Origin: an uncultured Lachnospiraceae bacterium
Lineage (GTDB): Bacteria > Bacillota > Clostridia > Lachnospirales > Lachnospiraceae
Direction: 5' to 3'
Length of the DNA: 64,000 nucleotides
Assembly (NCBI GenBank): GCA_947644545.1
Contig: CANRZW010000001.1
Span: 1-64,000 of the forward strand
Below the pieces are notes generated by a model. The model did not search any database. It was not told where the DNA came from and saw only the letters and a list, made by a program, of their open reading frames with translations. Shown piece by piece: positions 1 to 64,000 of this stretch (position 1 is the stretch's first letter; each line of letters starts with the position of its first letter). The position numbers were made by a program, and so were the translations under genes.

Positions 1-47
1 TGCCGGATTATAAGCAATTTTCTATAGTCCGAAAAACTGGGAAACTT

Positions 48-635
48 TTAATTAAACAGAAAGTAGGAATATATATGCGAAAAACAAGCATCATAAGATG
101 CATAATGAAATAAGTTTGTGCCGTAAGTGATTACAATACATGTCAGCAGAGAAACCTTACCTGAAAAACCGAGATACTTTACCAGCAGCTTATACAGCAA
201 TATTGTTCCGACCGCCCAATAACATACTCCGCCGAAAAGCACCATGTATTGATACAAATTGCTGTAACCCGTCGCTGTCATACTTCCAGTCAGTGCATCC
301 CGTAGGAGAGAAAACAAATGCGCTGCAAAGAAAAAGGGACTCTCCATGATTGCAATTCCCACCGGATACTTATTTACGCTTTGCCGCCCTACTGAAATAA
401 GTGTCAAAGGATGTTCCCATCCTTCCACGAAACCAAAAGTAAAATCTCTATAGATCAGTGCTGGCAGATATACATAATAACCAAATCCGTCAGAGTACAC
501 CTTGGGTGCATTTAATACTCTGACATGATACACCCAAATAATGCTGCACAGCATTAAAAAAACTGTTATCGAGATAAATAACATTAAAAAAATATCAGCA
601 TACTTATTATCATTTAAACTTCTTTTATCTTTCAT
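48..635 (-). pseudogene. Truncated polytopic membrane protein, GT39/GT-C-like (remnant or short form)
   Basis: Reads 195 residues from an ATG at 635 preceded by an AGGGAG ribosome site; an alternative TTG start at 731 lacks a good site. A transmembrane helix (about residues 13-35) is followed by a loop with YSDGFGYYVYLPALIYRD and a KYPVGIAIMESPFFF segment, the layout of GT-C/GT39-like integral membrane sugar transferases that use lipid-phosphate sugar donors. At least three further hydrophobic helices follow. The frame ends at a TAA (48-50) inside a hydrophobic stretch, YSYFLFN. GT-C proteins normally run to 450-600 residues, so the product looks cut off. Some reading continues past the stop to the window edge, so a nonsense mutation or frameshift is my inference. 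It follows the GT2 gene at 861, a possible partner. Confidence 0.55.
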
Positions 636-860
636 ACTCCCTAATCGTAACACCTTTACTATATTCACCTCTCTCACAGATATGACCTTTGCATATGTAA
701 ATGCCAATTCCCTCCTAATAGCTGCCACCAATTAGGCTCCTGCTCTCCGATATAGTCTCCCTATAACGCGAACATTCTAAAAATAACAATACAAAAATCA
801 TTTACAATATACAGTTTCGTATGTCCAAACAGAAAAGCTTCTTCTGCATTCCTATCTCCT

Positions 861-1568
861 CTATAATTTCTCTTTTAAACAATAAAAATCACGAAGAGCC
901 TTCCATCCAATTTTCATAATTTTGACTAAATTGATAGAATTTTTTCCACCCTGCCTTGGTTTAAAGCTGATCTGTATAAAACGGATATTTTCAGAATAAT
1001 ATTTGAAATAAGTGGTCAACATAACATTTGGCAGATTATAATCTGACGGCATCTTATTTAGATACTTTTCAATTAAAGATGTCTTCATTAATCTGAATGG
1101 CGCATTGGCATCTGGAACCCTAACACCAAAAATAAAGTAGAGAATCATACATAAGACTCTCTCCACCAATAAACGAAATATGCCGTCTCCACGCTGATTA
1201 CGCTTCCCAATTACAGCTTCATACTGCTTTCGCAGTTTCCAAAATGTTTCAAACTCCGCAGCATTGGTCTGTCCATCGGAATCTGTTTGAAACACGTATT
1301 CTACCTTATCCATGCAAATTGCATACTGGTACAAAGCCATTAATTTCGGACCATGCTGCTTACCGGTATCAGATAAAATCTCCAGTCTTGGATATCTCTT
1401 CTTTAAACTCAGCAAAATAGAATGTGTACGATCGGTGCTTCCGCTGTCCGCAATAACCAATCGTGACTCTGACCCCTTGTCCGCTATATGCGGATACCAT
1501 TCTTCCACTACGGATTCGATATTTGCCTCTTCGTTATATGCCGGCATAACAATGTATAGATTATCCAC
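861..1568 (-). CDS. GT2 family glycosyltransferase (DPM1/polyprenyl-phosphate sugar synthase-like)
   Basis: A 235-residue GT-A fold transferase. The N-terminus carries MPAYNEEANIE (residues 8-18), a nucleotide-sugar site ADSGSTDRT (40-48), and a metal-binding QTDSDGQ with DSD at 96-98. The C-terminal part (NAPFRLMKTS, then KPRQGGKNS) matches the short DPM1/GtrB-like class, which loads a sugar onto polyprenyl phosphate or transfers it directly. Unlike GtrB it lacks C-terminal transmembrane helices. It lies just upstream, in the direction of transcription, of the truncated GT-C-like membrane protein at 48-635. A polyprenyl-phosphate-sugar synthase followed by its GT-C user is a common pair, so that role is plausible. 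Donor sugar unknown. Confidence 0.8.
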   Translation of the reverse strand: MDNLYIVMPAYNEEANIESVVEEWYPHIADKGSESRLVIADSGSTDRTHSILLSLKKRYPRLEILSDTGKQHGPKLMALYQYAICMDKVEYVFQTDSDGQTNAAEFETFWKLRKQYEAVIGKRNQRGDGIFRLLVERVLCMILYFIFGVRVPDANAPFRLMKTSLIEKYLNKMPSDYNLPNVMLTTYFKYYSENIRFIQISFKPRQGGKNSINLVKIMKIGWKALRDFYCLKEKL

Positions 1569-1646
1569 GCCTGTATCTCCTGTTCTTTTCCATATTGCTG
1601 TATTCTGCCATTTTAGGATAGTTTTAACGCAACGTCAACAACCATC

Positions 1647-2077
1647 TTATATGGCTTTCGCCTGTATTACTGCCAAAAACTCTTCGATTTGTCTCTCCAT
1701 TACCGGTGCAATATCCTCGTCCCTGCTATATGCCATAGTCCACTCGACGATCTTCTCCATCTTTTTCTATACCACTCAGTTTAAAGATTCTCAGCTCAGC
1801 AGGCGGCACCAATACATACCCTGTTCCGCAGATTCTCTGCCGTACAAATAACATACACATCCATGTGCCTTTTACCCCTGTTTGTTCTGTTATCAAAGAA
1901 CAAACGGCCGGAGCATATTTTGACACACTTCATCATACTGCTTATCGTATAGCAATCCATTTCCTTTGGCCCCACATTATAACTTATAACATTCTCATCG
2001 CTTTTGCTACGTATGAGTATCGTCCTTTTTTGCTTGGTATATTGCGTAACTTTAGGGTGCTTTTGTTGTAACCTCAC
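1647..2077 (-). pseudogene. Frameshifted coding remnant of unknown family
   Basis: No intact gene lies between 1569 and 2077, but minus-strand coding sense is visible. One frame (1926 down to 1726) reads GTGYVLVPPAELRIFKLS and ends at a TAG. The neighbouring frame, entered at about 1735, continues naturally as YSRDEDIAPVMERQIEEFL and stops at 1647-1649. Joining them by a one-base shift gives a smooth C-terminal protein tail. A third frame (2077 to 1796) has weaker coding character and may hold the N-terminal part. The stretch abuts the stop of the SGNH gene at 2078. I do not recognise the ancestral family. A sequencing error at the shift is possible. Confidence 0.5.
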
Positions 2078-3199
2078 TTAATTATGATGACCAGAATTAT
2101 CCAGTAAAAGACTACTATCACACTTTTCAATTACAGTTACCACTTTACCCATATCAATATATCTGTTTATACTACTATCTTTTTCGATCATATCATGCAA
2201 GATACAAGCATAAACTACTTCTCCACCGTGGAACCCATCTATAAAATACGTATCATCTACCTCCAGTATACTGCCGTCCATATAGTCAAAATATTCGTAC
2301 CCATACTTCGCGAACAATTCGTTACACATAGGACTAATCTCAGACAAATATTTATATTTTCCGCTTGCAATCATCTTATCATATACAATAGGGGCAAAGG
2401 GCGGCGCTATTCCTACCACTTCTATTCTATTTGCCTTACAATATTCCAATAGTTCCACAAGATATCCGTACGTTTCAGTATCAACATGGTCTCCCCATTC
2501 AAATCTTTGCACTCCGCTACTAATCCTTTCAAATACATCCTGAAATCTGAAATCATTCTGCAGATCCAGTTCTTGATAATCAATACCATAATAGTAAGAA
2601 CCATCCCACCGAAATCCTGCATCCCTAACACGCCCATTGAAGCCATAATTCATTCTATATTGTCTGATAGAATTCCAATTCCATTTATGATTAACAAAAT
2701 CCACCATAATATTCCAAATTATTGATAGCTTATTTCTTTCAATCAACATAACTGGTTTATACTTATCGATCAAAGGGCATGACTTATTCCAAGCATTATT
2801 AAAAGTCCAAGCATCTAATCCAAGTAGAATTACATCTGGTGTATAATCTAAATTTTTCAAAAAATTCAGGTATTCATCATAATTCTCTCCCACTCCACCA
2901 CCACAATTATAAAAACTGCCTGAAAAACAATTCGCTTGAAATTGCATAACCCTGGATGTTCCAAGTACAATAACCTCAGCCTGGTAGAAGTTCGCATTCT
3001 TTAACTTATAGTATCCTGTCTGCTCATTATATCCCATTCCAATAAAAATTGAGTGATCATCTCTCTGTTTTTCCATCAATTTATCGAAATTCTGAAGTTC
3101 TCCAGTTTGAATTCCTATAAAAAAGAACGGAACTGCAATAAATCCAAAACAAATGAATGGTATTAAAAAAACAAAAAATCTGCATAAAAACCTTTTCAT
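2078..3199 (-). CDS. SGNH/DltD-like membrane-anchored protein, partner of the MBOAT acyltransferase
   Basis: A 373-residue protein with an N-terminal signal-anchor helix (about residues 5-30) and an extracytoplasmic domain. GTSR at 80-83 is the block-I serine position of SGNH-fold esterases and acyltransferases. DGFH (D321, H324) is the expected Asp-x-x-His catalytic pair near the C-terminus. This layout matches DltD- and AlgJ/AlgX-like proteins, which work with an MBOAT channel to move acyl groups, often acetyl, onto an exported polymer. The gene starts 8 nt after the MBOAT stop (3208), so the two are surely co-expressed. The C-terminal tail after the catalytic His (about 50 residues) is longer than strictly needed. 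Acceptor glycan unknown. Confidence 0.75.
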   Translation of the reverse strand: MKRFLCRFFVFLIPFICFGFIAVPFFFIGIQTGELQNFDKLMEKQRDDHSIFIGMGYNEQTGYYKLKNANFYQAEVIVLGTSRVMQFQANCFSGSFYNCGGGVGENYDEYLNFLKNLDYTPDVILLGLDAWTFNNAWNKSCPLIDKYKPVMLIERNKLSIIWNIMVDFVNHKWNWNSIRQYRMNYGFNGRVRDAGFRWDGSYYYGIDYQELDLQNDFRFQDVFERISSGVQRFEWGDHVDTETYGYLVELLEYCKANRIEVVGIAPPFAPIVYDKMIASGKYKYLSEISPMCNELFAKYGYEYFDYMDGSILEVDDTYFIDGFHGGEVVYACILHDMIEKDSSINRYIDMGKVVTVIEKCDSSLLLDNSGHHN

Positions 3200-3207
3200 G
3201 ACAACTC

Positions 3208-4638
3208 CTAAAATTGAAAATATACAAACTGATTCTCACCTATATTCTGCAAAGAATATGCGATCAATATTATCCCCATAAGATAATAAATGCCCCAACG
3301 CAATACTTTTGGAAATTTGTCAAACTCCTTAAACGAATTTCTTTCTAAACTGATAAAATCACATATGGTCAGCAATAGTACAGATATCCCAATTCCAATA
3401 CATTCTTTTCTATCTATACCAACTGCCATAAGCGCATCCCTTATATATGTCATCGGTAAAGATATTCCACTGAACATATAACTTATCACATGAAATGCCT
3501 CCTGCCATGAAGATGCACGAAAGAAAATCCAAGCAAATGTAACAAATATAAATACAATACATGTAGCTATCAACCCATGTTTTCTTTTCTTGTTCAAGCC
3601 AAATACGTTTTCCACTACCTGCGCTAATCCATGTATCCCTCCCCAAAAGACAAAGGTCCCATTGGCACCATGCCACAGCCCGCTTAAAAGAAAAGTAATC
3701 ATCACATTAATGTACTTTCGAATTTTTCCCTTACGATTTCCTCCCAAAGGTATATACACATAATCACGAAACCACAACGACAATGAAATATGCCACTTCC
3801 TCCAAAATTCATTCACAGATGTAGAAAGATAAGGACTCTTAAAATTCGTCATCAATTCAATTCCGAATAGTCTGGCTGTCCCTATTGCAATATCTGAATA
3901 TCCTGAAAAATCACAATAAATCTGGATTGAAAAGAATACTGACACAAGTAGTAAAACACCGCCTTTGTATGAAAAGGGCTCATCAAATACCAGGTCAACG
4001 TAGTTCGCCAAAGTATCTGCAATAACAATCTTTTTAAAAAATCCCCATAACATCTGTCGCAATCCGTATATGGCATCTTCATACTGAAAAAAATGCTCTT
4101 TCCCTATTTGTGGGAGCAAATTCCCGGTTCTTTCTATAGGACCTGCAACCAATTGAGGAAAAAAGGATACAAACACGGCATATTTTCCAAAATTTCTTTC
4201 CGGTTGTACTGCTCCATGATAAACATCTATTACATAGCTCATTGTCTGAAATGTATAGAATGAAATCCCCACTGGTAGCAATAAGTTCAATGTAATTGGG
4301 TGTAACTGAATCGAAAGCGAACTCATTGTATCACAAAATATACCTATAAAAAAATTGTAATATTTAAAAAGAAATAGAATACCCAAACACACTACTGCCG
4401 TGCAGCAGAGAATTACTCGTTTATTTCTGTCTGATTTTGTCGCAGACAGAAATATGCCACAATAATAAGAAACCAATGTTGTAAAAAAAATCAAAAAAAC
4501 ATATTTGGCATTCCAACTCATGTAAAAATAATAGCTGGATATTAACAATACTATCCATTGATACTTCCGTGGTATCCACCAATAAATGATAAAAACAATT
4601 GGCAAAAAAATTGCAAATGAAAAAGAATTAAAACTCAT
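3208..4638 (-). CDS. MBOAT family O-acyltransferase (DltB/AlgI-like)
   Basis: Polytopic protein of 476 residues with about 10-11 hydrophobic helices. Conserved MBOAT signatures are clear: FFPQLVAGPIERT, QIYCDFSGYSDIAIG, NEFWRKWHISLSLWFRDY and LLSGLWHGANGTFVFWGG, with the catalytic His at 323 (WHGA) and a second conserved His at 283. The family transfers acyl groups from a cytoplasmic donor to an extracytoplasmic polymer such as alginate, teichoic acid or peptidoglycan. I chose the ATG at 4638 because the upstream ATG at 4665 has no ribosome site and would overlap the YfhO-like gene. The SGNH partner follows 8 nt downstream. O-acetylation of the local glycan is the likely role. Confidence 0.9.
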   Translation of the reverse strand: MSFNSFSFAIFLPIVFIIYWWIPRKYQWIVLLISSYYFYMSWNAKYVFLIFFTTLVSYYCGIFLSATKSDRNKRVILCCTAVVCLGILFLFKYYNFFIGIFCDTMSSLSIQLHPITLNLLLPVGISFYTFQTMSYVIDVYHGAVQPERNFGKYAVFVSFFPQLVAGPIERTGNLLPQIGKEHFFQYEDAIYGLRQMLWGFFKKIVIADTLANYVDLVFDEPFSYKGGVLLLVSVFFSIQIYCDFSGYSDIAIGTARLFGIELMTNFKSPYLSTSVNEFWRKWHISLSLWFRDYVYIPLGGNRKGKIRKYINVMITFLLSGLWHGANGTFVFWGGIHGLAQVVENVFGLNKKRKHGLIATCIVFIFVTFAWIFFRASSWQEAFHVISYMFSGISLPMTYIRDALMAVGIDRKECIGIGISVLLLTICDFISLERNSFKEFDKFPKVLRWGIYYLMGIILIAYSLQNIGENQFVYFQF

Positions 4639-4645
4639 TTGACCT

Positions 4646-7465
4646 TTACACCTTCTTTTTTTCAAAAACTAAAAACAAAACAAATAGTCCAAATCCCACA
4701 ATCGATATTAATAGTCCTGCTTTCAGATAAGGCGTCTCATATTGCAACTCTACCCTGTGTGTTCCCTCTGGTACGAGCACTCCCATATACATGATATTTC
4801 CCTGCAGCAGTTCTGCTTCCTTTCCATCAATAAAGCATCTCCAGCCAGATGAATACGGCACGGACAAGCACAATACCTTCTCCTTATTTAGCGCAATAGT
4901 GCCACTGATCTTATTCTCAGAAATATTTACCTGCTCCAGCATATTTTCCTTCAATATTTCTACACGTTCCCGCAGAAAATCCATGGGTTGCGCTATTACA
5001 TCTATTCCACTATATGAATATGTTCCCGTCTCTGAAAAGGATAACGTGATCGTATTTCTCTCCTGCTGCGAATAACCTAAATGAAATAAATACTCTGTAC
5101 GCCCATCATAAACATGTGCATAGTCGGGAAAGCACTGTAAACCTGTCAAATACTCATTGCAGCCTGCTTCCAGCCATATTCTGGATGGTCTTGTCCATGA
5201 TTGCTCTGTTATTCTGATGTTTTCTTTCTTCCATTTTGAATAGGTACTCCATTCTTCATCAGCAATAAACTCTGAGGGTTTTTGCGGTGTATAACTTAAC
5301 AAATTAAATTTCAAATATAATTCCCGTTCTGCAGGACAATCCAGCGACAGCGTTAACCTGGCATTCTCCCTTTTGACTATAATGCTGTCCTCATTAATTT
5401 CTATATTGCCATCTCCTGTCAGACTATATGGCAAAATTTCATGCATATATTGAGGTGTACTATGCTCTATTTCTACATCCTCACATATGGAATCCTCTAA
5501 GACAATACCATAAAGCATTGCCTGCTGCCGTTCCTCTACCGTCATGGCATCATATTCAGATGTCGTAAGATAAGTATCATAAGTGTATCCCAACGGTAAC
5601 ACCAAATCAGACTGGTATACGGTATACAGATTACCTTTTACACTCTCTTTTTTTCCAAGATATTTATATCCGTATGGCACATCCACTATATTCTCATACT
5701 CCCCATCACCGGTATGCACATAATATTTTGCCGATGCAAGAGCCATAAGTAATGCCCGCGACTGCAAATTCCTATATTCATAATTAGCGCCGCTGTAAGC
5801 TGAATTCCCTGTAAGATATGAAATTAAATAAGGCGGCAATACACTCCAGTACATGCTCGTAGTACTTTGATGTTCCGAGATCAGAGCATTCCGTCCCCCA
5901 TTGCTGCCTCCGTCTTTGAAATTTCCTTCATGGATATCCAGACGATAAAAAGACTCCTTCTCTCCTATTAACTCCCCAGCAAGCGCTGATATTTCCGTAA
6001 TATCATGAAAGCAGCCTCCTGCATCATGCGCTGTACCGGCATCCCAATCGCCTGCATCGCTATAAGCATATGCACTGTTACTCCAAATTCCCATCAAAAC
6101 CAGGACGATCAGCATCCCCTGTATACTCTGTTTCCAGTATCTGCCAACATGCTTTTGCAGCCATATACCTATTTCTCTGATATTCATAACCATAAACAAA
6201 CTCATCCAAAGAATCATACAGCTAACAAGCGTCGATTCTCTGCGTGATTCACGAAAAACAATGCATGCTCCGGAATAAAGCAGCGCCATTGTGCAAAGCA
6301 CCAATCTCTCCCTCTTATGAAACATTGCTAATTTCGGCAACATCTCCGCAAAGGCATATGACAAAAAAAAGGCGTATGCAAAACTCCAACGATTGCATAC
6401 ATAACCAAAACCATTAAATATATGTCCAAAAAACGGTAATAAAAGAAACAGGGTCATCAATCCGATAATCCATTGCAGCCATCTATGCCCTTTTCCTCTT
6501 ATATACAATCCTCCGAATCCCAGCATTATTATAGGTGAAATCCCAATATACGTCCAATTTCCGGGAGTCTCATTAGAAATATAAGCGCCTATAAAAGCTA
6601 CATAATATTTAAATGGATACAACAGATCATATTTATAGCCCGAATTAAGTCTGCTACTGGACAGAAAAGCCATAGCCGAAGGCAGAAAAATAACTGCCGC
6701 CATAGCTATCCCTATCATTCCCATTCCCGCAAGCTTCAAACTAACCATTATTAAATACCTTCGTTTATTCTCCCGACTGTTTCCTGCAGTGCAACGGACA
6801 ATAACATATAAAATAACAATCAAAACTGTCTGATAAAAAAAATAATAATTACTGACGCAGGACACGAAAACCATAAAGATAAATGCTGATGATCGTTCTT
6901 TTCTAAAAATCTTTTCTACACCAATCAATAACAACGGAAGACAAATCATAGGCGTGGCAAAAAAAGGATGGCGCATAGCCGCATAAAGAGCAAATCCACA
7001 AAATGTGTACCCCAGACTCGCACATACTGAGGAAAACTCGTCCAGATGCATTTTCCTTGCATACAAACAGAAGGCAATTCCGGATAAATATAAACGAACA
7101 AGAATAAGAATGCTATACATAATATCCGCATATTTTACCGGTGAGACAACAGAAAACAATGCAATTGGATCACCAAATACATAATAAGATAACGTAGTAA
7201 TAATATCAGCGCCATATCCAATTCCAAACTCCCACATGGGAATTACCAACTCACCGGATTCTATCAGATTCCTGATCATGCCCCGGGTGTATGTGCCTAA
7301 ATATACAAAAGCATTATAATGCTGGTATAGTCCATCCTTAGCATGGACCAGTGATTTCCCCAACCTGATAAACGGGAAAAACACAATTATTGCCATAATA
7401 ACAAATAACATAGTATACAGCAAATATGTTTTTCTCTTTTCGTATTTATGCTTATGATCTATCAT
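4646..7465 (-). CDS. YfhO family large membrane protein
   Basis: About 939 residues. The N-terminal half has roughly 12 transmembrane helices, beginning with YLLYTMLFVIMAIIVFFPF and followed by an acidic first loop (HAKDGLYQHYNAFVYLG). A large extracytoplasmic region of about 400 residues follows, and the protein ends in a final helix and a KKK tail. The segment VPYSSGWRCFIDGKEAELLQ followed by PEGTHRVELQYETPYLKAGL is the YfhO hallmark. Family members resemble GT-C transferases, and YfhO proteins have been linked to sugar modification of teichoic acids or polymers using lipid-phosphate sugars. The start at 7465 follows GGTGGAG at good spacing; an ATG at 7522 with AAGGA close by is possible. 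The MBOAT gene follows 7 nt downstream, suggesting joint polymer decoration. Confidence 0.85.
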   Translation of the reverse strand: MIDHKHKYEKRKTYLLYTMLFVIMAIIVFFPFIRLGKSLVHAKDGLYQHYNAFVYLGTYTRGMIRNLIESGELVIPMWEFGIGYGADIITTLSYYVFGDPIALFSVVSPVKYADIMYSILILVRLYLSGIAFCLYARKMHLDEFSSVCASLGYTFCGFALYAAMRHPFFATPMICLPLLLIGVEKIFRKERSSAFIFMVFVSCVSNYYFFYQTVLIVILYVIVRCTAGNSRENKRRYLIMVSLKLAGMGMIGIAMAAVIFLPSAMAFLSSSRLNSGYKYDLLYPFKYYVAFIGAYISNETPGNWTYIGISPIIMLGFGGLYIRGKGHRWLQWIIGLMTLFLLLPFFGHIFNGFGYVCNRWSFAYAFFLSYAFAEMLPKLAMFHKRERLVLCTMALLYSGACIVFRESRRESTLVSCMILWMSLFMVMNIREIGIWLQKHVGRYWKQSIQGMLIVLVLMGIWSNSAYAYSDAGDWDAGTAHDAGGCFHDITEISALAGELIGEKESFYRLDIHEGNFKDGGSNGGRNALISEHQSTTSMYWSVLPPYLISYLTGNSAYSGANYEYRNLQSRALLMALASAKYYVHTGDGEYENIVDVPYGYKYLGKKESVKGNLYTVYQSDLVLPLGYTYDTYLTTSEYDAMTVEERQQAMLYGIVLEDSICEDVEIEHSTPQYMHEILPYSLTGDGNIEINEDSIIVKRENARLTLSLDCPAERELYLKFNLLSYTPQKPSEFIADEEWSTYSKWKKENIRITEQSWTRPSRIWLEAGCNEYLTGLQCFPDYAHVYDGRTEYLFHLGYSQQERNTITLSFSETGTYSYSGIDVIAQPMDFLRERVEILKENMLEQVNISENKISGTIALNKEKVLCLSVPYSSGWRCFIDGKEAELLQGNIMYMGVLVPEGTHRVELQYETPYLKAGLLISIVGFGLFVLFLVFEKKKV

Positions 7466-7570
7466 GATATCTCCACCTGCATAAAAACCTGACTCTTCTA
7501 TCATTTTATAGGCTATTTTCATCTTTCCTTAATTATGCTATACAAAATAGTGATATAATTCTCTGCCGGC

Positions 7571-8686
7571 TTAGCGCTCCCAGCTTTTAATATACTCGCA
7601 CATTGCATTGTAATATTCTCTTATACTGTTCCAGGCCCTCTTATAGATAAATCCATGCGTTTGAACATTCATATCCAAATAATGCTCTATCTTATTCTGA
7701 AATGCAATTTCCGGATTCCTTGCCTGTAACGCAACTTGGATCCTGCCCGTTCGCTCTCCTGCTATTCTTATCCACGTTTCTGGCTCTATATTCTCCAGTC
7801 CAAGCGCATCATTAACTCCTCTTCCACGAGCGTCTTCATTTATCAAAATTGATTGTTTTCCTCTGCTTAAATTATAAATGTGTGCGTGTACACGGAAACC
7901 AATATGAAACTTACATGTATCATAAATAGCAAATCCCTTGGAACCATTTGCAATACAAACCTGTTCTACCCCCCCCCCCCATTTTCCCAATGCATCCGTT
8001 AAAGTTTTTAAATGCTTATTATACTTTGCATTCAAACCTACGTCATTTACTTTGTCTCTATGCACAACATATATAATTGGTGAATCCGGAAATATGCTTC
8101 TGACGGCCCTCACTAAAGGAATTACAAAATCTATATTTTTCTCATTCGCCGGATCTGAAATACATATCGTTTCCTCGCCTGCTGTCAATTGTTTTCCCAT
8201 ATCTGAATATTGCAAAAACTCAAGACAATACCATGCCGGACACCCTGTCATAATGCAATCATCATATCCATTTTGCTGCAAGACCCTTACCGTATGCCAA
8301 TCTCTGCAACTTACAGGTGCATGCTCAGACATTTTACTGATCAATGCTCTCATCTGATCAGTAAACTTATACGTAGTATATAATTCATCAATATGCTTAC
8401 CTTTCCACCCTAATCCCAAAGCATACACGGGACACTTGATCAAAGACAGATTTTCTACCAACGGCATGGCAACAGGATACAAATTCGGTTGTAGCAAAGG
8501 TCCTCCCGCCATGACAATAAAATCGCATTGATTTATTCTGTCTATTTCACAGTCAAGAGGAATATTTCTTTTAAACAATCGAATCTCAGCGCTCGGATAA
8601 TGGTACTTAATCAATTCCAGGCTTCTTTTCTCTATCAAAAAATCTCCGGCATTTTTTACAGCTCCGGACAAGACACCAATCCTCAT
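7571..8686 (-). CDS. Polysaccharide pyruvyl transferase family protein with internal poly-G tract
   Basis: A 371-residue member of the CsaB-like pyruvyl transferase family, which adds ketal-linked pyruvate from PEP to a sugar residue. Supporting segments are GAVKNAGDFLIEKRSLELI at the N-terminus, VMAGGPLLQPNLYP near 60, LGLGWKG, and the late IGFRVHAHIYNLSRGKQSIL motif containing the conserved RxHxxxxN-type region. Residues 236-240 (W-G-G-G-V) are encoded by a run of 12 G on the coding strand. The gene is in frame with 12; 11 or 13 G would truncate it. Its ATG overlaps the TGA of the ABC exporter gene by 4 nt, so expression is probably coupled. The acceptor may be the nonulosonic-acid-containing glycan built by the preceding genes. 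Confidence 0.8.
   Translation of the reverse strand: MRIGVLSGAVKNAGDFLIEKRSLELIKYHYPSAEIRLFKRNIPLDCEIDRINQCDFIVMAGGPLLQPNLYPVAMPLVENLSLIKCPVYALGLGWKGKHIDELYTTYKFTDQMRALISKMSEHAPVSCRDWHTVRVLQQNGYDDCIMTGCPAWYCLEFLQYSDMGKQLTAGEETICISDPANEKNIDFVIPLVRAVRSIFPDSPIIYVVHRDKVNDVGLNAKYNKHLKTLTDALGKWGGGVEQVCIANGSKGFAIYDTCKFHIGFRVHAHIYNLSRGKQSILINEDARGRGVNDALGLENIEPETWIRIAGERTGRIQVALQARNPEIAFQNKIEHYLDMNVQTHGFIYKRAWNSIREYYNAMCEYIKSWER
7969..7980 (-). repeat. 12-nt homopolymeric G tract (C on + strand), candidate contingency repeat
   Basis: Twelve consecutive C on the plus strand, G in the coding direction, inside the pyruvyl transferase gene. In the present state the frame reads TGG GGG GGG GGG GTA and stays open. 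Eleven G would place a TAG directly after the tract. Thirteen G would run into a TGA about 16 codons later. Slipped-strand mispairing at such tracts is the standard mechanism of phase-variable surface glycosylation in other bacteria. No other tract of this length appears in the window. Confidence 0.9.
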
Positions 8687-10503
8687 AAGCTGCTCCCCCC
8701 TATACCTACGTCAAATATCTCTTCCTTCCGACGTACTTTAGCATGTCCATCCGCAATTTCATAAATGACATCACAGTTTTGAATCGTCGTCAATCTATGT
8801 GCGACTATAATCAACGTTTTATGCCTTTGTAAAGAATTAATTGCTTCCATTACCGCCGTCTCCGTATCCGTATCCAACGCTGATGTTGCTTCATCCAGAA
8901 TCAATATTGGAGGATTATAATAAAGCGCCCTGGCAATTGCAACCCTTTGACGTTGCCCTCCTGAAAATCTGACCCCTCTGTCCCCTACAACTGTATCCAA
9001 TCTATCAGGCAGTCCTGATACAAATTCCTTCAATTGAGCCTGTTCTAATGCCTGCCATACCAGATTGTCATCTGGTTCGTCAATGCCAAACGCCACATTA
9101 TTTCTAATTGTATCATCCGTCAGATAGACCGTCTGCGGAATATATCCCACGCATTCAGCCCACCTTTTTGACATTGTTCTGATGTCTTTTCCTTCCAGTT
9201 TAATACATCCTTGCTGCGGCTTATAAAGCCCTAAAATAATATCCGCCAGTGTTGTCTTGCCTGCACCTGAATGTCCGATAAATCCTACCGACGTTCCTTG
9301 CCTGATCCGAATGCTAACTCCACTCAGCACTTCACGTTCGGCAGCCGGATACTTCCAATGAATATTCTCTATTAATAGATAGCCGTCTGCTGTATTTATA
9401 GAGTTCGCTTCAACATCCCCCTCCTCCAACAGCGAAATAACCGTTTCCTTCTCTTTTTTCTCTGCTTCTCTGACTTCCACCAGATTCTGATAAGCTTTAT
9501 TTAAAGATGGTGTATAATAAACAATCTGATTAAAACAACTTGTAATTCTACCAAGTGAAGGAAGAATCCTAAATGCCGCCATGGCAAAAGAAGCCATCTT
9601 CGGGAGAAATTCCGCCGAATCACTTCCACTATACATCCGTAACCCTACCGCTAAAATAAGTCCGACTACACATACCCCTTCTATAATATATGCCGGGCTT
9701 TCTGATGCAACTGTCTGCCCTATCGTCGCTCTCTGCTGCTTATAAAAAGCCTGCTCATAACGCTTCACGAAAAACTGCTGCCGCTGCATGGCAATAACTT
9801 CTTTAATTCCCTGAAATGCCTGCAAAGAATGCTTATTAACTTCCTTATTACTCGCCCGAAATTCTAAACCCAAACGACGCATAGGTTTACGAAATCCAAT
9901 GACCACAACAACAAAACAAACCAGTGCCAATACAACAACACATGTTGCCATCATTGTATCCGTTTTCATAATAAACAGTATAATTGCTATCGAAGTAAAT
10001 AATTCTGCAAATACTCGAAAAGCATTATACATAATCTGATAAACTGCACTGACATCTCCAAGTACACCTCTTAACAAATCTCCAGTGTTAACCTGCGCAA
10101 AGAAAAGATATCCTCTTTTCATATAAGATTGCATCATCAAAACACTTAATTCACGCTGTACTTTGGTTGCATATCTGACTCTACAATAAGACAACAAGAC
10201 AAGATATAGATTTTTAACAATATAAACAACTGCAATGCCTAACCCCAAAAGCAATACCAGCTGCCCTGATGTTTGAATCTGAAAGCGTTCAATAAACGGC
10301 TCAATATAACGATTATTCATAAGCTCCTGTGGTGTAACCATTGCCTGCACAAAAGGAACGATGACAGATACTCCCATTGTCTCCACAACAGCTCCAGCCA
10401 AAGTCATAAACAATATAAAAACGCCCAGCTGCTTCTGCCTCTTCGTCAGAATGAACTGAAATTTACTCCATATATCCTTTACTTTTTGAAATTCCTGCAG
10501 CAT
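8683..10503 (-). CDS. ABC exporter, MsbA/PglK-like (lipid-linked oligosaccharide flippase candidate)
   Basis: A 606-residue half-transporter with fused membrane and ATPase domains. Six helices span about residues 20-310, starting with the PglK-like segment VVETMGVSVIVPFVQAM. The nucleotide-binding domain carries Walker A GHSGAGKTT (410-418), signature SGGQR (514-518), Walker B ILILDEATSALD (DEATSALD at 537-544) and the His switch VAHR. PglK-type exporters flip lipid-linked oligosaccharides; MsbA-like relatives export lipids or peptides. The position between glycosyltransferases and a pyruvyl transferase supports the glycan role. It follows the KxHP GT-B gene by 14 nt and overlaps the pyruvyl transferase by 4 nt. 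It is one of three similar exporters in the window. Confidence 0.85.
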   Translation of the reverse strand: MLQEFQKVKDIWSKFQFILTKRQKQLGVFILFMTLAGAVVETMGVSVIVPFVQAMVTPQELMNNRYIEPFIERFQIQTSGQLVLLLGLGIAVVYIVKNLYLVLLSYCRVRYATKVQRELSVLMMQSYMKRGYLFFAQVNTGDLLRGVLGDVSAVYQIMYNAFRVFAELFTSIAIILFIMKTDTMMATCVVVLALVCFVVVVIGFRKPMRRLGLEFRASNKEVNKHSLQAFQGIKEVIAMQRQQFFVKRYEQAFYKQQRATIGQTVASESPAYIIEGVCVVGLILAVGLRMYSGSDSAEFLPKMASFAMAAFRILPSLGRITSCFNQIVYYTPSLNKAYQNLVEVREAEKKEKETVISLLEEGDVEANSINTADGYLLIENIHWKYPAAEREVLSGVSIRIRQGTSVGFIGHSGAGKTTLADIILGLYKPQQGCIKLEGKDIRTMSKRWAECVGYIPQTVYLTDDTIRNNVAFGIDEPDDNLVWQALEQAQLKEFVSGLPDRLDTVVGDRGVRFSGGQRQRVAIARALYYNPPILILDEATSALDTDTETAVMEAINSLQRHKTLIIVAHRLTTIQNCDVIYEIADGHAKVRRKEEIFDVGIGGSSL

Positions 10504-10517
10504 ATCATTCCCTTATC

Positions 10518-12038
10518 TTATTTTTCAATTCTACAATCAATCTGCACGCCCTGCTCAATCAGTCTTTTCATCAGTTCAGGAAAAACCTTAGCCCTTTCAG
10601 ATACCGGATAGGATAGATTATGTGCAGCTTTCGTAAAAAGCTTTAATTCCTTCAACGTAGTCTTTCGATTTCCTGCCAGAATATCCTGAACTGCTTCTTC
10701 ACATTCCTGTACCGTTCGTACATGATATGCCAATGGGGAAGCATTCTTATAGGAATATCCAAATAAGATTGCAGGTACATTAAAAAACTGTGCTTCCCAG
10801 CAAGCTGTTCCTGTCAAAGAAGACACAGCTATTGCCTTCCTCATCAAATCGAATGTAGAGCATTCCATCCTTATCATTCTCACTTGCGGCATGCGCAAAA
10901 TATCTCTATAGTATTCAATTCCCATAAAAAACGCCAGCTGGTCCGGATGTGCTTTAACATAAATACAAACATCCTTCGGAACGCTTCTACATAAAATCTG
11001 CAAAGGAATTCTCTGATCACAATATGCTCCACGTCCAAGCGGATTAGAGGTTGCTTCTGGTTGATAATGCATGGCAAAATAAATATATTTTTCTCCATCA
11101 CGAGGGAATGTAGCCACCGACTGGTAAAAATCATATGCTTTTTTTGTTTTAATCCAAAAAGGTCTCGCATACCGCCATTGCTTATACGTAACCGGAATTG
11201 CATCGATCAGCTTTGGTATTTTCAGCATACATACGCCATAAAATTTCACACCTAATCCATATTTTTCGTATTCCTTTCCCAAAATACCACGCCATGCTCT
11301 GATCAGATTCGTATTACCATATCTGGCATAAAAAGTTTTCTTTATTCTGTTTCCATCCATATAACATGGCTTCATCTGAACCGGGTCAAGTGAAGCCCAT
11401 TTTTCAAATTCTTCTTTGGTAATTCCTGTCAGTTCAATATCTTCGATTGATGCACCTTGATATTCGTCTCGAATTCGCTCATATTCTTTTTTGATTTCTT
11501 CATCAACTTTCATATAGTCTGTTAAAGCATAATCCCTGCGCGGTATCAATGAATTAAATGCCATAACCATCGGAAGATTTTTACGTTTAGCCAGATGATA
11601 AATAATCGCCTCATACCCCTGATGCGGCACTCTGTAAAAGAAGATATGCGTGATTGCTTTCCGTTCCAACAAATTATGGAAGAAAAACAAATTTTTCAAG
11701 TAAGTATTGTAATGATTTTCCCACGTATTACTTACCTGAAAAGCGTGATGCTGTTCATATCTGCGTTGTTGATTCAGAATTTCCAATAAATAGGGATTCA
11801 TATACTCAAATATATCATCTTCCAGTGGCAGACAATGTTCCAGATCCAACTCTTCGTCTGAATAAAGCCCTTTCACGATATTTCCTGTATAATAGCAAGT
11901 ACCTCTTTTTTCAAATCTTGCTTTTTGCTTTTTATCTGATGCCGTGACATAGAGATTGTCTACCTTTATTCCCTGCAGCCCTTCCCATATAATGTCACCA
12001 TTAGACTCATTAACATTCACTATTAATAAATTAACCAT
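10518..12038 (-). CDS. Capsule-type GT-B glycosyltransferase-like protein (KpsS/PF05159-like)
   Basis: 506 residues, soluble. The C-terminal half has YFAMHYQPEATSNPLG, then CIYVKAHPDQLAFF (a KxHP motif), then SLTGTACWEAQFFNVPAILF. These are typical of the GT-B capsule-synthesis superfamily that includes KpsS, KpsC and some CMP-sugar transferases. The N-terminal part (MVNLLIVNVNESNGDIIWEG) looks like the first Rossmann domain. The start at 12038 follows AGAGG, 8 nt after the NeuB stop; a TTG at 12062 is less likely. Because it sits directly behind NeuB and the CMP-sugar synthetase fusion, transfer of a CMP-activated nonulosonic acid is a reasonable guess. Direct evidence for the donor is lacking. 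Confidence 0.6.
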   Translation of the reverse strand: MVNLLIVNVNESNGDIIWEGLQGIKVDNLYVTASDKKQKARFEKRGTCYYTGNIVKGLYSDEELDLEHCLPLEDDIFEYMNPYLLEILNQQRRYEQHHAFQVSNTWENHYNTYLKNLFFFHNLLERKAITHIFFYRVPHQGYEAIIYHLAKRKNLPMVMAFNSLIPRRDYALTDYMKVDEEIKKEYERIRDEYQGASIEDIELTGITKEEFEKWASLDPVQMKPCYMDGNRIKKTFYARYGNTNLIRAWRGILGKEYEKYGLGVKFYGVCMLKIPKLIDAIPVTYKQWRYARPFWIKTKKAYDFYQSVATFPRDGEKYIYFAMHYQPEATSNPLGRGAYCDQRIPLQILCRSVPKDVCIYVKAHPDQLAFFMGIEYYRDILRMPQVRMIRMECSTFDLMRKAIAVSSLTGTACWEAQFFNVPAILFGYSYKNASPLAYHVRTVQECEEAVQDILAGNRKTTLKELKLFTKAAHNLSYPVSERAKVFPELMKRLIEQGVQIDCRIEK

Positions 12039-12046
12039 CTTAACCT

Positions 12047-13084
12047 CTAAACCATCTCCCAAGTCAGAACCGTATCCTCACTGGCATCACATGTCATCGT
12101 TCTTCCAAGCACAATTTCTATGTCTTTCGGAGAAATACCGGTTCCGGGACGCTTCGCCATGACATCCTTTTCCGTTATCACTTCACCTTTTTTCATATCT
12201 CTTGTCAATACCAAAGATCTTCTCGCTTCTCTTCTTGGCACTAATTCGCAGGGCAGTACTTCTTTCTTCTCCTGTCCGCTGACTTGTGTGATCAGATCAA
12301 AGTTGCGAATTGCCTTAGCAAAATCAACGGGATCACCCGCATGATAATGATCATTTCCCTGTAAAGTCTTATCCAGTGTAAAGTGTTTCTCAATAATCTC
12401 TGCTCCATACAGATATGCCGTTGTCAATACTGTCATCGTCTCATCCGGTAGCGTATGATCACTGTAGCCAACTCTCAGATCAGGAAAGATCCGTTTCAAT
12501 GTCCTGATCATATTCAGATTTGCATCCTCATATTTGCAGGGATAGGATAATACGCAATGCAACAGACATATTTCCGGACACCCGGCTTCTTCCAGCACGC
12601 GGACTGCCTCCTCTACTTCAGAAAGATAAGCAGCGCCTACCGATAAATAGACCGGCTTCCCTTTTGCCGCAATATATCTCAAAAAAGGATGATTTGTCAA
12701 ATCAGAAGATGAGATTTTAAAAACATCAACCATATCCGCCAGATAATCTACCGCATCATAATCAAACGGCGTAGACATAAAATCAATCTGCAGCTCTTTA
12801 CAGTATCTACATAATTCACCATATTCTTCTGCATTAAAGTGATCAAACTTTAAAAACAATTCATGCTGTGTCTTTGTCGGCTCTTTTGTTGTATCCCAAT
12901 ATGCAGGCGAGTTCTTGGACACAATCGTATCCGCCTTATAGGATTGAAACTTCACTGCATCAATCCCAGCCTGCTTAGCCTCATAAATGTACTTTTTGGC
13001 AGCCTCCAATGGTGTTATCTGCAGTTCTCTCGCAGTATCGTAGTAATTAACACCTATTTCAGCAATCAAATATGGTTTTTTCAT
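12047..13084 (-). CDS. neuB: NeuB-family nonulosonic (sialic-acid-like) acid synthase
   Basis: A 345-residue enzyme with the NeuB TIM barrel (about 1-270) and a C-terminal SAF/antifreeze-like domain (about 285-345, RRSLVLTRDMKKGEVITEKD). The family condenses PEP with an N-acylated hexosamine to give a nine-carbon 2-keto-3-deoxy acid. Seen motifs are LIAEIGVNY, DAVKFQSYKADTIVSK, FMSTPFDYDAVDYL, DVFKISSSDLTN and EKHFTLDKTLQGNDHYHAGD. The GNDHYHAGD stretch differs from the GPDHKASLEP-like sequence I associate with classical NeuB, so substrate specificity (Neu5Ac, legionaminic, pseudaminic or other) cannot be assigned. AAGGAG precedes the ATG. The gene follows the synthetase/PseG fusion by 32 nt; no NeuC is in the window. 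Confidence 0.85.
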   Translation of the reverse strand: MKKPYLIAEIGVNYYDTARELQITPLEAAKKYIYEAKQAGIDAVKFQSYKADTIVSKNSPAYWDTTKEPTKTQHELFLKFDHFNAEEYGELCRYCKELQIDFMSTPFDYDAVDYLADMVDVFKISSSDLTNHPFLRYIAAKGKPVYLSVGAAYLSEVEEAVRVLEEAGCPEICLLHCVLSYPCKYEDANLNMIRTLKRIFPDLRVGYSDHTLPDETMTVLTTAYLYGAEIIEKHFTLDKTLQGNDHYHAGDPVDFAKAIRNFDLITQVSGQEKKEVLPCELVPRREARRSLVLTRDMKKGEVITEKDVMAKRPGTGISPKDIEIVLGRTMTCDASEDTVLTWEMV

Positions 13085-13116
13085 GATTTTTCTCCTTTTC
13101 GTTTATATAATGCACA

Positions 13117-14769
13117 TTATTGCCTACTTAAATCAGGTTTGTCAATACCTAATATAATGTTTCTGACTCGCATGATGCCATCCGTCAGTCTTAATCGTGT
13201 CATACTTTCTTTCATCTGCTGCCTGATCTGAGGTGTATGCATTAACCAGATCAAGGTCTCTCTTAACGTATCTTCCTCTACATTAACACCGTTTCCAAGA
13301 TTAATAAATCCATTTTTCATATAACCGAACTCATGCATGGTTTCCCTGTCATTCTGTGCAAGAATGATCGTCGGCACTTTCATCACAGCCAACTCATACA
13401 TTGTTCTGCCCTGAGAGGAGATCGCAATATCTGCTTCCACCATATATTTTGACATCATCCTGACATCCTTAATCACGCGAATATCCTGTTCGCACTGCTC
13501 TACAGACTGCATAAAGGTTTCATCCCGATCAAACCCAAGCCCAAGCACGAATTGATATACGACAGACCTGTCTGTCGGCATTTTCTTTATCACGTTTAAT
13601 ACCTTCTCGGTATACCGCCCTGGATCTGTTCCGCCAAAAACAATTAAAACGTTCTTTACCTCTTTCGAGAATTCTTTCGTCCTGGCAATCAGAAATTCAT
13701 CCCGCAGACAATAATATTTATGTCCCCAATAATACTGTTCTCCCTGCACTTTCTTTTCATACAAGGCATTAATGACCGCATCCGCCAGACCACCCCCTTC
13801 TCCCATATCCTCAATATTAACCACTCTGCCTGCCAAAGGTTTCACCTTAAGCATATATTCTTTGGCAGTATCCAAGACATCATTAATCAGTACATCCGGC
13901 TTCTCTTCCTCTAATAAGCTGATAAACTCCTGTTCATCCTTTACTACCCTGTATTTCAAAAAACGTTCCTGAATTTTTTGTATACCAAGCTGTGATTTCT
14001 CGGACAGAACAATCAATACATCATGCTCTATCAAATTGTTTACCAACAAAATACTTCGATAGATATGTCCTAACCCTATTTCCGGATATCCTTCGGTCCT
14101 GATGAGAATCTTCCTGCGCGACAGGCGCATCTCACAGATTGCCCAATCAGCATAGTCATCAATATCCACTGACTCTTCATCCGGCACTTCATATAAATTT
14201 ATCTTCTCTCCAAGCCTTGAATTCTCTGTGACAAACTCTCTTTTCGTAATCACAAAAGCGCCTGTCTCCATGAGATGTTTCGGAAGGTATTGCCTGTTCA
14301 GTCGCTTTTCGTAAAGCGGAAAATAGCTTCCCTTCTCTTCTCCCCACGAAAGATGCGGTCTGTTTACCGCGCTGATCATCGTGTCCATCTCCCCGTGAAG
14401 GAATTCTGCAATAGCACTGTCTAAAGTTTCAGCCTTTAGTAATGGAGAGGTCGGCTGCATGGTAATTACAAGATCGGCTTCTCCTGAATCTTTTTCACAG
14501 CTGCAAGTTGCGTGATAGATGACCGGGTCTAATGTAACAGCATCTGCTCCAAGGCACTCCGGCCTCTTGATCACCTTTGCCCCATAGAGATAGGCTATAC
14601 CTGCTATCTCCTCATCATCAGTGCTTACCAATACATCTGTAATATAACTGGATTGTAATGCATTAAGAATAGCATACGCGATTAAAGGCTTTCCATTAAG
14701 GAATCTGACATTTTTCCTGGGAATCCCCTTAGATCCCCCTCTTGCCGGTATAATTGCTATTATCTTCAT
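13117..14769 (-). CDS. Fusion: CMP-nonulosonate cytidylyltransferase + PseG-like UDP-sugar hydrolase
   Basis: 550 residues with two enzymes. Residues 1 to about 213 are a NeuA/PseF/SpsF-type cytidylyltransferase with IIPARGGSKGIPRKN at the N-terminus, MQPTSPLL and a closing VDIDDYADW. Residues from about 217 are PseG-like: ILIRTEGYPEIGLGHIYRS holds the conserved GH (about 234-235), followed by LIVFGGTDPGRYTEKVL and AISSQGRTMYELAVMKVPT. PseG removes UDP from a 2,4-diacetamido-trideoxyhexose before NeuB-type condensation, so one chain would hold the step before and the step after NeuB. I chose ATG 14769 (AGAGGA upstream) over 14820. Dehydratase, aminotransferase and N-acetyltransferase genes for this pathway are not in the window. 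Confidence 0.85.
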   Translation of the reverse strand: MKIIAIIPARGGSKGIPRKNVRFLNGKPLIAYAILNALQSSYITDVLVSTDDEEIAGIAYLYGAKVIKRPECLGADAVTLDPVIYHATCSCEKDSGEADLVITMQPTSPLLKAETLDSAIAEFLHGEMDTMISAVNRPHLSWGEEKGSYFPLYEKRLNRQYLPKHLMETGAFVITKREFVTENSRLGEKINLYEVPDEESVDIDDYADWAICEMRLSRRKILIRTEGYPEIGLGHIYRSILLVNNLIEHDVLIVLSEKSQLGIQKIQERFLKYRVVKDEQEFISLLEEEKPDVLINDVLDTAKEYMLKVKPLAGRVVNIEDMGEGGGLADAVINALYEKKVQGEQYYWGHKYYCLRDEFLIARTKEFSKEVKNVLIVFGGTDPGRYTEKVLNVIKKMPTDRSVVYQFVLGLGFDRDETFMQSVEQCEQDIRVIKDVRMMSKYMVEADIAISSQGRTMYELAVMKVPTIILAQNDRETMHEFGYMKNGFINLGNGVNVEEDTLRETLIWLMHTPQIRQQMKESMTRLRLTDGIMRVRNIILGIDKPDLSRQ

Positions 14770-14832
14770 AATTTTCCTCTTTTCTGCGCACATTCCTGTT
14801 AAACTTTCTGTTCCATTCATGGCAGATCTGTA

Positions 14833-16299
14833 TCAAGCACGCATAGACACAGAGTTCTTCCCGCTTAGCTTTTCCTTAATCCATGAGACGGCATTTTGCA
14901 ATGCATCCGACTTCCAGAAGTCAACATTCTGAATCCCGGAAGTTTCTTTATCATAATCCCGGATCTGTTCTGCAAGCTGATCGACATTTTCAAAAAGCTG
15001 CCCATATCCACTCTCACACAGCCTTCTCATCTCCGGAGCGACGCAGTAATCATATATATACGTATCCAGTCCGAAACAAAGTCCTTCATAGATTGCGGTT
15101 GTAGTAAACCCACCTACCTGCATGCTGCACATGGCAAAATATTCATATAAGTTCTTACTGTTATTATCAATTACTTCCAAACCGGAAGCATACAACTCCG
15201 GATATCTGTCCCGCCACCCCAAAAATTCATTTGGATGCAGTTTATAAAGGATACGATATTCTTTCTGTGGCAACAGCTGCCGCAACTGCACTGCTATCGC
15301 CGACAATCTTTCACCGACAGGCCCCTGAGATAAAAAAAGTATTATCCTGGGATCTGTTTCCCGCATTGTTACCTCTTTATATCGCTTCGACTGACGTTCC
15401 AGATACGGATACCCCACTGCAAACTGACAGTTCTCTGGTATCGGTCCCCTTGCCGTGTCAATCCAGAAGTCGGAAAATGCCAGGAAATAATCCGGCGCCT
15501 GCTGTAATACCACACCCTGCGCATAATTATATCCAATATGTTCTCTGCCGGTTGCTCCATGCTGTAGTTCAACCGTTGGAATGCTCATTGTCTTTGCAAT
15601 CTCATTAACGATCATACAATCTGCATTATAGCCAACTACTTCTATGATCATCTTCGGATGCAATTTTCTGAGCAGTTTGTCGTATGCTCTGCATTTATAC
15701 TGATAATCATAATAACCTGCCAAAGCAAGCTGTATAAAGTACTCCATCTCGCAGTCCACTTCATATAGCTCCATAAGCTCTTTCAATGGCTCCACCAGTA
15801 TCTGTTCTATCCTGCTTCGGATCTTTCGATATTTGTCTAAACGCAGTTTCATCTCCACAAGATAAAATAATGTTTTCTTTAATTCCACACGATCTGTATA
15901 GTATAAATGTCGTGTTCTGGGCGGTCTGTAATGCCTTCCATGATGCGGGCGCTCTAAACTTATACTGTCAGACAAACATTCTGCTATCTGATCCGTATAA
16001 ATACACTCATATTGGCCATCAATGAGAACCCGGCGTTCATGGCATAAGAACAGTACATTCACATGTCGGCCACTTGTCCAACTATGAAAAAATGCATTGC
16101 CAAACATACCTGCAATTCGCCACAAACGTTCTAACACACTTTCCTTGGGCATACTATGTCCGGTGTTCAAAGCATATTTCTTCCGTTCAATTTCCCATAT
16201 AAATTCAGCGCGTTCATATACCCACAAATGAAATCCGTCTATTTCCTTGTTGTAAAGATCATATTTTACCTCAGTATCAATCACATAATCCAGATTCAT
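14833..16299 (-). CDS. GT-B-like capsule transferase with KxHP motif, function unknown
   Basis: 488 residues, no membrane helices. The C-terminal half resembles capsule/CDP-glycerol-type GT-B enzymes: PTVELQHGATGREHIGYNY, then IILFLSQGPVGERLS, then RILYKLHPNEFLGW (KxHP) and VGGFTTTAIYEGLCFG, a Ser/Thr-rich donor-site loop. The N-terminal 200 residues are basic and rich in Arg and Tyr and match nothing I recognise. It begins inside the GT4 gene (23 nt overlap) and ends 63 nt before the CMP-sugar synthetase fusion. With the KxHP protein at 10518 it brackets the two nonulosonic-acid genes, so both are candidates for the transferase using CMP-nonulosonate. Another nucleotide-sugar donor is equally possible. 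Confidence 0.55.
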   Translation of the reverse strand: MNLDYVIDTEVKYDLYNKEIDGFHLWVYERAEFIWEIERKKYALNTGHSMPKESVLERLWRIAGMFGNAFFHSWTSGRHVNVLFLCHERRVLIDGQYECIYTDQIAECLSDSISLERPHHGRHYRPPRTRHLYYTDRVELKKTLFYLVEMKLRLDKYRKIRSRIEQILVEPLKELMELYEVDCEMEYFIQLALAGYYDYQYKCRAYDKLLRKLHPKMIIEVVGYNADCMIVNEIAKTMSIPTVELQHGATGREHIGYNYAQGVVLQQAPDYFLAFSDFWIDTARGPIPENCQFAVGYPYLERQSKRYKEVTMRETDPRIILFLSQGPVGERLSAIAVQLRQLLPQKEYRILYKLHPNEFLGWRDRYPELYASGLEVIDNNSKNLYEYFAMCSMQVGGFTTTAIYEGLCFGLDTYIYDYCVAPEMRRLCESGYGQLFENVDQLAEQIRDYDKETSGIQNVDFWKSDALQNAVSWIKEKLSGKNSVSMRA

Positions 16300-17470
16300 T
16301 CTTTTTCTGCACCCTGCCTTTATTATATATCAGCTCCTGATAAATTTCCATTATATTCTCTGCATTAACTCTACTGCTGAATCGATCTTTAGTCATGTGA
16401 TATGCACATTCTCCCATTCGCTGTATGTTTCCTGTATGATTAAGATAACGGCTCATCTTATCTGCCAAATCCGTTCCATTTCCCCTGCAATACAGATATC
16501 CGTTCTCACCGTCTTTGATCAATTCAGGCGTCCCTCCGCTGTTTGACCCAATAACCGGATTAGAACTCATCATCGCTTCTACAGTAACTCTCCCAAATGC
16601 CTCACAGCGGGAACATACAAGTTCAACATCCATCTTCCTGCGTATAGATGGTAAGTCTGTCCGATATCCCAAAAATGACACATATTCCTCAATCTGCATT
16701 TGTTTAGTCATCTTACAAAGCATCTCTGAGTCACCTGGTCCGGCAATCGACAAATGTAAATTATGAAATCCCCGCTCCACCAATAATGCAACCGCCTCAA
16801 TTGCTTCTTCCTGCCCTTTTTCCTCACTGATCCTGCCACTGATCAGAAATTGCACTATATCCTTTTGACCCTTTTCCCATTTCTTCTGATATAGATTCTC
16901 TTCTCCCACACCATTATAAATAACCCTGATCCGACTCGCAGACAATTTATCTTTATAGCATTCCTGTACTGCTTCGGATATGGCTATGATATACTCACTA
17001 TGATCCTGCATAAACCGAAATATCCGACCAGATCCCCACACATCAGTAAATTCAAAATCTTCCTTCCCAAATTCCCTGATATGCCAGACATGCGGCACAT
17101 GCATCATTGCGGCAAGGATTCCTCCTGTATTCAACACACTTGAATTCGTATGAATCATATCTATTGCATATTGTCTTACCACCTTACGCAAGCGAAATGC
17201 ACATATATAATTATACAACACCAATATCTTATAAATCCACTTCTTCACAAATGTCGCTACAGAATTAGCGCCTGGCGCTACCATCCACCAAAAAGAATGC
17301 TGATACAATACCGGTATTCCCCTCTTATGAAGTTCATCTACCAAAAATCCTTCTTTAATAGGCACCACTACATAAATATTATGCTCTTTAGCAAAATGAT
17401 CAATCATACCCAGCAGCGATAGATTTGCTCCTCCCATCCTGCTCTCATGTGCAATATACAAAATATTCAT
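16277..17470 (-). CDS. GT4 family glycosyltransferase
   Basis: 397-residue GT-B retaining transferase. N-terminal ESRMGGANLSLLGMIDHF forms the acceptor-domain glycine loop. IYNGVGEENLY and FLISGRISEEKGQEEAIEA mark the linker and start of the C-terminal domain. CEAFGRVTVEAMMSSNPVIG supplies the EX7E donor-binding motif and GSNSGGTPELI follows it. Basic residues at the C-terminus (NKGRVQKKNE) could aid membrane contact. It starts 30 nt after the SGNH gene and overlaps the next GT-B gene by 23 nt, placing it at the head of the nonulosonic-acid module. Donor and acceptor cannot be read from sequence. Confidence 0.85.
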   Translation of the reverse strand: MNILYIAHESRMGGANLSLLGMIDHFAKEHNIYVVVPIKEGFLVDELHKRGIPVLYQHSFWWMVAPGANSVATFVKKWIYKILVLYNYICAFRLRKVVRQYAIDMIHTNSSVLNTGGILAAMMHVPHVWHIREFGKEDFEFTDVWGSGRIFRFMQDHSEYIIAISEAVQECYKDKLSASRIRVIYNGVGEENLYQKKWEKGQKDIVQFLISGRISEEKGQEEAIEAVALLVERGFHNLHLSIAGPGDSEMLCKMTKQMQIEEYVSFLGYRTDLPSIRRKMDVELVCSRCEAFGRVTVEAMMSSNPVIGSNSGGTPELIKDGENGYLYCRGNGTDLADKMSRYLNHTGNIQRMGECAYHMTKDRFSSRVNAENIMEIYQELIYNKGRVQKKNESGLCD

Positions 17471-17500
17471 CTACAATACTCCAACACTCATTACTCGATA

Positions 17501-18940
17501 TCACAACTCAATCCTTGCCCAATTCGTCACATCTTCTGCATCCTTCAATCTCGCCTCAACACACAGACTCCCATCCTGCTCTGCCGTTAGTACGACATAC
17601 GTATCATTTCCATCCTGAATTGTCTCCATAATGGCATTCTTCTTATCTGAATGTGAATCTGAATCTGCGTCCTCATCCTCCACACTGGCCTTTATCACTA
17701 CATCACCCACGCCTGCATTCGTCACCGGATGGACCTTATAGATCACATACTTACCCCGCTCCTCCTCGGAAATCTCTGGCATACAGCGTTCATAATCCTG
17801 GGATTTCACGATTTCAAGCCCATAGATCTTCTCCTGTGAATCATGGATCTTCTCCTCATAACTGTTGTAAAAGCAATCCTGATAAGCAGCGTCTCCTGCT
17901 TCCTGCGCCAGCAGAAAATTTCCAAGAAACTCTGTGAAAAGTTCTGCCCCGGCCGTATTCAGATGTCCCATGTCAGACCAGCAGCTATTCTGCGACAAAT
18001 CCAGATATTCTCTTTTGCAGAGGTTAAAATCGTAATAAGGAACCTGATACTGCTTAGCCAGGTCGGATACCTGTCTGATATAATTATCATATTCTCCCTT
18101 GCGCACCAACTGGTAATCGGAAAGAGGGTATCCGATCCATACCAGATCAATCTCCTGCTCCTCGCAATATTCCGTAATCTTCAAAAGATACTCCAAAGAT
18201 TCTTCCGTTATGGGATTTTCATCAAGCGGTTCCTCTTGCTTCTGCTCAAAAAACCCACCCTGCTCCGGCGTCCTGTCACATATCCGGAATCCCTTTTCAC
18301 CGTCTTTCATAACATATTCTCTGTCGTCCACTCGTGTAATATGCCTGTATTCATAGTTCTTCCATATTTCCGACTGCTTTGCCTGAAAAACTCTCGCCAC
18401 ATATTCCTTATTAAAAAGCTGCTCCTTATAACGCATAAATGGCAGAAAAGACATATAATAATATGCCGGCTCACTCAGATCAAGTATATAAGTAAGTTTG
18501 TTAAGAGACGGTTTCATCTGGTTAAGTACAAGCCAGCTATAGGGAAAAGTAGACGGATCGTGAACATTTCCTTTCCCTCCGACGGTACAATCATAATATA
18601 ACTCCAGATATACTTTATCAAGATTATGTATCCTGTCTGCTTCCCGCAACAGATAATAAGAAGCAATCAGCTGCTGTGTGCCGGTTGCCAGGTTAAAATT
18701 ATTATCCCCGTTGATCTCATCCAGCAGAACCGGATTAACGCCGCAGAATACATGAGAAGTTCCTATATACAACCTGTCTATGTTCTCTTCCTCTTCATAA
18801 AACTCATGCAGCATATATCTGGCAAATTCATCCGTATCATCCACATAAAGATAATTCATCGACACTATCACTGCTGTTACTATAGCCATAAACAGAACGA
18901 TCTTTTTAAAATGCGAAATAAATAAACGTACCTTCGTCAT
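17501..18940 (-). CDS. SGNH/DltD-like protein with extra C-terminal domain, MBOAT partner
   Basis: 479 residues. A signal-anchor helix (about 12-30) precedes an extracytoplasmic SGNH-like domain: LYIGTSHVFCGVNP has the block-I serine at GTSH (60-63) and CWSDMGHLNTAGAELF gives the C-terminal Asp-x-x-His. After this comes an extension of roughly 120 residues containing the acidic ASVEDEDADSDSHSDKK and beta-rich ends (YVVLTAEQDGSLCVEARL), which might bind glycan. The gene overlaps the MBOAT gene by 35 nt, so the two are translationally coupled. It is clearly diverged from the SGNH proteins at 2078 and 60391. Acyl transfer to the exported glycan is the inferred role. Confidence 0.7.
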   Translation of the reverse strand: MTKVRLFISHFKKIVLFMAIVTAVIVSMNYLYVDDTDEFARYMLHEFYEEEENIDRLYIGTSHVFCGVNPVLLDEINGDNNFNLATGTQQLIASYYLLREADRIHNLDKVYLELYYDCTVGGKGNVHDPSTFPYSWLVLNQMKPSLNKLTYILDLSEPAYYYMSFLPFMRYKEQLFNKEYVARVFQAKQSEIWKNYEYRHITRVDDREYVMKDGEKGFRICDRTPEQGGFFEQKQEEPLDENPITEESLEYLLKITEYCEEQEIDLVWIGYPLSDYQLVRKGEYDNYIRQVSDLAKQYQVPYYDFNLCKREYLDLSQNSCWSDMGHLNTAGAELFTEFLGNFLLAQEAGDAAYQDCFYNSYEEKIHDSQEKIYGLEIVKSQDYERCMPEISEEERGKYVIYKVHPVTNAGVGDVVIKASVEDEDADSDSHSDKKNAIMETIQDGNDTYVVLTAEQDGSLCVEARLKDAEDVTNWARIEL

Positions 18941-20327
18941 AGTTTACCCCAAATACACCAAAAATAACAACCGACATCAACAGCCCTGCATACAGACAGG
19001 TTCTGACTGTCCAATGCCAGTCCTTCATCAAATCCAGCACATACCGTCTGTGATAATGAAGCCAGTCCACTGCCACAAGAAGCGCAACTGCCAGCAGTAA
19101 GAATATAAATTCTGCCTGCTTGATTCCCAGAGTATACAGGGAACCGTCCCACAATACGGAGAGCTTAAACTCCGTGATCATTGCTCTGGCCATCCGCAAC
19201 GCTCTTCCCGTACTGTCTGCCCGGAAAAAGAGCCACGCAAAGTCAACCAGCACAAACGTAACCATGACCTGCATTACCTTGTACACTTTTCCCATTTTAT
19301 CCAGTCTCAGTGCCCGGACGATCTTTTTTCTCACCGGAGAGAGCACTTCCCCAGCCACTTGGTAGAATCCATTGAGACCGCCCCAGATCAGATACTTCCA
19401 ACCGTCACCATGCCAGATACCGCTGATCATAAATACGATCATGATATTCATGTATTTTCGCACTCTGCCTTTGCGGTTACCGCCAAGCGGTATATAGATA
19501 TAATCCCGAAACCACCCGGTCAGCGATCTATGCCATCTGCGCCAGAACTCACTGACCGTGGACGCCAAATAAGGCGCATCAAAGTTCTCCGTCAACGCAA
19601 ATCCAAGCGTTCTGCCCGCTCCCATGGCAAGTGTAGAATATCCCGCAAAATCACAGTAAATCTGTACTGCATAGAGCATGGTAGCAAGTATCGCATACAC
19701 CCCGCCCAAGCTCTGGCTATAAACCGCATTGACAAAGAACTCGATCCGTTCCGCAAGAACCAGTTTCAGGAAATATCCCCATAGTATCATACAAAGTCCC
19801 TGCTTGATATTTTCCAACCGAAAGTTTGTCCGCTCCTCACATCTTAACTGGCAAAGCAGAGTCGTAGATCTCTCGATCGGCCCCGATACAACTGTCGGAA
19901 AGAAGGACAGGAACAACGCATACCGCAGAAAATTTCTCTCTGCCATTGCTTTTCCACGGTACACGTCCATAATATATCCAAATGACTGTAATGTATAAAA
20001 AGAAATTCCCACCACAAGTACTATATATTTACAACAAAACAGCGCCCCAAACACTGCCAGGCCAAGTGCCCCAACACAGAGTTTTTTCAGATGATCTCTT
20101 CTCCGCTCTTCCGTGATGCGCCCGTCAATCCATTCCAACATGATTGCGCCAAGCCAAGTCACCGCAGTAACTGCCAGGAGCACTAATCCATATTTCGCAT
20201 CCCAGCTCATATAGAAATAGTAACTTACCACCAAAAGCCATATCTGCCGGAACCGTTTCGGTATGACATAATATGCCATCACCACGATCGGGAAAAAAAT
20301 CAAAAATTTGAATGAAGTAGTTGTCAT
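18906..20327 (-). CDS. MBOAT family O-acyltransferase (DltB/AlgI-like), second copy
   Basis: 473-residue polytopic membrane protein. MBOAT signatures are FFPTVVSGPIERSTTLL, QIYCDFAGYSTLAMGAG, SEFWRRWHRSLTGWFRDYI and MISGIWHGDGWKYLIWGG, whose WHG histidine is the expected catalytic residue. It differs from the MBOAT at 3208 throughout, so the pair is not a recent duplication. Both have the same order, MBOAT then SGNH. The gene follows a GT2 by 21 nt and overlaps its SGNH partner by 35 nt. An O-acetyltransferase for the glycan made by the 17.5-30.7 kb module is likely; the acyl group itself cannot be told from sequence. Confidence 0.9.
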   Translation of the reverse strand: MTTTSFKFLIFFPIVVMAYYVIPKRFRQIWLLVVSYYFYMSWDAKYGLVLLAVTAVTWLGAIMLEWIDGRITEERRRDHLKKLCVGALGLAVFGALFCCKYIVLVVGISFYTLQSFGYIMDVYRGKAMAERNFLRYALFLSFFPTVVSGPIERSTTLLCQLRCEERTNFRLENIKQGLCMILWGYFLKLVLAERIEFFVNAVYSQSLGGVYAILATMLYAVQIYCDFAGYSTLAMGAGRTLGFALTENFDAPYLASTVSEFWRRWHRSLTGWFRDYIYIPLGGNRKGRVRKYMNIMIVFMISGIWHGDGWKYLIWGGLNGFYQVAGEVLSPVRKKIVRALRLDKMGKVYKVMQVMVTFVLVDFAWLFFRADSTGRALRMARAMITEFKLSVLWDGSLYTLGIKQAEFIFLLLAVALLVAVDWLHYHRRYVLDLMKDWHWTVRTCLYAGLLMSVVIFGVFGVNYDEGTFIYFAF

Positions 20328-20348
20328 GCCTGTTTACCTTCTGCATCA

Positions 20349-21269
20349 TCATTTGTAATATTGTGACTTACCAAACCTCTTCCTGCAATAATCCCATATC
20401 CCTCTGTAGGTTGCCTGCACAAGCGCCGCCTTACCCTGCACGATCCACAGCGCGCAGCAAACCAGCCTGTTTAACCCATAGTACCCCAGAAACAGAGGAA
20501 ATCTCCACCCCAGGTGCATCCGGTTACAAAGCAGCCAGTTGCGGGCTATATAGTAGGCGCACAACGGACTATCCGCCCCCTTTGAACTTGCTCCCACTTT
20601 ATGATACAGCCTGGCCGCCGGACAGTAATACATGGCAATTCCCATTCTATGCAGCCGAAAGCTGTATTCCGTATCTTCATAATACAGGAAAAACCGTTCA
20701 TCCAGAAGGTCCGCTCTCTCGATCACCTTCTTTGGCAGAAACAGACAGCATCCGGTTGCAAATCCGATCTGCCGCTCTTTATCAAACTGCCCCTTGTCCT
20801 CCTCATCCAGTCCAATGTGCCGCACCTTCCTGATCCAACGGGAAACATCGCCGCCTGCAGACCAGATCACATCCCTGTGATCACTATAGAAGATCTTGGG
20901 AACAATCATGCAGTCCTGATGCCTTACCGCACAATCCATAAGCCGCACAAGCAGATCCGGCTCCGCCTCCGTATCATTATTGAGAAGCAGGATATAATCC
21001 GCGCCCCATTCCCCTGCCCGGCGGATTCCCACATTGTTTGCAAAAGAAAATCCGTAGTTATCGTCAAGCAGGACTGTCTCGATCCTGGGGTCTGTCCCAT
21101 AACGCTCCTGTAAGATCTGCATGGAACCGTCCCTGGAGGCATTATCTACCATAATGATCTTTACTTCAAAACCGCCCTGCTGGACTAAAAGGGACTCGAT
21201 ACAGGCCTCATTATATTGTCTGCCGTTATAATTGACCAGAATAACTGCAATCTTCATGTTAACATCCAT
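20349..21269 (-). CDS. GT2 family glycosyltransferase (rhamnosyltransferase/WbbL-like)
   Basis: 306 residues. AVILVNYNGRQYNEACIESL starts the nucleotide-binding domain; IIMVDNASRDGS and LLNNDTEAEPDLL carry the donor/metal motif, here NND in place of DxD. GFATGCCLFLPKKVIE and ERFFLYYEDTEYSFRLH are typical of WbbL-like rhamnosyl and related transferases. A C-terminal hydrophobic stretch (FPLFLGYYGLNRLVCCALWI) suggests membrane association. The start may be at 21269 or at a second ATG at 21257. It sits between a GT4 gene (37 nt) and the MBOAT (21 nt). No dTDP-rhamnose genes are in this window, so the sugar is not settled. Confidence 0.85.
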   Translation of the reverse strand: MDVNMKIAVILVNYNGRQYNEACIESLLVQQGGFEVKIIMVDNASRDGSMQILQERYGTDPRIETVLLDDNYGFSFANNVGIRRAGEWGADYILLLNNDTEAEPDLLVRLMDCAVRHQDCMIVPKIFYSDHRDVIWSAGGDVSRWIRKVRHIGLDEEDKGQFDKERQIGFATGCCLFLPKKVIERADLLDERFFLYYEDTEYSFRLHRMGIAMYYCPAARLYHKVGASSKGADSPLCAYYIARNWLLCNRMHLGWRFPLFLGYYGLNRLVCCALWIVQGKAALVQATYRGIWDYCRKRFGKSQYYK

Positions 21270-21306
21270 TCCTGCTTTCGATCCACATTACAACGCTGTT
21301 ACAACC

Positions 21307-22434
21307 TCAACAGCCAAACATCTTTGTCAATACTTTATAATACTGTCGTGTCAGTCTCTGCTGATCATATACCGTAAAATCCATCTCAGCGATCCTGTTT
21401 ACCGGATCCTGCATGACCTTGATCCACTCCTGTACATCATAGGGGTCCTTCACATAATTAGCCTTGCCCTGTGTCACTTCCGGAATACAGGTTCTGTCCG
21501 TAGTGATCACCACCGTGCCAAAGAGCATCGCTTCGATCGGCGGCATACCGAATCCCTCAAACACACTCGGAAACAGGAATGCTCTGCAATGCTGATACAA
21601 TGCGTTCCTCTCTGCACTGTCCACGAAACCGGTCAGCGTCACTTCCTGCTCCAGCCCCTGCCTGGCAATCTGCATTTCCAGCTTCTTCCTGCTCTCACCG
21701 TTTACACCGGAGATCAACAGTCTGCATGGCAGATCAATATCCTGCTCCTTGATCTGCCGTATCACCTCGATCAATGTGTCCAGATTCTTATGCGGAATCA
21801 GCTGGGAAACCGTATAGTAGTACTCCTTATCCGCAATGTGATATTTCGCATTCAATTCCGGGAAAGCAACCACCTCTTCCGGATCTATCATAATCGGATT
21901 ATAAATCGTAGTAATTTTATCAGGCTTCATATGGTATCTGCTTAAAATATCCTGTCGTACCCAGTCAGAGATCGCCACAATATGTCTGGAGAAATGGACA
22001 TCCAGCCACCAGCATAATCTCGAATAGGCAACCTCATGAAACGGATGATATTCCGGATAATGCGCGGCCTGCAGATCATGGATCACATTCACGTAGGTAA
22101 TGCCTCCGTTTAGAAGCGGCCTGCAGTATACCGGGATAAAGCACTGCCTGATCTTATGCCTGCGAAGCAGTCTGTTCTGACAGAAGAACTGCCACAGGAT
22201 CCTTCCTGCAATATTGGCAGACTCCACGTCAGCCTCCAGCAGAGAAATCCTTTCATCTTCGGCATAGTGTGCAAGTGATGCCTTATTGTCCCTTGATACC
22301 AGTAAAGTAAAGTGAAAGTCCTCTTCCAGCTGAAGGAATCCGTCCAGCAGATTCCTGATATAAAATTCTGTTCCGCCAACCTGCTTCGGTCTCAACCAGA
22401 GCAGATCGACCGCTATTTCCAACGTAACAGCCAT
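21307..22434 (-). CDS. GT4 family glycosyltransferase (mannosyltransferase-like)
   Basis: 375-residue GT-B enzyme. RPKQVGGTEFYIRNLLDGF is the N-terminal donor/acceptor loop. HIVAISDWVRQDIL and TTIYNPIMIDPEE precede YYTVSQLIPHKNLDTLIEVI. The EX7E motif lies in FPSVFEGFGMPPIEAMLFGT, followed by VITTDRTCIPEV. This layout is shared by WbaZ-like mannosyl and related transferases. It starts 5 nt after the DUF2304 gene and is followed by a GT2 gene, within a tight run of glycosyltransferases ahead of the MBOAT/SGNH pair. Specificity is not readable. Confidence 0.85.
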   Translation of the reverse strand: MAVTLEIAVDLLWLRPKQVGGTEFYIRNLLDGFLQLEEDFHFTLLVSRDNKASLAHYAEDERISLLEADVESANIAGRILWQFFCQNRLLRRHKIRQCFIPVYCRPLLNGGITYVNVIHDLQAAHYPEYHPFHEVAYSRLCWWLDVHFSRHIVAISDWVRQDILSRYHMKPDKITTIYNPIMIDPEEVVAFPELNAKYHIADKEYYYTVSQLIPHKNLDTLIEVIRQIKEQDIDLPCRLLISGVNGESRKKLEMQIARQGLEQEVTLTGFVDSAERNALYQHCRAFLFPSVFEGFGMPPIEAMLFGTVVITTDRTCIPEVTQGKANYVKDPYDVQEWIKVMQDPVNRIAEMDFTVYDQQRLTRQYYKVLTKMFGC

Positions 22435-22439
22435 CTTAC

Positions 22440-22808
22440 TTACTCTTCTTCCCTGCTTTGCTTTTCCAGTTCCCGGATCCGCTTATCGAGAATACCAATC
22501 TCCTGAATAAGCGACCTGATCTTGCTGTTCTGTCTGGAGGCAATGGAGGTAAGCGCCATCAGGATCATCAGCATAAACCCGATACAGATAATGAACAAAC
22601 CGTTCATATTATCCGTAATGCCAAGCACTCGAATGATACGCACCAACATTTCCGGAAACACGACGAGCAGCCCCATGACAACACCTGCCAACAGCCATAA
22701 CAGGGTATACTTCAAGTTCAACGCCCTGTTTTTCAGGAAATACAATATGATGACAAAGTAACATACAACTGCAATAATCAACGTAATTCTCAGTGTAGAC
22801 GGAATCAT
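22440..22808 (-). CDS. DUF2304 small membrane protein
   Basis: 122 residues with three hydrophobic helices, starting with RITLIIAVVCYFVIILYFL and followed by YTLLWLLAGVVMGLLVVFPE and a third. A charged, coiled-coil-like C-terminus follows (SRQNSKIRSLIQEIGILDKR). This is the DUF2304 layout. Such proteins are usually found beside a GT2 polyprenyl-phosphate sugar synthase and may act as its membrane anchor or as a small flippase-like partner. Here the gene overlaps the GT2 stop by 4 nt, the expected arrangement. The role is known only from context. Confidence 0.85.
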   Translation of the reverse strand: MIPSTLRITLIIAVVCYFVIILYFLKNRALNLKYTLLWLLAGVVMGLLVVFPEMLVRIIRVLGITDNMNGLFIICIGFMLMILMALTSIASRQNSKIRSLIQEIGILDKRIRELEKQSREEE

Positions 22809-23548
22809 CTCTTCGCCCTCCTGAATCCATAACTCAACCGACAGACAAGAATGGCCAGTGTCACCTTAATCATATAGTAGACCGACTTTCCCAGTGTAAT
22901 AGAACTTGTCCCGCCCTCTCTGGCCTTCATCCTGACCGGTACTTCCATCACCCTGCCTCTGTGCATGACCGCTGTGACGATCGCTTCCGGCTCGGGATAA
23001 TCTGTCGGATAATCCCTGGAATAGATATCAATAAACTTCCTGTTCACCGCGCGGAAACCACTGGTCACATCCATAATCCGCTTACCGGTAGTCAGCCGGA
23101 TCAGCATACTTAAGATCCCGATCCCAATCCGCCTTGAATGGGAAGACTGGAAACCCTCCTTCTTCAGAAACCGGGAACCGATCACAATATCCGCTTCTCC
23201 CGCCAGGATTGGTCCGAGCATTTCTTCCAGATAGGCAATATCATGCTGACCGTCCCCATCCATCTGCACGGCTATATCATAATCATTCTTGTGCGCATAG
23301 ACATATCCCGCCTGTACGGCGCCGCCTATCCCCAGATTGATCGGCAAATCCAGATAACTGAACCGTTCTCTTTCACAAATACTTAAGGTAGCGTCCGTCG
23401 AACCGTCATTGACAATCAGATAGTCATACTGGGGCGCCTGGCTGATCAGGCGCTTCATTACCTTCTCAATATTCTCTGACTCATTGTAGGCAGGAATGAT
23501 GATCAATACATTCGGTTTCCCGTCCTTTACATTTTTTGTTCTTTCCAT
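22805..23548 (-). CDS. GT2 polyprenyl-phosphate sugar synthase-like (DPM1-like)
   Basis: 247 residues. Motifs are VLIIIPAYNESENIEKVM, YLIVNDGSTDATLSI, LPINLGIGGAVQAGY, and the metal site VQMDGDGQHD (DGD). ITSGFRAVNRKFIDIY and MKAREGGTSSITLGKS are characteristic of the DPM1-like clade, which makes polyprenyl-phosphate-sugar for use outside the membrane by GT-C enzymes. It is followed by DUF2304 with 4 nt overlap and preceded by a polytopic membrane protein at 23594 that could be the GT-C user of its product. The residue after the glycine-rich loop is not enough to choose glucose, mannose or another sugar. Confidence 0.85.
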   Translation of the reverse strand: MERTKNVKDGKPNVLIIIPAYNESENIEKVMKRLISQAPQYDYLIVNDGSTDATLSICERERFSYLDLPINLGIGGAVQAGYVYAHKNDYDIAVQMDGDGQHDIAYLEEMLGPILAGEADIVIGSRFLKKEGFQSSHSRRIGIGILSMLIRLTTGKRIMDVTSGFRAVNRKFIDIYSRDYPTDYPEPEAIVTAVMHRGRVMEVPVRMKAREGGTSSITLGKSVYYMIKVTLAILVCRLSYGFRRAKR

Positions 23549-23593
23549 GAATCATACTCCATTCCTGCATTGCCTATTGCCTGCAATCCAAGT

Positions 23594-25171
23594 TCACTCG
23601 CCGTTACTTCCACGCCCCTTGACACAGTTCCAAATTCTAAGCAAAAGCTTACGCCCATACAGCTTCCACAACTGCATAAGCAACAGGAAATATGCAATAT
23701 AGAAAATACCAAAATTATATACAAGATATCGCTGCTGTCCAAAAAACACCAACGAGATCACAAGGACCATGACAAGATTCGTGCCAAGCACTGCGCACAT
23801 AAGCTCTCCATAGGGTCTTCCCACTTTTTTATCTCTGTATGCCCATATCATCAAAACCGCCGCCGAAAGATACAAAAACAGCGTGACCAGATGACATAAC
23901 AGGTAAATCTGCTTTATCTGAAAGAAAACAGTACAGATGAACGCCTGCGGGAGTAACATCGCCGTATGGTACAAAAATCTCCCAAAATGCGCTTTGATCA
24001 AAGTCAGCCCGATCTGAATCTGGTTGTTGTTTCTGACTGTCGAATACGCACCGCTGTAAGCCAGTTCCGGATAGTTGTTCTGATAAAATTCATTCTGTAC
24101 ATAGAAACACTTCCTGCCGACGGAACCAATCCCACCTACAATATCTCTCCACATCCATAACCCCGGAGCAGCATAAACATATCTGCACTGTTCCCGGTCC
24201 ACAAACGGATACAATACAAGATATAATTCTCTTACCATCTCATCCTCAAAAAGCAGGTAATCCTCGGCATCTGCCTCATACATTCCTCTGGAAAAGATCA
24301 GCGAAACGTATTGACTGGTCTGCAGCTCTGGCTTCTTCTTTTCTATTTTATCTTCCTTCTCTGTCTCTAAGCTCTCCTGCTGCTTTGGCTGTTCCTGCGC
24401 TTCCTGCCGTTTCGTAATCTCCTGCTGTTCTTTGCGTGCCTCGTCTTTAAACTGTTGGTAAGCGCTGCTGATCTTTCCCACACACACCACACCTGCCAGG
24501 CTGATGATCATGCATCCTGCCAGCCCACACAATATGCGCAGGAACCATTGCCTGATCCCAATCTTTGACCGGCGCAGCAGAACAATGTAAATACAGATCA
24601 CGCCACATACGCCAAACAGAATCTGAAGCTGCGAGCGGATCAGTGACAAAAATAACGCTGCCAGGCACGAAACACCAAGCCACTTAAAACTCTTATCCCA
24701 CACTGCGAACATAAGCGCCGCCATAAAGAGATAGAACACGGCATAAGCCAGCCCCTCAGTTAAGATCTCATGGGTAGTCATCGCCTCAGGCATATTCGTT
24801 GTAAACGGCATCAATGTCAATCCATAACATACATATGCCTCCCAATATTTTAACCGAAACCGTTTCTTGATCATACCGGTAAACAAAATCACGCAGATCG
24901 ATGCGATCACTGCCTGTTCTACAATGACAGCATACAAGTATCTTTCCTCGCCAAACAGAAGCTTATTTCCATGCAGAAAGAAAGGATAGATCGGCATAAC
25001 GCCTTCCATGTTGGCATAAAAATTCATATAGGACGGACTGTCATCAAAAAGCACATAGCCCGACTCTCCCAGAAGCAGGAAAATAAATATGGATACCAGC
25101 ACCAAGGAGCCATAAAACAGCCATTCTTTCTTCCTGCCTCCCGATGCCAACGGCTTTCTTTCTCTTACCAT
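23594..25171 (-). CDS. Polytopic membrane protein, GT-C-like, function unknown
   Basis: 525 residues with about ten hydrophobic helices. The first extracytoplasmic loop has LFDDSPSYMNFYANMEG, an acidic loop resembling GT-C catalytic loops, and MPEAMTTHEILTEGLAY follows a later helix. A highly charged Gln/Glu/Lys segment (about residues 235-285, including QQEITKRQEAQEQPKQQE) sits between helices and may form a coiled coil outside the membrane. The start at 25171 has AGGGAGG at good spacing; an upstream start at 25201 would overlap the ABC gene. It lies between a PglK-type exporter and a DPM1-like synthase, which fits a polyprenyl-phosphate-sugar-dependent transferase. I do not recognise the exact family. 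Confidence 0.6.
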   Translation of the reverse strand: MVRERKPLASGGRKKEWLFYGSLVLVSIFIFLLLGESGYVLFDDSPSYMNFYANMEGVMPIYPFFLHGNKLLFGEERYLYAVIVEQAVIASICVILFTGMIKKRFRLKYWEAYVCYGLTLMPFTTNMPEAMTTHEILTEGLAYAVFYLFMAALMFAVWDKSFKWLGVSCLAALFLSLIRSQLQILFGVCGVICIYIVLLRRSKIGIRQWFLRILCGLAGCMIISLAGVVCVGKISSAYQQFKDEARKEQQEITKRQEAQEQPKQQESLETEKEDKIEKKKPELQTSQYVSLIFSRGMYEADAEDYLLFEDEMVRELYLVLYPFVDREQCRYVYAAPGLWMWRDIVGGIGSVGRKCFYVQNEFYQNNYPELAYSGAYSTVRNNNQIQIGLTLIKAHFGRFLYHTAMLLPQAFICTVFFQIKQIYLLCHLVTLFLYLSAAVLMIWAYRDKKVGRPYGELMCAVLGTNLVMVLVISLVFFGQQRYLVYNFGIFYIAYFLLLMQLWKLYGRKLLLRIWNCVKGRGSNGE

Positions 25172-25181
25172 AGCAGCCTCC

Positions 25182-26960
25182 CTACTCCCCAAACACCTCA
25201 TCCTTACTCTTCGGACTCACCTTGCCGCCTTCCACTTCATAGATCAGATCCACATTACGGATCGTCGTCAGTCTGTGGGCAATAATAATCATCGTCTTCG
25301 TGCCCTGCAGATTCTCAACTGCTTCCATAACCGCCGCCTCTGTATCGTTATCCAATGCGGATGTCGCTTCATCCAACACCAGGATCTCCGGATCATGATA
25401 GAGCGCTCTTGCAATACCGATCCTCTGCCGCTGTCCACCGGACAGCCTGACCCCTCTGTCTCCGACGATCGTGTCAAGCCCATGAGGCAGACTGTTTACA
25501 AATTCTGTCAACTGTGCCTTCTCCATCGCCAGCTGTACTGCCTGTTCGTTAATATCCGCCTTTTTAATGCCAAAAGCAATATTATTTCTTATCGTATCGT
25601 CTGACAGGTAAATCACCTGTGGAATATAGCCGATCTGCGCATGGAATGTCTTAGGCTTCTCATGTACATTGATTTGATCTGCCATGACCACGCCTTTCTG
25701 CGGGGTCAGAAGACCGAGAATGATATCCACCATCGTAGTCTTCCCGGCGCCGGAAGCCCCGATAAAGGCTGCGGTCTTCCCTTTCTGTATCGTCAGGCAG
25801 GCATCATCGATCACCGGTTCGTCCGTATCCGGATAATAGTAGGTCACGTGTTCCACCGCAATACCTTCCTGCAGATTCCATTCTTCCCTGACTTCGCTGT
25901 CCTGTTTCTCAATATAATCCTCTATCTCCACCAGATCATGATAAACCAGATCCACTGACGGCAATGCATACAATGTATTGGTAGCATGTTCATTGATACG
26001 TCCCACACTGGGCATCAAACGAAAGGCCGCCACCGCAAAGACAGTCAGCTGAGGAATATAATAGATCATATCCGCCTCACCCAATAACAGCTTGATAATG
26101 ATGCCGACCAGAAGTCCGGAAATCGCCACCGCTTCCACTGCATACTTGGGCAGAATGGAGATCGTTCTGGCAATTCTGAGTCCTCTGGCAAACTTCTCAT
26201 AATACCTGCGGTATTCGTCTGTAAAAAAGGATTCCCGCTCCAGGATCTTGATCTCCTTAATACCTCCCAGTGCCTGATTCATCCACTGAAAGATCTTTCC
26301 CTGGTATCCCTGGTTGTCCTGGCCTAGTTTCCTGCTGTATCTCCTCGTCAGAAGCAGGAAGGATCCCACACACAGCACCAGCAGTCCCAGAACGATAATG
26401 GTAATGGATTTACTGACAAACAGCAGATAAATGACCAACACGAAGCAGACCGCCAGTTCCGCCACCAGTTCCAGTGAATACAAGACCACCTGCATAAATT
26501 TCGAGGTGTCTTCCTGCAGGCTCCTCTGCAGCGTGGCAATATTCTTATTCAGATGAAACGTATATGGCTCTTTCATATAAGTACTGAGCAGCCTCGTAGA
26601 CAATTTCATCTGTGTATTGTAGGAAAAGCGGTAAATATAGCTTTTCTCAAGAATCAGATACACATTCTTAATCACATAGATCACAATAATAGCCAATGAC
26701 AGCGCGGCCAGAAAGCTCTTAGCCGATTGGAAATGAAAAAATTCATAAGGTAATCTCAGATACCATTTCCGATAAATTTCTCCAGGTTCCTGAATAATAT
26801 TGATAAACGGCATGAAGATTGTCACGCCCAGAAGCTCCAGAAAGCTTCCGATCACCACTGCGATCAGCAGCATACCGATCTTCCACTTATCCCTCCTGTC
26901 AAAAATATAACCAAGCTTCTTAAACACCCCTGCCCGTGTATTCTCTTTGGATCTGTTCAT
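25182..26960 (-). CDS. ABC exporter, MsbA/PglK-like (second copy)
   Basis: 592 residues: membrane domain with SFLELLGVTIFMPFINII, the PglK-like first-helix signature, then an ATPase domain with Walker A GASGAGKTT (near residue 400), Q-loop IGYIPQVIYLSDDT, signature LSGGQRQR, Walker B EILVLDEATSALD and switch IAHR. The start at 26960 is supported by GGAGTGG; an ATG at 26975 lacks a site. The ATPase half closely resembles those at 8683 and 54391 while the membrane halves differ more, as expected for flippases of related but distinct lipid-linked glycans. It sits between the acetyltransferase-like gene (60 nt) and the GT-C-like membrane protein (10 nt). Confidence 0.85.
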   Translation of the reverse strand: MNRSKENTRAGVFKKLGYIFDRRDKWKIGMLLIAVVIGSFLELLGVTIFMPFINIIQEPGEIYRKWYLRLPYEFFHFQSAKSFLAALSLAIIVIYVIKNVYLILEKSYIYRFSYNTQMKLSTRLLSTYMKEPYTFHLNKNIATLQRSLQEDTSKFMQVVLYSLELVAELAVCFVLVIYLLFVSKSITIIVLGLLVLCVGSFLLLTRRYSRKLGQDNQGYQGKIFQWMNQALGGIKEIKILERESFFTDEYRRYYEKFARGLRIARTISILPKYAVEAVAISGLLVGIIIKLLLGEADMIYYIPQLTVFAVAAFRLMPSVGRINEHATNTLYALPSVDLVYHDLVEIEDYIEKQDSEVREEWNLQEGIAVEHVTYYYPDTDEPVIDDACLTIQKGKTAAFIGASGAGKTTMVDIILGLLTPQKGVVMADQINVHEKPKTFHAQIGYIPQVIYLSDDTIRNNIAFGIKKADINEQAVQLAMEKAQLTEFVNSLPHGLDTIVGDRGVRLSGGQRQRIGIARALYHDPEILVLDEATSALDNDTEAAVMEAVENLQGTKTMIIIAHRLTTIRNVDLIYEVEGGKVSPKSKDEVFGE

Positions 26961-27020
26961 CTGTGACCACTCCATTTCTGCACTGCTGTTACCTTGGCTC
27001 TATTGAGAGCGCAGAGCATT

Positions 27021-27596
27021 CTAGTCAAAAAGCGCGCTGCATAAGTTACTGTGTGAATCCTTATCGCTGATCTTTCTGGCAGGTACGCCTCCCCAGGTAG
27101 TGCCCGGTTCCAGGATGTCTCCCGTCACTACTGCTCCGGCCCCCACCGCTACATCGTCGGCTATCGTAACCGCTCCAATCACCTTCGCACCGCTTCCAAA
27201 ATAACAATTGTTACCAATAGTTGCCGCCTCATGACTGCCATCCGTTGCTCCTATAGTAACGCCCTCCTGCAGCCTGCAGTTTCTGCCGATCCGGGCGTTT
27301 CCATGCACGACGATCGTTCCGTAGTGCGGAATGGAAAGCCCTTCCTCGAAAACATTGATCGGAATCGTAAACCCGAGCTTCACACTCAACCGGTGAAATC
27401 TGAAACCATGATATTTCCTGATCACTGCAGCTATGAGACCGCTTCTGCAGTTCGTATCATACTCAAGCCTGCGCAGTAAGATCTCAAATTTCCATATTTC
27501 ATCTTTCCATAATCCCGGACGTTTATCCTGTTGCCTGTTTAGCGCCAGGCGGTCCTGCGCCAGATATTTCCGCAATGTTTCCTTACTGTCGATCAT
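27021..27596 (-). CDS. Serine O-acetyltransferase-like (CysE-type left-handed beta-helix) protein
   Basis: 191 residues. The C-terminal half has hexapeptide repeats of a left-handed beta-helix: GTIVVHGNARIGRNC, EGVTIGATDGSHEAATIGNN, GSGAKVIGAVTIADDVAVGA and GAVVTGDILEPGTTWGGVPA. The N-terminal helical segment and FTIPINVFEEGLSIPHYGT match short CysE-like proteins common in polysaccharide clusters, where they more often acetylate sugars than serine. It lacks the longer N-terminal domain of housekeeping CysE. It lies 22 nt behind the GT-D gene and 60 nt ahead of the exporter. Sugar O-acetylation with acetyl-CoA is likely; serine acetylation is the alternative. Confidence 0.75.
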   Translation of the reverse strand: MIDSKETLRKYLAQDRLALNRQQDKRPGLWKDEIWKFEILLRRLEYDTNCRSGLIAAVIRKYHGFRFHRLSVKLGFTIPINVFEEGLSIPHYGTIVVHGNARIGRNCRLQEGVTIGATDGSHEAATIGNNCYFGSGAKVIGAVTIADDVAVGAGAVVTGDILEPGTTWGGVPARKISDKDSHSNLCSALFD

Positions 27597-27618
27597 AGGT
27601 TCCCTCTACATAAACTCT

Positions 27619-28497
27619 CTACAGCCAGCATTTCACCTGCTCCAAATAGATACCGTACGCATCATCACGCAGCGCCGCCTCTCTGTTGGCCGCTTCCCCG
27701 GTAATCTCATGCTTCTCAAGCGGCATTTTATCCGGCGCCTGTCTCACATACCACTCATATTCCAGATCCATGTTTCCGATATCCAGTACCCGGTACCCTT
27801 CCTGGAATAAACTCAGTGCAAGAAACTTGGATGCCACGCCGATAGAAAGCAGAAACAGCCTGTCCTTTTCATATCGCAGACAGGCCTCCGTGATCGCAGG
27901 CAGCGCTCCGTAGGCATCCTTCGGCGGACAGATGATTCTCTCGACCGAGCGGGCACTGTCGAGTAAATCGTTCCCGACACCGTTATGTGTCCTCGTCCCC
28001 TCCACAATAACAACGTCTCTATTTTCCCATATTTTTCTTATTTTTGCAAACCATCTGTCACAATTGCTGCGATCGCTGCCATAATAATAGCAGCGTGACA
28101 CGAAGGTCGAGTAATACGCCCTGTTTGGATCGCAGTACTTTTCATAAGTTTTCCGACAGAAAAGAAGGTGGTCTCTCCAGAACTGCCGGCTTGCCTTCCG
28201 ATGATCCGACAAAGTGTCGAAAATCCCCGGAATCGTTACGATCAGATTATCGTCCGGGTAAGACAGTATCCTGACCAATCCTTCCCCGATCTCCGGTGCA
28301 GCTTTCTGCAGCATCAGGTCAACCCCTTTGATCATCACGATCTCCCCATCCCCAAAGCGCACCATGCTCTTGCCGGTATTTAGAAGTGCGTCGATCGTCT
28401 CGTCGATTGAGTGAACCCGTATTCTGTTGTGCAGGATGCCTTTCTCATACAGAAAGTAGACGATCGCTGCCAGGATATCTTTTATCTTACGTTTCAT
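27619..28497 (-). CDS. GT-D fold glycosyltransferase (DUF1792/PF08759)
   Basis: 292 residues. SMVRFGDGEIVMIKG contains the DGE motif (D50-E52) that defines the GT-D fold, first described for the streptococcal DUF1792 enzyme acting on serine-rich adhesin glycans. FARKIWENRDVVIVEGTR-like sequence, then RTHNGVGNDLLDSARSVERI, also fits, as does FLLSIGVASKFLALSLFQEG near the end. It is soluble with a basic N-terminus. Neighbours are a GT4 gene (15 nt upstream) and the acetyltransferase-like gene (22 nt downstream). In streptococci the enzyme adds glucose to a growing O-glycan; the sugar here is unknown. Confidence 0.85.
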   Translation of the reverse strand: MKRKIKDILAAIVYFLYEKGILHNRIRVHSIDETIDALLNTGKSMVRFGDGEIVMIKGVDLMLQKAAPEIGEGLVRILSYPDDNLIVTIPGIFDTLSDHRKASRQFWRDHLLFCRKTYEKYCDPNRAYYSTFVSRCYYYGSDRSNCDRWFAKIRKIWENRDVVIVEGTRTHNGVGNDLLDSARSVERIICPPKDAYGALPAITEACLRYEKDRLFLLSIGVASKFLALSLFQEGYRVLDIGNMDLEYEWYVRQAPDKMPLEKHEITGEAANREAALRDDAYGIYLEQVKCWL

Positions 28498-28512
28498 CTC
28501 TGCCTCTTTTCC

Positions 28513-29706
28513 CTAGATTTCGTCCAGTACTCCGCTGCGTATCTTCTCAAGCATTGCCTGCACTGTCTCGAAATAAGTCCTATAATTATATTTCTCCACA
28601 AGTGCCCGGTACCCGGCAGCCCCCATCCGCTTCATCCGCTCTCTGTCAGCCAGCATCTTTCTCAGCTGATCCGTCAGATCTTCCAGGCTGCAGTCTCTGA
28701 ACAGATACCCCGTCTCTCCATCTTCCACATAGCAGGCAGTACCGTTGGCGTCACTGCAGATCACAGGCAGCGAATAGCTCATCGCCTCTAACTGAGATAC
28801 CGATGCCATCTCCCGTGTACTTGGAATCACATAGACGTCCGCCGCCAGATACTCTTCTTCCATCTTGTCCCGTGGCACATTGGTCTTTACCGTGACGATT
28901 TCCTCCATATGATGTTCTCTCACATAGCGTCTGACCTTTTCACAATACTCTTTCTGAAAATGGCCGGTCGCCTCCCCTACCAGTGTCAGCCGTATCCCGC
29001 CATACGTCCCGGTCGCATCCGTTTCATGCCTGTCCTGTCTCTCCCGCAGCAGCATCTCCACCGCCTCCAATAATAACAGGTGATGTTTTCTGATCTCATA
29101 CTTACCGATACATAGGATATGTACCTCGTCTTCCGCAAAGTATACCCGCTCCCCCGGGGCTTTCTGAGGTTCTATGACAAAGGGCACAAAGTAATCGTTT
29201 TCCTTGATGGATTTGTCTGCTCCCTTCGTTCCCATAACAGGCGTCATTCTTAGTCGCGGCGTCAGACTGCCGACCAGGCGATGCGCCAGATCCCGTTTCT
29301 CCGGCTCCGACCACAGAGGATTCTGATTGTAGAGGATACAGGGATACCCTTTTCTTCTGCAGATCCAATAAGCCGCCATCGAGTAGACAGAGCGCTCCCG
29401 CAGAATCACCACATCGGGACCAAAACCGCAGATCAGCTTCCTCAGCCTGCGCATCGGCGGAAACCCATGCTGGATCTTGAAGACGATCGCCTCGGGATCC
29501 TTCCTGTGAATCACCTTTACATACAGATAGTCTATCAGCCGGTACAGCCTGGAATATCCCAGCACGACCGGCGTCACATAAGAATAATCCTCAATAATGG
29601 CGGCATAATGGCTGATAAAACAGACCTCATGTCCATGTTCTATCAGCCCCTTCATAATATCCATCTGGTTGGTATGATAACGCGGAGCTACATACAGGAA
29701 TCTCAT
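28513..29706 (-). CDS. GT4 family glycosyltransferase
   Basis: 397 residues. N-terminus MRFLYVAPRYHTNQMDIMKG, catalytic-domain markers ILCIGKYEIRKHHLLLLEAV and RLTLVGEATGHFQKEY, and the donor site REMASVSQLEAMSYSLPVIC followed by SDANGTACYVEDGETGYLF. The EX7E motif is altered: the first Glu comes in REMASVSQLE (E at the usual first and last position), typical of a GT4 subgroup. The ATG overlaps the stop of the radical SAM gene by 4 nt, so the two are translationally coupled and may act on the same intermediate. Confidence 0.82.
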   Translation of the reverse strand: MRFLYVAPRYHTNQMDIMKGLIEHGHEVCFISHYAAIIEDYSYVTPVVLGYSRLYRLIDYLYVKVIHRKDPEAIVFKIQHGFPPMRRLRKLICGFGPDVVILRERSVYSMAAYWICRRKGYPCILYNQNPLWSEPEKRDLAHRLVGSLTPRLRMTPVMGTKGADKSIKENDYFVPFVIEPQKAPGERVYFAEDEVHILCIGKYEIRKHHLLLLEAVEMLLRERQDRHETDATGTYGGIRLTLVGEATGHFQKEYCEKVRRYVREHHMEEIVTVKTNVPRDKMEEEYLAADVYVIPSTREMASVSQLEAMSYSLPVICSDANGTACYVEDGETGYLFRDCSLEDLTDQLRKMLADRERMKRMGAAGYRALVEKYNYRTYFETVQAMLEKIRSGVLDEI

Positions 29707-30701
29707 ATAAACTTATTCTCCTTCAAACTGTACTTACCGCCTTTTAAGAACTTATGTCTGATCACCCACCAGCCCGGTACCCAGATATATTTGTGCATTG
29801 CCGGTGACGCGGAACCGATCATCCAGCAGTTTCTGTCACATTTCCTCGTACATTCCCTGACCTTCTGCGCCTGTGCGGAATTCCACAGCTCGTCCCAGCT
29901 TTGATCCCGCAGATTCCCCATGACCGCCTTCTTCTCCATGCCGTTACAGGGAATCACATCACAGAAGGGATCTATGAAGAAAGCATTCTTGGACATATCA
30001 CAGGGCAGCAGCCGCTTATTGCCGTAGATGTAGTTGATCAGGCCGTGATTGAAATAAGCCCGGAACCATTTCTTTGGCGACTTGCTCCTTAACAACTCGT
30101 TGATCAGCTTCTCGAAATTCTGTGCTACCTTATATTTATCATCGATCTTATTATCAGTCTTCCTGAAATAGAAAGAGTTATGCAGAGTTGCCGTGGCAAA
30201 CTCCATCCCCATATCATTGGCAATATTATAAAGCGGCACCAGATCCTCACAGTTCATATCCTGTACCGTCATGCCGAATCCCACATCCGGGTGCTTCATC
30301 TCTACCAACGTTTTCAAAGTCTTATAGCCTCTGTTGAACCCGTCCGGAATCCCTCTGATCGCATCGTTAGTGGCCTGTAACCCTTCAATACTGATACGGA
30401 TGCCCACCTTCGGAAATTCCTTACATAAGGCGATAATCCGGTCGGTAAAATAACCGTTGGTAGATATGACAATTCTGTCGGATTTCTTGTATAATTCTCT
30501 GACAATCTCCGGCATATCCTGCCTGATAAAAGGTTCCCCGCCGGTAATGTTGGTAAATGCCATCTCCGGCAGCTTCCTGATATCCTCCAGCGTGATCTCC
30601 TCCTCCGGCCTGGTAGGATCCCTGAAGCAGTCACACATATTACAACGGGCATTACATCTATAAGTTACAATGACCGTACCATATAAAGTTCTTCTTGCCA
30701 T
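29703..30701 (-). CDS. Radical SAM/SPASM domain protein in a glycan cluster
   Basis: 332 residues. The radical SAM cluster is TYRCNARCNMCDCFRD with C16, C20 and C23 (CxxxCxxC). FTNITGGEPFIRQDMPEIV is the GGE SAM-binding motif. The C-terminus carries extra cysteines in LLPCDMSKNAFFIDPFCDVI, PCNGMEKKAVMGNLRDQSWD and CTRKCDRNCWM, a SPASM arrangement for auxiliary iron-sulfur clusters. SPASM enzymes modify peptides or dehydrogenate or epimerise sugars and alcohols. It sits between two GT4 genes, overlapping one by 4 nt. No precursor peptide is visible next to it, so action on a sugar or nucleotide-sugar is my preferred inference, with low certainty as to reaction. Confidence 0.85.
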   Translation of the reverse strand: MARRTLYGTVIVTYRCNARCNMCDCFRDPTRPEEEITLEDIRKLPEMAFTNITGGEPFIRQDMPEIVRELYKKSDRIVISTNGYFTDRIIALCKEFPKVGIRISIEGLQATNDAIRGIPDGFNRGYKTLKTLVEMKHPDVGFGMTVQDMNCEDLVPLYNIANDMGMEFATATLHNSFYFRKTDNKIDDKYKVAQNFEKLINELLRSKSPKKWFRAYFNHGLINYIYGNKRLLPCDMSKNAFFIDPFCDVIPCNGMEKKAVMGNLRDQSWDELWNSAQAQKVRECTRKCDRNCWMIGSASPAMHKYIWVPGWWVIRHKFLKGGKYSLKENKFI

Positions 30702-30754
30702 GGTATCTCTCCCATCTATCTCAATCTTTCAATTCAAATCTTCTTCGCATCCCC

Positions 30755-32053
30755 TCAACGACCCCGGTATACATTCTTTACTATTTTAGCACAATATTCC
30801 TCCACTGTGTCAAAATTTATATATCTGCAGTTTTGGCTGTATTCCCGGCACAGCTCTTCATCCTCCCACATCGCCCTGATATGTTCTGTCAGATCCTGCA
30901 GATCGCCTCCGCGGAACAAATCTCCGGTCTTACCGGGCTGCACCAGCTCCGGCGCACCGCCCAGGTCGGAAGCCAGTACCGGCGTACCGTACATCTGCGA
31001 TTCCATCACGGAAAAAGGACAGTTCTCATACCATTCGGAAGGGTATACGCTGAATCTGGCCCCCATGATCAGTTGTTGCAGCGCCTCTCCCGTCACAAAA
31101 CCGCGGTTCTCTACGTTACCGGCCTGATCCACTTTATCTTCCAGCGGGCCCGTTCCGGCGAAGATAAAGGGAATCTCCGGCAGTTCCTGACAGGCCTTTA
31201 GCAGCGTCTCCGTCCCCTTTTCCTGCGCATAGCGGCCAAAATACAGCACATAATCGGCCTGCCCTGTCTCTTTATCCTGCGGCATCTTCCTGCCATTGGC
31301 AGCAGCATCCTTCCTGCGGCCGGCCTTCCTGCCGCGCTGATCATGCTTACGCTTATCTTCCTGCTTTGCATCGATAAAATTGTGCATCATCACGGTCTTA
31401 TCGGCAAGCAGCGGATCCGTATCCAGCTGCCTTTTCATAAACTCACTGGGGCAGATAATCACATCTACCATTCCATAAGCCTTGCGCAGCGCATAATATT
31501 TTGCCTCCACCGTCCCCAGTATACTCTTTACCAGCGAACCATGGATACACCGGTTCTTACTGCACTGTTTGAAATCACCGCCCCGGCAGGCAAAGCAGAT
31601 CGCCCCGGTAGCCGGGATCCTCATCATATGATTCGGGCACACCCACTGATAATCATGGGCCGTATAGACGATCCTGACATGCTTGCCGCACTTTCTCTCA
31701 AAAGCGCGCACGGCATAGATTACAGAAGGCGTCAACTGGAAATTAATATTGTTCAGGTGAACCACATCCGGCCTGAAATCTTCCAGTACCCGGCGCATCT
31801 TTCTCCTGGCCTCACCGGAATAGACGATGCGCAGGGGATAGAGCAGTTTCCCGATTCCGCCCGCGTGGAAATCCATATCGGCAGTATAGCATTCCAGACG
31901 ATTTCCCACGATCCTTCCTTCATGCTCCATGCCGAAGTACTGCACTTCATGCCCCTTCTTCTGTAATTGTTCCCCCAATTTGAATATATAAGTCTCCGAA
32001 CCACCGTTTGGATGAAGGAATTTATTTACCATCAATATTTTCATAACGCCCAC
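30755..32053 (-). CDS. GT4 family glycosyltransferase with Cys-rich insert
   Basis: 432 residues. N-terminal KFLHPNGGSETYIFKLGEQL, then HDYQWVCPNHMMRIPATGAI with the cysteine series CFACRGGDFKQCSKNRCIHG (four to five Cys, perhaps metal-binding) found in one GT4 subgroup. A Lys/Arg-rich insert (about residues 225-262, including KHDQRGRKAGRRKDAAANGR) separates the two Rossmann domains. The second domain has YVLYFGRYAQEKGTETLL, YPSEWYENCPFSVMESQMYG with the donor-site glutamates, and ASDLGGAPELVQPGKTG. The start may be GTG 32053 or ATG 32044. Either overlaps the TagA-GT4 fusion gene. Confidence 0.85.
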   Translation of the reverse strand: MGVMKILMVNKFLHPNGGSETYIFKLGEQLQKKGHEVQYFGMEHEGRIVGNRLECYTADMDFHAGGIGKLLYPLRIVYSGEARRKMRRVLEDFRPDVVHLNNINFQLTPSVIYAVRAFERKCGKHVRIVYTAHDYQWVCPNHMMRIPATGAICFACRGGDFKQCSKNRCIHGSLVKSILGTVEAKYYALRKAYGMVDVIICPSEFMKRQLDTDPLLADKTVMMHNFIDAKQEDKRKHDQRGRKAGRRKDAAANGRKMPQDKETGQADYVLYFGRYAQEKGTETLLKACQELPEIPFIFAGTGPLEDKVDQAGNVENRGFVTGEALQQLIMGARFSVYPSEWYENCPFSVMESQMYGTPVLASDLGGAPELVQPGKTGDLFRGGDLQDLTEHIRAMWEDEELCREYSQNCRYINFDTVEEYCAKIVKNVYRGR

Positions 32054-34019
32054 AACACTCCCGATACACTCTTACCGTTTCCTCTACGACTTCATCCCAG
32101 TTGTATTTTCCACAGATAAAGTCTGCGCTCCCGTCCGCATATGCCTTCACGGCCTCCGGATGCTCCAGCATATACGTAAGCTTATCACGCAGATCCTTCA
32201 CATCGCCATGTCTGAAAACAAACGCCCGATCTTCCACTACTTCCGTGTTCTCACAGATATCACTGACCAGACAGCAGTCCCCGTAGCTCATCGCTTCCAG
32301 CAGGGTTAACGCCATGCCCTCCACATCGCTCGGCAGCAGAAATGCATAGGCATTGGAATACAGCTCCTCCAGCAGCTGCCCCTGCACAAAATCCGTCATA
32401 ATAATCCGCTCATCCTGCGCTGCCATCCGGTGAACCTGCTCCATATACTCTACCGCCTGGCTGTTTCCCCCGGCGATCACCAGTTTCTTATCCGTATTCA
32501 ACCCGGAAAATGCCTCGATCAGATAATGGACGCCCTTTTCCGGCACGATCCGTCCCAGGGACAGGAAATACCCGTCCTTCTTAAGCCCATACTTCTCCAC
32601 GATCATCTGCGCTTCTCTCTGCCCGGGCCTGGTAATGCCGTTGGGAATATAAATGGTCTTTCGTCCATAAGTGTCCATAAAATACTGCTGCACATTCCGG
32701 GACAGCACGATGATCTCGTCGGCGTACTTCGCGGCCATCTTTTCCCCGAATTTAATGACAAAGGACGCCAGATTGCCCCATTTGGCACGCTGCCAGTCCA
32801 GACCGTGGACTGTGACCACGATCCTCTTATGAAAAAGCCTTGGAATCCACAACATGGCACAGGGACCTTCCGCATGATAATGCAATACATCATATCTGCC
32901 AAACAGCGCCCTGAGCGTAGCCAGGAAACTGTATACGATCGCATTTAAGCTGCTCCTGTGAAACGTAGGGATAATATAGACCCGGACGCCCTGATAGAAC
33001 TTCCTGCCCTTCCAGCCATATTCCTCATCATATTTCTTGCCCGACACGTGATGGCCGTAACGATTATAGGCATCCACACGATGTCCCAAAGCTGCCAGGC
33101 GCACGGCCAGTTCTTCCACCACGATCTCAATGCCGCCCTCCCTGGAAGGAATCCGCTTGTGGCCGATCATGGCAATCCGCAGACCTGTGCGTCCTCTTTT
33201 CCCTGCTTTTGCGTCTGTCCTTTGGGCAGCAGCTGCGTTTTTGCCCCCAACCTGTCCTTTCTTTAACTGTCTCGATTCTCTGCATACATTATACAGGAAC
33301 GCAAAATTCGTATTCAGATAGCGCGGCAGCAGCCGGCCGGGATTCTGCATGATACGGAAGATCCACTCCAGACACAGACTCTGCATCCACATGGGAGCGC
33401 GCTTGACGGTACCTGCTATAAAATCAAATGCAGCCCCCACGCCGATCATCAGCCCGTTTATCTTTCTTCGGTGTTCATACATCCAGATCTCCTGTTTGGG
33501 CGCACCCAACGCCACCCAGACGAAATCCGCCCCGCTGTCATTGATCCGACGGATATCCTCCTCATCCTCCGCCGGCGTTAGTTTCCGAAACGGCGGCGCA
33601 TACATGCCCGCAATCCTAAGCTTCGGATATCTGGCGAGCAGCGTCTTCTTAAGCTGTTCCAGGGTATGGTCCGTACTGCCGTAGAAGTAATGTGTATACC
33701 CTTTTTCCTGGGACAGTTCCAGAATCGCCGGCATCAGATCCGGCCCCGGTACCCGCCCCGCCTGTGTATAACCTCTTCTGCGGCTGACGATGGAGAGAGG
33801 CTGTCCGTCCGGCAGCGCCATGGCCGCGCTGTTCTGTACCCTGCGGTATTCCTTGTCCCGGAATGCCATCACGGTCGTATGCACATTGGATACACAGATA
33901 TAATTCCCCTTCAGTTCCTGCAGATTACGCGTGATATAGGAAATCGTCTTATCCATATCCGTTACATTGATATTTGTCTTTAAGATCCTGCAATACCGCA
34001 GTTCTTCTTTGCTCATCAC
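32022..34019 (-). CDS. Fusion: WecG/TagA/CpsF (GT26) + GT4 glycosyltransferase
   Basis: 665 residues with two transferases. Residues 1 to about 250 are a WecG/TagA/CpsF domain: CVSNVHTTVMAFRDKEYRRV, MALPDGQPLSIVSRRRG, VPGPDLMPAIL and VWVALGAPKQEIWMYEHR. TagA-type enzymes add N-acetylmannosamine (or an aminuronate) as the second sugar on a lipid-linked acceptor. From about residue 280, after an Ala/Lys/Gly linker, comes a GT4: IGHKRIPSREGGIEIVVEEL, IYIPNGITRPGQ, FLSLGRIVPEKGVHYLIEAF, LPSDVEGMALTLLEAMSYGD. Joining them suggests consecutive sugar additions (second and third). Located 12 nt after the Wzy gene. The two parts look complete, with catalytic motifs retained. Confidence 0.88.
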   Translation of the reverse strand: MMSKEELRYCRILKTNINVTDMDKTISYITRNLQELKGNYICVSNVHTTVMAFRDKEYRRVQNSAAMALPDGQPLSIVSRRRGYTQAGRVPGPDLMPAILELSQEKGYTHYFYGSTDHTLEQLKKTLLARYPKLRIAGMYAPPFRKLTPAEDEEDIRRINDSGADFVWVALGAPKQEIWMYEHRRKINGLMIGVGAAFDFIAGTVKRAPMWMQSLCLEWIFRIMQNPGRLLPRYLNTNFAFLYNVCRESRQLKKGQVGGKNAAAAQRTDAKAGKRGRTGLRIAMIGHKRIPSREGGIEIVVEELAVRLAALGHRVDAYNRYGHHVSGKKYDEEYGWKGRKFYQGVRVYIIPTFHRSSLNAIVYSFLATLRALFGRYDVLHYHAEGPCAMLWIPRLFHKRIVVTVHGLDWQRAKWGNLASFVIKFGEKMAAKYADEIIVLSRNVQQYFMDTYGRKTIYIPNGITRPGQREAQMIVEKYGLKKDGYFLSLGRIVPEKGVHYLIEAFSGLNTDKKLVIAGGNSQAVEYMEQVHRMAAQDERIIMTDFVQGQLLEELYSNAYAFLLPSDVEGMALTLLEAMSYGDCCLVSDICENTEVVEDRAFVFRHGDVKDLRDKLTYMLEHPEAVKAYADGSADFICGKYNWDEVVEETVRVYRECCGRYENIDGK

Positions 34020-34031
34020 CCTGCCTCCTTC

Positions 34032-35633
34032 TTAAGTCAGTGAATCTGTCAGCCGCCGCTTCTTATTCCCTGTCAGAATACAATACAGGACTCCCGCGGC
34101 CCAGCCGCCAAGTCCCCCGATCAGGACGCTTCCCACATAATATCTGGCAGTCTCCAGCTTGACCGCCTTGCCTGCTACAAGCTGCATCGGTGTCTGTGCA
34201 TCCCTGTAATTCATGACTTTCCACCCTGCATATGCCGGATCCTCCCGGCTTTCCAGATAGACAGAAGTCTCCTCCTGTCCGTCCGTATAGAAACGCTGTA
34301 CCACATATCCTTCCGGTATCCTGTAGAAGATGCCGCACAATAAGGCTCCCACAACCACGCCTGCCGCCGTCATACACAGAATCCGACGTCTGCTGCCCTT
34401 CCAGGCATCCCCGGCCGCCCTAAACCAGCTCTCAGGCAGCCCGGCAAACGGAATCCGGATCTCCTTTTGCCCCCGGGAAAGCAGGCAGTACTCTTTCTCT
34501 CCTTCCTTTTGCAGGAAAAGCAGGCTTCCCAGAAATACCAACGTAACGTTTTTGAAGGATGTATTGAACAGCAGCGGTTCCGTCCACCCCGCCCCCAGAA
34601 AACAGATCAGGATCACCAGCTCCAGTGTCCTCTGTTTATGCGTATCATAGAACAGCAGCGCAAAATATCCAAGCATAAGGATCGCAAAGAAGATCAGCCC
34701 GTAATTGATATAGCCCCACACATAGGAATTGTCCATCGTCATGGATGACTTCACCACCTGCGAGATATCCGCGCCAAACAGGCTCCGGTACTCTGACCGC
34801 AGGAACTGTTCCGCGAGCCAGATTCTTGTGTTCAATATAAAGTTTAATTTCTGCACATAATATGCATATTTATTGTCAAAAAGATAAAACGGCAGGACAA
34901 AGGACAAGACCAGGCAGACAGGCAGAACAAGATTCGCCATCAGTTTTTCCACAAGACAAAATCTTGGCCGGATCCGCACATACAATCCGCCTGCTAATAG
35001 CACCGCCACAATCCCGAACCCTGTATAGCTGACGGAATAGAAGAATACAAGCAGATTACCCGCCATAAGAATGCAGAAATGCCTGAATTGATAGCGTTCC
35101 CCCAGCGCATAGAGAATAAAAGCGCAAAGCGCCAGATATGTGATATGCAGAATATTGGGATGACTGAACCCCAGGCTCCAGCGGAAAATATGCCCCAGTC
35201 CCAGCTTGGCATGTACCCGGTACACCGTATGCTCGATGCAAAAGAACGAGAAGATGCTAAGAAACACCGCACAGACAGACCAGACCCACAGCCCTATGTG
35301 AAAAATCTTTTTCACGGAGATCTTTTTCATGCCAAGCACCGTAAACGCAAGAAAAAGGACTCCTCTCTCATGGGAATTGTAATACACAATGCATGTCAGC
35401 AGAAAAAGCGCCGTCACCATGACCCACTGCTTTCTCGTATAAGGCGTGATCACCAGCTTGACGAAGCCAAAGAGAAGCGCCGGCAGCACCAGCAGTTCAA
35501 ATAACTTCTGTCCCTCGTACAACCCCAACCCCTTGGTCACGGACAGCAGGATAAAGAAGGCCAGATAACATGCCTCTGCCCACGTCACTGCCATGCTGCT
35601 CTCCGATGCGGTTTTGATCATTGTTCTGTTCAT
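34032..35633 (-). CDS. wzy: O-antigen polymerase/ligase-like membrane protein (Wzy candidate)
   Basis: 533 residues with about 11 helices. IFRWSLGFSHPNILHITYLA and the later LLVFFYSVSYTGFGIVAVLL are the G-x-x-HPN ... S-x-T pattern of Firmicute Wzy polymerases. The last ~150 residues are unusual: after a polymerase-like core come a cytoplasmic segment and two extra helices (RILCMTAAGVVVGALLCGIF and YYVGSVLIGGLGGWAAGVLY) bracketing a small external domain with QRFYTDGQEETSVYLESRED. The gene lies between the GH88/105-like hydrolase (27 nt) and the TagA-GT4 fusion (12 nt) in the Wzx cluster, supporting polymerase over ligase. Confidence 0.75.
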   Translation of the reverse strand: MNRTMIKTASESSMAVTWAEACYLAFFILLSVTKGLGLYEGQKLFELLVLPALLFGFVKLVITPYTRKQWVMVTALFLLTCIVYYNSHERGVLFLAFTVLGMKKISVKKIFHIGLWVWSVCAVFLSIFSFFCIEHTVYRVHAKLGLGHIFRWSLGFSHPNILHITYLALCAFILYALGERYQFRHFCILMAGNLLVFFYSVSYTGFGIVAVLLAGGLYVRIRPRFCLVEKLMANLVLPVCLVLSFVLPFYLFDNKYAYYVQKLNFILNTRIWLAEQFLRSEYRSLFGADISQVVKSSMTMDNSYVWGYINYGLIFFAILMLGYFALLFYDTHKQRTLELVILICFLGAGWTEPLLFNTSFKNVTLVFLGSLLFLQKEGEKEYCLLSRGQKEIRIPFAGLPESWFRAAGDAWKGSRRRILCMTAAGVVVGALLCGIFYRIPEGYVVQRFYTDGQEETSVYLESREDPAYAGWKVMNYRDAQTPMQLVAGKAVKLETARYYVGSVLIGGLGGWAAGVLYCILTGNKKRRLTDSLT

Positions 35634-35660
35634 CTGTACTATCGTGCCTCCTGCTTAATA

Positions 35661-36767
35661 TTACAGCATCAATGCCGGCCCGAGCGCCCACGGATATGCC
35701 CCGTAGCGCTGCGGATACTGCCCGAATCCGTCACATTCCGCTGAGCAGTGATATACTCTGCCGTCTCTGACCGACTTTTCGATCGCCGTCCTGCCTGCCT
35801 CTACGGCCTCCTCATACTGCTCCCCCGTCAAAACGCCAAGTTCTATCCCCCGTTTCAGCGATGCACAGATCATGCCGGTAGCGGAAGTGTCCGCCGGCCC
35901 TTCCATGGCCTGCAGCTGCCAGGAAAAATACCCGTCCCGCCGCTGAAATCCGAGCGCGGTATCGATCAGTTTCCTGTAAGGTTCTGCGAGTCGACCGGCT
36001 CCGTATTCCGTCGTGATGCACCCGCTCATGCCGCGCAGCAGCCAGCCGACAGCCCTGCCCCAGCCAATGATGCCGTATTTACAGTCATCCTCTATAGAAT
36101 ATCCATGATAGGGAAGCCCTGTAGCCACATCCATACCATAAGACAGGAAATTAGCGATCTGCTTTACCGCCAGTTCCATCGTCTCCTGTCTGTCATATAA
36201 TACCCCATACCGGTACAGAAACGGACAAGTCAGACCGATCGAATCCACAAAGATATCCCCCATAGACCACTGCGCGCGGTATGGGAAACTGCCCGTCTCA
36301 TCGGTGGGATAACACAGTGCATAAGCCGCCAGCTTCTCGATTGCCTGTCGATATTGCTCAGCATTTCGTACATCGACACTTCCTTTATCCTGTGTCTCCT
36401 GCGGCCTCTCCCGATACGCTTCATAAATCTCCAGAAACGTCTCTCCCGACAGAAGATCATCCATGCAGGTGACCGGGCACCCTTTCCGGAACCATCTGTC
36501 GAAATAAGCGTCAAGCACCAGCTCGATCATGGACACCGAAATACGAACGGACTCCGGCTCCCCGCCGTCTTTCTCTTTCATCTCCTGCCTGCACTGCCAT
36601 AGCCCTGCTGACAGAAGTCCGGTCGGCCAGAACACCATATCCTCCGGCGCCGTCCTCCGCCTCATCAGATACCTTTTCACCAGAACCTTAAGCTTCTCTT
36701 TCCCGTCCCGAACGCCATAGGTCAGAAGCTCCCGGCAGGCCTCTTCTATCAATACTGTCTTATCCAT
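35661..36767 (-). CDS. GH88/GH105-like glycoside hydrolase (unsaturated uronyl hydrolase family)
   Basis: 368 residues, an (alpha/alpha)6-barrel enzyme of the PF07470 type. Seen are YRAQWSMGDIFVDSIGLTCP, holding the likely catalytic Asp region, YGIIGWGRAVGWLLRGM, QRRDGYFSWQLQAMEGPADT and DTSATGMICASLKRG, all in family order, with a C-terminal YGAYPWALGPALML. Family members remove unsaturated uronic or rhamnogalacturonyl units from lyase products. There is no signal peptide, so it is cytoplasmic. Its place between Wzx (9 nt) and Wzy (27 nt) is unusual for a catabolic enzyme; trimming of intermediates, or a changed role, would be inferences. No polysaccharide lyase is nearby. Confidence 0.75.
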   Translation of the reverse strand: MDKTVLIEEACRELLTYGVRDGKEKLKVLVKRYLMRRRTAPEDMVFWPTGLLSAGLWQCRQEMKEKDGGEPESVRISVSMIELVLDAYFDRWFRKGCPVTCMDDLLSGETFLEIYEAYRERPQETQDKGSVDVRNAEQYRQAIEKLAAYALCYPTDETGSFPYRAQWSMGDIFVDSIGLTCPFLYRYGVLYDRQETMELAVKQIANFLSYGMDVATGLPYHGYSIEDDCKYGIIGWGRAVGWLLRGMSGCITTEYGAGRLAEPYRKLIDTALGFQRRDGYFSWQLQAMEGPADTSATGMICASLKRGIELGVLTGEQYEEAVEAGRTAIEKSVRDGRVYHCSAECDGFGQYPQRYGAYPWALGPALML

Positions 36768-36776
36768 CCTTACCCC

Positions 36777-38300
36777 TTATCTCTTCCGTTTACCCTTCAC
36801 CAATGTCCACAAATATCCGAATTCGTCCGTCTTTCTGAATACCAGGACGAATGCTGCGTTATAAAATACCGTGATGACCACTGCCATCAGGATGAAGGTC
36901 ACGAGGCTCACCTGCGCCATCACAAACTGTTTCAGCGGGATCATGACCAGGACAACGCCCACGATCACCACCATATATTTTACGGAATCTCTGAAATAGT
37001 TCCAGACATTTTTCCCGAAACAATCTCTGTATATAATCACCGGCTGAATCACGTTCGCCATCACGCCGGAGACTACCGTACCCACATAGACGCCTGCAAG
37101 ACCGATATACCTGATTCCGATGATCGACAACACCAGATTCACGCCGCCCTGGAGCAGGGAGAGATACTTGTCCTGCTCGAACACCCCGGCCGCGATCTTG
37201 AAGTTGACAAGCACGGTCCGTCCTCCTTTAAAATACAGATCGACCAGGATCAATGTCAGCACCGTCTGTCCCAGTTTCCAGCTCTCATCCAGCCAGATTC
37301 CCGTGACAAGCGGCGTCAGAAGCAGCCAGAACCCCACTGCCGCAAATCCGTACAGCCAGCAGGCAAAGAAACGGTACACCCTAAACATCGCATACTGTTT
37401 TTCCTTTGCTTCCGTCGCCACAAGATTGCCGAATCCCGAGATCACGGAATTAAAGATCACACTGATGAAATTAACGGCGTAAGTGATGATCATTGTGTAG
37501 TTTCCTACGATCCCTACCCAGTCCACATTCATGAAATAAGTGATGATCACGCTGTCCGTTGACAGGCGCGCCACATCACCGATCTTATGGAACATCAGCG
37601 CCTTCGTCTTCGTTACGACAACATCCGTCTCTTCCTTACTCAGCTTTGCTGCCTTTTTATCCTGCAGATAAGGATAGAGCCTGTTAAAATAAAGGCTGAC
37701 GAAGATCTTCTGCACGAGCTCCACCGCCGCCTGCGTGAGCAGATACAGCAGAAAGTTTTTGGTCAGGAACAGGATGATAATCTGCGCAAAAACAGTGACA
37801 ATCTTCGTTATCGTCGCAATATTCGTCTGGATATAGTTGCGCTGCTGGGCATTCGCCAGACTGTATTTATAGGCGACAAAGTAGGTGCTGACCGTGTTAA
37901 AAAGAAAGATCAGATAATAAACCGTCAGCTGCCTGACCGATATGCCGCCTCTCTCTTTCAGCAGATAGGGCAAAAAGGGCGTGATCGCAAGCCCGATCAC
38001 CGTGATCACCCCTGCAATCGTCAGATAAGCTTTCCTGTAGAGCCGCATATAGGATTTGATCTTTTCCAGATTTCCCTCGGCCACCGGCTTATACAGGCTG
38101 TAGTTGAGCGCACTGCCGATCCCCAGCTCCGCCAGGGAAAGCATACTCAGAATATCCGTATACAGGCCGTTCACGCCAAGCAGTGTTCTGCCGAGCACCA
38201 TGATAAAGACGTGTCTCTGCAGAAATCCCATAAACAAAATGATAAAATTACTGATATAACCGAAGAAAATATTCTTTCCGGCCTGTCTGACTCTCCCCAT
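36777..38300 (-). CDS. wzx: Wzx-type oligosaccharide flippase
   Basis: 507 residues with about 12-14 helices, MOP/MATE superfamily. The N-terminus KNIFFGYISNFIILFMGFLQ RHVFIMVLG, then NGLYTDILSMLSLAELGIGS ALNYSLYKP, is the conserved PST/Wzx start, and KALMFHKIGDVARLSTDSVI is the mid-protein motif. Such proteins flip lipid-linked repeat units for polymerisation by Wzy. Upstream (58 nt) is a pyruvyl transferase and downstream (9 nt) the GH88/105-like gene. It is the only Wzx here and pairs naturally with the Wzy at 34032. Substrate specificity cannot be read. Confidence 0.88.
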   Translation of the reverse strand: MGRVRQAGKNIFFGYISNFIILFMGFLQRHVFIMVLGRTLLGVNGLYTDILSMLSLAELGIGSALNYSLYKPVAEGNLEKIKSYMRLYRKAYLTIAGVITVIGLAITPFLPYLLKERGGISVRQLTVYYLIFLFNTVSTYFVAYKYSLANAQQRNYIQTNIATITKIVTVFAQIIILFLTKNFLLYLLTQAAVELVQKIFVSLYFNRLYPYLQDKKAAKLSKEETDVVVTKTKALMFHKIGDVARLSTDSVIITYFMNVDWVGIVGNYTMIITYAVNFISVIFNSVISGFGNLVATEAKEKQYAMFRVYRFFACWLYGFAAVGFWLLLTPLVTGIWLDESWKLGQTVLTLILVDLYFKGGRTVLVNFKIAAGVFEQDKYLSLLQGGVNLVLSIIGIRYIGLAGVYVGTVVSGVMANVIQPVIIYRDCFGKNVWNYFRDSVKYMVVIVGVVLVMIPLKQFVMAQVSLVTFILMAVVITVFYNAAFVLVFRKTDEFGYLWTLVKGKRKR

Positions 38301-38358
38301 TCGGCTGCCTTTCTGCCTCTTTATGCATTATGGCGTCCTCGACGCAGACGCTTCGTAC

Positions 38359-39540
38359 TTATTCATGGCACTCGTTCCAGATCCTGCGGATCTCCCTGCC
38401 GGCTTCCCCTGCCCGTGCGCAGTACTCCGGCATCATGCTCTTAAGCCTCTCCCGGATCTCCCCTTCCCGCTCCATCATCCAATCGTAAGCGCCGATCAGT
38501 TCATCCGGGCTCTCCAGCGCCTGCACCGGAAGGACATAGTTCTCTTCCGTGCCAAACAGGTCTCTCGCAATGCCCCGTGCCTTCACGGAATAGCCGACCA
38601 CAAGCGTGGGCACACGGCTGGAATAAGCGGCGATCGTCGCATGTGTCCTGGCGCCTATGAACGCCCTGCACTGCGAGATAATGTATTTCAGTTTCCGACA
38701 GGACATATCCGGAAAGATCATCACTCTTTCCTCCGCCTCAAATCCCCGGTAAAGCTCCTGCAGCGTCAGCCTGTCATCGTTGTAATTCCACATCACATGC
38801 GGGATCAGCGCCACGCAGTTATCCGTCGTCTGCAGGATATGGTCGATCAGCCTGCGGTAATTGGCCAGCGTGATCCCCGTCGACTTTTCATGCCGCACGA
38901 TCATCGGGCTGACATTGATCCCGATCGTCCTGCCCACGGCAAACCGCTCCGGCAGCTTGATCTCCTCCGCCTCCAGCGCAAATGCCGGATCCGGAAACAA
39001 TCTTACGTTATCCACGATCCCCGCTTCGTGCAAAGCCTTTGTGGTGATAGACTCCCGGGGCGTAATCAGGGCATACCGCCTCATATCTTCCACCACTGCC
39101 GGATCTTTAAGCAGTTCCGGCTCCAGGGAACATCCCCACAATATCGTCTTCGCGCCTGCCCGCACAAAGGTACTGTTGGCGACGATGGCCTCCTTTTTCG
39201 AGATCTCATAACAATACATATCGCCGCCTGTGGAAATGTAGAGCGGTGCACGGTTTTTGCCCAGAACCGCACGAAACCGGTACCGCATAAAAGATTCCGG
39301 ATCATGGAACAGCGCCCGCCATGCATAATACCAGACATGCGCAAAGAAATGCTCCGCGATCTTCCTCTCCTGCAGAATATCACACAGAGGTTCTAACGAA
39401 TAGAACCTGTCCTCCTTCTCACTGTTAGTCACTAACAGCTTCGGAAGATCCTCTATCATATGACAGGTACTGTTAATGATCGCCTCGCAGCCATGGTTCC
39501 CGCTGCCGCCATGCAAATATAACACGATCCGGTCATTCAT
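38359..39540 (-). CDS. Polysaccharide pyruvyl transferase family protein
   Basis: 393 residues. YLHGGSGNHGCEAIINST starts the protein; LYISTGGDMYCYEISKKEAI, AGAKTILWGCSLEPELLKDP, and GARTHATIAAYSSRVPTLVV followed by GYSVKARGIARDLFG are diagnostic of the family, including the RxHxxxxA-type active-site segment. It would add a pyruvate ketal to a hexose of the repeat unit, giving negative charge. Unlike the pyruvyl transferase at 7571 it contains no homopolymer tract. Some relatives have other roles, such as colanic acid WcaK-like proteins of unclear reaction, so the exact activity is not certain. It is 58 nt from the Wzx gene. Confidence 0.85.
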   Translation of the reverse strand: MNDRIVLYLHGGSGNHGCEAIINSTCHMIEDLPKLLVTNSEKEDRFYSLEPLCDILQERKIAEHFFAHVWYYAWRALFHDPESFMRYRFRAVLGKNRAPLYISTGGDMYCYEISKKEAIVANSTFVRAGAKTILWGCSLEPELLKDPAVVEDMRRYALITPRESITTKALHEAGIVDNVRLFPDPAFALEAEEIKLPERFAVGRTIGINVSPMIVRHEKSTGITLANYRRLIDHILQTTDNCVALIPHVMWNYNDDRLTLQELYRGFEAEERVMIFPDMSCRKLKYIISQCRAFIGARTHATIAAYSSRVPTLVVGYSVKARGIARDLFGTEENYVLPVQALESPDELIGAYDWMMEREGEIRERLKSMMPEYCARAGEAGREIRRIWNECHE

Positions 39541-39600
39541 CCTATGCAGTCACATCCTTTCAATACTCTCTTCACAGCCGGCCTGCCTCACGCCTGCCGC

Positions 39601-40650
39601 CTACCCGGCAGACACCGGCGCTTTCCTCTTGCTTCGGCTGTCATATTTCCTGATAATGGTTCTTAAGATTGCCAGCAATACCCCGTTCGGATACTGCATC
39701 CCCAGATACAACAGTGCACTCGCACGACTCGTCACAGCGACAGGCGTGTTCATGATCCTCTCCCGCACTGCCGGATCCATGAAAATTTCCTGAATCTTCT
39801 GTCTGTAATTCTGCCCGGGATTGCGCAGTTCATTCTTCATCACATACAGCATCATGTAGCAGTATTCCCTGTCAAGCTTCTTTAGGCCGTCCGGCACCGC
39901 CTTGTCCTGAACGATCCGGCGCACTGCCGCGTACCACCGCTCGACACTCTTCGCATTGTCCGGATCATAGGCATGCACGATGGAATCTTCCACGTACCGG
40001 TAATGGTAGAACAATGCCTGCTCCATGACCACGATCCGGCTGGCGGATAGCAGCGCCGGATAGATCAGATTGAAGTCGTCCCCCATACGCAGTCTCGTAT
40101 CATAGTATTTCTCATTCCCCTCAAATACGGATCTCTCACAGAGCTTCATGCAGCGCGACATCGGTATGATCCTGTCTTCCCTGCCAAGCAGCCTGTCCTT
40201 GACTTCCTCCTGCAGTTTCGCACCCTCGTACACCCCCGGCGCCAGCGGCATGATGACGGGCACCGTCTCTTTCTGCTTCTCGAGCACATGGTTGCAGCAG
40301 ACGATCTCTCCCTTCCTGCCCGACAGACAGGCCGTCATCTTTTCCAGCATGTCCTTACTGACATAATCGTCACTGTCGATGAACATATAGTAGTCCCCGC
40401 AGGCTTCCTGCAGGCCTGTCATCACTGCCGCCGTGGGACCGCCGTTCTTCTGGTGGAAGACCCTGACCCGCTCCCCGTCCGCATACTTGTCGCAGACCGC
40501 ACTGCTTCCGTCCGTCGATCCGTCGTCAATCAACAATAGCTCCAGATTCCTGTAGCTTTGTGACAGGATGCTGTCGATACACTGCGCCACATATTCTTTT
40601 TTGTTATAGACCGGCACGATCACGCTGATCTTATATTGTATTCTCTTCAT
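39601..40650 (-). CDS. GT2 family glycosyltransferase (EpsJ/CpsI-like)
   Basis: 349 residues. SVIVPVYNKKEYVAQCIDSI, LLLIDDGSTDGSSAVCDKYA and the metal motif MFIDSDDYVSKDML (DSDD) form the GT-A domain. MGDDFNLIYPALLSASRIVV carries the catalytic-base-type GDD. The C-terminal ~130 residues are basic and partly helical, typical of the EpsJ-like class. An AGAGG ribosome site precedes the ATG. The upstream intergenic gap of 83 nt has three inverted repeats. It lies between GT11 and the pyruvyl transferase. Sugar unknown. Confidence 0.85.
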   Translation of the reverse strand: MKRIQYKISVIVPVYNKKEYVAQCIDSILSQSYRNLELLLIDDGSTDGSSAVCDKYADGERVRVFHQKNGGPTAAVMTGLQEACGDYYMFIDSDDYVSKDMLEKMTACLSGRKGEIVCCNHVLEKQKETVPVIMPLAPGVYEGAKLQEEVKDRLLGREDRIIPMSRCMKLCERSVFEGNEKYYDTRLRMGDDFNLIYPALLSASRIVVMEQALFYHYRYVEDSIVHAYDPDNAKSVERWYAAVRRIVQDKAVPDGLKKLDREYCYMMLYVMKNELRNPGQNYRQKIQEIFMDPAVRERIMNTPVAVTSRASALLYLGMQYPNGVLLAILRTIIRKYDSRSKRKAPVSAG

Positions 40651-40733
40651 ATTTACCTCTATTCCTAAGCGCTTTGCGCTGAGGATGCGGGCAGAATTTC
40701 AGATTCTGTTGACCGCAGAACAGACAGGCCTGT
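40651..40733. other. Intergenic segment with three short inverted repeats
   Basis: Between the GT11 stop and the GT2 start are three small perfect inverted repeats on the minus strand: ACAGGCCTGT, CAGAAT-ctgaa-ATTCTG, and AGCGC-aaa-GCGCT. None is followed by a clear T run, so a classical intrinsic terminator is not supported. They could slow transcription, shape mRNA processing or attenuate expression between the two genes. The GT2 ribosome site (AGAGG) lies just beyond the last one. Confidence 0.4.
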
Positions 40734-41660
40734 TCATAATACTTCTCCCGCCGGCGTGACTAACGTCCACCCGCTCCACAGCTCTTTCATCCGTTCCGGT
40801 ACGCATACCTGTGTATTCTTATGGATGGATGGCCTGACCATGATCCTGCCCTCATGCCGGTTCAGTCTGGCTCCCCAGAAGCTGAACGTGCTATTCGCAC
40901 AGATATTATGCCTGCAATGGCTCATCAACATCATATCGTAGAAGCTGTTCTCCCGCTGATTCCAGTCCACGACCTGATATTCCTCTCCCTGATAGTGTTC
41001 CTGCGCATAAGCCGTGTCATCCGAAAAAAGATAAAATTTTGCTTCCGGCACCCTTTCTTTCATAAGCGCGATGGCCTCTTTATAATACTCCTCCGTACAG
41101 ATCCCGCCAAAAAGCGCCAGATTGATCTCATCCAGATAATCTCCCCGGCGAAGATGCAGGCTCACGGATGGCGTCTCTTCCATCTCCCGGATCAATTCGT
41201 CATTTTTACGCTGCAGTCTGTCGTCCGCACTGTGCGGGAACGAAATATCTTCCCGCATCATCGGCAGAATATCCGCATAATACTTTTCACACGCCCAGTA
41301 TCCCACCAGATACTTGTTATCCATGGCAAGAACCTGCTCATGGTACATATCATACTCTTCAAAAAAGGGGGCGCAGGCAGGCTTCAGTTTCCTCTTAAGC
41401 TTATCGGTGACCGACTCTTTCTCTTCCCAAAGCCTTCCGAGAACCGAACGGATTTCTTCCTCAGAAGCAGTCTTACAAGGGGGGAGGTCCAGATAAGCCA
41501 GCTCCAGCTTTCTTCCTGCCGGGATATTGGCCTGTAAGGTCTTATTATAAAACCAGGAAGTGTCCAGCCTGACATCCTTCCCGATCTGCTCCAGTTTCCG
41601 ATACAGTGCGTACTGCTGCAGCTGGTTTCCCAGGCCGCCCATCACTTTCACGATTACCAT
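40734..41660 (-). CDS. Alpha-1,2-fucosyltransferase-like (GT11)
   Basis: 308 residues. The N-terminus VMGGLGNQLQQYALYRKLEQ is the GGLGNQ motif of GT11. VSLHLRRGDYLDEINLALFG carries motif I HxRRGDY, used to bind GDP-fucose. AICANSTFSFWGARLNR-like sequence near 260 (NICANSTFSFWGARLN) is the third family motif. These enzymes move fucose from GDP-fucose to O2 of galactose or another sugar. GDP-fucose synthesis genes (gmd, fcl) are not in this window. It follows a GT2 gene by 10 nt in the Wzx/Wzy cluster. Related GT11 genes lie at 53369 and 56292. Confidence 0.85.
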   Translation of the reverse strand: MVIVKVMGGLGNQLQQYALYRKLEQIGKDVRLDTSWFYNKTLQANIPAGRKLELAYLDLPPCKTASEEEIRSVLGRLWEEKESVTDKLKRKLKPACAPFFEEYDMYHEQVLAMDNKYLVGYWACEKYYADILPMMREDISFPHSADDRLQRKNDELIREMEETPSVSLHLRRGDYLDEINLALFGGICTEEYYKEAIALMKERVPEAKFYLFSDDTAYAQEHYQGEEYQVVDWNQRENSFYDMMLMSHCRHNICANSTFSFWGARLNRHEGRIMVRPSIHKNTQVCVPERMKELWSGWTLVTPAGEVL

Positions 41661-41670
41661 ATGCTCTCTC

Positions 41671-42708
41671 CTATTGCCGTCCTGAGCCCATACTTTTCTG
41701 CAGATGATACAGAAACAGATAGAGGACCGGCCAGGCCCTGAATACCCTTGCCTTGATCCGGTATCCCGTCGTCAGTCTCTCATAGGCTCCTGGTACCTGC
41801 AGCGCTTCCTGCAGCCTGTCATGGCACTCCTTCACATACTGTCTGTTCTTACGTCTGTCCGTCGACCCAAGCATGGCGATCTTCCCTGCCGTCAGCATGA
41901 TTCCCATAATATAAAGCGCCGTCACCTGCGCGTCCAGATCCGGGCCGCTGCGCCGGATTTCCTGCCGTACAAGCTGCCAACAAGTCACCTGATCCATATA
42001 GGACGGTGTAAACTGCCGCTTCATGGCTCCCGACGGATTCTGGAAATAGCCGTACCCCTGATACTTCGTCTCCACGATCCGGTCTGTAAAAGGCAGCATC
42101 CTCACAAGAAACAGGATATCTTCCCCGATACTGAGCCCCTTTAGGAACCGCGCCTGCGCTGCGATCTGCCTTCGGTAAAGCTTACTCCAGCAACGGCTGT
42201 TGCCGCAAAGAACGGCCTCCCGCAGATATCTGTCCGCAGTATAGACTTCCGCCTGATCCGCTTCCTGCTGTCCTTTGGCCCCGTCCTCCTGTGCTCTGTC
42301 GGCCATGGCCTGCTGCCACTGCGCTTCACTGCTCCAACAGAAGAAACTGCATCCGGCTACATCGCTTCCGGTCCTCTCCATACACGTATACAGGATCTGT
42401 AACGTCTCCGGACACAGCCTGTCATCTGCATCCACAAATGTGATCAGTTCCCCCGCCGCCTCATCGAGTCCTCTGTTTCTGGCCTCGGAAACCCCTTCGT
42501 CCGGCATGGTCAGCACCCGGACATTGTCATGCTTCTTCTGCAGCTTATCACATATACTGCCTGTCCGGTCCGTGGAGCCGTCATTGACGATGATAATCTC
42601 CAGCCTTGGATAAGTCTGTTCCTCGATGCTCTTTATACAGTTTTCCAGATAATCCTGTCCGTTATGGACCGGAACGATCACACTGATCAGCGGTTCAGTT
42701 CTTGTCAT
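41671..42708 (-). CDS. GT2 family glycosyltransferase
   Basis: 345 residues from ATG 42708, chosen because AGGGAG lies 7 nt upstream; an earlier start at 42804 would read through the preceding gene. ISVIVPVHNGQDYLENCIKS, IIIVNDGSTDRTGSICDKL, and FVDADDRLCPETL (DADD) form the catalytic domain. SKLYRRQIAAQARFLKGLSI and GEDILFLVRMLPF follow, as in CpsI/EpsJ-like enzymes. The middle contains an Ala/Gln/Glu-rich insert (MADRAQEDGAKGQQEADQAE). It overlaps the preceding GT4 stop by 14 nt and precedes GT11 by 10 nt. Confidence 0.85.
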   Translation of the reverse strand: MTRTEPLISVIVPVHNGQDYLENCIKSIEEQTYPRLEIIIVNDGSTDRTGSICDKLQKKHDNVRVLTMPDEGVSEARNRGLDEAAGELITFVDADDRLCPETLQILYTCMERTGSDVAGCSFFCWSSEAQWQQAMADRAQEDGAKGQQEADQAEVYTADRYLREAVLCGNSRCWSKLYRRQIAAQARFLKGLSIGEDILFLVRMLPFTDRIVETKYQGYGYFQNPSGAMKRQFTPSYMDQVTCWQLVRQEIRRSGPDLDAQVTALYIMGIMLTAGKIAMLGSTDRRKNRQYVKECHDRLQEALQVPGAYERLTTGYRIKARVFRAWPVLYLFLYHLQKSMGSGRQ

Positions 42709-43774
42709 GAGGAAACTCCCTGTGGTCAACCGTGTCATATATCTCCATAAGCTGCTTGATATTATTCTCCATCGAAAATTCCGCCTCCACTTTCCTGCGG
42801 GCATTTTCTCCCAATCTCCGGCAAAGCGCCGGTTCTGCCAGAAGTCTTGCCAGTCCCTCTTCCAACGCGTCCGCGTCCCCGGGCGGCGTCAAAAGACCGG
42901 TCTCCCCCTCAAGGATCATATCCGGAATGCCTCCTGTGTCCGAAGCCACAATCCCGCAGGAACATGCCATCGCCTCCAGGATAGAGACCGACTGTCCTTC
43001 AAAATAAGAAGGCATCACAAAGATATCGCATTCCTGCAGATACTTGTGCTTTTCGGCTCCGCTGATCCAGCCAAGATCCGTCACGCACGACGGCATCCCG
43101 GCCGCCTGCTCCTGCAGCTTCTCATCTTCCCATATCCCGGCAAGATACAGCCGTACATCCGGCCAGCGCTTCTGCAGCCTCGGCATGACCGCAAGCAGTT
43201 CTCCGATCCCCTTCGCCCGGCAAAGCCTCCCCAGAAACAGGATCTTATGAACCCCGTACCGCTTCTCCTCCCGTGCCGGAATCCGGATCGCATCCGGCAG
43301 TACCGTGATCCTATCCCGGCCGATCAATGTGCCAAAGAAATCCTTCCACGCCACGGCAAGCACCAGAAAGGCATCTCCGCTGGAAAGAATCCGCCTGACA
43401 CGCCCTCTTCCCCTGTCGCTTAAATCCTTGTTGTAGAATTCCGGAAAGTTTCCTCCATGCTGATGAATCACCACTTTCTTACGAAAGACCGATGCCGTCC
43501 TGATAAAAACGGACTTCCGGTAGTAGCTGGAATCCGAAGCCATATTGACATGCACGATCGTAAAGCCCGGCAGCTTCATGAGAAACTGACAATATGCCCT
43601 GAGCGCACAAAGCAGTTTCCGGCCCTTCGATCCTTCTACCATCGTGCCGATATAATACAGATCGATCAGCCTGTCCAGACCCGCTTCATAATAATTATTG
43701 ACCACGCCCGAAATCCCGCCGTGCACGCTTCTGGCCGGCCCGATCATCAGCACCTTATGCCTGTTCTTCCTCAT
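42695..43774 (-). CDS. GT4 family glycosyltransferase
   Basis: 359 residues from ATG 43774, which shares one base with the phosphoglycosyl transferase stop (TAATG), so translation is coupled. VLMIGPARSVHGGISGVVNN is the N-terminal loop. KILFLGRLCRAKGIGELLAV starts the second domain. MPSYFEGQSVSILEAMACSC gives the EX7E motif and VASDTGGIPDMILEGETG follows. Directly behind the initiating sugar-phosphate transferase, this enzyme is a natural candidate for adding the second sugar of the repeat unit, in competition with the TagA domain at 32022. Sugar unknown. Confidence 0.87.
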   Translation of the reverse strand: MRKNRHKVLMIGPARSVHGGISGVVNNYYEAGLDRLIDLYYIGTMVEGSKGRKLLCALRAYCQFLMKLPGFTIVHVNMASDSSYYRKSVFIRTASVFRKKVVIHQHGGNFPEFYNKDLSDRGRGRVRRILSSGDAFLVLAVAWKDFFGTLIGRDRITVLPDAIRIPAREEKRYGVHKILFLGRLCRAKGIGELLAVMPRLQKRWPDVRLYLAGIWEDEKLQEQAAGMPSCVTDLGWISGAEKHKYLQECDIFVMPSYFEGQSVSILEAMACSCGIVASDTGGIPDMILEGETGLLTPPGDADALEEGLARLLAEPALCRRLGENARRKVEAEFSMENNIKQLMEIYDTVDHREFPHDKN

Positions 43775-45186
43775 TATTTCGACCCTTTCCCGGTCAGCAC
43801 CACCCATATGGTCTGAAAAAGGATCTTGATATCCAATCCGATCGTCCAGTTATCGATATATTCCAGATCCAGTCTCACCACCTCATCAAAATTAACGATC
43901 TCACTGCGGCCGCTGATCTGCCACAGACCGGTAAGCCCCGGCGTCATGCTGATCCGCCGCCTGTAATGGGAACTGTACTGCTCAAACTCATCCTCCGTAG
44001 GCGGCCTGGTCCCCACAAGGCTCATATCTCCCTTGACAATATTAAAGAACTGCGGCAGCTCATCGATGCTTGTCTTGCGAATAAATTTCCCCACTCTTGT
44101 AATCCGCGGGTCATTCTCCATCTTAAACATCAGGCCCTGGATCTCATTGCGCGCCTCCAGTTCCTTCTTCCGCGCCTCCGCATCCACATACATGGAACGA
44201 AACTTGTAGATCTTAAATCTTCGGCCGTTCTTACCGATCCTGGTCTGTGCAAAAAGGATCGGCCCCGGTGAATCAATCCGAATCGCCAATGCAACAAAGG
44301 GCATCATGACTGCCGTGATTATCAGGCCCACGAGCCCGCCCGCAATATCGATCAGCCTCTTCAAGGCCATTCTCCGATAGTCAATGTGATTGATCGAATA
44401 CGTCACGACCGTGTATCCGGCAAAGCTTCCGACTCTGATCTCCTTCTGCGGTCCCTCAATCACATCTATATTATAGTGACAGGCAATTCCCATGGACTCC
44501 AGATCATAGATGATATGCTTCACATACCGCTTGTCCTCATCCGGCAGATTGATAAACACTTCATCCAGGGGCATCTGCCTTGCCGCCTCCAGCACATCCC
44601 GGCCATCCATCGTTACCTCGATGCCGTCGACGACCGTCCCCTTCCTGTCCGCATCCACGCAGGCCAGCGCCACGATCTCGTAATCGATATCCATATGCTG
44701 TTTCAGCTGTGCAACCGTCTTCTCAAGTACCGACTCCTTCGCAATAACCATGATCTTCACCACATTGGACTGTGACGTAAAGTAGGCCCGCAGGAGTCTT
44801 TTCATCGCAAGACGGATCAGCCAGACGATCATGATATCAAAGACAAAGAAATATCCCATGACCAGTCTGGAAAAATCGTAACTGCGCTGTATGACGAACA
44901 GAAAACACTGCAGCGAGAGGATCATGAAAATATTAAACTTCAACACTGCCACAAACTCCACGAAAATTCCGCGAAGCAGAAATTCTCTGTTCCAGTCCAG
45001 CATGAAGCTGTATATCGTGCAAAAGAGCAGGAAACAGATAAAACCCATGAAATGCAGCTCCGGCTCCATGACCCGTCTGAACTTCTGATAGCGCAGCAAA
45101 ATAGCGCTGCCATATGCCAGCGTAATACTGAGTAAGTCTGTAAATAACAGACAATAGCTTTCTATGATCTTCTTTTTACGGTTCAT
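43774..45186 (-). CDS. Initiating polyprenyl phosphoglycosyl transferase (WbaP/CpsE-type)
   Basis: 470 residues. Four or five N-terminal helices and a CoA-binding-like middle domain (VVKIMVIAKESVLEKTVAQL) precede the catalytic bacterial sugar-transferase domain from about residue 270: KRLIDIAGGLVGLIITAVMM, SPGPILFAQTRIGKNGRRFK, KTSIDELPQFFNIVKGDMSL (Asp-Glu dyad), VGTRPPTEDEFEQY and MTPGLTGLWQISGRSEI. The enzyme moves a sugar-1-phosphate, often Gal-1-P, Glc-1-P or an amino sugar, from UDP-sugar to undecaprenyl phosphate and so starts the chain. It is the only such enzyme in the window and heads the Wzx/Wzy cluster. Confidence 0.93.
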   Translation of the reverse strand: MNRKKKIIESYCLLFTDLLSITLAYGSAILLRYQKFRRVMEPELHFMGFICFLLFCTIYSFMLDWNREFLLRGIFVEFVAVLKFNIFMILSLQCFLFVIQRSYDFSRLVMGYFFVFDIMIVWLIRLAMKRLLRAYFTSQSNVVKIMVIAKESVLEKTVAQLKQHMDIDYEIVALACVDADRKGTVVDGIEVTMDGRDVLEAARQMPLDEVFINLPDEDKRYVKHIIYDLESMGIACHYNIDVIEGPQKEIRVGSFAGYTVVTYSINHIDYRRMALKRLIDIAGGLVGLIITAVMMPFVALAIRIDSPGPILFAQTRIGKNGRRFKIYKFRSMYVDAEARKKELEARNEIQGLMFKMENDPRITRVGKFIRKTSIDELPQFFNIVKGDMSLVGTRPPTEDEFEQYSSHYRRRISMTPGLTGLWQISGRSEIVNFDEVVRLDLEYIDNWTIGLDIKILFQTIWVVLTGKGSK

Positions 45187-45220
45187 AAACAGTTAATCTC
45201 TACTTTCACTTACTTAAAGA

Positions 45221-46327
45221 TCAGCGTAATACATTATCAGTATACACACCGACACCCTTACTCCGTAACAATTCTATTTTATTCTGATCATTCACAGTAT
45301 GAATAAACAAACGGATTCCATACTGACTGCAGATATCCAGAAGTTCATCGCGATAAAATCGCTCATGCATTGTGATTACATCAATATTATGAAGCATACA
45401 AAACTCCGCATATTCCTTCATTTTATCTGCTCCTCCATCATATCCTTCACAGTATAATGTAAATATATAATTGGGAAATTCATAAATTTCTTCAATTATA
45501 TCATGCATATATGCGTGATATATCTGCACCACAAAGCGATCCAAAACCTGCCTGCAATCAATCTTCTCGGCTATACTCACTAATTCTTTGAACTGTGTGA
45601 TGACCTCATCAGGTTCGACATATTTTGTATCCGTAATAATATATACCTCAGGATGTTCCTTAAGAAATACCATTATATCTTCCACTGATAAAGGCGTATA
45701 CTTCCCCATTAACTTACACCCAAAAAAGGTATCCAAAGTCGGAATATAGTCTTCTTCCCCTGACATCTCAAGGGATGTATGTGCTCTCCAAAACTCCCAA
45801 TCATGGCATGCCGCCAGTTTTGCATCTGCGGTCATAATCATATCACATTCAAATAACCTGTTTCCATTTTGATAACTATTCTCCAGCGCCTCTCTGGAAT
45901 TCGTATAATGAACATTATCAATACTTCCTAATGCATGCACTACCAAATAATCAGTATCATACCACTGTTCCCGGCTCATTCTATGTTCACGATTCAAATA
46001 AGACCCTGCATCCAATACAGCAAATGCAATCCATACAGATATTACAAGCGCTCCACCCATAACATACATCATTCTGTACTGAATGGTTTTTTTCAATACT
46101 TTATTAACAAAGAATAAAATAAAAAATACGATAAGCGTTGGCAGGAGAACCTCTTTAGCAAACAGAGATTTTTTGTTTTTCAAACCGCCTCTAAACGATT
46201 CATTTACCATCGCAAAAATCAATGTACCATAGGTCTTTTGAATCCAAACTGCTCCTGTAAGAATAAATGTCGATATCCCTGCGAATACAATCCAGATCTT
46301 ATCCTTAACCTTAAAACACGAGTTCAT
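45221..46327 (-). CDS. Membrane-anchored GDPD-like phosphodiesterase
   Basis: 368 residues from ATG 46327, preceded by GGAGGTGATC, an ideal ribosome site. Three N-terminal helices (about residues 10-100) lead to a GDPD/PI-PLC-like TIM-barrel domain: VVHALGSIDNVHYTNSREAL contains the first His with A in place of the usual R of HRG, RLFECDMIMTADAKLAACHD supplies ExD and HD, and IYIITDTKYVEPDE-like sequence (VYIITDTKYVEPDEVI) the later acidic residues. GDPD enzymes cleave glycerophosphodiesters. Lying 26 nt behind a phosphoglycerol transferase, it may trim or recycle glycerol-phosphate groups. Strongly AT-rich compared with the PGT gene 34 nt downstream. Confidence 0.78.
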   Translation of the reverse strand: MNSCFKVKDKIWIVFAGISTFILTGAVWIQKTYGTLIFAMVNESFRGGLKNKKSLFAKEVLLPTLIVFFILFFVNKVLKKTIQYRMMYVMGGALVISVWIAFAVLDAGSYLNREHRMSREQWYDTDYLVVHALGSIDNVHYTNSREALENSYQNGNRLFECDMIMTADAKLAACHDWEFWRAHTSLEMSGEEDYIPTLDTFFGCKLMGKYTPLSVEDIMVFLKEHPEVYIITDTKYVEPDEVITQFKELVSIAEKIDCRQVLDRFVVQIYHAYMHDIIEEIYEFPNYIFTLYCEGYDGGADKMKEYAEFCMLHNIDVITMHERFYRDELLDICSQYGIRLFIHTVNDQNKIELLRSKGVGVYTDNVLR

Positions 46328-46353
46328 GATCACCTCCAACTGTCATGTACCTC

Positions 46354-47916
46354 TTACTTATTTTCCCCTATTATAAAATTCTTGTAATAGTAATTCGAAT
46401 ATAAATCCAACTCTCTGTTAAATTCCTTACTCCCCATTATCTCCGGCAGCGTCTTTTGATCCGAAAATAAATTTACCCCCAAAGCCAGTCTCTCACCTTC
46501 TATATCTGCTCCAATTGCTGCCAAAATCGTGGGAAACATATCCATAACAGTAAAATCTCGGTTTCTGGTATATTCACACATTACCCCTTGGGGAAGATTA
46601 AGAAAGCAATTATAAATCTTCCGTTGATAATCGTTAATATCATCCCAGAAGTCAGCCTTCATAGACAAATGATCGCCCATTAGTATAATCGTAGTATTCT
46701 CATACCATTCCTGCTCTTTGACCCATGAAACAAACTGATCCGCCTGTCTGCTGGCGCAGGCCAACACATTCTCGTATTGCTTCGGATAATCATCCTTGCA
46801 CAGGGAGCATATATAACCGTCTCCCGGGTGTGTATCAACAGTCAGCATCATAAAGCAAAATGGTTCCTCATATTGTGCAATATCGGGCAGCTCCTGTCTT
46901 GCATATTCATAGAGCTTCTCATCCTCCATTCCCCAATATACATGATAATCCTCAGGGATAATATTATCCCTCTTTGCAGTATTATAATCCATAATACTGT
47001 AATTTCCATGTTGCTCATAAAAATCTTTACGACCGCCAAAAACCGCCTCGGATCCACACATAAAATAATTCCTGTATCCATTTTCCTCTAATACATCCCC
47101 GAGACCTTTTAATCCAGGTACAATGCTTATATAGTCACCAGCACTGTTTCCATCAACCGGCAGTTTATATGGCACTCCTGTTGCACTTGCAAATAATCCT
47201 CCCATTGTCCAGCCTGATCCGCTGGCCCTTCCTGCCCCGCCCAAATCGTCATCATCAGAAAAAAACACATTTTCTTCCGCCAGTTCAGTCAATTCAGTAA
47301 TATAATTATACTGTTTTCCACCTCCAACACTCTCAGAAGCATAAGTCGTCTCCATAGACTCCAAATAAATAACAATCAAATTCCTTTTTTGATCGGGAAA
47401 CGTAATCGAAACAGTATCTGGATCCACATACTCATCCTCGAAAATCCTGGATACTACTGATATACTCTCTACATAGGCAGGAAGACCTACTGCAACTGAC
47501 CTATCCACCACCATTACGAGCATGATCACAACTACGGTCCATAATGCAATAATCTTCACTGCCTTCATCCATCTGCCGGCACCTATTTTGAAGCGAAAAT
47601 CTTTCGCAATAATTCGAAGATTTACTTCTAAACCAAGATTTCCGGCTATCATATCACAAAGTATATAAATTATAATCCCTATCACCGAAAAGGCAGCTGA
47701 TGGATAAAAGCACTGATTAATATAATCATCCAATACCCCTGTCTCTGTTCCTTTTAACGGACTAAAGAGTTGATATACCGCAGTAGAAAGCTCGACTTCA
47801 TGAAAATTATTCATAAACCAGTTTGCAGATCTGATTAAAATAAACATTACAAAAAAAACAAAAAGCAATACTGCACTGCTAATTATCTTCCAGGCAACTT
47901 TCCCTTTTTTCATCAT
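46354..47916 (-). CDS. OpgB/LtaS-like phosphoglycerol transferase (sulfatase fold)
   Basis: 520 residues. Three N-terminal helices (about 10-135) are followed by an extracytoplasmic sulfatase-fold domain. RNLIVIYLESMETTYAS has the metal-binding Glu, GSGWTMGGLFASATGVPYK the expected threonine nucleophile in the OpgB-type GWT context, MLTVDTHPGDGYICSLC and TTIILMGDHLSMKADFWDD the Asp-His metal ligands. Such enzymes move sn-glycerol-1-phosphate from phosphatidylglycerol onto a polymer (LtaS) or glycan (OpgB, GacH). No polyglycerol-phosphate gene set is nearby, so glycan decoration is the likelier role. It overlaps the small membrane protein by 38 nt. Confidence 0.85.
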   Translation of the reverse strand: MMKKGKVAWKIISSAVLLFVFFVMFILIRSANWFMNNFHEVELSTAVYQLFSPLKGTETGVLDDYINQCFYPSAAFSVIGIIIYILCDMIAGNLGLEVNLRIIAKDFRFKIGAGRWMKAVKIIALWTVVVIMLVMVVDRSVAVGLPAYVESISVVSRIFEDEYVDPDTVSITFPDQKRNLIVIYLESMETTYASESVGGGKQYNYITELTELAEENVFFSDDDDLGGAGRASGSGWTMGGLFASATGVPYKLPVDGNSAGDYISIVPGLKGLGDVLEENGYRNYFMCGSEAVFGGRKDFYEQHGNYSIMDYNTAKRDNIIPEDYHVYWGMEDEKLYEYARQELPDIAQYEEPFCFMMLTVDTHPGDGYICSLCKDDYPKQYENVLACASRQADQFVSWVKEQEWYENTTIILMGDHLSMKADFWDDINDYQRKIYNCFLNLPQGVMCEYTRNRDFTVMDMFPTILAAIGADIEGERLALGVNLFSDQKTLPEIMGSKEFNRELDLYSNYYYKNFIIGENK

Positions 47917-48226
47917 TTGTCCTCACTACCAGTGTAATTTGAAAATACTTTTTAATTATTTCTTCTACATATGGAACCAAAACTGCCATTACGACTGCTA
48001 TCAATATGTACTTTGTGAAAAATGGAAAACTATTCAGTGCATCTGACGTTACATCCGGCATCCCCAAAGCATATGTAATCATACAGCCCGTCAAAAAAAC
48101 ATTTATCAACACATAAATTCCATATTCAAACAACACTTTTGGCGTATTCCATATACATTCAGCATTCCGTTTATGCTTTATCCAAACACTAACCATTCCT
48201 GGTATAAAAATTCCTACAATCGTCAT
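47879..48226 (-). CDS. Small three-helix membrane protein, partner of the phosphoglycerol transferase
   Basis: 115 residues with three hydrophobic segments: MTIVGIFIPGMVSVWI, FEYGIYVLINVFLTGCMITY and FTKYILIAVVMAVLVPYVEE, ending in a charged tail (RTNDEKRESCLEDN). The C-terminal 13 residues overlap the start of the LtaS/OpgB-like gene by 38 nt, implying coupled translation. I do not recognise a named family. Its place suggests a membrane partner of the transferase, in the way small proteins pair with GacH-like enzymes. It is the first gene after a 356 nt non-coding stretch. Confidence 0.6.
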   Translation of the reverse strand: MTIVGIFIPGMVSVWIKHKRNAECIWNTPKVLFEYGIYVLINVFLTGCMITYALGMPDVTSDALNSFPFFTKYILIAVVMAVLVPYVEEIIKKYFQITLVVRTNDEKRESCLEDN

Positions 48227-48582
48227 TTTTATAGATTCTCCTTTCGTATTTTACTCCGTTTCTACACTGTTTTTATCTCAGTTTCGTTAGTTCAGTATTA
48301 GCCCTTTCATTACACGACCAAAACCAACCAGTCAATGCTATATCACTTTAGAATAGCATTTTCTGGATGAATTTTCAAGATTGATATCTGTATACATAGA
48401 ATATACACATGATCGTTTTCCGAATTATGCCAAAAGGTGTCTTACCCTCTGGACATACCGGAAAAAACGAACCAAATTGTGGAGATGCCTACAGCAGAAT
48501 GACCCTTAATGAATACGGAGATGTGATCTTTGAACGCATTTTCTGGATTTTAACTGTTTCTACGATCCTCCATCGTAACGAT
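48227..48582. other. Intergenic region of 356 bp with a 13-nt direct repeat and an inverted repeat
   Basis: No convincing gene on the minus strand. The stretch separates the GC-richer Wzy gene at 48583 from the AT-rich phosphoglycerol module, so a promoter for the latter is expected here. I see only weak -35/-10 matches (TTGACT on the minus strand near 48333 without a well-spaced -10). An 8-bp inverted repeat AATGCTAT/ATAGCATT (48334-48341, 48353-48360, 11-nt loop) and two copies of GCATTTTCTGGAT exactly 180 nt apart are present. A plus-strand reading frame (48409 on) includes GKNEPNCGDAYSRMTLNEYG, possibly a gene remnant. Confidence 0.5.
48356..48548. repeat. 13-nt direct repeat pair (GCATTTTCTGGAT)
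   Basis: The same 13 bases occur at 48356-48368 and 48536-48548, 180 nt apart, within the intergenic stretch next to a composition change. Such short direct repeats can be left by recombination, insertion or deletion, and could mark the join of the phosphoglycerol module. A chance match in AT-rich DNA is possible. Confidence 0.6.
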
Positions 48583-49833
48583 TCAGCCTTCGCCTTCCTC
48601 CTGCCGGCAGAGCCCGTCCCGGACCGCATAACTGCCTCCCATCATCATAAGCAGAAAGTTTCTTCCGATATATACAGAGATCAAATGGGCCTCCACCACG
48701 GTGTAGACCGCCAGTACCGTAAACACCACGAGACCGCAGGCATCCCTGCGCTTATAAAGTTTCCGGAGGAATACAAGCTGCGCCGCCAGATAGAGGATAC
48801 CCGGCACGATTCCATAGCGGTAGAATAACTTGACCCACCCCATATCAAAATAGTGATCCATATTACCCTGGCTGGAAAATGCCGACCAGGTATGGATCAT
48901 CCCGTCATTGTTCTCGCTGTCCGTCAAAGATACGATTCTGCCGCTGATATAACTGTCAATCTTCTCAAGCGCCACAATATGCCCGTTATCTCGCGGATTA
49001 TTATGAAAGAACGCATTCCACCTCGCATCTCTGACCCGCTGGGCACACACCGCCGCATCGACGGAAAACCCGATACACAGCAGGAAAACCAGCAAACCGC
49101 ACAGATACGCCAGCCAATTCTTACGCAGGAATCTGACATAAGTCATCACACAGGCGCCGGCAAGAAAGACCGCCGTGATTAACATACTGGTCCTGGATCC
49201 CGCAAGCCGATACACTCCTGCATTAATCAGCATCAACAACAGGTACAGATACCATTTCATCTGTGCAAAGTACACATACACCCCCATGATCACCAGCATC
49301 AGAAACATGCAGGACAAAGCATTGGGATGCCCCATGCCAAGCGTATATCTGGTTTCTTTCGCTGCCTCAACACCCACATACACGGTTGTCTCCGGGCCCT
49401 GCCGTCCATATGTCTGTGTCAGGCTGACCTCACCGTAAACTCCGGTCACTGCCAGAAGGACAATGACCATACAGCCCGCCAGCGTCACGTAGAAAGCATA
49501 TTTCATCATCTGTCTGAGCGGAATATCCTTGCATGCCGCCACAAAGGTGACGATACGGATCAGATCGTTAGCGCCCGTCACCCGGTATGAGACCACGGCC
49601 AGCAGCTCTGACAGCAGCAGCACACACCATTCCTTCCCCGTGTACTTTGTCAGCAGCAGTTTCAGAAAGAAAAACACAAAAGTGATCTGGAACAGTCTGC
49701 CCTCGGCCGGGTTGATAAAATCGCTCTTGTCAACCACAACGATCAAAAGTTCTATGGTCAGTCCCGCATAAAAAAGATACCACGGCAATCTGCTCTTCCG
49801 AAGATTGCGATAGAATTCCACCATCGTATCCAT
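48583..49833 (-). CDS. Second O-antigen polymerase/ligase-like membrane protein
   Basis: 416 residues, about ten helices. ETRYTLGMGHPNALSCMFLM with the HPN motif and LLMLINAGVYRLAGSRTSML with the SRT motif match Firmicute Wzy-type polymerases and resemble the layout in the protein at 34032, though the two are not closely alike. A loop with DARWNAFFHNNPRDNGHIVA lies outside the membrane. The start at 49833 has AGGG upstream; 49824 is an in-frame alternative. It follows the GT17 gene by 12 nt and precedes a 356 nt gap. It may polymerise a second repeat unit, made by the 48.6-62.7 kb genes. Confidence 0.75.
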   Translation of the reverse strand: MDTMVEFYRNLRKSRLPWYLFYAGLTIELLIVVVDKSDFINPAEGRLFQITFVFFFLKLLLTKYTGKEWCVLLLSELLAVVSYRVTGANDLIRIVTFVAACKDIPLRQMMKYAFYVTLAGCMVIVLLAVTGVYGEVSLTQTYGRQGPETTVYVGVEAAKETRYTLGMGHPNALSCMFLMLVIMGVYVYFAQMKWYLYLLLMLINAGVYRLAGSRTSMLITAVFLAGACVMTYVRFLRKNWLAYLCGLLVFLLCIGFSVDAAVCAQRVRDARWNAFFHNNPRDNGHIVALEKIDSYISGRIVSLTDSENNDGMIHTWSAFSSQGNMDHYFDMGWVKLFYRYGIVPGILYLAAQLVFLRKLYKRRDACGLVVFTVLAVYTVVEAHLISVYIGRNFLLMMMGGSYAVRDGLCRQEEGEG

Positions 49834-49845
49834 CCTTTCCCTATC

Positions 49846-50784
49846 CTATGTCGCTTTCTTCAGGCGCGCCGCTGCGCCATGCACTCTGCGCAGGAAACGC
49901 AGTCCTGCCAGCTTCATCTTCTTACACCAGATCCCCATCCTGCCAATCTTCGGCGCGATCAGAAACGCATACTCTTCCTGATGCTCCCGCAGATATGCCG
50001 GATAACTCTCGTCAATGGGTACGCGCACGAACCGGGCGTTCCTGCCAAAAATATCCTCACCGCACAGCAGCCTGTCCACGGCTTCATTTAAATAACGGGA
50101 CTTATTATATTCCTGATGGGCTGCCGCCTGTACCTTGACGCCGATCCGCTTCGCTACGTCCCGGTCACCGCCCATATAGCCGAAATGCCAGCCACCGTCC
50201 GCCACTCGCACGCTTCTGGGATCTTCCGGCGACACTTCCCGCAGATACACGATTCCTTCTTCGGGAAGACTGCCAAAGCTGCATATTTTCGTGCCCAGCC
50301 ACTGCTTATGCGCTACCCCTGGGAACTCTCCGGTGATGGACAACAGGTTGCCCGAAATCTCTTCCATATTTAGAAAGCAGTAAAACATCCGCTGCGCCAG
50401 ATGATAAATCTTCGTCGGATCAAACTGTGCCAGAATCTTCTGCAGAGTTTCGGGCCTCGGAATCTCATCCACATCACTGAAAATAACGATATCATCCGCT
50501 TTACAGCCCGCCATACCCCGGATCAGCTGGTTCTTCTGGAACTTGTCCCTCTCATGGGTCGTTACTTTGTCGAGCGGCGAATTGTCCACTGCGATATAGA
50601 CGATCTTATCCTCAAACTCCCGGAACATCTCCCGGTTATCTGCAAAGATCATCTCCTTCGGCTCCCCGGAAAAGGTCACCGTAGACTCCTCCAGCACGAA
50701 TTTGTCCACATAAGGAGCCATAATCTGCATTCTAAGCTTTAGAATATCGAGTTCATTGAAAAAAGGGATACAATCATAAATCAT
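49846..50784 (-). CDS. GT17 family glycosyltransferase (beta-1,4-GlcNAc transferase-like)
   Basis: 312 residues from ATG 50784 (AGGA upstream); a longer reading to 50919 would run through the DUF5672 gene. The start MIYDCIPFFNELDILKLRMQ is the GT17 signature, followed by FVLEESTVTFSGEPKEMIFA, NQLIRGMAGCKADDIVIFSD and SDVDEIPRPETLQKI, whose DVDE is the metal-binding region. VADGGWHFGYMGGDRDVAKR is another conserved block. In animals the family includes the bisecting GlcNAc transferase; bacterial members occur in capsule clusters with unknown donors. It sits 23 nt behind DUF5672 and 12 nt ahead of the Wzy-like gene. Confidence 0.85.
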   Translation of the reverse strand: MIYDCIPFFNELDILKLRMQIMAPYVDKFVLEESTVTFSGEPKEMIFADNREMFREFEDKIVYIAVDNSPLDKVTTHERDKFQKNQLIRGMAGCKADDIVIFSDVDEIPRPETLQKILAQFDPTKIYHLAQRMFYCFLNMEEISGNLLSITGEFPGVAHKQWLGTKICSFGSLPEEGIVYLREVSPEDPRSVRVADGGWHFGYMGGDRDVAKRIGVKVQAAAHQEYNKSRYLNEAVDRLLCGEDIFGRNARFVRVPIDESYPAYLREHQEEYAFLIAPKIGRMGIWCKKMKLAGLRFLRRVHGAAARLKKAT

Positions 50785-50807
50785 TTCTCTGTTCCTGTCG
50801 CTTCCTG

Positions 50808-51557
50808 TTATCTGAATCTGCGCCAGAACAACATCGGCCTGACCAGATCCTTTACCTTCTGCCACCTGACTTTCCACGGATTCACAAATTTCGGATACTG
50901 CGCATTCCTGCCCCTCCATTTATGGAACAAAAACGGCGCCTCCACATCCATGATCTCCGGTATCATATGCTCATGTCCGAAATACTTTGCCACCTCGATC
51001 GGCGCGAACTTCATTCCCGCTTCCTCGATCACATTCTTATACTGACAGCATAAAAACGTGTCCTCGTTATAGTCTCCATCCACGTTCTTCTCCCATTTAA
51101 GACCTGCCTGTTTCGGAAAATCAAGCAGCCGCCTGCTGCGGATAGAAACGCTGTTGCCCACACGGCAGATCTGTCCTTTCGCATCCCGGTAAGAGTGATC
51201 ATTTTCCGGAAGCGGCCACGGAGAACCGATATAATCATAGGCGAGAAACTCTTCCCGCCAGCTCTCCGGGTGGACTACAAAGCCGTCTGCATGAACGAGG
51301 AGAATATAATCCGTGTGTATGTGTTCCCCCAGCTCATATACCATCTTATAATTAAACTTATCAATATCGTCCAACCGGGAAGTATGAGAATAACGTATGC
51401 TATTTGGAAGCATCCACGGTTTTCTGTGCGTGATGAGCACAACGTCACCGAAATCGATCTGCCGCATACTGTACTCCATCGCCTTGATCGTCTCATACAA
51501 ATTTACGCTTGTCATCGCTGCCAGTGTTACATTCGGCAGCTTAAGTCTATCTCCCAT
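50808..51557 (-). CDS. DUF5672 family putative glycosyltransferase
   Basis: 249 residues from ATG 51557, with GGGAGGG and GGAAGAG upstream. PNVTLAAMTSVNLYETIKAM starts the family domain; YILLVHADGFVVHPESWREE, YDYIGSPWPLPENDHSYRD, VGNSVSIRSRRLLDFPKQ and GDYNEDTFLCCQYKNV follow. HADG resembles a DxD-type site and NED a catalytic acid. DUF5672 proteins occur widely in capsule and O-antigen clusters and are thought to be GT-A transferases; activity is not known to me. A 134 nt gap separates it from the DUF6056-like gene upstream, and GT17 follows after 23 nt. Confidence 0.8.
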   Translation of the reverse strand: MGDRLKLPNVTLAAMTSVNLYETIKAMEYSMRQIDFGDVVLITHRKPWMLPNSIRYSHTSRLDDIDKFNYKMVYELGEHIHTDYILLVHADGFVVHPESWREEFLAYDYIGSPWPLPENDHSYRDAKGQICRVGNSVSIRSRRLLDFPKQAGLKWEKNVDGDYNEDTFLCCQYKNVIEEAGMKFAPIEVAKYFGHEHMIPEIMDVEAPFLFHKWRGRNAQYPKFVNPWKVRWQKVKDLVRPMLFWRRFR

Positions 51558-51691
51558 CTCTTCCGCCCTCCCGGAACAATCTCTCTTAACCCATACCGGC
51601 CTGCACAACCCCTAGAATCCTGACTATCCTATATCCTATATTCTGCATTCTTTTGCAGCCATTAATTTCTATCGTTATGAAACATACGTTA

Positions 51692-53275
51692 TTATTCTAC
51701 AATTCTCACATAAGCCTTATGATAATACTGTGACACCGCCAGATTCAGCCAGTTCCCGGCTTCTTCCGTAAGATCATTGAAATCAAAAAGCGCCGGGCGG
51801 GCGGAATAGGGTTTGAGCTCCACATCCACAATATCCTCATCAATATAGATCTCGTGCCGTTCCATCGCCTCCTGATAGAAGGTCTCTGCATCCCCGTTTA
51901 CAAGCGACCGCATGGCAGACACACTCGTATACGTATTCTTATCAGCGGTGCAGACCCACATCATCATGACAAGCAGGAAACAGACTGCCGTCATCCTGCC
52001 CCCTGTCTTTTCCAGAAACAATCCAAAGACTTCACCGGCTGACAGGCGCTGTGCGTCTACCGCCCGGCCCTGGGAGCCGTTTTCCGCCGCAAAAATCTTT
52101 GCCATGTCATTTTTATGCGCAAAATATCCCAACCAATAAGCCGTGACCATGATCAAACCCAAATAATATACCATCTGAATGATGTTGTCTATCCTCGATA
52201 ACCCCACCATACCGATCGCATACAGCGTCGGTGTAAACATGGCGGACAAAAGGCAGATTGCTCCTGCCGTCACCCATACGGGATGCCTGAACTTCTTATC
52301 CGATGCTTTGACGATCTTCCACAACACGGGCAGAAGCAGCAGCCAGACTAAGATCACAAAGGGCGTGGTCCAGCGGATTATAAATGCAACTGCATTATAG
52401 AAAGACAAAGCAATTGCCGCTGCCGCAGAATACCCCTCATCCATATCCAAACTGCTCCGCTGCGCATTTCCCGGCGCCAGCGCATTAAACAGGAAACCGA
52501 CACTGCCCGTAATCAAGGGGATCACCGTCACCAGAAGCTTCTTCCGGTTAACCACAGCCGCATAGAGAACCAGAAGCACCATAACAATCTGTGCCTGCAG
52601 CGCCGTTACCAGATTTCCTCCGCCCACAATAATCGACAGAACCACCCCGATACCGCAGCAAAGCGCTTCAACTGACTTCTTCTGCGTCCACAATCCTGCC
52701 GAGACCGCTGCCAGACAAAAGAACCAGACAGACTGCATCAGCACATAATGTGTTGCGCCGTTATACCAATAGATTCCCTCAAAGGGAGCTTCCAATACCT
52801 GGTAGAACAGAAACAGCAATGCAAACATGACGAACGCGCTGCTCGTCCGGTCTGCACCCAGCCATTTATGCAGGATATGCTTTCCCAATACAAAGGTGGA
52901 CGACGCAAACATGCCGATCATGATAATTGGTACGGTCCACGCTGCCCCATAATGAAAGTTCATGGGACAAAGCGACATCAGGAAACAGGAAATATAAGTT
53001 CCCTGCCAGTTCCGATAATTATCCATATTCTGTTCCCAAGCCGCCTTAACCGCTTCTTTTACGGATCCCGTAGCCATCCACGCATCATGTACCCGCACAC
53101 CGTAATCATAGTCATCGACACACATCACGTTATACCTGCCCAGCCACAACAGAGGAATCAGGGACACTAACAAAAGCACACCTGCGCACACCGTCATCCT
53201 CTTCATGGGGATCCTGTCCACGCGCTCTCCCATCCAGCTCTCTAATTGCCGTAGCTTCCGCATTGCCTTATCCAT
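51692..53275 (-). CDS. Polytopic membrane protein, DUF6056-like
   Basis: 527 residues, about 11 helices. The first extracytoplasmic loop has VMCVDDYDYGVRVHDAWMAT, then DNYRNWQGTYISCFLMSLCP; the DDY...WQGTY pattern is that of DUF6056-like proteins found in surface-polysaccharide loci. The acidic first loop and overall shape resemble GT-C transferases. The last ~100 residues are extracytoplasmic (YTSVSAMRSLVNGDAETFYQ and after). It stands between GT11 (93 nt) and DUF5672 (134 nt), with wider gaps than most genes here, so it may be a separate unit. Function unknown; a lipid-phosphate-sugar-dependent transferase is a guess. Confidence 0.65.
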   Translation of the reverse strand: MDKAMRKLRQLESWMGERVDRIPMKRMTVCAGVLLLVSLIPLLWLGRYNVMCVDDYDYGVRVHDAWMATGSVKEAVKAAWEQNMDNYRNWQGTYISCFLMSLCPMNFHYGAAWTVPIIMIGMFASSTFVLGKHILHKWLGADRTSSAFVMFALLFLFYQVLEAPFEGIYWYNGATHYVLMQSVWFFCLAAVSAGLWTQKKSVEALCCGIGVVLSIIVGGGNLVTALQAQIVMVLLVLYAAVVNRKKLLVTVIPLITGSVGFLFNALAPGNAQRSSLDMDEGYSAAAAIALSFYNAVAFIIRWTTPFVILVWLLLLPVLWKIVKASDKKFRHPVWVTAGAICLLSAMFTPTLYAIGMVGLSRIDNIIQMVYYLGLIMVTAYWLGYFAHKNDMAKIFAAENGSQGRAVDAQRLSAGEVFGLFLEKTGGRMTAVCFLLVMMMWVCTADKNTYTSVSAMRSLVNGDAETFYQEAMERHEIYIDEDIVDVELKPYSARPALFDFNDLTEEAGNWLNLAVSQYYHKAYVRIVE

Positions 53276-53368
53276 AGATCATCCGCCCGCTTTCTCTTCC
53301 TCACGCCCGCCGCCGCAAAATCGTTCAGCCGCCTTCCCTGTTACATCGTTGACTTCTGCCCCTGTCCT

Positions 53369-54397
53369 TTACCGGCAAAGACTGCCTATACGCCGCTTCA
53401 CGCCGCGCGCGATCTTGCAGACGTAGGCTTTCTTGTAGATATACTGCCCCTTAAGCTGCATCAGCCGCAGTCTGAGCCCCGCCGGTCTCCTGTTGACCGA
53501 CGCATATTTCGCCGAAGTCTTCTTATATTTGGCCAGCTCTTCCCGGCACTGCTCTGCCGTAAAGACCCTGCCTTTTCTGTCCATATAATGCCAGCCTTCA
53601 TAGATATTCTGTTCCGATGCCCAATAGCCGTCAGATACGTTATGACGCGCCCAGTATTTCGGCGCCAGCACATACTCCACAGTATCACTGGTGAATGCCG
53701 GGAAGTAAGCAAAGGACGAATTGGCTAACAGCAGATATTTCGCGTTTTTCAACACACTGTAATCCTTTGCCAGATCGAAATTATAGGCAGGAATGCCCGG
53801 AAGCAGTTTCCCCGCCTCTTTTACATCATTGGTGATGATCATGAATTCCATTGCAGGATTGATCTTCCGCATCTGCTTCATGCCCATGGTCCAGTACTTC
53901 TTTCGCAGGAAAAGTTCCGGCGATCCCATATAGTCACTGCAGCGAAGATGCAGCACACACAGATTATCCCTGCTGTACTCATGACAGTCATACTCCGGTT
54001 TCACTGCAAGCCATTTCCTGATTTCTTCCTTATGAGAGATAAAATAATCCTCCGCCTGCAGGTTCCCGTATAGCAGCGTACCGTCCTCCACCGCAAACAA
54101 TGCCCTGTCCGTATCCGTGACATAAACGCCATGGGTCAGATCGTGTTTGGAGTTGCCCGCATACAGCCTTGTATCCTTTTCCCGGAAGACCTTCTCATAA
54201 TCCTCTTTCTTTGAGAGCCTGCCCATATCCAGATCCATGAAATACAACCCGCAGTCACTGTGCATATTATTGGCAAAATGTTCCGGGTCCAATACGCTGT
54301 ACTCATACCCTTTATCCTGCGCAATACATCTGGTCGTTATATAGAAAAACAACTGGTTTCCCAGACCAAAACCTTCCTGTACCTCAATTCCTAACAT
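53369..54397 (-). CDS. Divergent GT11 fucosyltransferase-like protein
   Basis: 342 residues. VQEGFGLGNQLFFYITTRCI replaces the usual GGLGNQ start, and motif I reads HLRCSDYMG (H150-Y156) in place of HxRRGDY: the second Arg is Cys and the Gly is Ser. YLLLANSSFAYFPAFTSDT keeps the ANSSFA motif near the C-terminus. The fold is thus GT11-like, but loss of one arginine that contacts GDP in the family suggests another donor, changed kinetics or loss of activity. The stop of the ABC exporter overlaps its start by 7 nt. A basic C-terminal tail (KGQYIYKKAYVCKIARGVKR) could bind membrane lipid. Confidence 0.72.
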   Translation of the reverse strand: MLGIEVQEGFGLGNQLFFYITTRCIAQDKGYEYSVLDPEHFANNMHSDCGLYFMDLDMGRLSKKEDYEKVFREKDTRLYAGNSKHDLTHGVYVTDTDRALFAVEDGTLLYGNLQAEDYFISHKEEIRKWLAVKPEYDCHEYSRDNLCVLHLRCSDYMGSPELFLRKKYWTMGMKQMRKINPAMEFMIITNDVKEAGKLLPGIPAYNFDLAKDYSVLKNAKYLLLANSSFAYFPAFTSDTVEYVLAPKYWARHNVSDGYWASEQNIYEGWHYMDRKGRVFTAEQCREELAKYKKTSAKYASVNRRPAGLRLRLMQLKGQYIYKKAYVCKIARGVKRRIGSLCR

Positions 54398-56181
54398 GAT
54401 AATGTCGTCTCCGTAATCTTTTCCCCTTCCACCTTGTAGATCACATCACATTTAGCGATCGTATTCAGCCGATGCGCTATGATCACCATCGTCTTCCTGC
54501 CGTGGAAGCTGTTGATGGCATCCATGACAGCCTTCTCCGTATCGCTGTCAAGGGCCGAAGTCGCCTCGTCGAATACCAGAATCTCCGGATTGTGATAGAG
54601 GGCTCTGGCAATCCCCAGACGCTGCCTCTGTCCGCCGGATATTCTGACACCCCTGTCACCTATTGTCGTATCAAGTCCCTCCGGAAGTTCCTGCACAAAG
54701 TCTTTCAGCTGTGCTTCCTCCAGCACCTCCCAGATCCGCTTATCATCAATCTGATCCGCGTCGATCCCGAAGGCTATATTATCCCGGATCGATTCGTCAA
54801 TCAGATAGATGGACTGCGGGATATAACCGATCTTGCCCAGCCAGTCCGCATAATTGTCAAAGATATCCACGCCGTCACAGGTGATCGTTCCTGCCTGCAC
54901 TCTCAAAAGTCCCAGAAGAATATCAACGACCGTGGACTTGCCGGCGCCGGACGGCCCCATGATTCCCACGGACTGTCCCTTCTTTACTTCCATATGGGCG
55001 TCGGTAAAAATATTCTTATCCGTATTCGGATAGGCGTAGGTGATATGATCCAGCACGATCTTATCCTGCAGGCTCGTTCTTGCCGCCTGTCCCTGCCCAT
55101 CCGCTGTCAGCCCGGTCACGCTGCCATTGACGTCCATCTTCATGTTTGCCGTAAGATTCTCATACAGATAATCCAGGCAGGGCTGCGCATAGGCAATCTC
55201 TGACAGATATGTGTTGATCCGGTTTGTGCCCGGCATCACCCGGATCGCCGCCACCGCGAACGCCGACAGCTGCGGAATCAGCACCGTAATATTACCGCCT
55301 CTCAACATATATAACATAATGAAGAAGAGCATCGACGCCATAAAGATCGTCTCGATCAACAGCCGGGGGAGATTATTAAACACAGCATAGTTGCGCGCCA
55401 CATCCGCTCCCATCGCGCCGCTTTCATAATAATTGCGCACGAAAAATTCCTCCCTGTGCAGCACCTTAACATCTTTCAATCCATAGATGGACTGGATCCG
55501 CCACTTGGCAATCCGCGACTGGATCTGCTGATTCCTATGACCAATGGCATTCAGTCTCGGCTTTAAAATCTTCGTGATCACCAGCGTCATCCCCAGGAAA
55601 ATACAGAGAATAAAGAAGGACATCGCCGGACTCACTACCACCAGCACGATGCACAGCGAGCCTGCCACCACGATCTCCGTCACCATCTGGATCAACACCA
55701 GGATCAGTTGGAACGCATTCGGTATATCACTGTCTGTCAGGCGGAATACTGTCGGTATATCCGCTCCCAGATATTCCTCATAGGGCCTGCCCAAAAACTC
55801 CCGCATCACACGGCTGATCATACGGTTCCTGTTTCTTGTCACAAAAGTATTCTGCACATAAGTCTGGAACAGCAGATAGGCATTCTTAATGACATACACC
55901 GCGATCAGGGAACCAAGCATCAGTATGATCAGCTGTCTGCTTGTCTGGATCCCCAGCGCATCCACTACCACGCCCACCAGTTCATTCTCCATGATCGCTT
56001 CCGGATCCATAATCGCCTGTACCACCGGCAGGAGCATTGACACACCCATCGTCTCCAGCAGGCCGCCGATCAGGATCAACACTGCCAGTCCCAGGATCTG
56101 TTTCTTCTGTTTCCTGTCAAAAAGATAACTTACTTTATGCAGCATACTGACTTTCTTTTCTTCTGTTGCTTGTCTGTTCAT
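54391..56181 (-). CDS. ABC exporter, MsbA/PglK-like (third copy)
   Basis: 596 residues: six-helix membrane domain with GGLLETMGVSMLLPVVQAIM near the N-terminus, then an ATPase domain with Walker A GPSGAGKSTVVDILLG, Q-loop IGYIPQSIYLIDESI, signature ISGGQRQRLGIARAL, Walker B EILVFDEATSALDSDT and switch IAHRLN. It shares the PglK-like N-terminus with the exporters at 8683 and 25182. A linker of low-complexity residues (SVTGLTADGQGQAARTSLQD) joins the domains. Flanked by GT11 genes (7 nt overlap downstream, 110 nt gap upstream), it likely flips a fucosylated lipid-linked glycan. Confidence 0.85.
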   Translation of the reverse strand: MNRQATEEKKVSMLHKVSYLFDRKQKKQILGLAVLILIGGLLETMGVSMLLPVVQAIMDPEAIMENELVGVVVDALGIQTSRQLIILMLGSLIAVYVIKNAYLLFQTYVQNTFVTRNRNRMISRVMREFLGRPYEEYLGADIPTVFRLTDSDIPNAFQLILVLIQMVTEIVVAGSLCIVLVVVSPAMSFFILCIFLGMTLVITKILKPRLNAIGHRNQQIQSRIAKWRIQSIYGLKDVKVLHREEFFVRNYYESGAMGADVARNYAVFNNLPRLLIETIFMASMLFFIMLYMLRGGNITVLIPQLSAFAVAAIRVMPGTNRINTYLSEIAYAQPCLDYLYENLTANMKMDVNGSVTGLTADGQGQAARTSLQDKIVLDHITYAYPNTDKNIFTDAHMEVKKGQSVGIMGPSGAGKSTVVDILLGLLRVQAGTITCDGVDIFDNYADWLGKIGYIPQSIYLIDESIRDNIAFGIDADQIDDKRIWEVLEEAQLKDFVQELPEGLDTTIGDRGVRISGGQRQRLGIARALYHNPEILVFDEATSALDSDTEKAVMDAINSFHGRKTMVIIAHRLNTIAKCDVIYKVEGEKITETTLSC

Positions 56182-56291
56182 GAGCCATTGTTCCCTTCAT
56201 TTCCATTCCATTACCCGGCCCTGCGTCAGCAGGCCGCCTTAAACGGCATCCTCTTATCCGGACACCGCCTGCATGACTCCAAACACCGTCG

Positions 56292-57347
56292 TCACATCGC
56301 AGAGATCCTGCGCATATCTGTCCGGTAGATATCCTCACAATCCCAGCCGTTGAGCCATCTGTCCGGCGCCAGGACCGTCTTATGCGGATTCTTATTTAAA
56401 TAGGAGGCCCACCAGCTGAAACTGCTGTTTGCCATGATATGATGCCGGCATTTGCTCATCAGGGCAAACTCTGCATAATCACTGCTGCCGGCGCCATCCG
56501 GCCTCTCTTCCAGTTCCACAATCCGGACAGGGCACGCATCCGCGGCCCACTCGCAGGCCCATTCCTTGTCATTGGTAAACAGATAAAAGACGCACCCCGG
56601 ATGTTCTCCCGCCATCACATCCATGGCTCTTCGGTAATATGCTTCCGTACAGATGCCGCCAAACAATTCCTGATTCTGCGGCAGGAGATAGTCGCCCCGC
56701 CGGATATGCACGCTGACGGATTCCGTCGTCTCTATCTGCTCCAACCAGTAAGACAACGTCCCCGACCCTGCATTCTTCTCGGATCTGTCCGCATCTCCAT
56801 GGTTTCCCGCAGCGTCGCTGCTGCTTCCGTCTGTATCCTCAGCGCTTCTATTGGCATCTCTGCTGCTTCTGTCTGCATCCTTATCGCTTCTATTAGCATC
56901 TCTGCTGCTTCCGCAGGCATCTCGTCCCTCTGTCACGAATCTGATCAACTTATCGGTATCGAAGACTTCCCGCACCTGTCCGGACACCTGCCGGAAATAT
57001 TTCTCCGTCTGCCAGTACCCTTCCAGATAGATATCATCCCACTCCATAATCTCAGGCCGGTAGCGCTTATCCTCTTCAAAATAAGACTTCTTCTTCCTGC
57101 CGCACAGTTTCCTGCGAACCCTGGCATACAGATGCGGGGAAGAATCCAGCATCTTGCGCAGTTCTTTCTGCCCCGGTCTTTCATACGTTACGCCAAAAGG
57201 CATCAGCGCCGGATCACGCTGCCTGTCCTGCGCGAATCCCGATACGTCATCGATCTTAACCTCTTTTCCAACACTTTTTAATTGCATATACAAAGCATAC
57301 TGGAACATCTGATTGCCCAGCCCGCCGGCCAGCTGTATGATCACCAT
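56292..57347 (-). CDS. GT11 alpha-1,2-fucosyltransferase-like with 14-residue tandem-repeat insert
   Basis: 351 residues from ATG 57347. The N-terminus MVIIQLAGGLGNQMFQYALY and VSVHIRRGDYLLPQNQELFG (intact HxRRGDY) and MANSSFSWWASYLNKNPHKT complete all GT11 motifs, so this looks like an active GDP-fucose-dependent transferase. Between residues about 141 and 194 is an insert of three imperfect 14-residue repeats (about 147-188; SSRDANRSDKDADR, then SSRDANRSAEDTDG, then SSSDAAGNHGDADR), rich in Ser, Asp, Arg. Ordinary GT11 proteins are about 290-310 residues; the insert accounts for the excess. It starts 33 nt after the GT2 gene. Confidence 0.85.
   Translation of the reverse strand: MVIIQLAGGLGNQMFQYALYMQLKSVGKEVKIDDVSGFAQDRQRDPALMPFGVTYERPGQKELRKMLDSSPHLYARVRRKLCGRKKKSYFEEDKRYRPEIMEWDDIYLEGYWQTEKYFRQVSGQVREVFDTDKLIRFVTEGRDACGSSRDANRSDKDADRSSRDANRSAEDTDGSSSDAAGNHGDADRSEKNAGSGTLSYWLEQIETTESVSVHIRRGDYLLPQNQELFGGICTEAYYRRAMDVMAGEHPGCVFYLFTNDKEWACEWAADACPVRIVELEERPDGAGSSDYAEFALMSKCRHHIMANSSFSWWASYLNKNPHKTVLAPDRWLNGWDCEDIYRTDMRRISAM
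56784..56909 (-). repeat. In-frame tandem repeat, 3 x 42 nt (14 residues)
   Basis: Three imperfect 42-nt units inside the GT11 gene encode a hydrophilic Ser/Asp/Arg-rich linker before the HxRRGDY motif. The unit is a multiple of three, so gain or loss of a unit would keep the frame and change only linker length. Copies one and two share their first eight residues exactly; the third is more diverged. Confidence 0.8.
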
Positions 57348-57380
57348 GCCTGCACCCTCATTTCCTCTTCGACACAAAGG

Positions 57381-58460
57381 TCAGCCTCTGTGCAGAAGCC
57401 GCTTGATCTTCACCTTACACGGAATAACCACTCTCTCCTCGATACGGATACGGCGGCTGTATCTTGCCGGAGATCTCAGAAAAAGCTTTAACTTCTTGGC
57501 GTCGCGCGGATCAGCCTGCGGACACGCGCAGGCTGCCATATAAGATTCCCGGCCATTCCACAGGATCTGCCTGAACTTCTCCAAATACCTGTCCCGATCC
57601 GGCAGCTCCCCTTCTTCCACCTGATGATAAAAAAGCAGCAGCCTTTTACAGACAAAATAATCATGTACTTTAGCCAGATCCGCTCTCCCGATCGAACGCA
57701 GAAACGCTGTCTTCTCATCGTACGCCGGAATATGATCCGTAAACGTGCGTTCATTGATCTGCGCATTCATGATGCTGCCTTCTCTGTCTATTATATAGTT
57801 ATAGCAGGCCGTGTCAAGGTAAACACAGCATCGCACGCGGCTTAGCGCCCTGGTCGTAAACACGATATCCTCATACAGTTTTCCCGTCGGAAAAAGCAGA
57901 TCTGCCAGTATCTCTTTCTTATATAATTTGTTCCAGGCCGCATTCTGGATCGCAAATTCCTTACTCTCCCACACGTAATGCTGCAACGCCTCCTGCCCTG
58001 CAAACACGACCACTCTGTCCTGCGATTCATCCAGTGTATAAGCGCTGTGTACCTGACGGTATCGGCAGACCGCCGCATCTGCCTTCTGCTCCCTCATCGC
58101 CCCCAGCATCTTCTCATACATATCCGGATCAATCCAGTCGTCCCCGTCTATAAATCCGATATAGCTGCCGCCGGCGGCCTGCAAACCTGCATTTCTCGCA
58201 TCCGCCAGGCCGCCGTTCTTCTTATGGATCACCCGGATCCGCTTATCCTCCTCGGCCAGCCTGTCACAAATACTTCCCGTCATATCCGTCGATCCGTCAT
58301 CCACGACAAGGATCTCCAGATTCCGGTACGTCTGGGCACAGACAGAACGGACACCCTTTTCGATATAATCTGCAATATTGTAAGCTGCCACAATGACGGA
58401 AATAAGTTCCGTCTGATCCTCCTGCCCAATCTGCGGGTGGTACTGTTCCAATATTCTCAT
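57381..58460 (-). CDS. GT2 family glycosyltransferase
   Basis: 359 residues. ISVIVAAYNIADYIEKGVRS, ILVVDDGSTDMTGSICDRLA, NGGLADARNAGLQAAGGSYI and FIDGDDWIDPDMYEKML (DGDD) build the GT-A domain. NKLYKKEILADLLFPTGKLY and EDIVFTTRALSR add the EDI acid typical of CpsI/EpsJ-like transferases. The C-terminus is strongly basic (RSPARYSRRIRIEERVVIPC and on), consistent with peripheral membrane binding. It starts 8 nt after asnB and precedes GT11 by 33 nt. Sugar unknown. Confidence 0.87.
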   Translation of the reverse strand: MRILEQYHPQIGQEDQTELISVIVAAYNIADYIEKGVRSVCAQTYRNLEILVVDDGSTDMTGSICDRLAEEDKRIRVIHKKNGGLADARNAGLQAAGGSYIGFIDGDDWIDPDMYEKMLGAMREQKADAAVCRYRQVHSAYTLDESQDRVVVFAGQEALQHYVWESKEFAIQNAAWNKLYKKEILADLLFPTGKLYEDIVFTTRALSRVRCCVYLDTACYNYIIDREGSIMNAQINERTFTDHIPAYDEKTAFLRSIGRADLAKVHDYFVCKRLLLFYHQVEEGELPDRDRYLEKFRQILWNGRESYMAACACPQADPRDAKKLKLFLRSPARYSRRIRIEERVVIPCKVKIKRLLHRG

Positions 58461-58468
58461 GCTAACCT

Positions 58469-60361
58469 CTATTCTGTCCTATTCCCTCTGTTTCTAAGCC
58501 ATTCCTCAAACATCAGCAGATACCAGATCTGCACCCTCCAGATATCCTTTTCGACGTAATCCTTCCAGATCCTGCGCACCGTATCCACATGCAGAAGCCC
58601 CTGTTTCTCCAACACCGAACGTTCGAGCAGACTTTCCGCCCATTCCCTGAGCTCCGGCTCTTTCAGCCATCGCTCCAGCGGGATGGCAAACCCCCTCTTG
58701 GGCCGCTCCACCAGTTCGCGCGGCACATAGCGGTAAAGAATACGCCGCAGGATTCTCTTCGTCTCTCCCTCTTTTCTCCGATAGGAGAGCGGAAGCGTCC
58801 ACGCAAATTCCACCACGTCTCTGTCAAGCATCGGAACCCTCGTCTCCAGCGAAACCGCCATCGCCGTCCTGTCCACCTTGTTCAGAATATCGTCCGGATG
58901 ATACATGAGCAGATCCATCAACATCAGATTATGCTGCGGATCCGCAAGCAGTCCTGCCGGATACGTATCCATGATCGTCCTGCATCCCTCCGCTCTGCCA
59001 TCCTGCCTGACAAGCCGGATACCCTCACCAATCTCCGATCGCAGATACATATCTTCCATGCTGCCTGCTCCCAAAAGGCTTCCCCGGACGGCCAGAGCGC
59101 CTCCTCTTCCATGACTGACCGCCCTTAACAGTGCGGCGGACGGTTTACGGATCCCTGCCGGAACCTGTCTGATCCGGTTCCAGATCCGGTCAACAGAAGC
59201 GTACGTACGATAGCCGCAGAACAGTTCGTCCCCGCCGTCGCCGCTTAAGGATACCGTCACATGCTCTCTCGTCATCCTGCTCACAAGATAAGTCGGGATC
59301 TGCGACGAATCCGCAAAAGGTTCGCCAAACATTCCCGAAAGTTTCGGAATCACACTGCGGGCATCCTCCTCCGTAATGTAAAGCTCCGTATGTTCCGTCC
59401 CCAGATGCGCTGCGATCTGCTTCGCCACATCGGCCTCATTGTACTTCCGATCCCACATGCCGATGGTGAAGCTCCTCACCTTCTGTCTGCTCAGCGCCTG
59501 CATCAGCGAGACTACGGTGCTGCTGTCGATTCCCGCCGAGAGGAACGCTCCCACCGGCACATCCGCACACATCTGCCCCCGAATGGCTTCTTTTAACAGC
59601 AGTTCCAGTTCCTTTGACGCCTCCTCCTCGCTCCCGGTAAAAGGATGAGCCTGTCCCCGGACGGCCGCATCCATCATCGACCAGTATGTCTTTGCCCGGT
59701 AATCGGCAAACGGATACCTGATCTCCAATATCTTACCCGGTTCCAGCTTATAAATATCCTCATAAACAGAATAGGGAGCCGGAATATAACCATAGCGGAA
59801 GTATTGTTCCAGAACCTTCTTATGAATTGGATTATCAAATCCATCCAGAGACGTTATGGAATTCAGATCCGAGGCAAATACAAATCTGTTCTTTCCCACA
59901 GTTCCATAATATAGAGGCTTCTCCCCTACCCGGTCCCGTGCCAGATACAACACCCGTTCTTTTTTGTCATATACCGCAAGCGCAAACATTCCCTTTGCCA
60001 TAACAAGCGTTCTTTCCAGACCATAGGAAGCGATTGCCTCCAGAAGGACTTCCGTATCAGATGTCCCCCGAAAAGCGGCCACTCTGCGCTCCTCCTGCAG
60101 TTTCCCGCGGATCGCACGGTAATTGTAGATCTCCCCGTTATAGGCTATTACATAACGTCCGCTATGTGATTCCATCGGCTGTTCGCCCGACGGTGTCAGA
60201 TCCACGATCGCCAGGCGTCTATGTCCCATAACAACCGTTCTGTCTTCCGAAGCCCAGATGCCGGAACCATCCGGCCCTCTATGGAACATTTTCTCATTCA
60301 TACGCCTGATATTGTCCTGCCAGCCTTCTCCCCAATTACATAATCCGGCAATTCCACACAT
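58469..60361 (-). CDS. asnB: Glutamine-hydrolysing asparagine synthetase-like amidotransferase (AsnB)
   Basis: 630 residues, the normal AsnB length. The class II glutaminase domain starts with Cys2 (MCGIAGLCNWGEG) and holds HRGPDGSGIW, YNGEIYNYRAIR and FRGTSDTEVLLEAI. The ATP-dependent synthetase domain has PVGAFLSAGIDSSTVVSLM, SFTIGMWDRKYNEADVAKQI and VSLSGDGGDELFCGYRTY. It can make asparagine, but AsnB-like enzymes in O-antigen and capsule clusters are thought to amidate uronic acids. Position 8 nt ahead of a GT2 gene and the presence of a second copy at the window edge favour glycan amidation. Housekeeping asparagine synthesis is the alternative. Confidence 0.88.
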   Translation of the reverse strand: MCGIAGLCNWGEGWQDNIRRMNEKMFHRGPDGSGIWASEDRTVVMGHRRLAIVDLTPSGEQPMESHSGRYVIAYNGEIYNYRAIRGKLQEERRVAAFRGTSDTEVLLEAIASYGLERTLVMAKGMFALAVYDKKERVLYLARDRVGEKPLYYGTVGKNRFVFASDLNSITSLDGFDNPIHKKVLEQYFRYGYIPAPYSVYEDIYKLEPGKILEIRYPFADYRAKTYWSMMDAAVRGQAHPFTGSEEEASKELELLLKEAIRGQMCADVPVGAFLSAGIDSSTVVSLMQALSRQKVRSFTIGMWDRKYNEADVAKQIAAHLGTEHTELYITEEDARSVIPKLSGMFGEPFADSSQIPTYLVSRMTREHVTVSLSGDGGDELFCGYRTYASVDRIWNRIRQVPAGIRKPSAALLRAVSHGRGGALAVRGSLLGAGSMEDMYLRSEIGEGIRLVRQDGRAEGCRTIMDTYPAGLLADPQHNLMLMDLLMYHPDDILNKVDRTAMAVSLETRVPMLDRDVVEFAWTLPLSYRRKEGETKRILRRILYRYVPRELVERPKRGFAIPLERWLKEPELREWAESLLERSVLEKQGLLHVDTVRRIWKDYVEKDIWRVQIWYLLMFEEWLRNRGNRTE

Positions 60362-60390
60362 AATTTACTCCATTTCTATATCCTTTTGTC

Positions 60391-61497
60391 CTATTCCCAA
60401 TGTTCCTCTATAATCTCCGCATATTCACCGCGCTCGATTCTCCCCCGGATCGTTTCCCGCGCCTGTTCCATCTCGCGCTTCCACAGTGCATAGGCCTGAT
60501 CCCAGGAACGATATTCTTCCCTGCCGCGCCTGTCCGCGAAAGAGTAATGCTCCTGCAGGTAGTCTCGCAGGAAATCCGTACATTTCTCCGCCCCTATGGC
60601 GTTGGTATGGCTGCCATAATCCGCAAAGTCCTCCTCGAAGATAATACCGATCCCCTCATAATAATTATTCATATTCAAAAACGCATATCCGTAAGAATCC
60701 ACGATCTCTTCCATATAATTGAACATCTGCTGCTCTTCCAGAGACTCTCCGTAGGGAGACACGATGAACAGCGCTTCCTTCCCGGACTGCCTCAGAAAGT
60801 CCAGCAGGTCTTTCAGATACGCTTCCTGTTCCGGCGGAATCGCTCTCGTCTCCCCCTCAGCCCTGCCGCAGTCCGGCATCGGCTGCGGTCCCACTTCATC
60901 CTTAAAAGCATATCCCTTCAGGGGACTGGCTTTGCGGTAGGTCATATTGGCCCATTCGGATGGCAGGGCCAGCATCTTCCAGTTCGTATGGTATTTCATA
61001 ATATCCAGATAATAACTCAGGCGTCCCTCCTCGTCATCTTCTGGCACAAGCGCCTGTATTGTCTTCACCCGCTGGTATGAGTAACGCATGTTATCCGTCA
61101 CCCCGCGGGTATATGCCATGTTATCGGACAGTCCCTCATCTTCTATGGTAAACATACGCATCTCGAAGATATACAGCGACGGAGACTGGGACTTCTCCGC
61201 CTCCTCCACCAGATATTTCATGGCTGCAGGCCTCTGCATATTAGAAGAGAGCGGATACATCGCAATTCCGGTCTCCCCCCATAATTTAGGCGCTATATAA
61301 TAAGGAAAAACAGGACTCGACCCGATCATCACAATATCAAGCGTATCCTTTTTCTCCGCATAAAATCCCGAAAAGCGGTCTTTCACGTCGCCGTTCGTTC
61401 TCACCATATAAGACACCAGCACCAACAACAGCACAAAAATGCCGATAAAACCGACGATCTGCACGGCTGTTCCTATTTTCTTCATGTTCTCTCTCAT
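60391..61497 (-). CDS. Orphan SGNH/DltD-like membrane-anchored protein
   Basis: 368 residues. One N-terminal anchor helix (about 10-32) precedes an extracytoplasmic domain with LDIVMIGSSPVFPYYIAP (GSS, 59-61) and a C-terminal DYGSHTNAIGAEKCTDFL, matching block-I Ser and Asp-x-x-His positions of SGNH-fold proteins. YIFEMRMFTIEDEGLSDNMA resembles DltD-type middle regions. No MBOAT gene lies within 30 kb of it in this window, unlike the SGNH genes at 2078 and 17501. The partner may be beyond the right edge or elsewhere. It lies 76 nt behind a GT4 gene and 29 nt ahead of asnB. Confidence 0.65.
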   Translation of the reverse strand: MRENMKKIGTAVQIVGFIGIFVLLLVLVSYMVRTNGDVKDRFSGFYAEKKDTLDIVMIGSSPVFPYYIAPKLWGETGIAMYPLSSNMQRPAAMKYLVEEAEKSQSPSLYIFEMRMFTIEDEGLSDNMAYTRGVTDNMRYSYQRVKTIQALVPEDDEEGRLSYYLDIMKYHTNWKMLALPSEWANMTYRKASPLKGYAFKDEVGPQPMPDCGRAEGETRAIPPEQEAYLKDLLDFLRQSGKEALFIVSPYGESLEEQQMFNYMEEIVDSYGYAFLNMNNYYEGIGIIFEEDFADYGSHTNAIGAEKCTDFLRDYLQEHYSFADRRGREEYRSWDQAYALWKREMEQARETIRGRIERGEYAEIIEEHWE

Positions 61498-61573
61498 CTT
61501 CTTCCTTTTACCATTTTCTTACCTTTACGCAATCGCTGCTCTACGACAGCCGGTTCTTCTGACGACACGCCTC

Positions 61574-62686
61574 TCATTCCATAATCTTCTCAAAATACTG
61601 CAGCCACAGGCGGTTTACCCGCTCAGGCGAAAGCCTCTTTTGTATCGCTGCCGCCTCCCGGCCGAGCCTGTCCGCATAATCCGGATCGCCAAGCAGGCGG
61701 TCCATAGCACGAACCAGCGCTTCCTCGTCTCCCGGCGGAATGATCAGACCGTTGACGCCATCCTCCATCAATTCCACGGTTCCACCGCTCGGCACATCCG
61801 TGGAAATAACCGGCAGTCCCGTAGCCAATGCCTCGATCAGCGCATTGGAGACCCCTTCCGAATAAGATGTCAGCAGAAAAAGCGCAGCCCGCTCGATCTG
61901 CCTTGCCACATCCGGAATCACACCGGGCATAAATACCTTCCCTGACACCCCCAGCTGCTCTGCCAGCTCCTGCAAATATTGTCGAAGCTCTCCTTCCCCA
62001 TATATTGTGAGCGTATGGCCCGGATAGCGGTCAGACAACGAAGCAAAAGCCCGTATCATCATTTCATGATTCTTGTTGGCATCCATGCGTCCCACCGACA
62101 CGATCCTTTGATCCCGTTCCCCTTCATAACGAGGACGTATGAAATCCGGGTTCAGGGAGTTTGGCAGGATCACTGCCTTGCGCTGTATCTTCTTATGGAA
62201 AAAATACCGGGACCGCTCTGTCTGCAAAATGATGCCGGCGGCAAACGGAAACAACAGATTTGCCAGCATACGCATCAGCCTGGTTGGGTACTCTTCCCTG
62301 GCTTCTCCCACCACCGAAACGACTGGTCTGGTTTTGGTGAACATTGTCGTAACAACTGTCATGAAATTATTTTTACCGATGCAAGATAACACCAGGTTTG
62401 CATCTTCCTGCTTCCATATCCTGTGCAGCTTACGGACACGGCGGCCGAAATTAACAACACGGCTGTTACTAAGTTCCTCCTCCGTCAGATCGGAGAGCAC
62501 TCTTTTGACTCCCTGCGGCAGAAGATATTCTTCCTCCTGCGGAAATTGATATTGCGTGACCATAGTCACCCGATATCCTTTCTGCTGAAAGTATTCTGAC
62601 AGATTTACGAACACACGCTCGGCGCCTCCCTTATGCAGGGAGCCTATATAAAAACATATGTGTTTTCCCGTTTCGACTTTTTTCAT
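61574..62686 (-). CDS. GT4 family glycosyltransferase (PglA/PglJ-like)
   Basis: 370 residues. FYIGSLHKGGAERVFVNLSE is the GGAER N-terminal motif common in PglA- and PglJ-like GT4 enzymes that build lipid-linked oligosaccharides. IVSVGRMDANKNHEMMIRAF starts the second domain. TSYSEGVSNALIEALATGLP carries EX7E and ISTDVPSGGTVELMEDGVNG follows. It is the first gene after a ~490 nt non-coding stretch, so it probably begins a transcription unit with the SGNH, asnB and GT2 genes. Donor unknown. Confidence 0.87.
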   Translation of the reverse strand: MKKVETGKHICFYIGSLHKGGAERVFVNLSEYFQQKGYRVTMVTQYQFPQEEEYLLPQGVKRVLSDLTEEELSNSRVVNFGRRVRKLHRIWKQEDANLVLSCIGKNNFMTVVTTMFTKTRPVVSVVGEAREEYPTRLMRMLANLLFPFAAGIILQTERSRYFFHKKIQRKAVILPNSLNPDFIRPRYEGERDQRIVSVGRMDANKNHEMMIRAFASLSDRYPGHTLTIYGEGELRQYLQELAEQLGVSGKVFMPGVIPDVARQIERAALFLLTSYSEGVSNALIEALATGLPVISTDVPSGGTVELMEDGVNGLIIPPGDEEALVRAMDRLLGDPDYADRLGREAAAIQKRLSPERVNRLWLQYFEKIME

Positions 62687-62860
62687 GGCTCTTGCATAAA
62701 ATCCTTCATTTCATCTTTTTAAAATACTTTTTTCGCGATTTTCTTTCATTTTTCCTGCAAACTATGCAGTAGATATCCAATTTATTAAATCCATATTTAT
62801 TTTCACATTTTAAATTGTATGCGCAATTAACTCTATTCTCTGACTTCATTTTTCGATTTT

Positions 62861-62889
62861 ATTCTACAATACACAAGCTATTTTTTCAG
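62861..62889 (-). promoter_or_regulatory. Candidate sigma-70-type promoter for the 62686 gene
   Basis: On the minus strand CTGAAA (62889-62884) and TAGAAT (62866-62861) are spaced by 17 nt. The -10 matches TATAAT at five of six positions, the -35 matches TTGACA at four of six. Transcription would begin near 62854, leaving a leader of about 165 nt before the GT4 start. AT-rich background makes a chance match possible. Confidence 0.3.
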
Positions 62890-63034
62890 TATATCGCATT
62901 TCTTTCGTTACACCATCTTATATTTTCTTCAATTCTCCTGCCGCTGTTTTTCGCCCCTGTAAATCTCCCGATTCTTCCACGGGTTTCTCTTGTCTCTCAT
63001 ATTTCGACAGAATCCTTACAGGAATCCAAACCCG

Positions 63035-63060
63035 AAAACAGTCCGTCCCGGACCGTTTTT
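63035..63060 (-). terminator. Candidate intrinsic terminator hairpin, possibly bidirectional
   Basis: GTCCG (63041-63045), a TCC loop and CGGAC (63049-63053) form a short GC-rich stem. On the minus strand it is followed by TG then TTTT, and on the plus strand by CG then TTTTT. It lies about 120 nt beyond the stop of the AsnB-like gene at 63176. The stem is only five base pairs, so strength is doubtful. Confidence 0.45.
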
Positions 63061-63175
63061 ATCCCTTTGGCACTCGTATATCCGTACGATAGCAATATGA
63101 AATCACAGTGCATATTTTGCGTCTTACATATAGAGATAACATATGCTTCTTTACATTTCCCTGCGTGATACGACA

Positions 63176-64000
63176 CTACCAGGCATGACCCTTATAGAGC
63201 TGATACCACTGCTGAAATACATAAAACGCCCATATCATCTTGGAGTAATTAGCCCCTGTTGCCGATCCTGCATCCCCTGTCTTAATATACTTTCCGATCA
63301 GATCAGATACATACGCAGCGTCAAAAATATCCTGCCGTTTCAGATATTCATAACTACTGTAATCCATCAACTGTTCCAACAGCGGACCACGCAGCCACTT
63401 ATCAAGCGGAACACCAAAACCAACCTTCGGACGTTCCAGCAGCTGCCTTGGGATATAGTCATAGGCAATATCTTTCAGAATATATTTCTTCCTGCCGCCG
63501 GCATATTTATACCGATGCGGGATCCGGAAGGAATACTCCATCACCTCTTTATCCAGAATCGGACATCTGGATTCCAGAGAGTATTTCATGGCAGCGCGAT
63601 CCACTTTACAGAGGATATCTCCCGGAAGATAGGTATCCATATCCAACAGCATTCTACGGATCTGCCAGTCTTTCACCCCGTATCCGCTCTCGATCAGATA
63701 ATGAATCGGCAGCGCCTCTTGGCCCCCGGCCGTCTCCTTTACCATCGCCTTCGCTTTGATCAGATAATTACCGGCTCCAAACTGGGTCTTACTCTCCCGT
63801 TCTCTGTTCCCGGCAATCACGCGCACCTTGAAAGGCAGCTTCTCCTCCATGTGAATGTGCTTAAATCCGGGCAGCGAGCACAATCCATGTACCATTCCGC
63901 CCAATATGTCCAGTTTCTGTGCCTGGCCTACATTATCATAAATATTATAACCGCAGAAGAATTCGTCTCCGCCGTCCCCCGATAACGCCACCGTCACATG
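63176..64000 (-). CDS. Asparagine synthetase-like amidotransferase, partial (C-terminal part)
   Basis: The reading frame enters from the right edge and codes for the last ~274 residues of an AsnB-like protein. HVTVALSGDGGDEFFCGYN at the edge is the synthetase SGDGGDE motif, DILCKVDRAAMKYSLESRCP and ILDKEVMEYSFRIPHRYK continue as in the family, and RQLLERPKVGFGVPLDKWLR is the conserved C-terminal block. The glutaminase domain is outside the window and cannot be judged. It is similar in order but not in detail to asnB at 58469, so two distinct amidotransferases lie in the locus. A GTG at 63995-63997 is internal, not a start. Confidence 0.85.
   Translation of the reverse strand, partial: HVTVALSGDGGDEFFCGYNIYDNVGQAQKLDILGGMVHGLCSLPGFKHIHMEEKLPFKVRVIAGNRERESKTQFGAGNYLIKAKAMVKETAGGQEALPIHYLIESGYGVKDWQIRRMLLDMDTYLPGDILCKVDRAAMKYSLESRCPILDKEVMEYSFRIPHRYKYAGGRKKYILKDIAYDYIPRQLLERPKVGFGVPLDKWLRGPLLEQLMDYSSYEYLKRQDIFDAAYVSDLIGKYIKTGDAGSATGANYSKMIWAFYVFQQWYQLYKGHAW

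Follow-up and report, generated by a model that had tools for sequence, protein, structure and literature searches.

A G12 tract as a probable phase-variation switch in a polysaccharide pyruvyl transferase gene of a Lachnospiraceae genome

Main

Within the window (the whole 64-kb stretch of DNA that was analysed), a polysaccharide pyruvyl transferase gene of a Lachnospiraceae genome contains 12 consecutive G's, and this run is very probably a contingency (phase-variation) tract at which slippage switches the gene on and off. We regard this as the best explanation because long tracts form a class of their own in the genome, because such tracts are found about equally in and out of frame in relatives, and because tract length differs between species. 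Mechanistically, replication slippage would add or remove single G's, such that lengths of 9, 12 or 15 G would give a full-length enzyme (ON), whereas other lengths would bring a stop at the tract or ~16 codons later, at the cost of the C-terminal third with its R-x-H motif (OFF). We infer that tract length varies within a population at positions 7969-7980, and that the switch changes the pyruvylation of the surface glycan made by the surrounding locus. Many such tracts occur in the lineage besides the G12 run. The preliminary description of this DNA had also proposed likely phase variation, a claim now supported by the genome's hump of long runs, the frame mix in relatives and length differences at orthologous sites elsewhere in the genus; its remark that few poly-G switches are known in Clostridia does not hold for this group, with G8-TA present in 70 of the 77 genus genomes searched and G9-TA in 82 of the 196 genomes sampled from the order.

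Reading frame at the G12 tract

The tract reads as C12 on the forward strand and as G12 on the opposite, coding strand, within the pyruvyl transferase gene, where it occupies nucleotides 707-718 of the 371-aa ORF (Table 1). It is the sole G/C run of at least 7 bases in the window: the tally of C runs stands at 193 for C4, 37 for C5 and two for C6, with nothing longer except the one C12, and a tally that is empty between C6 and a single C12 argues that the tract is not a product of chance. The gene is computed to be open at 9, 12 and 15 G (370, 371 and 372 aa), to stop at the tract at 8, 11 and 14 G (238, 239 and 240 aa), and to stop soon after it at 10 and 13 G (254 and 255 aa). Gain or loss of a single G is therefore enough to truncate the product, to 255 or 239 aa versus 371, and R265-V-H267-A-H269 is lost in both off-states (11 G and 13 G), being beyond the tract. 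The preliminary description had read 12 G with the gene open, which the sequence and the reverse-strand ORF at 7571-8686 (371 aa) confirm, and had placed the tract at residues 236-240 of 371, in agreement with the computed codons; its predictions of a TAG at the tract after loss of a G, of a stop ~16 codons on after gain of one, and of RVHAH missing from either product all match the computed lengths and the position of the motif. A run of 12 G inside a reading frame, in a genome with a hump of runs of 9 or more, is of the length of a slipped-strand contingency locus.

Table 1 Features of the window, ordered by position
Feature	Position	Strand	Remark
MBOAT O-acyltransferase (PF03062)	3208..4665	-	after YfhO
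YfhO-family membrane protein (PF09586)	4646..7522	-	48 bases downstream of pyruvyl transferase by longest ORF
Polysaccharide pyruvyl transferase (PF04230), 371 aa	7571..8686	-	open at 12 G; E 1.7e-17, residues 12-284
R265-V-H267-A-H269	7880..7894	-	equated with CsaB R306/H308 by pattern, not alignment
TAG	7966..7968	-	immediately 3' of tract; stop when tract is 11 (or 8, 14) G
G12 tract	7969..7980	-	codons 236-240 of pyruvyl transferase gene; predicted slipped-strand switch
ABC transporter (PF00664 + PF00005)	8683..10503	-	end overlaps pyruvyl transferase start
NeuB-family protein with SAF domain (PF03102, PF08666)	12047..13084	-	
Cytidylyltransferase (PF02348) fused to PF04101 domain	13117..14820	-	
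Glycosyltransferase group 1 (PF00534)	16277..17470	-	
Second PF04230 match of the window, 396-aa open frame	38587..39282	-	without tract

The pyruvyl transferase and its locus

Functionally, the protein is a putative transferase of pyruvate from PEP to a glycan, as judged from its PF04230 match, which scores 64.7 bits against a curated cut-off of 25.3 and covers profile positions 1-278 of 280. Relatives are few: among 397 genomes of the family, four (the own genome included) hold one at E ≤1e-20, and the closest match in another genome has 40% identity. R-V-H is found in all five aligned relatives, its equivalence to the R-x-H pair of CsaB being by pattern only. A sequence search of solved structures with the protein gave no credible relative (best E 0.12), a protein search of the genome_contigs collection gave no match, and the quality of a single-sequence structure model was too low for it to be of use (mean pLDDT 37.7). 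In the alignment with the five relatives both flanks of the tract match in the present frame, and the 12-G frame is thus the one that fits the family. The GGGV of the window protein corresponds to GRGI, ETGI, EQDV, EHGV and EQGV in the relatives, and just ahead of it the window protein has one extra residue; a G9 tract, lacking this residue, would fit as well. At the nucleotide level, the stretch examined of the two nearest relatives has no G/C run longer than 6 (L226) or none of 5 or more (L227), and runs of at least 8 are absent from two others (L032 and L033). The genome itself holds four PF04230 genes, with a run of at least 7 in only one of them, and the second of these genes in the window offers an internal contrast, the longest G/C run in 38301-39600 being 4. 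The three other PF04230 genes of the genome might cover for the one switched off.

By its content, the locus around the gene is a surface-glycan locus: NeuB, cytidylyltransferase, glycosyltransferases and another MBOAT lie upstream of the pyruvyl transferase, alongside the ABC transporter, the YfhO protein and the MBOAT protein of Table 1. This arrangement also bears on how switching would matter. The YfhO gene starts 48 bases past the pyruvyl transferase on the same strand, with the MBOAT gene next, and an off-state could exert polarity on it; that switching would matter mainly through polarity on these two downstream genes, rather than through pyruvyl transfer, is nevertheless a reading that we consider unlikely.

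Long G runs as a class in the genome

The genome is a 4.07-Mb draft of 83 contigs, in which G runs were counted on both strands. Seven runs have length 7, three have length 8, twelve length 9 and three length 10, with one each at 11, 12 and 17, so that runs of at least 9, of which there are 18, make up a distinct hump above the three of 8 and seven of 7; it is this separate hump that sets long G runs apart as their own class. Seven of the 18 fall within intact frames, on the sense strand, in genes for the pyruvyl transferase, a solute-binding lipoprotein, flagellin, a methyltransferase, an AraC regulator, an acyltransferase and a histidine kinase, and one (L050) splits a gene out of frame. Others sit ahead of start codons, 5 and 10 bases before ATG (L049 and L047) or 9 bases before the TTG start of a response regulator (L036), and one (L038) is flanked by TTGACA and TAAAAT, 18 bases apart; the remaining six are without clear placement.

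Several of these sites deserve individual mention. In the flagellin gene, an in-frame G9 (C9:72353-72361, L041) lies between the conserved N and C domains. At C55:266-274 (L050), a gene of ~700 codons is out of frame at G9, and its longer piece is without a Pfam family. The G17 run at C39:17206-17222 (L048) has no TA flank and no clear gene, and is possibly an artefact. The run at C7:62297-62307 (L038 4998-5008) is placed between TTGACA and a TATAAT-like hexamer, an arrangement seen, with the hexamers 16-19 bases apart and tracts of G9-G11, in L063, L065, L085, L092, L146, L147 and L224 in addition to L038, with L092 and L146 being orthologous sites. Tracts so placed look like length-switchable promoters.

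An open frame of the genome encodes a MutL-type domain, a point against the switch: it would lower slippage relative to organisms without mismatch repair, such as Campylobacter, which is not known to have it.

Frame states of tracts in the genus

Exact G9 runs are found in at least 66 of 76 genus genomes, with a pattern that required non-C at −9 and non-G at +9 and that therefore misses some runs. From among at least 150 matches listed from 34 genomes, which do not include those richest in G9 runs, we drew 110 loci (30 automatically, 80 chosen by hand), of which 109 were classified after one duplicate was set aside. The frame test called for at least 60 open codons on each side of the run, on the G strand, for which 46 distinct G9 tracts qualified. 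The frame was kept in 21 of these and changed at the tract in 25, against 209 in frame and 38 changed among 247 G4 runs from the same loci (Fisher p = 7e-8); the other short-run controls from these loci were in frame in 23/31 (G5) and 3/3 (G6) cases, and a 225-kb control from the own genome in 346/369 (G4), 63/65 (G5) and 4/5 (G6). With a 100-codon threshold, 13/31 G9 tracts of relatives were in frame versus 108/121 G4 runs (Fisher p = 1e-7), with G5 at 17/19. Eight of the 25 out-of-frame G9 cases may mark junctions between genes, a start codon lying at most 20 bases downstream of each; with such near-start cases removed, 17/38 G9 tracts were out of frame versus 23/232 G4 runs (Fisher p = 1e-6). 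The weakest control takes the better of both strands, giving 29/45 G5 runs in frame versus 27/64 G9 tracts in the relatives (p = 0.03), with 403/446 (G4) and 71/75 (G5) in the own genome. The G strand was the sense strand in 53 of the 64 coding G9 tracts of relatives.

Five off loci were searched piecewise, and in only one was the same family found on both sides of the tract: in L181, an acyltransferase profile is matched at 3-94 before the G9 and at 121-323 after it in another frame, showing a single gene broken at its tract. Three had a family on one side only (MBOAT in L062, a methyltransferase below the curated cut-off in L212, CotH in L112), and L205, searched on both sides of its tract, yielded no family. 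A family scan of 35 hand-chosen tract loci, seven of which gave none, returned MBOAT, three acyltransferases, methyltransferases, a sulfotransferase, WcbI, DegT and flagellin, along with DUF6020, DUF6541 and PMT_2 membrane proteins, LRR and other surface-type proteins, solute-binding proteins or lipoproteins, LytTR and other regulators, and DUF975.

Tract length between species

Across the loci examined, 166 distinct tracts of 8 or more comprise nine of length 8, 130 of length 9 (enriched by selection), 17 of length 10, seven of length 11 and one each of lengths 12, 13 and 17. Length differs at orthologous positions: a site in a response-regulator operon carries G11 in L061 and G10 in L124, L125 and L127 over ~510 aligned bases, and, over ~235-245 aligned bases, G10 in L116 and L119 and G9 in L121 (a partial match), while a second orthologous pair has G13 versus G11 over 122 bases. 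The response-regulator tract (L061 1503) lies near the end of its gene, where in L061 a 498-codon frame stops at TAA after the tract, and two tracts lie close together in L116 (3298 and 3330) and in L119. Not every tract differs, since three sister species share a G9 at a kinase/regulator junction where other genus members are without a tract. There (L113-L115, the sites of L143-L145), G9-TAAAA-ATG joins a histidine kinase and a response regulator, and tract length sets the frame in which the kinase runs into a junction that is ordinary in the other members.

Taken against these data, the possibility that the G12 run is a neutral or fixed homopolymer, coding for a glycine turn and no more variable than other sequence, appears quite improbable. 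It draws on the gene being in frame, as are five of the six coding tracts of the own genome testable by open frames (the G12 tract included), a count against switching; on four of five relatives having a glycine or two close to the site; and on the G9 kept by the three sister species at another site. It is opposed by the separate hump of long runs, by the 25 of 46 coding G9 tracts of relatives that are out of frame, by the differences in tract length between species, and by the restriction of the tract to one of four PF04230 genes. Similarly doubtful is action at the RNA level, in which polymerase or ribosome slippage would yield a steady mix of full-length and truncated protein and genomic length would be of little weight. 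A 12-G run should permit RNA slippage. Recoding at Neisseria contingency loci is named in a reference title in the accessible part of PMC9187656; the mixture of frames across genomes is, on the other side, a DNA-level signal, and RNA-level slippage can coexist with a DNA contingency tract. An assembly or sequencing artefact in the run or its length, for which the 83-contig draft, the suspect G17 and the capacity of wrong consensus lengths in drafts to scatter the relatives' frames could be adduced, is highly improbable given that the homologous frame continues only with 9, 12 or 15 G, that tracts recur at orthologous sites of separate genomes and that a TA flank is common to them.

The TA flank

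TA stands directly after 15 of the 18 own-genome runs of 9 or more, exactly as TARAAY after eight, and among 146 distinct genus G9 runs listed it comes next in 83, with CA in that place in 23 and TG in 12; after exact G6 runs, a control from the own genome only with a pattern that ends in non-G, TA is next in 1 of 73 (p = 2e-13 and 2e-18). The TAG at the end of the G12 tract supplies this flank as well. The flank occurs both inside and between genes, in 16/24 in-frame, 11/28 out-of-frame and 14/26 intergenic loci of the 109 classified. Across the 77 genus genomes, G8-TA occurs 727 times versus 146 for its mirror, with TA higher in 67 genomes, lower in two and equal in eight; of the 196 genomes from the order, only 5 of the 33 from other genera of the same family have G9-TA. 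No uniform TA rule applies, given that eight G9-rich genomes (G005, G010, G012, G014, G019, G096, G097 and G099, with 309 G9 pattern matches in total and 26-61 each) show a weaker excess, 118 G8-TA versus 51 mirror, compared to 609 versus 95 in the other 69.

Several candidate causes were considered. Stop-codon selection was rejected as the only cause, given that the flank is also commonly TAT, TAC or CA, and so was a promoter −10 box, given that within-gene tracts also carry TA and the sixth base is not fixed; no single codon phase accounts for the flank. With regard to a mobile-element footprint, G9-TAAAA in the three sister species faces an ordinary junction elsewhere in the genus, and the site looks more like a replacement than a clean insertion. 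Stacking energies of TA, CA and TG steps are weak, and the idea that weak stacking promotes slippage fits the order TA > CA > TG. Against it, flanking sequence is described in the available part of PMC4965091 as without influence on tract slippage in C. jejuni. No single expression step accounts for the TA flank, the most unusual feature of these tracts. It is possible, and we put it forward only tentatively, that the genus runs a Campylobacter-scale set of poly-G switches that share a sequence-specific context (G(9+), a pyrimidine-A step and A-rich DNA) across coding, ribosome-binding and promoter positions, with something making or keeping tracts beside such a site. If so, the tracts would go back to the action of an enzyme, to a step in replication or repair or to some founding event, rather than to independent gain of a tract in each gene.

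Relation to known systems and significance

In scale, the set resembles that of Campylobacter jejuni NCTC11168, for which the available text of PMC4965091 gives 29 tracts of 7 or more, most of them in reading frames, with surface-modifying enzymes prominent and lengths of G8-G11 discussed; the present genome has 28 G runs of at least 7. It differs in belonging to a Lachnospiraceae genome with a MutL-type domain, in its strong TA flank, and in tracts also at ribosome-binding and promoter-like positions. The sortase pili of Bifidobacterium breve, as portrayed in the accessible part of PMC9187656, are alike in that a Gram-positive gut commensal turns a surface structure on and off by G-tract replication slippage, though in pilus genes and in another phylum, as opposed to a pyruvyl transferase within a many-locus set. 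The ketalpyruvyltransferase CsaB of Paenibacillus alvei also has an R-x-H pair in its C-terminal part, with R306 and H308 as potential PEP-binding residues; its H308A and H308R variants are inactive, H308K and H308S active, and the portion of PMC10435577 available to us mentions no switch; the R-x-H pair of the present protein is equated with it by pattern. More generally, coding homopolymers have been presented as regulators of prokaryotic genes, with Clostridia among the groups sampled (PMC2831843, as far as its accessible parts go), in a paper whose main text is without the terms firmicutes, lachno, poly-g, gc-rich and mismatch repair. Among the listed openly licensed PMC papers, none described poly-G phase variation in Lachnospiraceae or a phase-variable pyruvyl transferase. 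The mechanism is already known; what looks new, judging by open papers, is the host group, the target and the flank that the tracts share.

Were the G12 tract and its counterparts to act as switches, gut Clostridia would diversify surface glycans, flagella, lipoproteins and sensors by fast bet-hedging in the style of Campylobacter and Neisseria. Pyruvate ketals carry charge and serve as anchors of surface proteins in CsaB systems, and for these reasons on/off pyruvylation would be a plausible way to change phage adsorption. Mutants of csaB in a Bacillus resist a phage, according to the part of PMC3545897 available. Switching of this kind, if real, would have a bearing on phage resistance, on antibody recognition and on differences between strains.
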